NCBI GenBank assembly: GCA_005889495.1
Contig: VBHA01000066.1
Span: 1 to 38,887 of the forward strand
Length of the DNA stretch: 38,887 bases
From: Chloroflexota bacterium
Lineage (GTDB): Bacteria; Chloroflexota; Dormibacteria; Dormibacterales; Dormibacteraceae
Reading direction: 5' to 3'
Positions within the stretch are counted from its first letter, which is position 1, and each line of letters starts with the position of its first letter. A model generated the notes under the pieces. That model was not told where the DNA came from. It searched no databases and was given only the letters and a program-made list of their open reading frames with translations. Below are positions 1 through 38,887 of the stretch, in pieces. The position numbers were made by a program, and so were the translations under genes.

Positions 1-1743
1 CTGCAGCAGCTCGCCAAAGCGAGGCGAGCGCACGACCTTCAGCTTGCGCTGGCGTTCGAGAAGTCCTTTCGCCTCGACCTCCAGCCTCTGCGCCAGGCGT
101 CCGGCATGGCCCATCTCGCGCGAGCGCCGGCGTCGCGCCCGGCGTTCGGCGCCGGCGTCGCGACGCAGCCGTTTGAGCTCGATCCGGATCGCGCGTCGGC
201 GGTCCTCGAGCTTGAAGTACTGGGCGACGTCTTCGATCGACACGTCCTCGCCGTCCCACATCCGCTTCCGGTCGGCGAGCTGCTCGCGCACGTTGGTAAG
301 CCGTTCCTCGTTGGCCGCGGAGGCAAGTCGCTTCTGAAACTGGCCGAACGACCGCTGCATCAGCGCCTCGGCCTCGGCCGGCGTGTAGACCCGGAGCAGG
401 TTCAGGGCCATGTTGTAGCTGGGCAGGAACTTCGATTCGACGACCAGCGTCGGCCCCATCGCCACCTCGTAGATGGTCCCGACGTCGACGTCCGACTCCT
501 TGAGGATCGCGCCATGCCCGATGACGTCGATCCCGCGCCGCCCCGCCCGACCCATGAGCTGGGTGAGCTCGCCCGTGGTCAGGGTCGAAAAGTTCACGCC
601 GTCGAACTTCGTGAAAGAGGAGACGACAACGCCTCGCGCCGGCATGTTGATTCCCAGCGAGAGCGTCTCGGTGGCGAACACGACCTTGATGAGCCCGCGC
701 TGGAACAGCTCTTCGACCATCTCCTTGTGGTACGGCAGCAGGCCCGCGTGGTGCTCGGCCATACCGCGACGGAGCAGCCGCGCGTCCACCATGCGACGGA
801 AGAGTGCCTCCTCGTCCTGGTCCTTCAGGCCCTGCAGCCGCTCGGCGGCGACGCGGTCGATCGCCTCCTTCTCGGCCGCGGTCGTCAGGTCGAGCTCGTG
901 GTACGCGCAGCGCTGCAGCGCCTCACGGCATCCGCGCCTGGAGAAGATGAAGTAGATCGCGGGCAGCATTTCCAGCCCACGCAGCTGCTCGACCACATGC
1001 AGCAGGTCGTTCGACGGTAGGCCGCGGTAGCCGCCGATCCGATACGAAGCCTCTTCTTCCTGCGCGGCCTTGCTCCACGTCCGCTGGTCGATGCCGCCAT
1101 CGCCCTTGAAAAGGGGGTAGAGGCGGTTGTTGATCGCCAGCCACATCTTCAGCTCGACCGGGCGGACGTCGTGGAAGACCGTCTCCATGCCGCCGCGGTT
1201 CTCGGCCATCCAGTCCGCGATCTCGCGGTAGTTGCCGATCGTGGCCGACAGACCGACGAGCTTGATGGTGCGCGGCGCCTGGATGACGATCTCCTCCCAC
1301 ACCGAACCCCGAGGGAAGTCGTCGATGTAGTGGACCTCGTCCAGGACCACGTAGCGCACCAGGTCGAGGCGACCGGGATCTTCGTAGATCAGGTTGCGGA
1401 GGATCTCGGTCGTCATCACCACCACCGGGGCGTCGTCGTGGATCGTGTTCTCGCCGGTGACGAGCCCCACGGTGGCATCGCCGTACGCGCGCACGAAGTC
1501 GTGGTACTTCTGGTTGCTGAGCGCTTTGAGCGGGGTCGTGTACAGGACCTTGGCCCCCTCCTGGAGGGCGCGGAAGATGGCGTACTCGGCGACGATGGTC
1601 TTGCCGCTCGAGGTGGGCGCGCTGACGAGCACGCCTCCGCCCCCACGGTCGAGCTTCTCGATCGCCTCGCGCTGGAAGGGGTCGAGGCGAAACGGCAGAG
1701 TCGCCTCGAATTCCTCGACGAGCGAGCCGACGGCCTCCTTCAC
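1..1743 (-). CDS. DEVH-box RNA helicase, Ski2/HelY-like (C-terminus off window)
   Basis: ATP-dependent superfamily 2 helicase, probably acting on RNA. The frame is open from a GTG at 1743 to the window edge, 581 codons. Visible motifs are Walker A APTSSGKT near residue 42, the DEVH box (VVLDEVHYID) near residue 135, SATIGN (motif III), and motif VI QLMGRAGRRG near residue 400. After these comes a basic, Arg-rich stretch where Ski2-like proteins carry their C-terminal domains. Family members usually exceed 800 residues, so a third or more is missing to the left. The GTG overlaps the stop of the DUF503 gene as GTGA, which fixes the start and implies translational coupling. The Ski2/HelY family call is firm; the substrate is inferred. 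Confidence 0.9.
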   Translation of the reverse strand, partial: MKEAVGSLVEEFEATLPFRLDPFQREAIEKLDRGGGGVLVSAPTSSGKTIVAEYAIFRALQEGAKVLYTTPLKALSNQKYHDFVRAYGDATVGLVTGENTIHDDAPVVVMTTEILRNLIYEDPGRLDLVRYVVLDEVHYIDDFPRGSVWEEIVIQAPRTIKLVGLSATIGNYREIADWMAENRGGMETVFHDVRPVELKMWLAINNRLYPLFKGDGGIDQRTWSKAAQEEEASYRIGGYRGLPSNDLLHVVEQLRGLEMLPAIYFIFSRRGCREALQRCAYHELDLTTAAEKEAIDRVAAERLQGLKDQDEEALFRRMVDARLLRRGMAEHHAGLLPYHKEMVEELFQRGLIKVVFATETLSLGINMPARGVVVSSFTKFDGVNFSTLTTGELTQLMGRAGRRGIDVIGHGAILKESDVDVGTIYEVAMGPTLVVESKFLPSYNMALNLLRVYTPAEAEALMQRSFGQFQKRLASAANEERLTNVREQLADRKRMWDGEDVSIEDVAQYFKLEDRRRAIRIELKRLRRDAGAERRARRRRSREMGHAGRLAQRLEVEAKGLLERQRKLKVVRSPRFGELLQ

Positions 1744-2042
1744 AGCGGCAGGAGCTCGGTCGAGACGTCCGCGACCTGGGCGCCGCCGGCGTGCCCCTCG
1801 ACATACGAAAGCGCCGCAGCGAGCACTCGGTCCGCCTGCCGGCTGTCCGCGCTCACGGTGACGATCGCGATCTCCGCCAGCTGCCAGCGGTCGAGCTCTC
1901 CAACCTCGGCCGCGGCCACCTTCAGCTCCTGCCGCAGCCGCTGCAGCAGTCCACTGACGACCTGGCGTTTGGACTTGAGGGAGCCCGACTCAGGCAGGTG
2001 AAGGACGACTCGAGCCACGCCTATCGCTACTTTGGTGGTCAA
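1740..2042 (-). CDS. DUF503 (YlxP-like) small protein
   Basis: Small protein of about 100 residues of the DUF503 family, known in many bacteria near ribosome-assembly genes but of unclear function. The N-terminal signature ARVVLHLPESGSLKSKRQVV is typical of the family, followed by a conserved central part with ELDRWQLAEIAIVTVS. I chose TTG 2042 because AAGGAG lies 4 nt before it and family proteins start shortly before this signature. An in-frame ATG at 2069 would add nine unconserved residues and put the ribosome site inside the gene. It overlaps the helicase start by 4 nt. A plus-strand promoter for the peptide-transport operon begins just upstream, so the two units diverge. Confidence 0.8.
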   Translation of the reverse strand: MTTKVAIGVARVVLHLPESGSLKSKRQVVSGLLQRLRQELKVAAAEVGELDRWQLAEIAIVTVSADSRQADRVLAAALSYVEGHAGGAQVADVSTELLPL

Positions 2043-2054
2043 CGAACTCCTTTT

Positions 2055-2082
2055 TTGACCATTTGACACATGTCTTCATAAT
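2055..2082 (+). promoter_or_regulatory. Sigma-70-like promoter of peptide ABC operon
   Basis: TTGACC (2055-2060) and CATAAT (2077-2082) are separated by 16 bp, each one base from consensus. The predicted transcript start near 2089 leaves a leader of about 50 nt before ATG 2141. Unlike many genes here, this one has a conventional ribosome site, GGAGGG at 2128-2133. Confidence 0.5.
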
Positions 2083-2140
2083 CATGTTGGGGAATTGCAG
2101 CGCCCGGCTGCACAAGGGCGCGACTCCGGAGGGAACGAAG

Positions 2141-3744
2141 ATGAGCCAAGACGAGGATGCCAGCGGTTTTGAGCAGTTCGAGAGATTCCTGGAGGAGTGG
2201 TCCCGCCGGGACTTCCTGAAACGGGCGGGCGGCGCGGCTGCCTACCTTACCTTCCTGGCCGGAGGGGTGGAGTTCCTGGAAGCGTGCGCCTCGGGAACCG
2301 GAAGTCAGAGCACCACGCCCAAGAAGGGCGGGCACGTCGTGGAAGGCAACTTCTCCGACATCCGGACCCTGAACTCGATGCTGAGCAGCGACACCGCCAG
2401 CAACCAGGTCATCGGCCTCATGTTCGACGGCCTCCTCAACTACAAGAAGAACGGCGACCTGGTCCCGGCCCTCGCCTCGGAGCTGCCGAAGACCTCGGCC
2501 GACGGGCTGACGTACACGTTCAAGCTGCGCTCCGGGCTCAAGTGGTCCGATGGCCAGGCGCTGACCTCCGACGACGTCAAGTTCACCTATCAGTCGCGCC
2601 CTTCCTGTCCGCGCACGGACGCTACGGAATCCTGCCCAAGCACGTCCTCGGGAGCCTTGACGCCAAGGCGATCAACACCGCGGACTTCAACACCGCCCCC
2701 ACCGTCTGCAACGGAGCCTTCAAGTTCGTCAAGTGGGACAAGGGCGCCCAGGTCACGATGACGCGCAACGACAGCTACTGGGCGGGCGCACCCTACCTCG
2801 ACCAGTGGATCTACAAAGTGCTCCCCGACTCGGTGGCGGTGACCAACCAGCTCAAGACCGGTGAGATCGACATCGGGCCCATCGACCCCGGCCAGTACGA
2901 CGCGCTGAACGGCGTGAACACGATCGGCAGGTCCGAGTTTCCCGTGCCGATCTTCACCTTCTACGCCTACCAGTTGGATCCCGCGAAGCATGGAGGGCAG
3001 CTCTTCCAGGACAAGCCGGTTCGCCAGGCTCTCCTTTTCGCCCTCAACCGGCAGCAGATCGTCAACGCGATCTTCTTCGGCCACGCGTCGGTGGCCAACT
3101 CGGTGGAGCCCCCGACCTCATGGGCCTACAAGGACAAGCCGCAGGTCCTTTACTCCTTCGACAAGGCGAAGGCCGAGTCCCTGCTCGATGGAGCCGGCTG
3201 GGCCAAAGGCGCCGATGGGATCCGGGCCAAGGGCGGCGTCAAGCTGAAGTTCGACATGATCACCAACGCCGGCAACAAGCAGCGCGAGTCGATGCTCCAG
3301 GTGATGCAGCAGTCGTGGAAGGACGTCGGCGTCGACGCGACCCCTTCGCTCATCCAGTTCCCCCAGCTCGTGAGCCAGATCGTCAACACCCGCACGTTCG
3401 ACATGTTCCTGGTCGGGTTCAACTTCGCCGAGGACCCGGACCAGGCCCAGCTGTGGCACTCGCGCAACACCGTGGCCGGCGGCTTCAACGGCTTCGACTT
3501 CAAGAACGACCAGGTGGACCAGATCCTCGACCAGGCCGTCGGGACGCTGGACAGGAACAAGCGCAAGGATCTGTACGGCCAGTTCCAGGACATCATGTCC
3601 GACCAGGTGCCGGCGCCGATCATCGTCTTCAACCACGGCATCTGGGGAGTGAGCACCAGGGTCCAGGGAACAGATTTCGGCCCGTTCAACCAGTTCGAGC
3701 CACGACCCTGGAATCACAACGTCTGGGTCACGGACGGGAAGTAA
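2141..3744 (+). pseudogene. Peptide ABC transporter substrate-binding protein (SBP_bac_5), broken by internal deletion/frameshift
   Basis: Extracytoplasmic dipeptide/oligopeptide-binding lipoprotein of solute-binding family 5. The start ATG 2141 follows GGAGGG by 7 nt. The N-terminus has a twin-arginine motif (SRRDFLK), a hydrophobic stretch and a Cys (LEAC) suggesting Tat export and lipidation. Reading frame 2 runs cleanly to KFTYQ near 2593. The family then continues in frame 1 from VAPFLSAHGRYGILPKHVL to TAA 3744. Homologues have roughly 40-45 more residues between these blocks, so a piece whose length is not a multiple of three is missing at about 2591-2596. Total coding material (about 533 residues) is short for the family. 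It may be a true pseudogene or an assembly collapse; the four downstream transporter genes are intact, which makes me suspect the latter. Confidence 0.8.
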
Positions 3745-3797
3745 CCGTTCGATTGGAGGTCAGATCGAGAGCCGCCGGGTTCAAGGGTTAGTCGCTG

Positions 3798-4769
3798 ATG
3801 CTGGCGAAATACATAGCCCGGCGGCTGCTCGCCTCGGTCGTCGTCGTCCTGGGCGTGACGCTCATCACGCTCCTGCTCATGGACCGCACGCGCGGCGCGT
3901 ACGTGCCCGGAATCGACTTCAACCCGAGCCTGCGGCCGGAGGATATAGCGCGGCTCCGCGCTGACCTGGGGCTCGACCGACCCTTCTATGAGTGGTACCT
4001 GAGCTGGATCTGGGGCGTCCTGCACGGCGACTTCGGCCACTCGATGATCGACGGCAGCACCGTCATGAGCCACATCGTCGACCGCCTGCCCAACACGATC
4101 GAGCTGACCGCGACCGCGATCCTCATCGGCATGGTCGTCGCGGTTCCAGTCGGGGTGATCGGCGCGCTCCGCCGCGGCAGCAAGACCGACCACGCCCTGA
4201 CGGTGGTCTCCGTCGCCGGCTTCGCGGTGCCGCAGTTCTGGATGGGCCTGATGCTCATCCTCATCTTCTCCGTGACCCTCGAGCAGCACGGGCTTCCCTG
4301 GCTTCCGTCGAGCGGCGCATACAGCCCATTCAACGGCGGCGACGTCCTCGACAGGCTGCAGCACCTGGTCCTGCCCGCGACGGTGCTGTCCTTCTTCTAC
4401 GTCTCGACGTGGTCGCGCTTCATCCGCTCCAGCATGCTCGAGGTCCTGTCCCAGGACTACATCCGCACCGCGCGCGCCAAGGGAATGAGCGAGCGACGGG
4501 TCGTCTACCTCCACGGCCTGCGCAACGCACTCATCCCGCTGATCACGCTCATCGGCCTCGAGCTGCCAGGCCTGGTCAGCGGCGGACTGGTGGTGGAGGT
4601 CGTCTTTGGTTGGCCGGGCATCGGCAGGCTCGCCTTCGAGCGTGCGCTCCAGTACGACTACTCGACGGTGATGGGGGTCACGTTCTTCGCCACTCTGCTC
4701 GTGATCGCCGGCAACCTGCTCGCAGACCTGCTCTATGGCGTGCTCGACCCCAGGATCCGTTACGGATGA
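3798..4769 (+). CDS. Peptide ABC transporter permease, DppB/OppB-like
   Basis: Inner-membrane permease of 323 residues, one half of the membrane channel of a dipeptide/oligopeptide ABC importer. It opens with a typical DppB start (MLAKYIARRLLASVVVVLGV, first membrane helix). It continues with a periplasmic loop, about five further helices, and the EAA-type cytoplasmic loop around DYIRTARAKGMSERRVVYLHGLRNALIP that contacts the ATPases. The C-terminal DLLYGVLDPRIRYG is also characteristic. The stop overlaps the next permease start as ATGA. The transported peptide class cannot be told from sequence, and the partner binding protein appears broken in this assembly. Confidence 0.93.
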   Translation: MLAKYIARRLLASVVVVLGVTLITLLLMDRTRGAYVPGIDFNPSLRPEDIARLRADLGLDRPFYEWYLSWIWGVLHGDFGHSMIDGSTVMSHIVDRLPNTIELTATAILIGMVVAVPVGVIGALRRGSKTDHALTVVSVAGFAVPQFWMGLMLILIFSVTLEQHGLPWLPSSGAYSPFNGGDVLDRLQHLVLPATVLSFFYVSTWSRFIRSSMLEVLSQDYIRTARAKGMSERRVVYLHGLRNALIPLITLIGLELPGLVSGGLVVEVVFGWPGIGRLAFERALQYDYSTVMGVTFFATLLVIAGNLLADLLYGVLDPRIRYG

Positions 4770-5692
4770 TCGGCCCGAGTCGCGTCGCCGAGCTGGACAT
4801 GCCCGCCGCCGGGATCGAAACCGGGACGGCCCGCCCCGCCCAGAGCTACTGGAACGAGTCCTGGGAGAGGCTTCGTGCCAACCGAATCGGCATCGCGGCG
4901 GGGATCCTGATCCTGATCTTCGCTGTGATCGCGGTGATGGCGCCGCTGTTCTCTCTGATCCTGACTCACTACCAGCCGCAGACCATCAACCTCGACCAGA
5001 CGTTCATGAAGCCAGGGTCCACGCATCTGCTGGGCAGCGACGAGCTCGGACGCGACACGCTGACCAGGTTGATCTGGGGCGCGCGCGTCTCGCTGGGCGT
5101 GGCGTTTCTCACGGTGGCGATGTCGCTGACCCTGGGCACGACGGTGGGGATGGTCGCCGGTTACTACGGCGGTTGGATCGACGACGTCCTGATGCGCCTG
5201 GTGGACACGGTGCTGGCCATCCCGGCCATCTTCCTGTTCATCCTCATGTCGATCCTGTTCCGGCCCAACGCCTTCACCCTCGCGGCGATCGTTGCCTCGG
5301 TCGGCTGGGGCAGCGTCGCGCGCCTGGTGCGCGGCGAGGTGCTGTCCGTGAAGCAGCGGGACTTCATCCTTGCCACGAGGTCGATCGGCGCCCGGGACAC
5401 GCGCCTGATGCTCCGCCACCTGCTGCCCAACGTGCTGCCTGTGCTGATCGTCGCGGCCAGCCTGGGCGTGGGCCAGATCATCCTGATCGAGGCCGCCCTC
5501 GACTTCCTCGGCCTCGGCATCCAGCCGCCGACGCCGAGCTGGGGCAACATGCTCACCAACGCCCAGAGCTACTTCTTCCGCTCCGGGTTCCTGGTGGCGT
5601 TGCCGGGGATCGCGATCTTCGTGACCGTGCTCGCCTCGAACATGTTCGGCAACGCAATCCGTGACGCCTTCGACCCGAGACTGAAGTCCTGA
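4766..5692 (+). CDS. Peptide ABC transporter permease, DppC/OppC-like
   Basis: Second inner-membrane permease, 308 residues, pairing with the DppB-like protein. The start is ATG 4766, overlapping the upstream stop by 4 nt. The N-terminal cytoplasmic part contains SYWNESWERLRANRIGIAAG, as in the OppC_N domain, followed by a first helix near residue 45. Then come the family block HLLGSDELGRDTLTRLIWGARVSL, the EAA loop (RDFILATRSIGARDTRLMLRHLLPN) and the ending FGNAIRDAFDPRLKS. All hallmark segments are present, so the gene looks functional. It is followed 7 nt later by the first ATPase. Confidence 0.93.
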   Translation: MIGPSRVAELDMPAAGIETGTARPAQSYWNESWERLRANRIGIAAGILILIFAVIAVMAPLFSLILTHYQPQTINLDQTFMKPGSTHLLGSDELGRDTLTRLIWGARVSLGVAFLTVAMSLTLGTTVGMVAGYYGGWIDDVLMRLVDTVLAIPAIFLFILMSILFRPNAFTLAAIVASVGWGSVARLVRGEVLSVKQRDFILATRSIGARDTRLMLRHLLPNVLPVLIVAASLGVGQIILIEAALDFLGLGIQPPTPSWGNMLTNAQSYFFRSGFLVALPGIAIFVTVLASNMFGNAIRDAFDPRLKS

Positions 5693-5699
5693 GACGCCC

Positions 5700-6681
<982 letters not shown>

Positions 6682-6689
<8 letters not shown>

Positions 6690-7704
6690 TACAGCCACGG
6701 CCAAGCACCTGACGCGGGCATGGACCGTCAATGACCCGCTGGTGTCCGTCAGCGACCTCAAGGTGTGGTTCCCGGTGGCGTCCGGGGTGCTGCAGCGGAC
6801 GGTCGGCCATGTGCACGCGGTCGACGGCCTCGACCTCGACATCATGGCGGGGGAGACGGTCGGCCTGGTCGGCGAGTCAGGTTGCGGAAAGTCGACGCTC
6901 GGCCGCACAGTGATCCGCCTGATCGAGCCGACGGCGGGCACCATTAGATTCCGAGGCGAGGACATCAGCCACATCCGCGGCGGGCACCTGCGCGGGCTGC
7001 GTCGAGAGATGGCGATGATCTTCCAGGACCCCTACGCATCCCTGGACCCGCGGCAGACGGTCGGCGACATCATCGGTGAGCCGATCGATGTCCACGGCCT
7101 GGCCAAAGGCAAGGAACGGCAGGAGCGGATTCGCGAGCTGCTTCGGGTGGTGGGCATGAATCCCCGTTTCGCAGATCGCTATCCCCACGAGTTCTCCGGC
7201 GGCCAGCGGCAGCGGATTGGCATCGCGAGGGCACTCGCCGTGGAGCCGACGTTCATCGTCTGCGACGAGCCGATCTCCGCGCTCGACGTCTCCATCCAGG
7301 CCCAGATCATCAACCTGCTGGAAAACCTGCAGTCGAAGTTCAAGCTGACCTACCTGTTCATCGCCCACGACCTGTCCGTCGTCAAGCACATCTCGAACCG
7401 GATCGCGGTCATGTACCTGGGCAAGATCATGGAGGTCGCGCCGGCGGCCCAGCTGTACCGGCGGCCGCGCCACCCGTACACGGGCTCCCTCCTCTCGGCG
7501 ATTCCGATCCCCGACCCCAAGGTCGAGCTGCGGCGGGAGCGCGTGCTCCTGCAGGGCGATGTCGCCTCGCCGGTCAACCCGCCGTCGGGATGCCGGTTTC
7601 GCACGCGATGCCCACGCGCCCGGGAGCACTGCGCGGAGGAGGTTCCTCCGCTCGAGTCGTATGGAGACGAACACAAAGCAGCCTGTTTCTATCCGTTAGA
7701 TTGA
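6682..7704 (+). CDS. Peptide ABC transporter ATPase, DppF/OppF-like
   Basis: Second ATPase subunit, 340 residues, expected to dimerise with the preceding one. Start GTG 6682 overlaps the upstream gene by 8 nt. Motifs are Walker [10 protein letters not shown]-loop [12 protein letters not shown], signature SGGQRQR, Walker [13 protein letters not shown] and switch His in [11 protein letters not shown]. It ends with the Cys-rich oligopeptide-transporter tail ([16 protein letters not shown]). It is longer at the N-terminus than DppD, as usual for DppF. It is the last gene of the operon, and stem-loops follow from 7708. Confidence 0.93.
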
Positions 7705-7707
7705 AAA

Positions 7708-7758
7708 CACAAGGGAACCGACGGTTCCCTTGTGGAAACCCGCCCTTTGGCGAGGGCG
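7708..7758 (+). terminator. Tandem stem-loops after the peptide ABC operon
   Basis: A perfect 12-bp stem, CACAAGGGAACC (7708-7719) and GGTTCCCTTGTG (7723-7734), has a 3-nt loop and starts 4 nt after the operon stop. A second stem CGCCCT/AGGGCG (7741-7758) follows. There is no downstream T-run, so this is not a classical intrinsic terminator. It may stop transcription weakly, protect the mRNA 3' end, or be a repeat element. Confidence 0.45.
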
Positions 7759-7787
7759 CTACGTCAGGCGGCCAGGACGACAAAGTT

Positions 7788-7810
7788 GCGGCCGGGATGA
7801 ACCCGGCCGC
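7788..7810. repeat. 9-bp perfect stem upstream of pyrE
   Basis: GCGGCCGGG (7788-7796) and CCCGGCCGC (7802-7810) form a perfect inverted repeat around ATGAA, 20 bp before the pyrE -10-like box. It could be a DNA operator, since it lies outside a leaderless transcript, or the end of the previous transcript. No function is shown. Confidence 0.4.
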
Positions 7811-7830
7811 GCAGGCCACGCCAGATCTCT

Positions 7831-7836
7831 TAAATT
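7831..7836 (+). promoter_or_regulatory. -10-like box for leaderless pyrE transcript
   Basis: TAAATT ends 6 nt before GTG 7843. With transcription normally starting about 7 nt after the -10 box, the mRNA would begin at or very near the start codon. No good ribosome site exists at normal spacing, which agrees with leaderless initiation. Confidence 0.45.
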
Positions 7837-7842
7837 GGGGCG

Positions 7843-8370
7843 GTGGTTGGCGAGCGGGAGGCGCTGGGGCGCGACCTTGTCGCGGCCTCGTACCTGAAGG
7901 GCGACTTCGTCCTCCGTTCGGGCAGACGCTCGAACCGCTACTTCGACAAGTTCCTTTTCGAGACCGATCCTGAGCTCCTGAGGCGACTCGCGCGCCACCT
8001 GGCCGCGCTCGTGCCGCGAGACACGCAGCGGCTGGCAGCCCCCGAGCTCGGCGCCGTCCTGCTCGGAGGCGCGGTCTCGATGGAGACCGGCCTTCCGCTC
8101 GTGCTCGTGCGCAAGGAGCCGAAGGGCTACGGCACCGCCAAGCAGCTCGAAGGCCGATTCAAGGCCGGGGAGCGGGTGACCGTGATCGAGGACGTCGTCA
8201 CCACCGGCGGTGACTCCTTGCGCTCGATCGAGGCGCTAACAAACGCCGGTCTCGACGTTATCCATCTCGTGGTGGTGCTGGACCGGGGCGAAGGCGGCGA
8301 AGAAAACATCCGCGAGGCGCGGATCGCTTACTCGCCGCTTTTTCGAATTCAAGACCTGGAACTTGACTGA
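7843..8370 (+). CDS. pyrE: Orotate phosphoribosyltransferase
   Basis: Converts orotate and PRPP to OMP in pyrimidine synthesis; cytoplasmic. It has 175 residues, close to the usual length. The PRPP-binding motif VTVIEDVVTTGGDS is at residues 112-125, and the active-site loop RKEPKGYGTAKQLEG is near residues 90-104, both typical of PyrE. FVLRSGRRSNRYFDKF near residue 22 matches the family pattern FxLxSGxxSxxYxD. GTG 7843 gives the expected N-terminus and sits behind a leaderless-type -10 box. Its last 8 nt overlap the dihydroorotase gene, whose product makes the precursor dihydroorotate. Confidence 0.93.
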   Translation: MVGEREALGRDLVAASYLKGDFVLRSGRRSNRYFDKFLFETDPELLRRLARHLAALVPRDTQRLAAPELGAVLLGGAVSMETGLPLVLVRKEPKGYGTAKQLEGRFKAGERVTVIEDVVTTGGDSLRSIEALTNAGLDVIHLVVVLDRGEGGEENIREARIAYSPLFRIQDLELD

Positions 8371-9730
8371 GCTCCTGGTCAAAGGCGGGACCGTCTACAC
8401 GCCCGAGGGCCCGCGTCGCGTCGACGTGCTCGCCAGCGACGGCGTGATCATGCGCGTCGAGCCGGGCCTGACCACCGATGCCGGAGAAGTTGTCGACGCA
8501 ACCGGCATGTATGTGCTCCCTGGAGCGGTCGACGTTCACGTCCACAGCCGAGACCCTGGCTTTCCCGAGAAGGAAGACTTCGCCAGCCTGACCGATGCGG
8601 CGGCTGCCGGCGGGGTGACCGTCGTGGTCGACATGCCGAACACCGTGCCGGCGGTCGACAGCGCGGGCGTGCTCGAGTCGAAGGCCGCGCTCGCGCACAG
8701 CAAGGCGCGAGTCGACTTCGGCCTGTGGGGCCTGATCCGCGCGAGCACCACGCCGGAGGATCTCGAGGAGATGTCGGCCGCGGGCGCGGTCGGCTTCAAG
8801 GCGTACCTCGCTTATTCGTTCAGCCTCAGCCGCAAGCAGGTCCTCTACTCGCCCGGCGTCGACGATCCGGACCTGGAAGCGCCCGCCGACTACGGGACGC
8901 TCGCCCGGCTGGCGCCGGTGGTGGCGCAGCTGGGCCTGCCGCTGGCGATCCACGCCGAAGACCCGACGGTGCTGGCGGCGTTCCGGCGACCGCTCCTGAC
9001 GTATGAGGACCTGCTCGAATCCCGGCCGCCTGAGGCCGAGGCAGTTGCCCTGTCCGCGGCAGCCGCCGTGGCTCGCGACACCGGGGCCCATCTCCACATC
9101 GCCCACCTGTCGAGCGCGCTCGGTCTGCGCGCGGCCGAGGACGCGATGAGCATCGGCACCAACCTCACCCTCGAGACATGCCCGCAGTTCCTACTCTTGA
9201 CCGCCGATGACTTCGAGCGTGTCGGCTCGGCAATGAAGATGCTGCCCCCGATCCGCGGCGCGGCCGACCGGGACGCGCTGCTCGACGGCCTCAAACGAGG
9301 GGTGATCAGCGTGGTCAGCACGGACCACGCTCCGCACACCGACGAAGAGAAGGCGCAGCCGTTTGAACACGCACCCTCGGGAAGTCCCGGCGTGCAGACG
9401 CTCTACGTCAGCTGCCTGCACCTCGCCAAGGACATGGGCGACGTGTGGTTGGCGCCGCGCTGGGTGAGCGAAGCTCCGGCGCGGCTGATCGGGCTGGAGC
9501 AGAGCAAGGGCGCGATCGCCCCAGGATTCGACGCCGACCTCGTGGTGGTGGATCCAGAGGCGAAGACCCGTGTCGCCGCGCACGAGATGCGGTCCAGACA
9601 GACCCACAGCGCGCTCGAGGACAGGGAGTTCGACTTTGCGATCAAGCACGTGTACCTGCGCGGCGAGGCGGCCGATTCCGGAGGCAAGACGCGGGGCCGG
9701 ATGGTGCGCCCGGCCCTGGTGATGCGATGA
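8363..9730 (+). CDS. pyrC: Dihydroorotase (amidohydrolase family)
   Basis: Zinc amidohydrolase of 455 residues, expected to cyclise carbamoyl-aspartate to dihydroorotate. Metal ligands are visible: HVH with Arg at residues 59-63 (DVHVHSRDPG), the Lys carboxylated in the family (GFKAYL, about residue 146), HAED near 197, HIAHLSS near 248 and STDHAPH near 321. The N-terminal HxHxR pattern and coupling to pyrE favour dihydroorotase over allantoinase, a close relative I cannot fully exclude. TTG 8363 overlaps pyrE by 8 nt. Its stop overlaps the lipoprotein start as ATGA. Confidence 0.85.
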   Translation: MTELLVKGGTVYTPEGPRRVDVLASDGVIMRVEPGLTTDAGEVVDATGMYVLPGAVDVHVHSRDPGFPEKEDFASLTDAAAAGGVTVVVDMPNTVPAVDSAGVLESKAALAHSKARVDFGLWGLIRASTTPEDLEEMSAAGAVGFKAYLAYSFSLSRKQVLYSPGVDDPDLEAPADYGTLARLAPVVAQLGLPLAIHAEDPTVLAAFRRPLLTYEDLLESRPPEAEAVALSAAAAVARDTGAHLHIAHLSSALGLRAAEDAMSIGTNLTLETCPQFLLLTADDFERVGSAMKMLPPIRGAADRDALLDGLKRGVISVVSTDHAPHTDEEKAQPFEHAPSGSPGVQTLYVSCLHLAKDMGDVWLAPRWVSEAPARLIGLEQSKGAIAPGFDADLVVVDPEAKTRVAAHEMRSRQTHSALEDREFDFAIKHVYLRGEAADSGGKTRGRMVRPALVMR

Positions 9731-10179
9731 AGCTCATCGCCGCGCTCGCGTTCTGCCTGGTGACGGCGTGCGGCCTCCCGCAGGGTGCATCGTCGACCAG
9801 CGCCAGCCCGTCCAGCTCTCCGCTGGCGAAGGCGTCCGGACGGCTCGATGCCCAGGTCCCGATGCCCGCCGGGTTTCCTGTCGATGTCCCGGTCTACACC
9901 AAGGCGCGGCTGACGGCGGCGGCCGGCTTCCCGTCGACCGGGCCGACGTCATGGGGCATGGAGTGGCAGACGCTCGACTCGGTCTCGAAGGTGCAGGCCT
10001 TCTACGCCGACAAGTTGAACCAGGGCGACTGGATCATCACCTTCACGAGCACGGCGAACGGGGCGTTCGCGGCCACCTTCCGGCGCAAGAGCGACAGCCA
10101 CATCTCGGGCACGCTTGCGGCCAACAACAGCTCGGGAGTCACGAAGATCCTGATGAGCCTGGTGACGCCGGCCGCCTAG
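9727..10179 (+). CDS. Putative lipoprotein, unknown function
   Basis: 150-residue secreted lipoprotein. The signal MKLIAALAFCLVTAC ends in a lipobox Cys at residue 15. A Ser/Ala/Thr-rich spacer follows, then a compact domain (QVPMPAGFPVDVPVYTKARL, later WGMEWQTLDSVSKVQAFYAD) that may be folded outside the membrane. I do not recognise the family; similar small lipoproteins with this Pro-rich opening occur in Actinobacteria and Chloroflexota. ATG 9727 overlaps the pyrC stop (ATGA), so it is co-translated with pyrimidine genes, though no functional link is evident. Its TAG lies in CTAG, which is also the stop of the opposing MBL gene. Confidence 0.7.
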   Translation: MKLIAALAFCLVTACGLPQGASSTSASPSSSPLAKASGRLDAQVPMPAGFPVDVPVYTKARLTAAAGFPSTGPTSWGMEWQTLDSVSKVQAFYADKLNQGDWIITFTSTANGAFAATFRRKSDSHISGTLAANNSSGVTKILMSLVTPAA

Positions 10180-10763
10180 GCTCTGGCGCCGGCCCCTCGG
10201 AAGATCGGGTTCTGGGCCAGCTCCCGCTCGAGGCTCGTGGCGGGTCCATGGCCAGGGTAAAACGCGGTCGAGGGCGGCAGGCGCAGGAGCTTGGTGCCGA
10301 TGCTCATCATCTGGCGCCGGAGGTCGGTCTCCGGCATCTGGCGCCCGATCCCACCCGCCAGGATCGTGTCGCCGACGAAGGCGTGGTTGGCGATGACGAA
10401 GCAGACGCTGCCGGGCGTGTGGCCGGGCGTGTGCAGCACCTGGACCTTGAACTCGCCGAAGGCGAGGTCGTCGCCGTCCAGCAGGTAGCGGTCGGCCGAG
10501 CGCAGGAACTGCTTGGCGTCGGCCGAGTGGATGCCGGTCTCGCCTCCGGTCACCGCCTTCACGTCGTCCTTGCCGCCGACGTGGCCGGGGTGCCCATGGG
10601 TGGCGAGGATGTGCTTGACGGTCAGGCCGGTGGCGTGCTCGACGATCTTCTCCGCCGGCATTCCGGGGTCGATCACCACCGCCTCACGGGTCGAGGCGCA
10701 CGAGACGATGTAGGAGTTGACATCGCGGTCGAGCTTGACCTTGACGATGGCGAGCTTGCTCAC
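10176..10763 (-). CDS. Metallo-beta-lactamase-fold hydrolase with altered HxHxDH motif
   Basis: Glyoxalase II-like MBL-fold protein of 195 residues. The fold is clear: VVIDPGMPAE near residue 30, the metal motif region ILATHGHPGHVGG, VLHTPGHTPGSVCF, FVGDTILAGG and FYPGHGP. The canonical THxHxDH reads THGHPGH here, so the Asp that binds the second metal and helps catalysis is Gly (GGC). All other ligand His and Asp positions remain. I chose GTG 10763 because ATG 10802 adds unconserved residues and would overlap the divergent small gene at 10783. The stop shares CTAG with the convergent lipoprotein. Substrate unknown; it may be mono-metal, non-catalytic or altered in specificity. Confidence 0.78.
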   Translation of the reverse strand: MSKLAIVKVKLDRDVNSYIVSCASTREAVVIDPGMPAEKIVEHATGLTVKHILATHGHPGHVGGKDDVKAVTGGETGIHSADAKQFLRSADRYLLDGDDLAFGEFKVQVLHTPGHTPGSVCFVIANHAFVGDTILAGGIGRQMPETDLRRQMMSIGTKLLRLPPSTAFYPGHGPATSLERELAQNPIFRGAGARA

Positions 10764-10782
10764 TGCATCAGTATTTACCGCA

Positions 10783-10884
10783 ATGGAGCGCTTCGCCGCC
10801 ATCGGGTTCGCGGTCGTGCTGCTCCTGGTGTGCCTTTTCTGGACCTACGGCTACATCCGGCGCCGGTCCAAGAAGCGCTACTGA
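10783..10884 (+). CDS. 33-aa single-pass membrane protein
   Basis: Short ORF encoding MERFAAIGFAV, then a Leu/Val-rich membrane helix through residue 20, then a tail with seven Arg/Lys in its last nine residues (IRRRSKKRY). The hydrophobic helix followed by positive charges predicts an N-out, C-in membrane microprotein. It diverges from the MBL gene across a 19-bp AT-rich gap (10764-10782). A palindromic repeat follows its stop. No family recognised. The membrane-protein composition in an otherwise very GC-rich frame is the main support. Confidence 0.5.
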   Translation: MERFAAIGFAVVLLLVCLFWTYGYIRRRSKKRY

Positions 10885-10892
10885 AGAGCGCT

Positions 10893-10943
10893 CAGCCCCA
10901 CGCGGCGGCCCCACCGCCGACCTCCCCAGATGCGGGGAGGTGA
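10893..10943 (-). repeat. Two-stem palindromic element, copy 1 (divergent)
   Basis: Read on the minus strand it has stem 1 ACCTCCCC/GGGGAGGT (arms 10934-10941 and 10920-10927), stem 2 CGGCGG/CCGCCG with a 5-nt loop (10903-10919), then GTGGGGCTG. This is the same order as the copies at 22922, 23873 and 23950. It fills the gap between the convergent 33-aa gene and the 97-aa gene, where it could also act as a bidirectional terminator. Confidence 0.5.
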
Positions 10944-10945
10944 AC

Positions 10946-11239
10946 TTATTCGACGACGGCCTGGATCTTCTGGCGCAGCGCGTCGAGCGAGTCGAAGCGG
11001 TCGAGGGCGGGCTTGGCGCGCGCCCGGTCTGGATACTTCGCGATCTGGACCGCGTCGAGCATCAGCTCGAGCTCTTCGGGCGTGAAGTTCATGGTCCGGA
11101 GAACGACCTCCTTCGAAGCCTTGCCCGGCCGGTCGACTGTCTCCTTGATCACGTCGTCGGTGTCCGACACGACCTCGGGCCGCGTCGGGCGAAAGAGCTC
11201 TTCAGAGCCGACCAGCGAAACGCGCTTGAAGTTAGGCAT
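10946..11239 (-). CDS. Conserved-looking 97-aa protein downstream of parA
   Basis: Unrecognised small, acidic, mostly helical protein. It begins MPNFKRVSLVGSEELFR. The C-terminal half is amphipathic (NFTPEELELMLDAVQIAKY) and ends at QKIQAVVE. It starts 6 nt after the parA stop with AAGGA directly upstream of the ATG, so it is certainly in the parA operon. It lacks a ParB N-terminal domain or an obvious helix-turn-helix. By position it could be the ParA partner that stimulates ATPase or links it to cargo; that is inference. The stop is followed by a palindromic repeat. Confidence 0.65.
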   Translation of the reverse strand: MPNFKRVSLVGSEELFRPTRPEVVSDTDDVIKETVDRPGKASKEVVLRTMNFTPEELELMLDAVQIAKYPDRARAKPALDRFDSLDALRQKIQAVVE

Positions 11240-11245
11240 TTCCTT

Positions 11246-12019
11246 TTAATCCTGTACCCGGTGATTTTCGACGACCTTGGCGGCGAGCGCGCGATATGCC
11301 TTCGCCCCGTCCGACTCCCGCGCGTACGTGAGGATCGACTGACCCGCGAGCGGTGTCTCCGCGAAGCGAATTGAATCGGTGACCGAGAACTCGTACACCT
11401 TGTCGCCGTACTTCTCCTTGACGGCGGCCAAAACCTCCTGGGAGTGGAGCGCGCGGTGCTTGTAGAGCGTGGGCAGGATTCCAATGAGCTCGAGCCTCGG
11501 GTTCAACCTGCGCTTCACACGCTCCATCGTCACGAGCAGCTCCTGCATGCCCTTCAGCGCGAGGAACTCCGCCTGCAGAGGGACCAGCACCTCGTCCGCG
11601 GCGACCAGGGCGTTGATGACGATCAGGTCCAGCGACGGCGGGCAGTCGATGATGATGAAGTCGTAGCGCCGCACCGCCGGCTCGAGCTTGTCGCGCAGGA
11701 TGCTCTCGCGGCCGATCTCATTGATGAGCTGGTTCTCGGCACCGGCCAGCTCGATGTCGGCGGGGATGTAGTGCACGCCCATCTGGGGCGCTTCCTGGAC
11801 GACGTCGGTGACCGTGGTCTCGGGATCGACCAGGAGGTGGTAGATCGTCTTCTCGAGCTCGCCGCTGGGCTTCATGTAGAGCGTGAGGTGACCCTGGGCG
11901 TCGAGATCGATCAAGAGGACGCGCTGGCCTATCTCGGCGAGGGCGGCGCCCAGGTTGACGGCGGTGGTCGTCTTGCCAACCCCGCCCTTCTGCATCGCGA
12001 CGGCGATCGTTCGGGCCAA
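11246..12019 (-). CDS. parA: ParA/Soj-family ATPase
   Basis: Deviant Walker ATPase of 257 residues that segregates chromosomes, plasmids or protein cargo. The start TTG 12019 gives the normal ParA opening LARTIAVAMQKGGVGKTTTA with the deviant Walker A KGGVGKTT near residue 10. LLIDLDAQGHLT (motif A') and YDFIIIDCPPSLDLI (Walker B) follow, then VLVPLQAEFLALKGM. Length and motifs match the chromosomal ParA/Soj group. A TAGACT box 8 nt upstream implies a leaderless transcript. There is no ParB beside it; a 97-aa protein follows, as in orphan ParA systems that position other cargo. Confidence 0.9.
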   Translation of the reverse strand: MARTIAVAMQKGGVGKTTTAVNLGAALAEIGQRVLLIDLDAQGHLTLYMKPSGELEKTIYHLLVDPETTVTDVVQEAPQMGVHYIPADIELAGAENQLINEIGRESILRDKLEPAVRRYDFIIIDCPPSLDLIVINALVAADEVLVPLQAEFLALKGMQELLVTMERVKRRLNPRLELIGILPTLYKHRALHSQEVLAAVKEKYGDKVYEFSVTDSIRFAETPLAGQSILTYARESDGAKAYRALAAKVVENHRVQD

Positions 12020-12027
12020 GCGCTGCG

Positions 12028-12033
12028 AGTCTA
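12028..12033 (-). promoter_or_regulatory. -10-like box for leaderless parA transcript
   Basis: On the minus strand TAGACT is followed by 8 nt and then TTG 12019. There is no ribosome site between them. It matches the TAnnnT-N6-10-start arrangement seen at several genes in the window. Confidence 0.45.
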
Positions 12034-12079
12034 ACCGAACAGCCGAGTTCTGACTGGGTTCGAGGGCCTCTCGACTAGA

Positions 12080-12904
12080 ATGGCGCCCGCTTTGGTCATC
12101 GACATCCTGATCGTCATCGTGGTGGTGATCGCGCTCATCACCGGTTACCAACGTGGAGTCATCCAGCCCCTGATGGCCGAGATCTTCTTCTTCGGCACGC
12201 TCCTGGTGGTCTTCCGTTTTCACGACCAGTACCTCAACGAGATGCAGAAGCTGCTGCACCTGACGGCGGTGCTCGCGGTGTTCGTGGCGCTGATCCTCGC
12301 TGTGGTGCTGGGCGCCATCGGCGGTGCGATCGGCGGCGCCTTTCACCGCCTGGAGGCGATCAGGGGTGTCGACGGCCTGCTCGGGGTCTTCGTCCATGGC
12401 GTCGTCACGCTGGTGGTGGTCTATCTCGCTCTCTCCGCCCTGGTCACGCTCGACAACGCGTTCAAGCCGGCGCTGACGAATGCCAATCTGACGCTCAGCC
12501 AGGTCAACCAGCTGGAGAACCAGATCCTGTCCAACCCGATCACGGCCGCGATGGTTTCGAAGTCGGACATGCAGGCTTTGAAGTCCGCGGCCTCCAGGGG
12601 CACCGCGAACATCAACAACGTCGGCGGCATCCACCAGCTGGAGCAGATCTACAGCAGCTTCCTGCAGCCGCAGCTGCACGGCTCCAGGCTGGCCCCGTTC
12701 ATCCTTGGGTTCGGTGCACACCTGCCGTTCATCGGCCACGTTGGTCCGGGCGATCTCAAGCCCCTGGTGACTCCGAGCCCAACTGCCTGTCCCTCGCCGA
12801 CGCCCCGGGCAAGCCCCACCGTCAAGCCGACCGCTTCGCCGAAGCCGACGGCGTCGCCGAAGACGAGTCCCACGGTGTGCCCGACTCCCTCGCCGACGAG
12901 GTAA
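12080..12904 (+). CDS. CvpA-like membrane protein with Pro/Thr/Ser tail
   Basis: 274-residue integral membrane protein. It has about four helices in the first 125 residues, with family-typical VIDILIVIVVVIALITGYQRG at the start and Gly-rich GAIGGAIGGAF between helices, as in the colicin V production (CvpA) family. A soluble segment (about 130-230) follows. The last 45 residues are a low-complexity Pro/Thr/Ser tail of PTxSP-like repeats, probably outside the cell wall side. It diverges from parA over 60 bp. ATG 12080 is used here, but TTG 12092 (codon 5) sits 10 nt after TAGAAT and is an alternative leaderless start. Function unknown. Confidence 0.7.
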   Translation: MAPALVIDILIVIVVVIALITGYQRGVIQPLMAEIFFFGTLLVVFRFHDQYLNEMQKLLHLTAVLAVFVALILAVVLGAIGGAIGGAFHRLEAIRGVDGLLGVFVHGVVTLVVVYLALSALVTLDNAFKPALTNANLTLSQVNQLENQILSNPITAAMVSKSDMQALKSAASRGTANINNVGGIHQLEQIYSSFLQPQLHGSRLAPFILGFGAHLPFIGHVGPGDLKPLVTPSPTACPSPTPRASPTVKPTASPKPTASPKTSPTVCPTPSPTR

Positions 12905-12911
12905 GACGAAG

Positions 12912-12917
12912 TAACTT
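12912..12917 (+). promoter_or_regulatory. -10-like box before acyl-CoA dehydrogenase
   Basis: TAACTT lies 6 nt before GTG 12924 and 9 nt before ATG 12927 in the same frame. No ribosome site is visible, so a leaderless start for the catabolic cluster is likely. Confidence 0.4.
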
Positions 12918-12926
12918 AGTCCGGTG

Positions 12927-14123
12927 ATGGACCTGGCGCTGACTCCGGACCAGGAGCAGCTCGTCGATTCCGTCCGCGACTTCTGCGCCCGCGAGTTTGC
13001 ACCCCACATCGCGGCCAACGACCGGGCCGGCCGTCACGACCCTGAGATCTTCGCCAAGCTCGCGTCGCTCGGGCTGCCGGGCGTGTGCTTTCCGCAGCGC
13101 TACGGGGGCTACGGGCTGGACTACCTGTCGCTCGGCCTGGTTTGCGAAGAGCTCGAGTACGTCGACACGGTCTACCGCACGGTGCTCTCGGTCCATGTCG
13201 GCCTCGTGGGCATGGGACTGTACACATGGGCGACTGAGGAGCAGAAGCAGCGGTGGCTCGTGCCGATGGCGTCCGGCAAGAAGCTCGCGTGCTACGGGCT
13301 GACCGAGCCCAACGCCGGCTCGGACGTCGCCTCGATGCAGTCGACCGCAAAACGACGCGGCGACGCATACCTGCTCAACGGGCAGAAGGTCTGGGTCTCA
13401 GACGCCGACACGGCCGACTTCCTGCTCGTGTTCGCCAAGACCGACCCCAAGGCCGGCGGTCGCGGCGTGAGCGCTTTCATGCTCGACCGCGAATCGGCCG
13501 GCAAGGCTTTGCGCACGGAGCCGATCGTGGACAGGCTCGGCATTCGGGCCGGCGACGTCGGCTCGATCTTTATGAGCGACCTCGAGGTACCGGAGGCCAA
13601 TCGCATCGGCGACGAGGGCGACGGCTTCAAGATCGCGATGAGCTGCCTCGACAACGGCCGCTACACCGTGGCCGCCGGCGCGACGGGGACGGTGCGCGCG
13701 TGCCTTGACGCGTCGGTGAAGTACGCGCGCGAGCGGAAGACCTTCGGCCAGGAGATCGGCCGCTACCAGCTGGTGCAGCAGATGATCGCGCGCATGTCGC
13801 GCGACTACGAGATCTGCCGCCTCCTCTACTTCAAAGTCGCGTGGATGAAGAACACCGGCGCGCGCCACACGCGCCAGGTGTCGATGGCCAAGCAGTACGC
13901 GACGGATGCCGCGTTCAACGCAGCGCACGACGCGGTCGAGGTGCACGGCGCGTACGGATACTCCGCCGAGTACCCCGTCGAGCGGTTCCTGCGCAACGCG
14001 CGCGCGCCGATCATCTACGAGGGCACGCGCGAGGTGCACACGATCCTCCAGGGCGAGTACGCGCTCGGCTATCGCGAGGACCGGCCGGTCAAGAAATCAC
14101 TGCCTCCGTACCAACCAGACTGA
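12927..14123 (+). CDS. Acyl-CoA dehydrogenase (possibly glutaryl-CoA-type)
   Basis: FAD flavoenzyme of 398 residues that oxidises an acyl-CoA at the alpha-beta bond. The substrate/FAD-binding block CYGLTEPNAGSDVASM is near residue 125, and RKTFGQEIGRYQLVQQMIA near 270 is the usual C-terminal helix signature. The catalytic Glu lies in IIYEGTREVHTILQGEYALG near residue 365. The TEPNAGSD and YGGYGLDYL blocks resemble glutaryl-CoA and related dehydrogenases, but short- or branched-chain activity cannot be excluded. ATG 12927 is preferred; GTG 12924 adds one residue. It heads a coupled cluster, and its stop overlaps the next frame as CTGA. Confidence 0.88.
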   Translation: MDLALTPDQEQLVDSVRDFCAREFAPHIAANDRAGRHDPEIFAKLASLGLPGVCFPQRYGGYGLDYLSLGLVCEELEYVDTVYRTVLSVHVGLVGMGLYTWATEEQKQRWLVPMASGKKLACYGLTEPNAGSDVASMQSTAKRRGDAYLLNGQKVWVSDADTADFLLVFAKTDPKAGGRGVSAFMLDRESAGKALRTEPIVDRLGIRAGDVGSIFMSDLEVPEANRIGDEGDGFKIAMSCLDNGRYTVAAGATGTVRACLDASVKYARERKTFGQEIGRYQLVQQMIARMSRDYEICRLLYFKVAWMKNTGARHTRQVSMAKQYATDAAFNAAHDAVEVHGAYGYSAEYPVERFLRNARAPIIYEGTREVHTILQGEYALGYREDRPVKKSLPPYQPD

Positions 14124-15451
14124 CGACCGCGGCGGCCGCGCCGCGGCTGCGCGCCGTCAACTTCGTCGTCCTTTCGCTCTATTGGGTCGCGATCGGCTAC
14201 CTGTGGAACAGCCTGACCGCCCTGATCCTGCCGCAGATGATCATCCAGTTCGTCGGCGAGGCCAACGAGGGCACCGCGGCGAGCCTTCTCAAGTCGCTCG
14301 GCACGCTCGTGGCGATCATCTGGCAGCCGATCGTGGGAGGGATCTCGGATCGGACCGTCAGCCCCTGGGGACGGCGGCGGCCCTTCATCGCCGCGGGGAC
14401 CGCCGGCGACCTGCTCTTCCTGACAGGCATCGCGCTGGCGGGCAGCTACTGGTGGGTGGTCGTCTTCTACTTCCTTCTCCAATTCGCGTCGAACACCGCC
14501 CAGGCGCCGTACCAGGGACTGCTTCCTGACGTCGTCCCGCAGACGCAGCGGGGGGAGGCGTCCGGGTACTACGGCGTTGCGAACCTGGTCGGCATCGCAA
14601 GCGGAACCGTCGGCGCGGGCCTGCTGCTCGCGCACTCCGGCCGCGGTGCGGCCATCTTCTCCATCGCCCTGGTGCTCGTCACGACGATGCTGGCCACGGT
14701 CCTGCTCGTGCCCGACCGCGCCGTGCCGGTCGAGACTCAGTTTCGGAACCTGAGAGAGGTCCTGCGCAAGACGTTCGGCGTGCCCTTCCGCAACCGGCCG
14801 TTCGTTTGGCTGATGGTTTCGCGGCTGCTCATCTTCATGGGCTTCGGCGGCCTGCAGAACTACGCGTACTTCTATTTCGACAATGTCTTCTTTCACCACG
14901 ACACCAAGGCCACCGCGATCGCCGCCTCGACGCTGCTCGGAATCGCCATCGGCGTCGCGGCGCTCGTGAGCTGGCCCGCCTCACGCCTGTCCGACCGCAC
15001 CGGGCGCAGGCCGCTGATCGTGGCCGCCGGGTTGTGCGGGGCGGCCGGCAGCCTGGTCCTGGTCTTCAGCCACTACCAGTGGGTTCCGGATGCGGTCGTC
15101 GGGCCGCTCGCAGCGTTCCTCAAGGTCCCCGACCTGGCTGCCCAGGCCACGCTCACCGGGCTGGTCATCGGCGTCGGCCTCGGCGTGTTCTTCTCGGTCG
15201 ACTGGGCGTTCATCCAGGACATCATCCCCGCGCACGAGGGAGGGCTCTACATGGGCTTTTCGAACATCGCGACGGCGGGCGCGGGGATCATGGCGGTGGC
15301 CGTCGGCGGCCCGCTGCTCGACCTGTTCAACCGCGGAGCGCCCATCCTGGGCCTGCCGGGCGGCTTTCCGGTCGTCTTCGGGATCTTCGTGGTCTGGTTC
15401 GTGGCCGGGTCGCTTAGCATCCTGAAGGTGCCCGAAAGGAGGGTCGTGTGA
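14120..15451 (+). CDS. MFS transporter, no canonical start codon
   Basis: Major facilitator carrier of about 443 residues and 12 helices. The first helix is FVVLSLYWVAIGYLWNSL. The loop 2-3 motif SDRTVSPWGRRRPFI and its repeat after helix 8 (SDRTGRRPLI) resemble GPH/SLC45-type sugar or solute carriers. The reading frame has no ATG, GTG or TTG between codons deep inside the upstream gene and an ATG that would delete helix 1. CTG 14120 overlaps the dehydrogenase stop as CTGA and gives a sensible N-terminus, so I use it. The substrate is unknown; coupling to a ureohydrolase suggests a nitrogenous compound. GTGA links it to the next gene. Confidence 0.8.
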   Translation: MTTAAAAPRLRAVNFVVLSLYWVAIGYLWNSLTALILPQMIIQFVGEANEGTAASLLKSLGTLVAIIWQPIVGGISDRTVSPWGRRRPFIAAGTAGDLLFLTGIALAGSYWWVVVFYFLLQFASNTAQAPYQGLLPDVVPQTQRGEASGYYGVANLVGIASGTVGAGLLLAHSGRGAAIFSIALVLVTTMLATVLLVPDRAVPVETQFRNLREVLRKTFGVPFRNRPFVWLMVSRLLIFMGFGGLQNYAYFYFDNVFFHHDTKATAIAASTLLGIAIGVAALVSWPASRLSDRTGRRPLIVAAGLCGAAGSLVLVFSHYQWVPDAVVGPLAAFLKVPDLAAQATLTGLVIGVGLGVFFSVDWAFIQDIIPAHEGGLYMGFSNIATAGAGIMAVAVGGPLLDLFNRGAPILGLPGGFPVVFGIFVVWFVAGSLSILKVPERRVV

Positions 15452-16353
15452 ACCTGGATGGCCTGCGCCCATGGGGCGGACTCGTGGGTAGCCCGCCCGA
15501 CGTTGTCGTGGCGGGGATCGCCTACGACGGCTCGGCTGTCTACCGCAGAGGCGCGGCGAAGGCTCCCCAGCGCATCCGGGAGCTGTCCGCCGCGATGCCG
15601 CCCGTGACCGAGGAAGGCCACCTGCTGACGGGCCTCCGCGTCCAGGACCTTGGCGACCTCGATCCCGGCGCGGACATCGAAACGGGGTGGATGGGCCCGA
15701 TGCAGCGCCTCGGCCAGGTCCCACCCGAGGCCTTTCTGACCGTCCTCGGGGGCGACCACTGCACGGCGATCTCGACCCTGTCGGCGCAGGTCCGAAGGCA
15801 TCCCGGCCTCTCGGTGCTGTGGGTTGATGCGCATCCAGACCTGTGCGACTTCTCGCGGGGAGGCAGCTGGACGTGCGGGTGCGCCTTGCGCCGTGCGCTG
15901 GAGGCGTCCGGTATCGAGCCCTCTCGGGTCGTGATCGCGGGCGGTCGCGACTACGACCCGGAAGAGCTCGAGTTCATCGCCGCGAACGGCATCCTGCTCG
16001 TTTCGTCGGCCGAGATCGCGCGTGACCTCGGTGGCGCCGCGGGCAAGATCGGGGCCCGGCTCGCGGGCCAGAAGGTGCATGTCTCCTTCGACATCGACGT
16101 GCTCGACCCCGCGTTCGCCCCGGGCACCGAGATTCCATCGGGCGCCGGCCTGACCACCCGCCAGGCGCTGGAGCTGCTGCGGGCCGCCACCGAGCGCTCG
16201 CGGCTGGTCGGCTTCGACGTGGTCGAGGTTTCGCCGCCCTTCGACACCGGCGACATCACCACGTTCGCCGCGCTCAAGCTGATCTTCGAGGTCTGGGGGA
16301 TGGTGAAGATCGCGCGCGAGGCGGAACTCTCGCAGCTCCGTGGAAAGCGCTGA
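15448..16353 (+). CDS. Agmatinase/arginase-family ureohydrolase with Cys for catalytic-site His
   Basis: Mn-dependent ureohydrolase of 301 residues, expected to release urea (or an amidino group) from a guanidino compound. All metal ligands are in place: GGDH (His 104), DAHPD (Asp 127, His 129, Asp 131) and SFDIDVLDP (Asp 215, Asp 217). The segment where agmatinases carry HG (DHGTMF in E. coli SpeB) reads WTCGCAL at 141-147, so that His is Cys 143. This position contacts substrate or assists catalysis in the family, so the substrate may differ from agmatine. Strong GAAAGGAGG precedes GTG 15448, which overlaps the MFS stop (GTGA). Confidence 0.85.
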   Translation: MNLDGLRPWGGLVGSPPDVVVAGIAYDGSAVYRRGAAKAPQRIRELSAAMPPVTEEGHLLTGLRVQDLGDLDPGADIETGWMGPMQRLGQVPPEAFLTVLGGDHCTAISTLSAQVRRHPGLSVLWVDAHPDLCDFSRGGSWTCGCALRRALEASGIEPSRVVIAGGRDYDPEELEFIAANGILLVSSAEIARDLGGAAGKIGARLAGQKVHVSFDIDVLDPAFAPGTEIPSGAGLTTRQALELLRAATERSRLVGFDVVEVSPPFDTGDITTFAALKLIFEVWGMVKIAREAELSQLRGKR

Positions 16354-17482
16354 CGTAGTCATCGCGGGCGGCGGCGTCATGGGCTGCGCGCTCGCCTACC
16401 AGCTCGCGAAGCGCAACGTCGACGTGGTCCTTCTCGAGCGCGAAACCCTTGGCTCGCAGTCGACGGGCAGGTGCGCGGGCGGCGTCCGGCAGCAATTCTC
16501 GATGGAGGCCAACGTGCGGCTCCAGCGCCTGTCCGTCCGCCTGTTCGAGGAGTTCGAGCAGGAGACCGGGCACCCGCCGGACTTTCGCCAGATCGGGTAC
16601 CTCTTCGTGCTGACGCTGCCCCAGCACGTGGAAGACTTCCGCCACAACATGGAGATGTGGCACCGGGTGGGGCTGGCCGACGCCAGGTGGGTCGACGCCG
16701 ATGAAGCCTCGCGCATGGTGCCCGTGCTCAACGTCGAAGACGTGCTGGGCTGCACTTTCTGCCCTTCCGACGGCGTCGCAAGCCCAGCCGACGTGACATC
16801 GGGGTATGCGTCCGCCGCGCGACGGCACGGCGCGCGCTTGCGCGAGGGCGTCGAGGTCGTGGGCGTCGACGTGGCGGGTGGTCGGGTCCAGGGGGTTCGC
16901 ACCTCCGCGGGCGAGATCGCGACTCGCCTCCTGTTCAACTGCGCGGGTGCATGGTCGTCATCCATCGGGCGGCTGGCGGGCCTCGAGATCCCGGTCCTGC
17001 CCTATCGCCGCCACGTCGCCGTCACCGGCAGCTTCCCCGCGGTGCCGCGCGGCAACCCGATGACGGTCGACTTCCAGTCGTCGCTGTACTTCCATCCCGA
17101 GGGCGACGGAGTGCTGATCGGGATGAGCGACCGAGCAGAGCCGCCGGGTTACGTCACCGACGTGAACTGGGAGTTCCTGGAGAAGATGTTCGCGACCGCC
17201 GCCGGCCGTGCCCCGGCGCTGGCGAGCGCCGGCGTGAAGACGGCGTGGGCTGGTCTGTACGAGACGACACCCGACCACCAGGCGATCCTCGGGCCGGTAC
17301 CCGAGCTCGAGGGTTTCTGGTGCGCCTCGGGGTTCAGCGGCCATGGGTTCATGCAGGCGCCGGCCGCGGCTCTGTTGCTGGCGCAGCTCCTCCTCGACCG
17401 CCGGTCGGAGATCGACATCAGCCCGTTCGCGTTCACGCGCTTTGCGAAGGGCTCGCTGGTCTCCGAGAGGAACGTGATCTAA
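16340..17482 (+). CDS. FAD-dependent amine/amino-acid oxidoreductase (DAO family)
   Basis: Flavoprotein of 380 residues of the D-amino-acid oxidase/sarcosine oxidase beta family, which oxidises secondary or primary amines of amino acids. The N-terminal Rossmann motif DVVIAGGGVMGCALAYQLAK binds FAD, and RCAGGVRQQFSMEANVRL near residue 48 is the SoxB/glycine-oxidase block. The C-terminal FAD block is FWCASGFSGHGFMQAPAAA. GTG 16340 lies inside the ureohydrolase gene (14-nt overlap), so the pair is translated together. It is the last of the four-gene cluster. The substrate is inferred to be an N-methyl or amino acid released by the ureohydrolase step. Confidence 0.85.
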   Translation: MESADVVIAGGGVMGCALAYQLAKRNVDVVLLERETLGSQSTGRCAGGVRQQFSMEANVRLQRLSVRLFEEFEQETGHPPDFRQIGYLFVLTLPQHVEDFRHNMEMWHRVGLADARWVDADEASRMVPVLNVEDVLGCTFCPSDGVASPADVTSGYASAARRHGARLREGVEVVGVDVAGGRVQGVRTSAGEIATRLLFNCAGAWSSSIGRLAGLEIPVLPYRRHVAVTGSFPAVPRGNPMTVDFQSSLYFHPEGDGVLIGMSDRAEPPGYVTDVNWEFLEKMFATAAGRAPALASAGVKTAWAGLYETTPDHQAILGPVPELEGFWCASGFSGHGFMQAPAAALLLAQLLLDRRSEIDISPFAFTRFAKGSLVSERNVI

Positions 17483-17509
17483 GGCCGGATCTACCCGCCC
17501 GGCGGCTGC

Positions 17510-17737
17510 TTACTTCTTGAACGCCAGGGCCAGGATCATCAGCCCCAGGCCCCCGAGCAGCAGGACCACCCCGCACCCCGCGGAAACGGCTGTATAGATG
17601 ATCCCGCCGGTCGCGGCGTAGGTCTCCGGGTAGCGCTCCCGGCCCCGCCGGCGCCGGATGGCCGCGGCGATGCCGGCAATCCCGAGCAGAAAGGCGAAGA
17701 CGCCGAGAACGAACCCACTCGATGCCGCGCCTGCCAC
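17510..17737 (-). CDS. 75-aa two-helix membrane protein
   Basis: Small membrane protein with helices at about residues 8-27 and 49-72, separated by a basic loop (RRRRGRER). It ends LALAFKK. No family recognised. It faces the FAD oxidase gene (convergent, 27-bp gap) and diverges from the SDR gene at 17781. The clear hairpin topology with basic inner loop supports it being real; function is unknown. Confidence 0.6.
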   Translation of the reverse strand: MAGAASSGFVLGVFAFLLGIAGIAAAIRRRRGRERYPETYAATGGIIYTAVSAGCGVVLLLGGLGLMILALAFKK

Positions 17738-17766
17738 TGACGGTCAGTATGCCGAGTGCGCTCCGA

Positions 17767-17772
17767 TAGGAT
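17767..17772 (+). promoter_or_regulatory. -10-like box for leaderless SDR-thpR transcript
   Basis: TAGGAT is followed by 8 nt and GTG 17781, with no ribosome site. It is one of the cleanest examples of the leaderless pattern in this window. Confidence 0.5.
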
Positions 17773-17780
17773 TCTGACCC

Positions 17781-18677
17781 GTGGCACGGATCCTGCTGTT
17801 GGGCTCGACTGGTTTCGTGGGCCGCGGTGTGGCCCACAAGGTCCTCGACGCCGGCCATCAGCTCCGCGTGTTGGTGCGCGACCCGATGAAGGCCGCCGCC
17901 TTCAAGGTCCGGGGGGCCCAGGTGGTCGTGGGCGACGCCCTTGACCCTCAGGCCGTGACCCAGGCCGCCCAGGGCGTCGAGCACCTGATCAGCCTGGTCG
18001 CCGTGCGCCGCAACAGGCCGCAGTCCTACCTGGCGGTCAACGTCGACGGTCCGAGGATCATGGGCCAGGCCGCGATCGCCGCCGGCGCTCGCTCGGTCGT
18101 CCTGGTCAGTGCGATCGGGGCCAAGCTCGACCCCCACTTCAAGTACTTCAGCTCGCGGTGGATGGGGGAGCAGGAGCTGGCCAAAACGGGCGTCTCGGGC
18201 ACCATCCTCCGCTTCTCCTTCGTCATCGGCGAGGACGGGGGCATCGTCAAGGATTTCGAGCGGGCGCTGCTCGGACCGTTCGCGGTGATCCCGGGCAGCG
18301 GCCAGACCCAGATCCAGCCGATCCTGCGCGAAGACGCCGCCCGATGCATCGTCGAAACCGTCAGCAAGCCCAACCTGCTCGGCAAGATCATCGAGCTGGG
18401 CGGCCCGGAGGTGGTCACCTACGAGACGATGTTCGACTGGTTCCTGCAGGCCCGAGGTATCAAGAAATCAAAGCTGAAGCTCCCGACCGTCCTCCTGACC
18501 CCGGGCGCGATCGCCCTGGAGGCCCTGATGAAGGACCCGCCGATCACCCCGGATGAGATCCGCATGTCCGAGACGCCTAACCTCGCGGCGGGGATCGACT
18601 CGGTCAGCTCGCAGTTCGGCTGGCGCCCGAGCGCGCCGGGCGCCTGGGCTCCGACGCACTGGGCGAAGCACTCGTAA
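17781..18677 (+). CDS. NAD(P)-binding SDR protein, NDUFA9-like
   Basis: Atypical short-chain dehydrogenase/epimerase of 298 residues, related to the complex I NDUFA9 subunit and YwnB/YbjT-like proteins. The N-terminal dinucleotide motif LLGSTGFVGRGV is at residues 5-16, the acidic/basic cofactor-specificity region follows (LVRDPMKAAAF), and VLVSAIGA is near residue 109. It lacks the Tyr-x-x-x-Lys of classical dehydrogenases in the expected place (KYFSSRWMGEQEL is found), so it may bind a nucleotide without oxidoreductase activity. The stop overlaps the thpR frame as GTAA. Confidence 0.8.
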   Translation: MARILLLGSTGFVGRGVAHKVLDAGHQLRVLVRDPMKAAAFKVRGAQVVVGDALDPQAVTQAAQGVEHLISLVAVRRNRPQSYLAVNVDGPRIMGQAAIAAGARSVVLVSAIGAKLDPHFKYFSSRWMGEQELAKTGVSGTILRFSFVIGEDGGIVKDFERALLGPFAVIPGSGQTQIQPILREDAARCIVETVSKPNLLGKIIELGGPEVVTYETMFDWFLQARGIKKSKLKLPTVLLTPGAIALEALMKDPPITPDEIRMSETPNLAAGIDSVSSQFGWRPSAPGAWAPTHWAKHS

Positions 18678-19219
18678 AGGTCCGGGCCTTCTTCGGGCTG
18701 CCGCTGCCTGAAGGCCACCGCGAGGAGCTTGGACGGTACGTCGCCTCGTGCGCCGAGCTCGCCCCGGAGTTTCGCTGGACACCGGCGGAAAACCTCCACC
18801 TCACCATCCGCTTCCTCGGTCACCTCGACGAGTCGGTCGCGGAGGCCATCGCGGATCGCGTCGAAGCCGGCCGGCCGGCTGCGTTCGACCTGGCCCTCGG
18901 CCCGGCGGGCGCCTTCAAGCGCGGCCCTCTGACGCGCGTCGTCTGGCTGGGGCTCCGGCTGGGGGAGCCGGACATCGGCGCGGTCGCGGAGCTCGTCGAG
19001 GCGGAGTCCGTGCGCGCCGGCCTCGAGGCGGAGGGCCGGCGGTACCACGCCCACCTCACCCTGGCCCGCGCCCGGGCGCGCGAAGGCGCAAGCCTGCCGC
19101 CGCTGCCGGAGCCCCCGGCGCTGGATTCCTGGACTGCGACCGAGCTCGTTCTGTATCGAAGCCGCCTGGGCCGCGCCGGCTCGGTTTATGAGGAGCTTCG
19201 ACGGATCAGGCTGAGCTGA
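18674..19219 (+). CDS. thpR: RNA 2',3'-cyclic phosphodiesterase, no canonical start codon
   Basis: 2H phosphoesterase (LigT/ThpR) of about 181 residues that opens 2',3'-cyclic phosphates on RNA ends. Both catalytic HxT motifs are present: NLHLTIRFLGH near residue 41 and YHAHLTLARAR near residue 123. The expected family N-terminus (RAFFGLPLPEGHREELG) is encoded right after the SDR stop. No ATG, GTG or TTG exists in this frame between the previous in-frame stop (18556) and 19010, which would cut off half the protein. GTA 18674 overlaps the SDR stop as GTAA and gives the exact expected start; CTG 18659 is the alternative. Its 3' end overlaps the convergent GlcG gene by 14 nt. Confidence 0.8.
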   Translation, partial: VKVRAFFGLPLPEGHREELGRYVASCAELAPEFRWTPAENLHLTIRFLGHLDESVAEAIADRVEAGRPAAFDLALGPAGAFKRGPLTRVVWLGLRLGEPDIGAVAELVEAESVRAGLEAEGRRYHAHLTLARARAREGASLPPLPEPPALDSWTATELVLYRSRLGRAGSVYEELRRIRLS

Positions 19220-19607
19220 GACCCGCCTCGGCGCACTCGAGATCCTGCTCCGGCCGTCCGCCGCTCACCCCGACCGCGCCCAGCACCTCGTCGCCGCGCC
19301 TGACCAGGACCGAGCCCAGCCCCGGCACGATGGGCTCGCGGACCAGGCGGTCGACGACGCTGAAGAACGCCGGCCTTTCTTTGGCCAGCTCGGCGAGGGC
19401 GGCTCCGTCCCGCAGCAGCATGGCCGCGCCAACCGCCTTCGCCTCCGCCACCTGCGGAGACACTGGCGGCGCGCCGTCCATGCGCGACAGCGCGATGAGC
19501 ACAGCCCCGGCGTCGACGACCGCGACCGTGATGCGGATGCCGAGCTCCGCAGCTTTCTTCTGCGCGCGCGCGATGATGTCGTGCGATTCGGCCAGCGTCA
19601 GCGCCAT
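19206..19607 (-). CDS. GlcG/HbpS family (DUF336) protein
   Basis: 133-residue protein of the GlcG/HbpS family, found in glycolate, propanediol and haem-related gene sets; HbpS binds haem outside the cell in Streptomyces. Signatures are VAVVDAGAVLIALSRMDGAP near residue 28, a helix with EAKAVGAAMLL, and the C-terminal GAVGVSGGRPEQDLECAEAG. The size is normal. It stands alone, convergent with thpR, so context does not indicate a substrate. No signal peptide is visible, so it is probably cytoplasmic. Confidence 0.85.
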   Translation of the reverse strand: MALTLAESHDIIARAQKKAAELGIRITVAVVDAGAVLIALSRMDGAPPVSPQVAEAKAVGAAMLLRDGAALAELAKERPAFFSVVDRLVREPIVPGLGSVLVRRGDEVLGAVGVSGGRPEQDLECAEAGLSSA

Positions 19608-19677
19608 CCCTGGCCGCCAAGTCTGGCAGGAGGCGGCGGCTACAACTGATTGGTTGGCGGCGAACTGACTTTCGGAC

Positions 19678-19706
19678 TTGCGCGGTTCACCGGTGGGCCT
19701 TACGGT
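19678..19706 (+). promoter_or_regulatory. Possible promoter of the small RNA
   Basis: TTGCGC (19678-19683) and TACGGT (19701-19706) are 17 bp apart. The predicted start, about 19713, coincides with the first base of the closing stem of the structured segment that follows. Confidence 0.35.
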
Positions 19707-19712
19707 TCTCGA

Positions 19713-19806
19713 CGGCCCCGAGGGAAACGTTCGAGGGGGCAGGAACAGGGCCGCAAGGCCATGTACCGGCTCCCGAGAGGCGATCCGTCGGGGTCACTTC
19801 TTTTTC
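19713..19806 (+). ncRNA. Candidate rod-shaped small RNA, family unknown
   Basis: About 94 nt in a 240-bp gap can fold into one long rod. GGCCCCGA (19714-19721) pairs with TCGGGGTC (19788-19795). Inside are GGGGGC/GCTCCC (19735-19740 with 1969-19774 region, i.e. 19769-19774), GGAACA/TGTACC with one A-A mismatch, and GGCC-GCAA-GGCC with a GNRA tetraloop at 19753-19756. CTTCTTTTT follows the last stem, like a terminator. The downstream gene has its own -10 box at 19833, so this looks like an independent RNA rather than a leader. The shape recalls bacterial SRP RNA, but the conserved SRP loop bases are not there. The rest of 19608-19846 holds nothing else I can name. Confidence 0.4.
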
Positions 19807-19832
19807 CGGGCGAGGAAGTTCAGCCCCCGCGT

Positions 19833-19838
19833 TACGCT
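19833..19838 (+). promoter_or_regulatory. -10-like box for leaderless GT2 transcript
   Basis: TACGCT is followed by 8 nt and ATG 19847. No ribosome site is present in those 8 nt. Confidence 0.4.
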
Positions 19839-19846
19839 GCACGACC

Positions 19847-21043
19847 ATGAGCGTCGCGCAACGCCCACGCCAAGAGGCTCCCGATACCGCCTCCACCGCG
19901 ATCGAGCTCTCGATCGTGATGCCGTGCCTCAACGAGGTCGAAACCCTTGCCGCCTGCATCCGCAAATCACATCAGGCGATCGAGAAGCTGGGCGTCGCGG
20001 CCGAGATCATCGTCGCGGACAACGGCAGCACCGACGGTTCGCAGGCGGCTGCCCATGACCTGGGCGCTCGGGTGGTCGACGTTGCGCGCAAGGGATACGG
20101 AAGCGCGCTGATGGGCGGCATCGCCGCGGCCCGGGGCCGCTTTGTGATCATGGGCGATGCGGACGACAGCTACGACTTCACCGCCATCGGCCCTCTTCTC
20201 GACAAGCTCCGCGAAGGTTGCGACCTCGTCATGGGCAACCGTTTCGCAGGTGGCATCCAGGAGGGCGCGATGGTCTGGTCGCATCGCTGGGTCGGCAACC
20301 CCGCGCTTACCTTCGTCAGCCGGGTCTTCTTTCACACGCCCGTGGGCGACATGCATTGCGGCCTCCGCGGTTTCCGCAAGGACGCGTTCGAGAGGCTGCG
20401 CCTTCGTGCGACGGGCATGGAGTTCGCGAGCGAGATGGTGATCAAAGCGTCGCTGCAGGGGCTGAGGATCTCCGAGGTCCCGGTGACGCTGAGCCCCGAC
20501 GGGCGCTCGCGCCCGCCGCACCTCCGGACCTGGCGCGACGGTTGGCGCCATCTCCGATTCATGCTGCTGTTCAGCCCGCGGTGGCTGTTCCTCTACCCGG
20601 GCATCGCCCTGTTCGCCGCCGGCCTGCTCGCCGGCGCGGCGCTGGAAAGCGGGCCCAAGCAGATCGGCGCCGTCCAGTTCGACATCCACACCCTGCTGCT
20701 CGCGGGCTTCTCGTGCTTGATCGGCTATCAGCTCGTCGTGTTCGCGGTCTTCACCAAGGTCTTCGCGATGGAGCAGGGCTTCCACCCGCCAAATCCGTCC
20801 TATCGGTCGATGTTTCGTTACGTGAACCTCGAGACGGGGCTGGCAGCCGGCGGGCTGATGCTGCTGGTCGGGATCGCGGGCATCGTGGTCGCGGTGATCA
20901 GCTGGCAGTCGGCCGGCTTCGGCTCGCTAGATCCCCGCCTGACCATGCGCGAGGTCATCCCCGCCGCCGTGCTGCTGACGCTCGGCGTGCAGACGATATT
21001 CGCCAGCTTCTTTCTGAGCATCCTGGGCATCGACGAACCGTAG
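19847..21043 (+). CDS. Family 2 glycosyltransferase with C-terminal membrane helices
   Basis: Membrane-bound GT-A glycosyltransferase of 398 residues, resembling dolichyl/undecaprenyl-phosphate sugar transferases. The N-terminal catalytic domain (about 20-225) has LSIVMPCLNEVETL, IIVADNGSTDGS and the metal/nucleotide motif MGDADDSYDF near residue 105. DMHCGLRGFRKDAFERL is the usual acceptor-site block. Four helices (about 240-260, 280-305, 330-355, 375-395) anchor it. The product is probably a lipid-linked sugar for cell-envelope glycans; the sugar is unknown. The last 117 bp overlap the opposing GT87-like gene. Confidence 0.88.
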   Translation: MSVAQRPRQEAPDTASTAIELSIVMPCLNEVETLAACIRKSHQAIEKLGVAAEIIVADNGSTDGSQAAAHDLGARVVDVARKGYGSALMGGIAAARGRFVIMGDADDSYDFTAIGPLLDKLREGCDLVMGNRFAGGIQEGAMVWSHRWVGNPALTFVSRVFFHTPVGDMHCGLRGFRKDAFERLRLRATGMEFASEMVIKASLQGLRISEVPVTLSPDGRSRPPHLRTWRDGWRHLRFMLLFSPRWLFLYPGIALFAAGLLAGAALESGPKQIGAVQFDIHTLLLAGFSCLIGYQLVVFAVFTKVFAMEQGFHPPNPSYRSMFRYVNLETGLAAGGLMLLVGIAGIVVAVISWQSAGFGSLDPRLTMREVIPAAVLLTLGVQTIFASFFLSILGIDEP

Positions 21044-22120
21044 GCCGAGAAACCCCAGCCACCCGACGTCCCATAAGAGCTGCGGCGCGGGCAGCCCCAT
21101 AGTCAGGACCTGCATGGTGACGAAGCCGATCGCAAGCCAGGCGCTGTGGACGAGGGACGGCGACCCGCGCAGCACCAGCCATGCCGCGAGCAACAGGTTG
21201 CTGTAGTCCGGCTGGTGCAGGTGGAAGGAGACCATCAGCGACCCGAGCAGCCCGGTCGCGAAGAGGACGTCGAGGTTGTCTCGCCGCCTCCACGCCACGA
21301 GCACGCACAGCACCCCTTGCACCGCGAGCACCGCGTACGTCACGAAGCCCATGCCGAAGATCGATGCCACCGTGAAGAAGGAGTGGCCGGGGTCGGTCTG
21401 GATCCACTGCAGGGTCTGCCAGAAATCGCGGAGGCCTGAACCGCCGAGCGAGGCGGCGCTGAGCCCGGCGAGGACCGCTCCGCTCGCCGCCCAGCCGGCG
21501 ACGGGCCGCCACCGCCCCGCGGCGAGCAAGCAGACCGGGACCATGACCACGACCTGCGGTTTGAGCGCGGTCGCGACCGCGAGCGCCACCCCCGCGGCCA
21601 GCGCCCGGTCGCGCCGGATCAGCCACCAGGCGCCGGCGACCAGGGCAAGGACCAGGAACGTCGGCTGGCCGAAGTAGAAAGCCTCCATCACCGGCCACAG
21701 CGCAAGGCCCGCGAGCAGCATGGCGATCTTGCCGAGCCCTTGAAATGGGGCGGTGATATACCAGGTCCAGGCGAGCGCGGCAAGGCAGATCACGGTCCAG
21801 ACGACGTACGCCACCGGTTCGGAGAACGCGACGAGCGGCGCCCACAGCCACGCAAGCAGCGGAGGGTTGATGAAGGTGCCGCCGGAGTGAATTGTGTTCT
21901 GAGGCGCAGGGAAGCCCGCCGACAGGGCGCGCAAGAGGTCGAGGTCATAGATTCGCGACCAGCCGTAGCGCAGTCCCGCCTCCGCCGCGACGTAGTCGTA
22001 GCGCACGTCGTCGTGGATCGGAAAGCGTACGTACGCGGCCACCCAGAACCCGACGCTGTAGAGCGCGCCCCAGGCGGCGGCGAGGGTCGCGGCGGCGAGC
22101 GGTAGTGGGGGGCGCCGCAT
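20927..22120 (-). CDS. GT87-like polytopic glycosyltransferase
   Basis: 397-residue membrane protein with about ten helices, of the GT87 (DUF2029, mannosyltransferase-like) group, which uses polyprenyl-phosphate sugars. The first loop holds DDVRYDYVAAEAGLRYGWSR (the acidic catalytic-loop position) and INPPLLAWLWAPL; ALKPQVVVMVPVCLLAAGRW is a typical GT87 segment. The final 35 residues are hydrophilic and antisense to the GT2 end, so the original stop was probably lost and the tail extended. It starts 7 nt after the methyltransferase stop. A relative lies at 29043-30179. Confidence 0.82.
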   Translation of the reverse strand: MRRPPLPLAAATLAAAWGALYSVGFWVAAYVRFPIHDDVRYDYVAAEAGLRYGWSRIYDLDLLRALSAGFPAPQNTIHSGGTFINPPLLAWLWAPLVAFSEPVAYVVWTVICLAALAWTWYITAPFQGLGKIAMLLAGLALWPVMEAFYFGQPTFLVLALVAGAWWLIRRDRALAAGVALAVATALKPQVVVMVPVCLLAAGRWRPVAGWAASGAVLAGLSAASLGGSGLRDFWQTLQWIQTDPGHSFFTVASIFGMGFVTYAVLAVQGVLCVLVAWRRRDNLDVLFATGLLGSLMVSFHLHQPDYSNLLLAAWLVLRGSPSLVHSAWLAIGFVTMQVLTMGLPAPQLLWDVGWLGFLGLRFVDAQDAQKEAGEYRLHAERQQHGGGDDLAHGQAGI

Positions 22121-22127
22121 CGGACCG

Positions 22128-22835
22128 CTAGGCGGCGGTCGGTTTCTCGCCCAGGTACAGGGTTTGCCTTCCGAGCAGCAGCCACGCCGGTGGGAAAGCG
22201 AGATACGCCCTGACCAGGGCAGGGCTCTGAGGAAGGCGGCTCTTGGTCGTGTAGGGAAGGAAGCGGGCGATGACCTGCTTGGTGTCGAAACCGGCCATGC
22301 GCGCAGCCTCGGCCAGGCTCTTCTCGGTCAGCGCCGTCTGATGGTCGATGAAATCCCAGTACGACCCGCCGACCAGCCTGATGTTGGGCTGCAGGATCAG
22401 GACCTGGCCGCCGGGTTTCAGGAGGGCGAAGGAGACGCGCAACTGCTCGAGCACGGCCTCGGTGGAAGGCAGGTGCTCGAGGTAGTTGCTGAAGAACGCG
22501 AGGTCGAAGTAGTCATTCGGCAGCACGCCGGCCAGCTCCAGCCCGCTGGCGCGGACGAAACGGACGTCCCTCGGCAGCTCCGCCTCGACCGGGCGGATGT
22601 CGGTCGCCCACCGCTCACGCGCCCGGACGTGGCGGATGAAGTAGCCCGCGTCGCAGGCGATGTCGATGACCCGGGCGTCGGGCTTGATGTAGCGCTGGAA
22701 GAACTTGCCGAGCTCTCTCCAGATCGCGTCCTTGGCCGCCCGGTCCTTCGCGTCGAACCGGAGGTCGTAGACCTCTTTGAGGACGATCGGAGGCGAATCG
22801 TCGGCGATCTGGAGTCGTTTTGGGGGCGCGGACAT
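22128..22835 (-). CDS. Class I SAM-dependent methyltransferase
   Basis: Methyltransferase of 235 residues. Motif I is VIDIACDAGYFIRHV, motif II region DIRPVEAELPRDVRF, and the post-I/IV region NDYFDLAFFSNYLEHLP. LLKPGGQVLILQPN is motif V/VI. The class is firm, the substrate is not; position before a GT87-like gene suggests modification of an envelope lipid or glycan. ATG 22835 (MSAPPKRLQIADD) is chosen because the longer ATG 22883 lies in the decaying end of a hairpin repeat and has no ribosome site. Confidence 0.8.
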   Translation of the reverse strand: MSAPPKRLQIADDSPPIVLKEVYDLRFDAKDRAAKDAIWRELGKFFQRYIKPDARVIDIACDAGYFIRHVRARERWATDIRPVEAELPRDVRFVRASGLELAGVLPNDYFDLAFFSNYLEHLPSTEAVLEQLRVSFALLKPGGQVLILQPNIRLVGGSYWDFIDHQTALTEKSLAEAARMAGFDTKQVIARFLPYTTKSRLPQSPALVRAYLAFPPAWLLLGRQTLYLGEKPTAA

Positions 22836-22872
22836 GGCTGGTGGCGACAACCTTAACGCTCGAATCCCGGGA

Positions 22873-22946
22873 TTCTTCCCCACTTATGGCGACGGGCTCT
22901 TCCCCATTCATGGGGAAGTGGCTCTTCCCCATTTATGGGGAAGTGG
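22873..22946. repeat. Three tandem 25-bp hairpin units
   Basis: Units 22897-22921 and 22922-22946 differ at a single base; each folds as CTTCCCCAT/ATGGGGAAG-like 8-9 bp stems. A third, degraded copy (22873-22896) precedes them with broken stem complementarity. They lie between the E2 and methyltransferase genes, and the last unit is also stem 1 of a two-stem element that runs to 22968. Confidence 0.75.
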
Positions 22947-22968
22947 CGCGAAGCGCCGATGGGGCTGG
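22922..22968 (+). repeat. Two-stem palindromic element, copy 2
   Basis: Stem 1 CTTCCCCAT/ATGGGGAAG (22924-22943) is followed by stem 2 GGCGC-GAA-GCGCC (22945-22957) and the tail GATGGGGCTGG. It shares order, GAA triloop and tail with copies 3 and 4, with different but still complementary stem-2 bases. Confidence 0.7.
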
Positions 22969-22990
22969 TTGTAATGAATTACTGGGGTCC

Positions 22991-24262
22991 TCAGTAAATG
23001 GGCGTCTCCAAAGTCACCGCTTCCAGCCACTTCCGGCATGAGGTCAGGAAGCGCGCGGCCTGCAGCCCATCCAGCACCCGGTGGTCGAACGAGAAGCAGA
23101 GGTACATCATCGGTTTGATTCCGATCATCCCGTCGACGGCCACGGGCCGCTGCACGATCGCCTCCATCGTCAGGATGCCCGCCTGCCCTGGGTTGATGAC
23201 CGAGTAGCTGAAGAGCGTGCCGAACGTGCCGGAGTTGTTCACCGTGAAGGTAGCGCCGGAGAGGTCGTCGGCCTTGAGCTGCTTGCCGCGCGCCCGCGTG
23301 GCCAGGTCGTTGACGGCGCGGGCAAGGCCGGCGATGGAAAGGCCGTCCGCGCGCCGCACGACGGGGACAAGAAGCGTGTCCTCCATGCCGACCGAGATGC
23401 CGAGGTTGATGTCGCGGTGGACGATCAACTCCGTTTCGTTGAAGGTCGCATTGGCGTGCGGGTTCTCGCGCAGCGCCGAGATGGCGGCGGCCATGACGTA
23501 GGGCAGGTAGGTCAGGGAAAAGCCCTCCTGCCGCTGGAACGCGCCTTTGGCGGCGGCGCGGTTGGCCACGACGCCGGACATGTCGACTTCCTGCGTCTGC
23601 CACGCGTGGGGGATCGTCTGCTTCGAGCGCGTCATGTTCTCCGCAATCAACCGGCGTACGCGCGTGAGCTGCACGACCTGGTCGCCCTCGGCGGGCGCTA
23701 CCGGGGCGGCCGCGGGCGCGGATGCCGGAGGTGCGGCCTTGGCCTTCGCCGCGAAGTCCTGGACGTCCTTTTTGGTCACGCGGCCGCCGAGGCCGGTGCC
23801 GGTGACCCTCGAGAGGTCGACTTTGAGCTCCGAGGCGGCCATCTGGACCCCAGGGGAGTACCGGTGTGATTCAACTCCTTCCCGTTCACGGGGAGGTGGC
23901 TCCGAAGGAGCCGGAGGGGCTGGTTCAACCTTCGCAATCTCGGTTTTCGCCAGCCCCTCCGGCGGCTTCGCCGCCACCTCCCCACGAGTGGGGAGGAGCT
24001 TTTCTGATGCTCCGCCCCCGGTCTCGACCACGGCGATCTCCGCCCCGGCCTGCACCGTCTCGCCCTCCTTGGCCAGGATCTCGCGCAGGATCCCCGACAC
24101 CGGCGCGGGCACCTCCGCGTTGACCTTGTCCGTGTCCACCTCGAGCATGGGCTCGAACTCGACGACCTTGTCGCCAGGCTTGACCAGCCACTTCGAGATC
24201 GTGCCCTCGTGCACCGACTCGCCCAGCTGCGGCATCACGACTCGCGTGGTCTTGCCGGCCAT
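22991..24262 (-). CDS. 2-oxoacid dehydrogenase E2 (dihydrolipoamide acyltransferase)
   Basis: Core acyltransferase of a branched-chain-type 2-oxoacid dehydrogenase complex, 423 residues. Domains: lipoyl (about 5-80, lipoylated Lys 46 in VDTDKVNAEV), a linker (about 81-130), the E3-binding domain (about 131-166, SPGVQMAASELKVDLSRVTG), a second Ala/Pro linker, and the catalytic domain (about 190-423) with active-site SFDHRVLDGLQAARF. Two inverted copies of a palindromic repeat encode residues 88-105 and 114-130 of the first linker without breaking the frame. Start ATG 24262 shares its A with the E1 stop (TGATG). Third gene of E3-E1-E2. Confidence 0.93.
   Translation of the reverse strand: MAGKTTRVVMPQLGESVHEGTISKWLVKPGDKVVEFEPMLEVDTDKVNAEVPAPVSGILREILAKEGETVQAGAEIAVVETGGGASEKLLPTRGEVAAKPPEGLAKTEIAKVEPAPPAPSEPPPREREGVESHRYSPGVQMAASELKVDLSRVTGTGLGGRVTKKDVQDFAAKAKAAPPASAPAAAPVAPAEGDQVVQLTRVRRLIAENMTRSKQTIPHAWQTQEVDMSGVVANRAAAKGAFQRQEGFSLTYLPYVMAAAISALRENPHANATFNETELIVHRDINLGISVGMEDTLLVPVVRRADGLSIAGLARAVNDLATRARGKQLKADDLSGATFTVNNSGTFGTLFSYSVINPGQAGILTMEAIVQRPVAVDGMIGIKPMMYLCFSFDHRVLDGLQAARFLTSCRKWLEAVTLETPIY
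23873..23923 (+). repeat. Two-stem palindromic element, copy 3 (inside E2)
   Basis: Stem 1 CTTCCCG/CGGGGAG (one T-G pair) is near 23878-23895; stem 2 GGCTCC-GAA-GGAGCC is 23898-23912; the tail GGAGGGGCTGG is 23913-23923. It is antisense to the E2 gene and is translated as part of its linker (residues 114-130). Confidence 0.75.
23950..24000 (-). repeat. Two-stem palindromic element, copy 4 (inside E2)
   Basis: On the minus strand: stem 1 CCTCCCCAC/GTGGGGAGG (23977-23996), stem 2 GGCGGC-GAA-GCCGCC (23961-23975), tail GGAGGGGCTGG (23950-23960). It is in sense with the E2 gene (residues 88-105) and inverted relative to copy 3, from which 26 bp separate it. Confidence 0.8.
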
Positions 24263-26325
24263 CAGTAAGCGGCGAGCTCCTTCAGGACCTTCGTGATCTT
24301 GTCGGGCGTCGGCATGAAGTACTCCTCCATCGGCACTGCGTAGGGCATCGACGGTACGTCGAGCCCGCCGAACCTCTTGACCGGCGCGTCGAGCCATCGC
24401 CACGCCTCGTCGGCGATCAGGGCCGCGACCTCGGAGCCCACCGAGACGCTGAAGTTGTCCTCGTAGAGCACGAGGCATTTGCCGGTCTTGCGGGCGGAGG
24501 CGATGATCGCGTCCTTGTCGAGCGGGTAGACGGTACGGAGGTCGACGATCTCCACGCTCACTCCGTCCGCCTCGAGGTTCTTCGCCGCCTCGAGCGCGTA
24601 GTGGACCATCAGGCCGTAGCAGAACACCGAGATGTCGCTCCCTTCGCGAACGGTGCGTGCGACCCGCAGCGGGATCAGGTACTCACCCTTGGGCACCGCC
24701 TCCTTGAACATGCGGTAGAGCCGCTTGTGCTCGAAGAAGAGCACGGGGTCCGGGTCGCGGATCGCGGCCAGGAGCAAGCCTTTGGCCTCGTACGGCGTCG
24801 AGGGGATGACGATCTTCAGACCGGGAGTCGCGAACCGCGCTTCGATCGACTGCGAGTGATAGAGGGCGCCGTGGGCGTGGCCGCCCATCGGAGCGCGGAC
24901 GACCAGGGGCACCGACCAGTCGCCGTCGCTGCGGTAGCGGTACTTGGCGATCTCGTTGGTGATCGAGTTGAAGGCCATGTGCGCAAAGTCGGTGAACTGC
25001 ATCTCGGCGACGGGCCGCTTGCCGGCGATCGCCAGGCCGAGCGCGACCCCGGCGATCGACGACTCGGCCAGGGGCGTGTCGATGACCCGGGCTTCGCCAA
25101 ACTTCGCGCGCAGGCCGTCGGTCACGAGGAACACACCGCCTTTCTTGCCGACGTCCTCGCCCATCACCATGACGCGCTCGTCGCGCTCCATCTCCTCGGT
25201 CAGCGCCGACCGCAGGGCCGCGACCATGTTCATCTCCTCGGTCTCGGCACCGGCGGGCGGGTCGATCGCCTCCGGCGCCTCGACCGCGTAGACGTTGGTC
25301 AGCGCATCTTCGGGCCGCGGGTCGTCCGCTTCCATCCCTGCCTTGGTCGCTCTGGTGACCTCTTCCTTGACCGCCTCCTCGTCCTCGGCCACCTGCTTCG
25401 CGGTGAGCACGCCTTCCTCGATCAGCTGCTTCTTGAAGCGCTCGAGGCAGTCGTTCTGGGACAGCAGGTCGATCTCCTCCTGCGTCCGGTAGCGGCGCTG
25501 GTCGTCCTCTGACGAGTGCGCGCCGAGGCGGTCGACCAGGCATTCGATCAAGGTCGGTCCGCCACCCGCGCGAGCGCGCGCGACCGCCTCCTTGGAGACC
25601 ACGTAGCACGTAACCGGGTCGCGGCCGTCGACGGTCACGCCTGGAAACCCGTAGCCCGCCGCGCGCTGCGCCACGTGCTCGATCGCGTACTCCTTGCTGA
25701 ACGGCGTCGAGATCGCGAAGCCGTTGTTCTCGCAGACGAAGACCTCGGGCAGCTTGTAGACGGCGGCGAAGTTGAACGCCTCATGCGCATCGCCCTCGGC
25801 GCCGGCACCCTCGCCGTAGCAGGTGAGGAGGACCTTGTCGGTGCCGTCCATCTTCAGCGCGTAGGCCACGCCCGCCCCGCGCACCATCTGGGTCGCGACC
25901 GGCGAACCGCCCGAGGTGATGTTGTGCCGCGAATCGGAGAAATGGCCGGGCGTCTGCTTGCCGCCCGACGCGGGATCGGCCGCCTTCGCAAGCACCGACA
26001 GCATGAGGTCGAGCGGCGTCATGCCCATCCGCATGCACAGCACCACGTCGCGGTAGTAGGGCGCGAGCCAGTCGTATTTCGGCTTGAGCGGCCATCCGAT
26101 CCCGATCTGCGCGGCTTCGTGGCCGGCGCACGAGATGATGAACGGAGCGCGTCCCTGGCGGTTGAGGACCTGGAAGCGGTAGTCGATCTGGCGGCCGAGC
26201 AGCATGTAATGGAACCACTCTGTGAGGACGTTCTCATCGAGGTCGGTGTCGCGCCAGGCGACCGGCTCCTGGAATCGCCAGTCAGGGGTGAAAGCCTCTT
26301 CCCTGGTCTTCGTGGTCTGTGCCAT
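24262..26325 (-). CDS. 2-oxoacid dehydrogenase E1, alpha-beta fusion
   Basis: Thiamine-diphosphate-dependent decarboxylase of 687 residues that joins both E1 subunits in one chain. The alpha half (about 1-340) has the TPP motif from GEG at 171 to ENN at 199-201 and the phosphorylation-loop-like HSSEDDQRRYRTQEE near 275. A charged linker (about 320-365, many Glu/Lys) leads to the beta half with VMVMGEDVG, FLVTDGLRAKFG and APMGGHAHGALYHSQSIEA. Branched-chain acyl substrates are most likely by similarity; pyruvate is possible. It starts 7 nt after the E3 stop. Fused E1 proteins are known but less common than separate genes. Confidence 0.93.
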   Translation of the reverse strand: MAQTTKTREEAFTPDWRFQEPVAWRDTDLDENVLTEWFHYMLLGRQIDYRFQVLNRQGRAPFIISCAGHEAAQIGIGWPLKPKYDWLAPYYRDVVLCMRMGMTPLDLMLSVLAKAADPASGGKQTPGHFSDSRHNITSGGSPVATQMVRGAGVAYALKMDGTDKVLLTCYGEGAGAEGDAHEAFNFAAVYKLPEVFVCENNGFAISTPFSKEYAIEHVAQRAAGYGFPGVTVDGRDPVTCYVVSKEAVARARAGGGPTLIECLVDRLGAHSSEDDQRRYRTQEEIDLLSQNDCLERFKKQLIEEGVLTAKQVAEDEEAVKEEVTRATKAGMEADDPRPEDALTNVYAVEAPEAIDPPAGAETEEMNMVAALRSALTEEMERDERVMVMGEDVGKKGGVFLVTDGLRAKFGEARVIDTPLAESSIAGVALGLAIAGKRPVAEMQFTDFAHMAFNSITNEIAKYRYRSDGDWSVPLVVRAPMGGHAHGALYHSQSIEARFATPGLKIVIPSTPYEAKGLLLAAIRDPDPVLFFEHKRLYRMFKEAVPKGEYLIPLRVARTVREGSDISVFCYGLMVHYALEAAKNLEADGVSVEIVDLRTVYPLDKDAIIASARKTGKCLVLYEDNFSVSVGSEVAALIADEAWRWLDAPVKRFGGLDVPSMPYAVPMEEYFMPTPDKITKVLKELAAY

Positions 26326-26332
26326 CGGCTCT

Positions 26333-27709
26333 CTAGATGTGGATGGCGTGGCCGTCCACGGCCATCGCCGCCTCCATCACCGCCTCGCTCAACGTCGGGT
26401 GCGGGTGGATGTTGCGCCCGAGCTCCCACGCGTCGCCCTGGAAAAGCTGAGTCAGGGCCGGCTCCGCGATCAGCTCGGTCGCGCTGGCGCCGACGATGTG
26501 GGTACCGAGCAACTGGCCGGTCTTCGCGTCGGCCACGACCTTGACGAAGCCGCCGGTCTCGCCGTGGATCTGCGCCCGGCCGATGGCGGAGAACGGAAAC
26601 TTGCCGATCTTCAGCTCGTGCCCCTTCTCGCGCGCCTGCTTCTCGGTCAAGCCGACCGACGCGATCTGCGGGTGCGAGTACGTGCATCTCGTGATGAGGT
26701 CCTGGTCCATGGGCGCGAGCCGCTGGCCCGCGATGTCCTCGGCCGCCACGATGCCTTCGTGCGAGGCCGCGTGCGCGAGCAGGAAACCACCGACCACGTC
26801 GCCGATGGCGTGGATCGACTCGACCGACGTGCGCATCCACTCGTCGACCTTGATGAATCCGTTCGGATGGGTCTGGACGCCAACCTGCTCCAGGCCGAGG
26901 TCCTTCGAGACGGCGCTCCGTCCCACCGCCACCAGCAGCTGCCTGGCCCACACCTCGCCCTGGTCGGTCTGAACGCTGACGCCGTCGCGAGCCTTTTTCG
27001 CCCCACTCACCTTGACGCCAAGGCGGCACTCGATGCCTGCCTTCTTGAACGCGGCGAGCATCTCCTTCGAGACGTCTTCGTCCTCGAGCGGCACCAGCCG
27101 GTCGAGGGCCTCGAGCAGAGTCACCTTGACCCCGAGCTGGTTGTAGAGCGTCGCGAACTCCACGCCGACCGCACCCGCGCCGATGATGCAGATCGAATCT
27201 GGGACGTCCTTGGCGACCACAGCGTTGTCCGACGAGATGATGCGTTCGCCGTCGAGCTCCAGGCCCGGGAGGGTCTTGACCACCGAGCCGGTCGCGACGA
27301 TGAGGTTTTTGGCCCGGACGAGCCTGCCGTCGGCTTCGATCGAGTTGCGGTCGCGCAGCCGGCCGCGGGCCTGCACGACCTCGACCTTGTTCTTCTTCAT
27401 CAGGTACTGGACGCCCTTGTAGAGCTGTCCGACCACCGCGTCGCGGCGCTCGGCGATCTTGGGATAGTCGAAGCCGACCACCTCGGCCTTCAGCCCGAAC
27501 TCGACCCCTCGGGTGGCGACGCGGTGGTAGAGCTCGGAGGACTCGAGGAGCGCCTTGGTGGGAATGCAGCCGACGTGGAGGCAGGTGCCGCCGAGCTTGC
27601 CGGCCTCGACCAGAGCGACCTTCAGGCCAAGCTGCGAAGCCCTGATGGCGGCGGGATAGCCGCCCATCCCACCACCCAGAATCGCGACGTCAAAGTCGAA
27701 ATCGGGCAT
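26333..27709 (-). CDS. lpdA: Dihydrolipoamide dehydrogenase (E3)
   Basis: FAD/NAD disulfide oxidoreductase of 458 residues that reoxidises E2 lipoamide. The N-terminal FAD motif is DVAILGGGMGGYPAAIRA. The redox cysteines sit in GGTCLHVGCIPTK. CIIGAGAVGVEFATL binds NAD, AIGDVVGG is the second FAD contact, and HPHPTLSE supplies the catalytic His of the partner subunit. ATG 27709 is used because TACACT lies 8 nt upstream (leaderless pattern); TTG 27718 would start inside that box. It is the first gene of the E3-E1-E2 operon. Confidence 0.93.
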   Translation of the reverse strand: MPDFDFDVAILGGGMGGYPAAIRASQLGLKVALVEAGKLGGTCLHVGCIPTKALLESSELYHRVATRGVEFGLKAEVVGFDYPKIAERRDAVVGQLYKGVQYLMKKNKVEVVQARGRLRDRNSIEADGRLVRAKNLIVATGSVVKTLPGLELDGERIISSDNAVVAKDVPDSICIIGAGAVGVEFATLYNQLGVKVTLLEALDRLVPLEDEDVSKEMLAAFKKAGIECRLGVKVSGAKKARDGVSVQTDQGEVWARQLLVAVGRSAVSKDLGLEQVGVQTHPNGFIKVDEWMRTSVESIHAIGDVVGGFLLAHAASHEGIVAAEDIAGQRLAPMDQDLITRCTYSHPQIASVGLTEKQAREKGHELKIGKFPFSAIGRAQIHGETGGFVKVVADAKTGQLLGTHIVGASATELIAEPALTQLFQGDAWELGRNIHPHPTLSEAVMEAAMAVDGHAIHI

Positions 27710-27717
27710 TGCGTTCA

Positions 27718-27723
27718 AGTGTA
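27718..27723 (-). promoter_or_regulatory. -10-like box for the E3-E1-E2 operon
   Basis: On the minus strand TACACT is followed by 8 nt and ATG 27709. It lies in the 21-bp gap after the stop of the upstream membrane-protein gene, so the operon can be transcribed separately. Confidence 0.45.
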
Positions 27724-27730
27724 GGGACGA

Positions 27731-29038
27731 TCAGCAGGCCGCCTTCAACAGACGGAGGATCGCATCCGAATAGTCGGCCGCGTCAGCGGGCGGAAAGCTC
27801 GGCGCAGGGTCGCCGTAGTGGTCGACAGCCCGGTAGTAAGCCCGGGCCGGGACGCCGGGCATGATCAGGACGTCGACGTTGTGCTCGGGATCGAGGCAGG
27901 GGTCGTCTCGCTCGTTGGCCAGGGCGGCAAGGTCGGCCTGGGCGCGCTGCATCTGCACGGTCTTCGCGGCGGTGTACTCGACCAGAACGACCGCGCTGCT
28001 GAAGCAGGCCAGGAATGCGCAGGCGGCCAGCGCCGGGCGCCAGGTGCCGCGCCATGGGAGGCGGCGAGCGGCGTCCGCCAGCAGCACGAGCCACAGCAGG
28101 GCGGCGACGTACACATAGCGCGATGCTGCCGACTGCTGCCAGCCGAGCTGCGCGCGCGTCAGGCCCGCCAGGAGGAAGAACGTGAGAAGGCCGGCCGCGA
28201 TCCCGACAGCCAACGGGTCGGCGCCATGGCGCCACCAGCTCCAGGCCACCGCGGCGATCGCCGCGGCGAGCAGGGGGTAGCCGATCCAACCGCTCGCGCC
28301 GATGATCCCCGCGAGGCCCTGGCTCAGGCCCCAGACGGTGTAGAGCGGGTCGATGAGCAGGTTGGCGGCGGTCGGCTGCGGGTTGGGGTGCTGGCCAAAA
28401 CGGCCGAACGCGACGTACCACGCGGCGAGCGCGATGGCGGGCGCGGCGAGCCAGAGCAGGTCGCGGCGCCTTCCCGGTGTGAGGAGCAGCCCCACTCCCG
28501 CGGCCACCGCGAAGACGATTCCCGTGCCCGCGAACGAGAGCGAGATCGCTATCAATGCCGCCGCGATTGCCGGCCTCCGTTCCAGGGCCAGGATGGCCCC
28601 GAGGCCGAAGGCCATCGACGCAAGCCAGCCGATCTGAAACGCCCAGAGAAGGTCTTCCCAGCCGGCCCCCAGGAGCAGAAGTATCAGGGCCGCGGCCAAC
28701 GCGACCGCCTCGCCGGCGCGGCGCCGGACGAGCTCGAAGAGCAGCACGACGTTGGCGAGGTGAGCGATGAGGAGCACGGCCATGTAAGGCGTGTACGAGC
28801 GCAACCCGGCCGTGCTGAGCAGGATCGTGTAGACGAGCCTCAGGAGCATCACGGGGTGCTCGTTGTGGGGCTCGAAGTAGGTGCGAAATGTCCAGTCCGG
28901 GGCCGTGGTGATGAAGGTCCACTCGTCGAAGTAGAACGTGAAGGTGCGGGTGAACCACAGCAGGAGGGCGCAGACGACAAGGCCGGCGGCGACGAGGAGC
29001 CAGCGCGCGCGAGGAACGCGAACGTCCGCGGCCGTCAT
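27731..29038 (-). CDS. Polytopic membrane protein, glycosyltransferase-like
   Basis: 435-residue protein with about eleven helices. The first extracytoplasmic loop carries FYFDEWTFIT followed by EPHNEHPVMLLRLVY, an acidic Asp-Glu arrangement like the catalytic loop of GT39/ArnT-type polyprenyl-phosphate sugar transferases. The C-terminal soluble part holds three cysteines. I cannot name the family firmly. It starts 4 nt after the stop of a GT87-like gene, and both probably serve envelope glycan assembly. Confidence 0.72.
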   Translation of the reverse strand: MTAADVRVPRARWLLVAAGLVVCALLLWFTRTFTFYFDEWTFITTAPDWTFRTYFEPHNEHPVMLLRLVYTILLSTAGLRSYTPYMAVLLIAHLANVVLLFELVRRRAGEAVALAAALILLLLGAGWEDLLWAFQIGWLASMAFGLGAILALERRPAIAAALIAISLSFAGTGIVFAVAAGVGLLLTPGRRRDLLWLAAPAIALAAWYVAFGRFGQHPNPQPTAANLLIDPLYTVWGLSQGLAGIIGASGWIGYPLLAAAIAAVAWSWWRHGADPLAVGIAAGLLTFFLLAGLTRAQLGWQQSAASRYVYVAALLWLVLLADAARRLPWRGTWRPALAACAFLACFSSAVVLVEYTAAKTVQMQRAQADLAALANERDDPCLDPEHNVDVLIMPGVPARAYYRAVDHYGDPAPSFPPADAADYSDAILRLLKAAC

Positions 29039-29042
29039 TCGT

Positions 29043-30179
29043 TCAGGCCGATACCGGCGACGGTCTTCGCGACGGCGTCAGGACGGCGGCGAACCACACA
29101 GCGACCCCGATTAGGATCGGCAGCGGCGTCAGCGGCCAGGCGAACTCTCCCGCGATCACCACCACGAGCAGGAGCAGCCGGAGCGGAGTCGACAGCCCCT
29201 CGCGCCAGAAGAGCCACGCGGCCAGGACGAGGATCGTGAAGTCCTGCAGGTGCCAGTAGGTCGCGCCCAGGGCGGTCGCGACGATGCCCAGGGCGAAGAT
29301 CCTGGCGTTGCCCTCATGCCGGTTGAGATAAGCACCGACCGCCGCGGCCGCGACCACAACGCCCTGTCCCAGGTAGCTCAGGACCCCCGGGCCAAGTACG
29401 AAGGCCAGGGTGAAGTAGCGGTTGTTGGCGACGTGCTGCGCCTCGCTGAGCAGGCTCTCGTAGTCGTGCAGGCCCTGCGCTCCGATCAGCCACAGCGACG
29501 CCGCGGCCATAACGATCGCCGCGGCCGCCCACGTCGCGACTATCTTCCAGCGGCCGGCGCACAGCAGCACCAGGGGTAGGAGCAGCAGCAGCTGGGGCTT
29601 GATCACCGAAAGGCCGAGCACGAGCCCGGCCAGGTACGGCCTGCCGGACTCGGCCAGTCTCCAGCCGACCGCGGCCAACCCGAGGATCACGAGGTCTGGT
29701 TGGGCGAGGCTGAGGCCGTACAGCACCGGATACCAGGCAAGCGCACCGAGAAGCCACAGCGCGCGCTTTGGCGACGCACCAGGGGCTGCCAGCCACCAGG
29801 CCGCGACCAGCGCTCCCACCGAGATCGCAAGCCAGGCGTAAGTGGCTCCCGCCGCACCAAGAACGCTCAGCGGCGCCACGATCCAGGCGAACGGAGGCGG
29901 CGAGACGAAACGCTCGCCGTCGTTGAACGCGGCGTGGGGACGGAGCTGCGCGAAGAGGTCGTGCTGCAGCGTCAGCGAGTAGACGTGGCTCCAGCCATGC
30001 TCGAGCCCGATTCGAGCGCCGATGAAGACCAGCGTGAGGTCGTTGTCGAGGATGTCGGCGCGGAGCGGGACGATGACCACGAACCACCCAGTGAGGGCGA
30101 CGGCGATGAGGAGGAACCACGCGAGGCCGGCGGCGCCGACGTTGCGCCAGGCGGGCAGGTCAAGCCGAAATAGGGCTAT
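29043..30179 (-). CDS. GT87-like polytopic glycosyltransferase, no canonical start codon
   Basis: Membrane protein of about 378 residues and ten helices, paralogous in plan to the gene at 20927: ARIGLEHGWSHVYSL in the first loop, FVSPPPFAWIVAPL, and VIKPQLLLLLPLVLLCAGRW. The frame is open far upstream but contains no ATG, GTG or TTG until after the first helix. ATA 30179 overlaps the citrate synthase stop as ATAG, has AGAGGGG directly upstream, and yields a natural N-terminus (ALFRLDLPAWRNVG), so I place the start there; CTG a few codons later is an alternative. Confidence 0.75.
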   Translation of the reverse strand: MALFRLDLPAWRNVGAAGLAWFLLIAVALTGWFVVIVPLRADILDNDLTLVFIGARIGLEHGWSHVYSLTLQHDLFAQLRPHAAFNDGERFVSPPPFAWIVAPLSVLGAAGATYAWLAISVGALVAAWWLAAPGASPKRALWLLGALAWYPVLYGLSLAQPDLVILGLAAVGWRLAESGRPYLAGLVLGLSVIKPQLLLLLPLVLLCAGRWKIVATWAAAAIVMAAASLWLIGAQGLHDYESLLSEAQHVANNRYFTLAFVLGPGVLSYLGQGVVVAAAAVGAYLNRHEGNARIFALGIVATALGATYWHLQDFTILVLAAWLFWREGLSTPLRLLLLVVVIAGEFAWPLTPLPILIGVAVWFAAVLTPSRRPSPVSA

Positions 30180-31291
30180 CCCCTCTGGGCCAGGGGCACT
30201 GGCTTCCGCGGTTCCGGTCCGATGTATTCCGATTGCGGCCGGATTATGCGGTTGTGGGCCGCCTGTTCGAGCACGTGAGCGCTCCAGCCCGCGACCCGCG
30301 AGACGGCGAACGTCGGCGTGAAGAACTCCTTGGGCAGGCCGATTGCCTGCAGCACGCCCGCCGAGTAGAACTCGACGTTGGTCGACTGCGGGCGCTCGGG
30401 ATGCTCCTCGTGGAGGATCGTCAGCGCGATCTCTTCGACCTTCGAAGCCAGGGAGAAGAACTTCGGGTTCATCCTCTGGCACATCTCTTTGAGGATCTTG
30501 GCCCGCGGGTCGTAGACGCGATAGACACGGTGGCCGAAGCCCATGAACTTGACCTTCCGCTTCCGCGCGTCGCGCATCCACCTCTCGGCGTCCGGAGCGG
30601 CGCCGATCTCCTCGAGCTGCTCGATCACAGCGGATGGCGCGCCTCCATGCGCCGGCCCTTTGAGCGCGCCGATGGCGCCGACAAGCGCCGAGCTCAGGTC
30701 CGATTCCGTGGAGGCGATCACGCGGGCCGTGAAGGTCGAGGCGTTCATGCCGTGGTCGGCGAGTAGGACGAGATAGGTGTTGAGGGCGCGGACGACCTCG
30801 GGGCTCGCCTCCTTGCCGTTCATCATGTGGAGGTAGTTCGCCGCGTGCCCGAGATCGGGTCGCGGCTGGACGGGCTCGAGGCCCAGCTTCCGGCGGTAGA
30901 ACATCGCGAGGATCGTCGGAAACGATGCGGTGGCGTGGATGGCCAAAGGCCGCGTCGGGCTGGCGAGCCGGTGCTCGACGCCCTGGACGGAAACGATGCT
31001 GCGCAGGACGTCCATCGGATCGGTGTCCTTGGGAAGCGCGTCCAACGCGGTATTCGCCGCCTTCGTGAGCTGTCGCGACGCCGCCAGCTCGGAGGTCAGC
31101 GCGTCGAGTTGAGAGCGGTTCGGAAGCTGGCCTTCCCACAGCAGGTACGCCACCTCCTCGAACGACATCTCCTGCGCGAGGTCGGCGATGACATAGCCCT
31201 GGTAGACGAGGCGGCCGTTGGCGCCGTCCACCATCGAGATCCGGGTTTGAGCGGCTGTTATCCCCTCAAGTCCCGCAACATAGCCGCTCAA
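30176..31291 (-). CDS. Citrate synthase (short bacterial type), downstream copy
   Basis: Condenses acetyl-CoA (or propionyl-CoA) with oxaloacetate, 371 residues. Catalytic His are in ALKGPAHGGAPS near 223 and FGFGHRVYRVYDPRAKI-type block near 253, and Asp in STNVEFY is Glu here (NVEFY), whereas the neighbouring copy has NVDFW. TTG 31291 gives the normal GLEGITAAQTRIS opening. The first codons (GTT, GGA, CTT, GGG, ATA, ACA) are unusual for this genome and belong to a 14-bp inverted repeat that would bury the start. A short ORF ends 10 nt upstream. It could be citrate or methylcitrate synthase; the Asp-to-Glu change may lower activity. Confidence 0.88.
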   Translation of the reverse strand: MSGYVAGLEGITAAQTRISMVDGANGRLVYQGYVIADLAQEMSFEEVAYLLWEGQLPNRSQLDALTSELAASRQLTKAANTALDALPKDTDPMDVLRSIVSVQGVEHRLASPTRPLAIHATASFPTILAMFYRRKLGLEPVQPRPDLGHAANYLHMMNGKEASPEVVRALNTYLVLLADHGMNASTFTARVIASTESDLSSALVGAIGALKGPAHGGAPSAVIEQLEEIGAAPDAERWMRDARKRKVKFMGFGHRVYRVYDPRAKILKEMCQRMNPKFFSLASKVEEIALTILHEEHPERPQSTNVEFYSAGVLQAIGLPKEFFTPTFAVSRVAGWSAHVLEQAAHNRIIRPQSEYIGPEPRKPVPLAQRG

Positions 31292-31295
31292 ACCC
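31243..31295 (-). promoter_or_regulatory. 14-bp stem burying the citrate synthase start
   Basis: GGGTTTGAGCGGCT and AGCCGCTCAAACCC (arms 31282-31295 and 31243-31256) are perfectly complementary around 25 nt. On the mRNA the 5' arm contains TTG 31291. A ribosome stopping at the upstream TAG (31302-31304) would cover this arm, so translation of the short ORF could control access to the start. Confidence 0.55.
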
Positions 31296-31301
31296 CGCTA
31301 C

Positions 31302-31379
31302 CTACTGGGGTCCCCACGGCGAAGCCGTGGGGGCAGTGATGCCCTCGAGGCCGGGCACGTAGGTGTTGTTGGTGCTCAT
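31302..31379 (-). CDS. 25-codon leader ORF or citrate synthase 5' remnant
   Basis: ATG 31379 overlaps the upstream citrate synthase stop as ATGA. The peptide begins MSTNNTYVPGLEGITA, matching the citrate synthase N-terminus (YVAGLEGITA in the downstream gene), then runs into a hairpin sequence (PTASPWGPQ) and stops at TAG. The two GLEGITA copies differ at most synonymous sites, so it is not a recent duplication. It is either a decayed start of a gene interrupted by the hairpin or a working leader peptide that couples the two synthases. Confidence 0.5.
   Translation of the reverse strand: MSTNNTYVPGLEGITAPTASPWGPQ
31312..31332. repeat. 9-bp stem with GAA triloop between citrate synthases
   Basis: CCCCACGGC-GAA-GCCGTGGGG is a perfect hairpin with the same GAA triloop as stem 2 of the palindromic elements. 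TACTGGGGTCC beside it (31303-31313) recurs exactly at 22980-22990 next to copy 2 of that element, which suggests a related mobile sequence. Confidence 0.55.
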
Positions 31380-32494
31380 CGCTTGGCGAGCTGCAGAGGT
31401 TTCCTGCCGGGCTCGGGCCCGATCCAGCGGGAGGCCGGCCGGATGATCCGGAGGTCCGACAGCGACTCGAGCACGTGGGCGGTCCAGCCGGAAACGCGCG
31501 ATGTGGCGAAGACGGTCGTGAAAAGCTCCTTGGGGATGCCGGCGCCGGTGAGCACCACCGACGCCCAGAAGTCGACGTTCGTCGCGTTGGGACGCTCGGG
31601 ATGGGCGTCGTGGAGGATCTTCAGGGCGACCTCTTCGGTGCGGGCGGCTGTGCGGTGCAATTCGGGGGACGCGGTCTTCGCCATCTCGCGCAGGATCTTG
31701 GCCCGGGGGTCGTACGTGCGATAGACGCGGTGGCCGAAGCCGGAGAACCGCTCATGCCTCGCGTGGGCGTCGGTGAGCCATCTCTCCGCGTTCTCGGCCG
31801 AACCGATCTTGTCCAGCATGTTGCGGGCGGCCAGCGTGGCGCCGCCATGCGCCGGCCCCTTCAGTGCCGCGATCGCGCCGACGACGCAGGAGGCGAGGTC
31901 GCTCCCGGTCGACGCCACGACGCGGGCCGCGAAGGTCGAGGCGTTCAAGCCATGGTCGGCGAGCAGCACCAGGTAGCTGTCGACCAGGTGGACCTTCTGC
32001 GAGTCGGGATCCTTGCCTTCGAGCGACCAGAGAAGGTTGGCGGCGTGGCCGAGGTCGTCGCGAGGTTCGACCGGGTCCTTGCCCTGGCGGCGGCGGAGTA
32101 CGGCGCCGACGATGGTCGGAAAGACGGCGGTGAGCGCGACCGCCTCTTCAAGGTTCGGTTTGGTCAGCGCCGGGCTTGCGCCTTGCGCCGAGACGACCGT
32201 GCGGAGGACGTCCATCGGGTCGGTGGAGGGTTCCATGGCCATGAGCGTTTTGCGCGCTGAATCCTTGAGGCGACGAGCGCGGGACATATGTTGACGCACG
32301 GCGTCAAGGTCCTTCTCGTTGGGCAGCTCTCCGTGCCATAGGAGGTAGGCGACCTCTTCGTAGCTCGTCACCGGCACGAGGTCTTCGATCAGGTATCCGC
32401 CGCGATAGATGAGACGGCCGTTGGCGCCGTCGACCTCGCTGACGGCGGTCTCAGCGGCAACCACACCTTCCAGCCCGGGGCTGAACTCCGCCAC
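31376..32494 (-). CDS. Citrate synthase (short bacterial type), upstream copy
   Basis: 372-residue citrate/methylcitrate synthase. It opens MAEFSPGLEGVVAAETAVSE from GTG 32494. The catalytic His are in ALKGPAHGGATL and GFGHRVYRTYDPRAKI, and the catalytic Asp in ATNVDFW is present. It is about half identical by eye to the downstream copy, with the same length and domain order, so the pair is an old tandem duplication. TACACT lies 10 nt upstream of the GTG. Its stop overlaps the short ORF at 31302-31379. Confidence 0.92.
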   Translation of the reverse strand: MAEFSPGLEGVVAAETAVSEVDGANGRLIYRGGYLIEDLVPVTSYEEVAYLLWHGELPNEKDLDAVRQHMSRARRLKDSARKTLMAMEPSTDPMDVLRTVVSAQGASPALTKPNLEEAVALTAVFPTIVGAVLRRRQGKDPVEPRDDLGHAANLLWSLEGKDPDSQKVHLVDSYLVLLADHGLNASTFAARVVASTGSDLASCVVGAIAALKGPAHGGATLAARNMLDKIGSAENAERWLTDAHARHERFSGFGHRVYRTYDPRAKILREMAKTASPELHRTAARTEEVALKILHDAHPERPNATNVDFWASVVLTGAGIPKELFTTVFATSRVSGWTAHVLESLSDLRIIRPASRWIGPEPGRKPLQLAKR

Positions 32495-32533
32495 TTCGAG
32501 ATTAAGTGTAGGAGGAGCCCGTTTTTGAACGAC

Positions 32534-32539
32534 TAGAGT
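32534..32539 (+). promoter_or_regulatory. -10-like box for leaderless membrane-protein gene
   Basis: TAGAGT is followed by 9 nt and GTG 32549. It diverges from the citrate synthase promoter region over 54 bp. Confidence 0.4.
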
Positions 32540-32548
32540 TCGGGCAGG

Positions 32549-33085
32549 GTGGAACGGCGGTCGATCTTGATCACCTCGCTGGTCGCGTTCGCGATCGTGC
32601 TCGCGACCGACGTGCTGTACGGCGGCATCATCAACGCCCAGGGCGGAACGGCCCCGATGCCGTACGTCCCGCGCTTCGTCGCGGGCTACATGGCGCTGAT
32701 GGCGGCACTCATCGCCATCGCTCTGCTGCCGCGGGCCGAGATCGTCCCCATCCGGGCCCCGCTTCGGGCCGCCGCCGCGGCGGGGCTGCTCGTGCTGGGA
32801 TTCCTGGCCGCGTTCTCCGTCGGCCCGCCGCTGGTGATCGCGGGACTCCTCGTCTCGTTCGCCTTCAGCCGCACCATTCGAGGCGCGAGGTCACGGCCGG
32901 CCCGGTTCTCGGGTCTCGCGGCGGCGTTGGTTGCGGTGGCAGTTCTCCTGGCGGGGTTCGAGGTCACGCAGCGTGTGGTGGTGTGCCCCGAGGCGGGTCA
33001 GATGTCGGGTGGGGGATCGGGGTTCCTGAGCGGGCCGTACCAGTACGAATGCAACAACGGCGTCGCGACCTTCCACTCAGGCTGA
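32549..33085 (+). CDS. 178-aa membrane protein, unknown
   Basis: Protein with four predicted helices (about 7-25, 45-62, 75-95, 115-138) and a short C-terminal extracytoplasmic tail with two Cys (VVVCPEAGQ and YECNNG) that could form a disulfide, separated by a Gly/Ser-rich stretch. No family recognised. It starts at GTG 32549 behind a leaderless-type box. A pair of TTTTCCGGAAAA palindromes follows the stop. Confidence 0.65.
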   Translation: MERRSILITSLVAFAIVLATDVLYGGIINAQGGTAPMPYVPRFVAGYMALMAALIAIALLPRAEIVPIRAPLRAAAAAGLLVLGFLAAFSVGPPLVIAGLLVSFAFSRTIRGARSRPARFSGLAAALVAVAVLLAGFEVTQRVVVCPEAGQMSGGGSGFLSGPYQYECNNGVATFHSG

Positions 33086-33092
33086 CAACCAC

Positions 33093-33148
33093 GATTTTCC
33101 GGAAAATCCGTCGAATTCCGCCCACGCGCGCACGATTTTTCCGGAAAA
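33093..33148. promoter_or_regulatory. Twin palindromic sites, 42 bp apart
   Basis: GATTTTCCGGAAAATC (33093-33108) is a perfect 16-bp palindrome. A second copy with core TTTTCCGGAAAA is at 33137-33148, and both are preceded by CACGATTTT. The centres are 42 bp apart, four helical turns. They sit 50-105 bp before the lipoprotein start, a fit for a dimeric repressor binding on one face. The AT-rich arms stand out in this GC-rich DNA. Confidence 0.55.
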
Positions 33149-33198
33149 TTCGCAATCGGTTGGGTCTGACGGTTGGGCTGGATTACTGAGTCGTCCAC

Positions 33199-34254
33199 AT
33201 GAGAACCCTGGTCGGAGTCCTGGTGGCCGTCGCTGTGCTCGCGGCAGCTTGCGGCACTGACCATCCAACCACGACCGCCAACCGGACGGCGACGGCCCAA
33301 ACTCGCTTTCCTTCACCGCTCCCCACTTTGGCGCCAACTCCGTGCGCGGGTCCCTCCAACCCGTGCCTGGCGGTGGTCACGCGGCGGGGCAGCAATAGCG
33401 AGCTCGTCAGCAATGTGACCGATGTCGCGCACCCGCAGACGCTGGGCGCCCTTGCTCCTTACCTACGACCGCGACTCGTAAGCGCGAGCGAGATTGCGTA
33501 CATCGAAGCCTGCGACGTGTTCACGGCGCCGCTCGTGGGATTCAACCGGACGAGGGCGCTCGCAGCCACGTCAGGCACGTGCGTCGTGGCGTTTGCCTGG
33601 AGCCCGGATGCGCAGTCTCTCGCCTATCTGGCCGTTACGGATCACCAGACCACAGAAGTGCACATCCTTCGGGAAGGCAAGGACGACCTTGTGGCAACTG
33701 TGGCCCATCGCCCGGCTGTCTCGTTGTGCAGCACGCAAGAATGCGCGGACAGCAGCGACTTCCAGTTCGTCTGGTCGCCAGACGGCGGGGTCCTGATGTG
33801 GAACCAGAGCATCACATCGACGTTTCGGATCTGGACGGCCGGCGGGGTCGATGTGACGCCTTCGCTCGAGGATCCGTCGATGGCTGTGTGGTCGGGTTCG
33901 AGCCTTTACTTCCAGGACTCCAAAGGCATCGAGGTCTTCCGCAGCGGAGCCGTGTCGTCTTTCCTGCCGGGTGTGAAATGGATCAAGCCGAGCGCGTCAC
34001 CGACGGGGGGTGAGATCGTTTACGAGTCGGGCGACGCGAGCGGGCCGGCGCACGTTTACGTCGTGGAGACCGGCAACGCAAGCGTCAACGAGCTTGGTGC
34101 GGGCAAGTCGAAGGCTGCGTTCCTCACCTCGCGATTCGTCTGGTACCAGGGCGAGAAGCCCGCAGGCAAGACCTACATTTACGACCTGCAGGACGGAATT
34201 CAGATCGAGTCCGTCATCACGTCGGTAACGGACGTCTGGCCGCACGCCGCCTAG
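33199..34254 (+). CDS. Lipoprotein with propeller-like repeats
   Basis: 351-residue exported protein. The signal MRTLVGVLVAVAVLAAAC ends in a lipobox Cys, and a Thr/Pro-rich spacer follows to about residue 55. The body has repeated strands such as VAFAWSPDAQSLAYLAV, FQFVWSPDGGVLMW and IKPSASPTGGEIVYES, the WSPDG pattern of TolB/PD40-type beta-propellers. Two Cys pairs may form disulfides. It is likely surface-anchored and may bind a ligand or partner; no enzyme motif is visible. Twin palindromes lie upstream, so it may be specifically regulated. Confidence 0.72.
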   Translation: MRTLVGVLVAVAVLAAACGTDHPTTTANRTATAQTRFPSPLPTLAPTPCAGPSNPCLAVVTRRGSNSELVSNVTDVAHPQTLGALAPYLRPRLVSASEIAYIEACDVFTAPLVGFNRTRALAATSGTCVVAFAWSPDAQSLAYLAVTDHQTTEVHILREGKDDLVATVAHRPAVSLCSTQECADSSDFQFVWSPDGGVLMWNQSITSTFRIWTAGGVDVTPSLEDPSMAVWSGSSLYFQDSKGIEVFRSGAVSSFLPGVKWIKPSASPTGGEIVYESGDASGPAHVYVVETGNASVNELGAGKSKAAFLTSRFVWYQGEKPAGKTYIYDLQDGIQIESVITSVTDVWPHAA

Positions 34255-34280
34255 CGCGAGCGGTTGCCCGTAGCGGCTGG

Positions 34281-34625
34281 TTAGACCATCCCCAGTTCCC
34301 AGCGCGCTTCTTCGGACATGCGCTCGGGGGTCCAGACCGGCTCGTAGACGATGTCCACGCCGGCGTCGGCGATGCCGGGCAGGGTCAGCAGGTGGTCGCG
34401 GACGTCGGCCATCACGTCGGCCGCCATCGGGCAGCCGAGCGCCGTCAGCGTCATCTTCACGTCCACCCGTTCCGGCTTGATGGCGATGTCGTAGACCAGA
34501 CCAAGGTCGATGATGTTGACCGGGATCTCGGGGTCGAAGCACTGGCGCAAGACCTCGATCACATCCTCGGGCTTGACGGTCGCGTCCGGCGCGACGTCGG
34601 TGGTGACCGCTGGGGCTTCGCTCAT
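34281..34625 (-). CDS. sufT: SufT/MIP18-type DUF59 protein
   Basis: 114-residue DUF59 protein that assists Fe-S cluster delivery. Signatures are DVIEVLRQCFDPEIPVNIID, then LGLVYDIAI, VDVKMTLTALGCPMAADVM with the conserved Cys, and the C-terminal VYEPVWTPERMSEEARWELG. This last block is typical of SUF-operon members. It is the last gene of the SUF operon; its ATG overlaps the rhodanese stop (ATGA). Confidence 0.9.
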   Translation of the reverse strand: MSEAPAVTTDVAPDATVKPEDVIEVLRQCFDPEIPVNIIDLGLVYDIAIKPERVDVKMTLTALGCPMAADVMADVRDHLLTLPGIADAGVDIVYEPVWTPERMSEEARWELGMV

Positions 34626-34951
34626 GGCGTTTCCAGGGGAAGGCCGGCGTCCTTCCAGGCCTTGGTGCCGCCTCGGAAGTTGACGACGTCCTTCACGCCC
34701 AACGCCACCGCCATCTCGGAGGCAACCGCGGAGCGCTCCCCGACCTGGCAGACGAAGATCGTCCCGTCGCTGAACTTCTGACCGGTCGGGTTGGCCAGGA
34801 TCGAGCTCAGCACCACGTGCCTGGCCCCGGGCAGGTGGCCCTTGTTCCACTCCCAGTCCTCGCGTACGTCGACGACGTCGCGGCCCTCGTCGACGAGCTT
34901 CTTGATCTCGTCGACCTTGAGGTCGCGGAACGGGGCCTGTTGCTGTGCCAT
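34622..34951 (-). CDS. Single-domain rhodanese
   Basis: 109-residue sulfurtransferase-like domain. VVDVREDWEWNKGHLPGARH is the N-terminal rhodanese signature, and the active-site loop is CQVGERS with the catalytic Cys first. It lies between sufU and sufT, so it may supply or shuttle persulfide sulfur for cluster assembly; that role is inferred. It starts 9 nt after the sufU stop. Confidence 0.88.
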   Translation of the reverse strand: MAQQQAPFRDLKVDEIKKLVDEGRDVVDVREDWEWNKGHLPGARHVVLSSILANPTGQKFSDGTIFVCQVGERSAVASEMAVALGVKDVVNFRGGTKAWKDAGLPLETP

Positions 34952-34960
34952 ACCTATCTA

Positions 34961-35365
34961 TTACTCCTCATCGAGGTCGGCCAATCCATAGGCGCCGACC
35001 TTCAAGACCTTGAGCGAGAGCAGCGCGCACTTGATGCGCGCCGGAGAGATGTCGATCCCGAGCTCGCCGATGACGTCGTCCTTGTTGATCTTCTTGGCGT
35101 CGTCGAGCGTCATGCCCTTCAGCCGCTCGGTCAGCAGCGAGGCCGACGCCTGGGAGATGGCGCAGCCGCGGCCGTGGAAGCGGATGTCTTCGATCACGCC
35201 ATCCTTGACCTGGAAGTCCATCCCGACCACGTCGCCACAAAGCGGGTTGTCCTCCTCGTGGCTGATGTCCGGGCGCTCGAGACGCCCGAAGTTCCGAGGG
35301 TTCTTGTAGTGGTCGATGATGTACTCGCGGTAGAACTGATCGTCGGCGGAGATCGGGGTGCTCAC
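34961..35365 (-). CDS. sufU: SufU sulfur-transfer protein
   Basis: 134-residue IscU-like protein. The SufU group takes persulfide from SufS through a zinc site. The three Cys ligands are in DNPLCGDVV, FHGRGCAISQASAS and IKCALLSLKVL, and the SufU-specific insertion with LKGMTLDDAKKI is present. GTG 35365 overlaps the sufS stop as GTGA. Firmicute and actinobacterial SUF operons use this same sufS-sufU order. Confidence 0.92.
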   Translation of the reverse strand: MSTPISADDQFYREYIIDHYKNPRNFGRLERPDISHEEDNPLCGDVVGMDFQVKDGVIEDIRFHGRGCAISQASASLLTERLKGMTLDDAKKINKDDVIGELGIDISPARIKCALLSLKVLKVGAYGLADLDEE

Positions 35366-36579
35366 GCGAAGATCCTCTGCGCTTCCTTGATCGAGGCCGC
35401 GAGCCGGTCGACCTCCTCTTTCTGCGTGTAGACATAGAAGGACGCGCGCGCCGTGGCGGGGACGCCAAGGCGGGTCATCAGCGGCATCGCGCAGTGATGC
35501 CCGGCGCGGAGGCACACCTGGTCCCGGTCCGCGATGGTCGCCAGGTCGTGCGGGTGAATGCCGTCGATCGCAAAGGAGATGACGCCGGCGCGCCGCGACG
35601 GGGGCGGACCGTAGAGGGTCAGGCCGTCGATCTCGCTCAGCACCTCGTACGCGTACTCGGTGATGTCGAGCTCGTGGGCCCGCACCGCGTCCATGCCGAG
35701 GCCGTTCAGGTAGTCGACCGCGGCGCCGAGACCGATCACCTCGGCGATCGCCTGCGTCCCCGCCTCGAACTTCCAGGGCAGCTCGTGGTAGGTGGTGCCC
35801 TCGATCCGGACCGTCTTGATCATGTCGCCGCCGGACATGAAGGGGTCCATGGCCTCGAGCAGCTCGCGCCGGCCGTAGAGGATGCCCGCCCCGGTCGGTC
35901 CGAGCATCTTGTGGCCGCTGAAGGCGTAGAAGTCGCAGCCGAGCGCCCGGACGTCAACAGGCTGGTGAGGCGTGCTCTGGGCGCCGTCGACGAGCACGGT
36001 CGCCCCGGCCTTCTTGGCCGCGGCCACCATCTCGCGGGCCGGGTTGATCGTGCCCAGCGCGTTGCTGACGAGGTTGAAGGCGACCAGCCTGGGGCCGCGC
36101 TTCAGCAGGGCCGCGAACTGCTCCTGGCGCAGCTCCCCCTTGTCGTCGATGTCGACGTACTCGATGTGCGCGCCCTTTTCGGCGGCCAGGATCTGCCAGG
36201 GGACGATATTGGAGTGATGGTCGAGGATGGTGAGGACGATCAGGTCGTCCTTCTTGATGTTCTTGCGTCCCCACGCGTAAGCGACGAGGTTGATGGCCTC
36301 GGTCGTGCCCCGCGTGTAGATGATCTCCTTGGTCGAGGCGGCGTTGATGAAGGCCCGCACCTTCTCCCGAGTCGCCTCGTAGCGGACCGTCGCCTCTTCG
36401 GCGATGCGGTAGGCGGCGCGGTGGATGTTGGAGTTGAACTTCTCGAAGTATTCGAGCATCGCGCCGGTCACCTGCTTCGGCCGCTGCGAGGTGTTGGCCG
36501 AGTCGAGGTAGGCGATGCCTGTCTCGAAGATCGGGAAGTCTCGCCTTACGGCGGTGACGTCATACGTCAACGTAGACAT
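35362..36579 (-). CDS. sufS: Cysteine desulfurase
   Basis: PLP enzyme of 405 residues that removes sulfur from cysteine for Fe-S assembly. The PLP Lys is in FYAFSGHKMLGPTGAGILYG, with DHHSNIVPWQ and VDGAQSTPHQPVD contacting the cofactor. The active-site Cys is in RAGHHCAMPLM. Length is normal for SufS. ATG 36579 overlaps the Rieske gene by 20 nt; GTG 36582 and TTG 36570 are possible alternatives. Confidence 0.93.
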   Translation of the reverse strand: MSTLTYDVTAVRRDFPIFETGIAYLDSANTSQRPKQVTGAMLEYFEKFNSNIHRAAYRIAEEATVRYEATREKVRAFINAASTKEIIYTRGTTEAINLVAYAWGRKNIKKDDLIVLTILDHHSNIVPWQILAAEKGAHIEYVDIDDKGELRQEQFAALLKRGPRLVAFNLVSNALGTINPAREMVAAAKKAGATVLVDGAQSTPHQPVDVRALGCDFYAFSGHKMLGPTGAGILYGRRELLEAMDPFMSGGDMIKTVRIEGTTYHELPWKFEAGTQAIAEVIGLGAAVDYLNGLGMDAVRAHELDITEYAYEVLSEIDGLTLYGPPPSRRAGVISFAIDGIHPHDLATIADRDQVCLRAGHHCAMPLMTRLGVPATARASFYVYTQKEEVDRLAASIKEAQRIFA

Positions 36580-36868
36580 CACCGTCCTCCACGGTCACGG
36601 GATAGGTGTGCGCGGGGATGACCGCCGGCAGGCCGGTGACCTTGCCTGTTTGCAAGTTGAAGCGAGAGCCGTGCTGCGGGCACTCGACGTCCATCCCCCA
36701 CAGCTCGCCGTCGCTGAGGAAGAACTCCTCGTGGGTGCAGATGTCGTTGAGCGCGTAGAAGCTCCCGTCCTCGGCGTGGGCGAGACAGATAGGTGTGCCT
36801 CCGACCTCCACCCGCTTCATCGAATCGGTCGGGATCTCTTCGACCGAGGCGACGCGATGGCTAGCCAA
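36560..36868 (-). CDS. Rieske-type ferredoxin in SUF operon
   Basis: 102-residue Rieske [2Fe-2S] protein. The ligands are CTH and CPQHGSRF, separated as in bacterial non-haem dioxygenase-type ferredoxins. TTG 36868 gives the normal opening VASVEEIPTDSMKRVEV and overlaps the sufD stop by 8 nt. Such ferredoxins are commonly inserted between sufD and sufS in Actinobacteria and Chloroflexota, perhaps as electron donor for assembly. Confidence 0.9.
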   Translation of the reverse strand: MASHRVASVEEIPTDSMKRVEVGGTPICLAHAEDGSFYALNDICTHEEFFLSDGELWGMDVECPQHGSRFNLQTGKVTGLPAVIPAHTYPVTVEDGDVYVDV

Positions 36869-38054
36869 TCCGCGCCTCCAGCTCCGCCTCCACGAGCTTG
36901 CGCGCATGCTCGAAGGGGATGCGGTCCAGCACGTCGCCGAAAAAGCCCTGGATGAGCATGCGCTTGGCGGTCTTCTCGGGGATGCCGCGCGAGCGCAGGT
37001 AGAAGAGGTGCTCGGGGTCGACCGGGCCGACCGTCGCGCCGTGGGTGCAGCGGACGTCGTTGTTGTCGATCTCCAGCATCGGGATCGAGGTCGCCTTGGC
37101 CTTGTCGCTCAGGACCAGGTTGCGGTTCGCCTGGTAGGCGTCAGACCGCGCGGCGTGCTTCTCGATCTTGATCAGGCCCGCGTAGACCGTGCGCGAGACA
37201 TCCTGCAGCGCGCCCTTGAAGAGGAGGTCGCTGCGAGTGTTGCCGACGCGGTGGTCCTGCAGGGTGTGAAAGTCGAAGAACTGCTCGCCGGAGGCAAAGT
37301 AGATCGCCTTCAGCTCGGCGTTGGAGCCTTCGCCCGCGAGCGAGGCCTCAACGCGGGTCTTGGAGAACTTGCCGCCGAGGGTGACGTTGAAGAGGCGGAG
37401 CGTCGAGTCCTTCTGCAGCTCGGCGCGCTGGTCGGAGAAGTGCCAGACGTTGCGTCCCCACTTCTGGACCGCGACGTAGCCGACCTGAGCGCCATCGCCG
37501 AGGAAGATCTCGGTTGAGCCGGTGCGGTAGCCGGCCTCGTCGTCGTTCTCGGCGATGTACTCGTCGAGGTAGTCGAAGCGCGAATTTCGCCCCGCGACGA
37601 TCAGCGTGTGCGGCAGGACGCTGGATTCCGTTTCGTGTGAGAAATGCTGGCCGATGATCGGCTTGTCAATCTCGACGCCGTCGGGCACGTAAAGGAACGT
37701 GCCGCCGGTGAAGAACGCGGCGTGGAGCGCGGTGAAGCGGTCGCGGTCGGCGTGCACAAGGGAGAACAACCGAGGTTCGACGAGGTCGGGATGCTCCTTC
37801 GCGGCCTGTCGCAGCGGCTTGAGGATGACGCCCTTCGGCAGAGCCTCGGGCAGGAGGAGCTTCTGCCCGTCGAGGTGCTCGAGCTTCGAGTAGCGGTTCG
37901 GGTCGAGCCGGCTGACGTCGGTGCGCCGCCACTCCTCGTCCGTCTTGCTGGGCGCGGCCAGCTTCTGGAAGCTCGCGAGCGCCACCTCGCGCCGCTCGCG
38001 AAGCCAGCCGGGTTCGCCCTGAAGCTGGTCCAGGGTTTCCGAAGTCAGTGCCAC
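36861..38054 (-). CDS. sufD: Fe-S assembly scaffold subunit SufD
   Basis: 397-residue partner of SufB in the SufBC2D scaffold. The N-terminal helical part (about 1-90) has KTDEEWRRTDVSRLDP, and the beta-helix core follows (HTLIVAGRNSRFDYLDEY, GDGAQVGYVAVQKWG). The SufBD C-terminal signature is CTHGATVGPVDPEHLFYLRS near 335. GTG 38054 is 2 nt after the sufB stop. sufC is not in the window; it may lie upstream of sufB or elsewhere. Confidence 0.93.
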   Translation of the reverse strand: MALTSETLDQLQGEPGWLRERREVALASFQKLAAPSKTDEEWRRTDVSRLDPNRYSKLEHLDGQKLLLPEALPKGVILKPLRQAAKEHPDLVEPRLFSLVHADRDRFTALHAAFFTGGTFLYVPDGVEIDKPIIGQHFSHETESSVLPHTLIVAGRNSRFDYLDEYIAENDDEAGYRTGSTEIFLGDGAQVGYVAVQKWGRNVWHFSDQRAELQKDSTLRLFNVTLGGKFSKTRVEASLAGEGSNAELKAIYFASGEQFFDFHTLQDHRVGNTRSDLLFKGALQDVSRTVYAGLIKIEKHAARSDAYQANRNLVLSDKAKATSIPMLEIDNNDVRCTHGATVGPVDPEHLFYLRSRGIPEKTAKRMLIQGFFGDVLDRIPFEHARKLVEAELEARIG

Positions 38055-38056
38055 AG

Positions 38057-38887
38057 CTACCCTACCGAGCCCTCCATCTCGAGCTGTATGAGCCGGTTGA
38101 GCTCGACCGCGTACTCGAGCGGAAGCTCCTTGGTGAACGGTTCGATGAAGCCGTTGACGATCATCGTCTCCGCCTCGGCGCGAGGGATCCCTCGGCTCAT
38201 GAGGTAGAAGAGCTGTTCGTCGCTGACCTTGCTGACCGTGGCCTCGTGGCCCAGGGTCACGTTCTCAGCGTCGACGTCGTTGTAAGGGTAGGTGTCGCTC
38301 CGCGACTCGTCGTCGAGCAGCAGCGCGTCGCACTTGACGAAGGACTTGCAGTTGTTGGCGCCGGGGTAGATCTTGATGTGCCCGCGGTATGAGGTCCGGC
38401 CGCCTCCCTTGGAGATCGACTTCGACGTGATGGTCGAGGTCGTGTTGGGCGCGACGTGGATCATCTTGCCGCCGGCGTCCTGGTGCTGGCCCTTGCCCGC
38501 AAACGCGACCGAGAGCACGTCGCCCTTGGCGCCGGGCTCCATCAGGTAGACGCTCGGGTACTTCATCGTGATCTGTGAGTTGTGCGCCACGATGCCGTTA
38601 GCGATGAAGTTGGCGGTCCCTTCGACCTCGATGTCATATGTCGACTGCTCGCCGGCATCTTCGATCGAAGTCACTGGACTGAAGTAAACGGGAGCGTCCG
38701 GGTTCCGCTCGCCGAAATAGAGGAAATGGTGCGTGTATTCCTTCTCCTCGATGCCCAGAGGCTTCATTTCACGCCGAGTCCATGTCGAGACCTTCAGCGG
38801 ATTGAGGCCCGCGGTGAGGGCTAAAGCCTTGATGTCTTCGAGCAGGCCGCGGCTGGCGCTAGTGATGGAGAGATTCTTGTGGTCGGC
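38057..38887 (-). CDS. sufB: SufB with intein (N-terminus off window)
   Basis: Fe-S scaffold protein SufB, C-terminal part only. The coding frame is open to the window edge. Residues after the splice junction (38578 down to 38057, 173 codons) are Suf[57 protein letters not shown] with the conserved cluster-binding Cys, and [20 protein letters not shown]. The 103 codons before the junction are the end of an intein. The protein must splice to be functional. Confidence 0.92.
38579..38887 (-). mobile_element. C-terminal part of an intein in SufB
   Basis: In frame with sufB. The C-terminal splicing motifs are [20 protein letters not shown] (block F/G) with penultimate His and terminal Asn, followed by Ser as +1 residue at 38576-38578. 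Upstream, [18 protein letters not shown] resembles the C-terminal subdomain of LAGLIDADG homing endonucleases, so the intein is probably full-size and mobile. Its N-terminal splice site is outside the window. SufB inteins are known in mycobacteria and others. Confidence 0.93.

Follow-up and report, generated by a model that had tools for sequence, protein, structure and literature searches.

Two inverted palindromic elements in the linker of an E2 gene

The window, a stretch of 38,887 nucleotides, carries an E2 acyltransferase gene next to genes that we take, from their translations, to encode the E1 and E3 components (Table 1). Pfam places the lipoyl domain of E2 at residues 8-78, the E3-binding domain at 135-168 and the catalytic domain at 193-416. 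Two copies of a palindromic element, numbered 3 and 4 after an incomplete and a full copy (1 and 2) that lie just past the 3' end of the gene, are located between the first two of these domains. The first-pass annotation described them as two-stem copies in opposite orientation, 26 bp apart and wholly inside the gene, with the reading frame kept in both orientations. This was confirmed, as the two 49-nt arms are 82% complementary across a spacer of 26 nt, and the copy on the gene strand (copy 4) and the copy on the opposite strand (copy 3) share the single open E2 frame and encode approximately residues 114-130 and 89-105. The placement of both copies in a disordered linker was likewise borne out by the Pfam limits and by an AlphaFold2 model (28-row alignment) with pLDDT below 50 at residues 84-132, and the segment that holds them is predicted to be disordered.

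Table 1. Positions of the E2 gene, its presumed neighbours and the palindromic elements discussed in the text
Feature	Position	Strand	Description
E2 acyltransferase gene	22991..24262	-	Open frame, 423 codons from ATG at 24262; PF00364, PF02817, PF00198
Presumed E1 gene	24262-26325		Named from its translation
Presumed E3 gene	26333-27718		Named from its translation
Copy 4, 46-nt core	23952..23997	- (gene strand)	Read LLPTRGEVAAKPPEG; stems perfect
Copy 3, 46-nt core	23876..23921	+ (opposite to gene)	Read PAPPAPSEPPPREREG; one stem mismatch; stem-2 variant GGCTCC/GGAGCC
Inverted arms	23875-23923 / 23950-23998		Arms around copies 3 and 4
Copy 2, full	22923..22966	+	TCTTCCCC...GATGGGGCT sub-family; downstream of E2
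Copy 1, left half of further copy	22898..22923	+	Abuts the full copy
Family B stretches	L316 701-737; L317 701-738; E2 linkers of L012, L010, L020, L025, L016

Used as a query against its own genome, the 151-nt E2 linker stretch gave 97 BLAST matches (both palindrome strands counted). A distant copy at C182:14917-14964 matches copy 4 at 48 of 48 nt, and the two sequences diverge immediately on either side of the match. Fold z-scores of single copies were modest (-1.6 to -3.0), as is expected because the sequence is GC-rich.

The element is a dispersed double hairpin

An iterated profile search of the window and 38 stretches of the same genome returned 78 copies and part-copies, and the addition of 18 further stretches raised this number to 111, grouped in 64 clusters. 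The unit is a double hairpin of 44-48 nt, with a consensus of 44 nt; copies with a longer stem 2 reach 46-48 nt. The consensus, TCCTCCCCATTYATGGGGAGGT-GGCGCGAAGCGCC-GGAGGGGCT, consists of a stem 1 of 8-9 bp, a covarying stem 2 of 6-8 bp and an unpaired tail (GGAGGGGCT or ...A). Outside the unit conservation drops sharply, except for a trailing GG. In an alignment of 43 copies (34 distinct), 98.8% of 510 stem cells pair, whereas slid controls paired at only 45-58%, and 42 cells had changed on both sides of a pair compared to a mean of 10.6 in 500 shuffles. The number of further pair types in the same alignment was no better than that in the shuffles (11 versus 10.4). A search of positions 22500-24500 against Rfam 15 retrieved no match above the gathering score and 14 weak ones (E up to 1), mostly to microRNA models, and we therefore rejected assignment to a known RNA family.

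A covariance search for the two-stem unit, proposed in the first-pass annotation, showed that the copies are not unique to the E2 gene. At E <= 0.001 the model found 5-109 matches per genome in 17 of 17 genomes of the genus, numbers that are lower bounds because 104 candidates were scored per genome. Per genome, the same threshold gave 0-57 matches among 20 further members of the family and 0-3 among 24 genomes from other families of the class, and a single borderline match at E <= 1e-8 was found in one of 80 genomes from other classes of the phylum. The repeat has thus proliferated across the genomes of a single Dormibacterota genus, and some of the family has a diverged form of it. Near-perfect copies were also present in one genome from another family of the class (G040:C190:12420-12463 and G040:C12:1381-1411), which may represent contamination or transfer. 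Our literature search found no description of such an element in Dormibacterota.

Among 72,556 plasmid records only four matched the element, weakly to fairly, and no record in the phage collection did, so the element is not obviously plasmid- or phage-borne. The best plasmid match (93% over 44 nt; L315 601-644) lies on a Hyphomicrobiales plasmid (Alphaproteobacteria) and could reflect either transfer or convergence.

In-frame copies and their orthologous sites

Copies are depleted from genes. Only 10 of 145 clusters lay in frame within a gene, whereas random positions drawn from these stretches did so in 903 of 1500 cases, as called with a codon model trained on 15 genes of the window. The 145 clusters comprise 44 from our genome and 101 from relatives, the latter drawn from approximately 80 of the 150 best covariance places and hence biased toward perfect copies. 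Another 43 clusters lay between two coding flanks in differing frames, a class that may include both operon gaps and broken genes. One cluster (L064, in a 70-codon frame) was in frame by the per-copy rule and was excluded under the stricter cluster rule. In the enlarged set from our genome, 10 of 64 clusters were in frame in genes.

By Pfam, at least ten genes of our genome hold in-frame copies: those for E2 (two copies), a prolyl oligopeptidase (two), TruA, GltB, a PHP-domain protein, Ffh, a Wzy_C protein (four in tandem), DnaX, a UvrD-like helicase and Fpg (two copies or part-copies). In relatives, in-frame copies were found in the oligopeptidase of G016 and in CarB of G011. Copies on the same strand as the gene occur in nine clusters, eight of them read in the LPIHGEVARSAGGA frame and one, in the UvrD-like helicase, in the PPHSWGG frame; opposite-strand copies occur in four clusters (GltB, DnaX, Fpg and E2 copy 3). 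Because five of the six consensus reading frames are free of stops, openness alone has no power to explain this preference.

Several of these sites are empty in relatives. GltB is of the short form in 11 of 13 relatives and 39 nucleotides longer in our genome, and G003 and G014 carry unrelated short inserts. The 244-residue form of TruA is found in 18 of 19 relatives; our genome has 66 additional nucleotides, and G005 has a shorter, element-like insert. A four-protein tree places our genome (G000) as sister to G005 (0.895) and G016 with G007 and G008 (1.000), and the TruA inserts of our species and its sister may stem from one event. Of the relatives that cover the oligopeptidase site, 14 of 17 lack an insert and G006, G012 and G016 have versions of their own, with that of G012 itself nested. 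The oligopeptidase site is filled in G016 and empty in G007 and G008, its sister species, so that the inserts are more simply explained by repeated insertion into one loop. In Fpg, 7 of 14 relatives are empty and 7 carry inserts in several frames and orientations. The Ffh insert is shared by our genome and G016, one of 18 covering relatives; this case comes from the protein alignment, as motif-based DNA extraction gave a single row.

The net gain at these sites differs from the length of the element (in GltB a 43-nt match adds 39 nt, and the gain in the oligopeptidase of G016 is 27 nt). They are near-exact empty sites in relatives and not clean insertions. The Fpg and GltB stretches of G002 and G009 are identical (L344, L345, L359, L361), which suggests cross-binned contigs or a recent transfer, and these two genomes were not counted as independent cases.

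E2 linkers of the genus hold different palindromes

The first-pass annotation expected close relatives to lack about 130 bp at the E2 site and to carry the element elsewhere. The clean-looking empty sites in GltB, TruA, oligopeptidase and Fpg agree with insertion, but the E2 gene itself has no such simple absence: we found no clean empty site in any relative, and the linkers contain other palindromes within the genus and plain Ala/Pro sequence in most other genera. A palindrome signal was present in every one of the 14 genus members whose E2 linker could be read, and the signals come from more than one family. The longest hairpin beat dinucleotide shuffles (p <= 0.025) in 11 of these 14 linkers versus 2 of 15 from other genera, and in 12 of the 14 genus members it exceeded every window from the catalytic part. 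The linkers of G001, G005 and G010 fail the hairpin test and have family A matches at E <= 0.002. At E <= 0.01, in a database of 29 linkers only, family A matched 7 of the 14 genus linkers and 1 of the 15 others. Family B, a second palindrome of the form CCCTCTCCCC-loop-GGGGAGAGGG followed by GGGGTGAGGGG and read as PSPPRGEGRGEG, was found by BLAST in the E2 linkers of G007, G016, G008 (twice), G009 and G012, and by eye in those of G006, G014 and G015.

Linker lengths range from 43 to 87 residues in the 14 genus members and from 33 to 104 in the 15 proteins from other genera, most of which have a plain Ala/Pro linker. Because these ranges overlap, the palindromes substitute for linker sequence without lengthening it, and the earlier suggestion that they tune the length of the swinging arm found no support.

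Copy 3 is identical at 47 of 49 positions (96%) between our genome and G016 (G016:C35:10702-10732), two species that are not sisters. Fourfold-degenerate sites in the catalytic part of the same two genes agree at 52%, and the stem-2 variant of copy 3 occurs only in these two E2 genes among 37 genomes. Such conservation is not predicted by simple neutral decay; local recombination, late transfer or a constraint on the hairpin are possible causes.

The E2 copies might instead be retained by selection, either on the length or stiffness of the linker or on a hairpin in the E2 mRNA. A palindrome signal in every readable linker of the genus would fit this explanation, and so would copy 3, which has diverged far less between two species than the gene's synonymous sites have. 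However, the families, orientations and copy numbers vary among the E2 linkers of different species, palindrome-free linkers have overlapping lengths, and copy 3 of our genome carries a stem mismatch, and we consider selection on these copies unlikely.

Nesting, mobility and relation to known repeats

Nesting was seen for seven of 183 distinct full copies, each flanked by the left and right halves of another copy, where 1.3 would be expected if the two halves occurred independently. The left half stops a few nucleotides upstream of the inner copy and the right half starts directly downstream. Where the picture is clearer, the pieces on either side are both arms of one stem 2, and the inner copy therefore lies at its apex. 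Left halves (26-29 nt), right halves (14 nt) and whole units also form tandem arrays in L043, L044, L061, L069, L070 and L071, which look as if derived from slippage. No flanking duplication was seen at the GltB, TruA, oligopeptidase and Fpg sites, where the relatives compared have diverged.

Short, high-copy palindromes that are mostly intergenic recall REP sequences mobilized by a Y1 (RAYT) transposase. One study describes GTAG- or CGTC-tagged REPs as having these properties and as lying in some cases inside open reading frames, often of replication and repair genes (PMC3733652), and Fpg, DnaX and the UvrD-like helicase are among the genes affected here. In contrast to REPs, the Dormibacterota element consists of two adjacent hairpins plus a tail, its consensus ends (TCCTCCCC and GGAGGGGCT/A) carry neither tag, and no GTAG or CGTC flank is conserved in 57 copies. 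A search for Y1_Tnp was negative in all 17 genus genomes, which are incomplete drafts, and positive in 5 of 14 control genomes. We therefore rejected a REP mobilized by a RAYT in cis, and regard RAYT mobilization as quite improbable for this repeat.

The first-pass annotation compared the copies to the palindromic elements of Rickettsia (RPEs), which are described in three papers as repeats tolerated in frame in conserved protein genes, with different RPE groups at some orthologous sites (PMC3767692, PMC10969869, PMC2229807). The likeness holds for tolerated in-frame insertion: the Dormibacterota element also lies in frame in conserved genes, at several sites that are empty in relatives. Membership among the RPEs fails on size and taxon. 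By description, RPEs are approximately 100-150 bp long, whereas this element is 44-48 nt and GC-rich; they come from Rickettsia and Wolbachia, whereas the E2 relatives here are titled Chloroflexi or Dormibacterota MAGs; and a large share of RPEs is genic, whereas most clusters of this element are not. Mitochondrial double-hairpin elements also consist of two adjacent GC-rich hairpins and are dispersed and in part nested, but they are organellar, and the likeness is by description only. One paper presents ERIC, RU-2 and other bacterial MITEs as small repeats with open frames that become fused to host genes (PMC2229807). Compared to the present element, MITEs are longer, and most of them have terminal inverted repeats and a duplicated target site, neither of which was seen here in comparisons with diverged relatives. 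The Dormibacterota repeat is thus a new family that resembles RPEs in its way of life, yet is neither an RPE nor a tagged REP.

Origin and persistence of the E2 copies

Copies 3 and 4 are very probably copies of this proliferating double-hairpin DNA repeat that are tolerated in frame, with the E2 linker serving as a refuge. The earlier proposal, that a mobile palindrome persists within genes because the peptide it encodes is tolerated, is upheld by the copies elsewhere in the genome, the nesting and the in-frame clusters. Insertions would land anywhere, either at random or seeking hairpins, and those in genes would be purged by purifying selection unless their net length is a multiple of three. 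Survivors would add a peptide, most often LPIHGEVARSAGGA, to a disordered linker or a loop. In E2, the linker would absorb nearly any Pro/Gly/Glu-rich peptide, and such tolerance would make it a refuge whose palindrome families differ from species to species. An ordinary low-complexity, GC-rich Pro/Ala/Glu linker with hairpins by chance was rejected as an extremely improbable explanation: linkers from other genera are as rich in these residues and of similar length, and 3 of the 14 genus linkers have non-significant hairpin p-values, but the 48/48 identity to the C182 copy largely refutes it, and the own-genome matches, the covariation, the difference in the hairpin test between the genus and others, and the same element in TruA, GltB, Fpg and other genes at sites empty in relatives all stand against it.

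In-frame palindromes have been described above all from the reduced, intracellular Rickettsia; the present case is independent and lineage-restricted. It comes from soil bacteria that are free-living and GC-rich, in which orthologous sites with and without an insert occur alongside each other. These sites form a natural data set on which loops of conserved enzymes tolerate approximately 15 extra residues, and the spread of palindromes lacking a transposase becomes testable through strain comparison.

More tentatively, several unrelated palindrome families may keep filling the same permissive loops in orthologous core enzymes (the E2 linker, the oligopeptidase, Fpg and TruA) without a RAYT in cis and often by entering the apex of older copies, and one family may cross phyla, being read as PSPPRGEGRGEG in the E2 of Dormibacterota and in an HlyD-like protein of Azospirillum. 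If so, permissive loops would be landing pads, palindromes would repeatedly supply proteins with new segments, and the genus would amount to a natural insertion scan.

Family B is widespread, with 462 places in 83 plasmid records, mostly from Azospirillum. In the HlyD-like protein of Azospirillum oryzae it is read as PSPPRGEGRGEGG, the peptide of the Dormibacterota E2, and in RbbA of Azospirillum sp. B510 it is read in a different frame.
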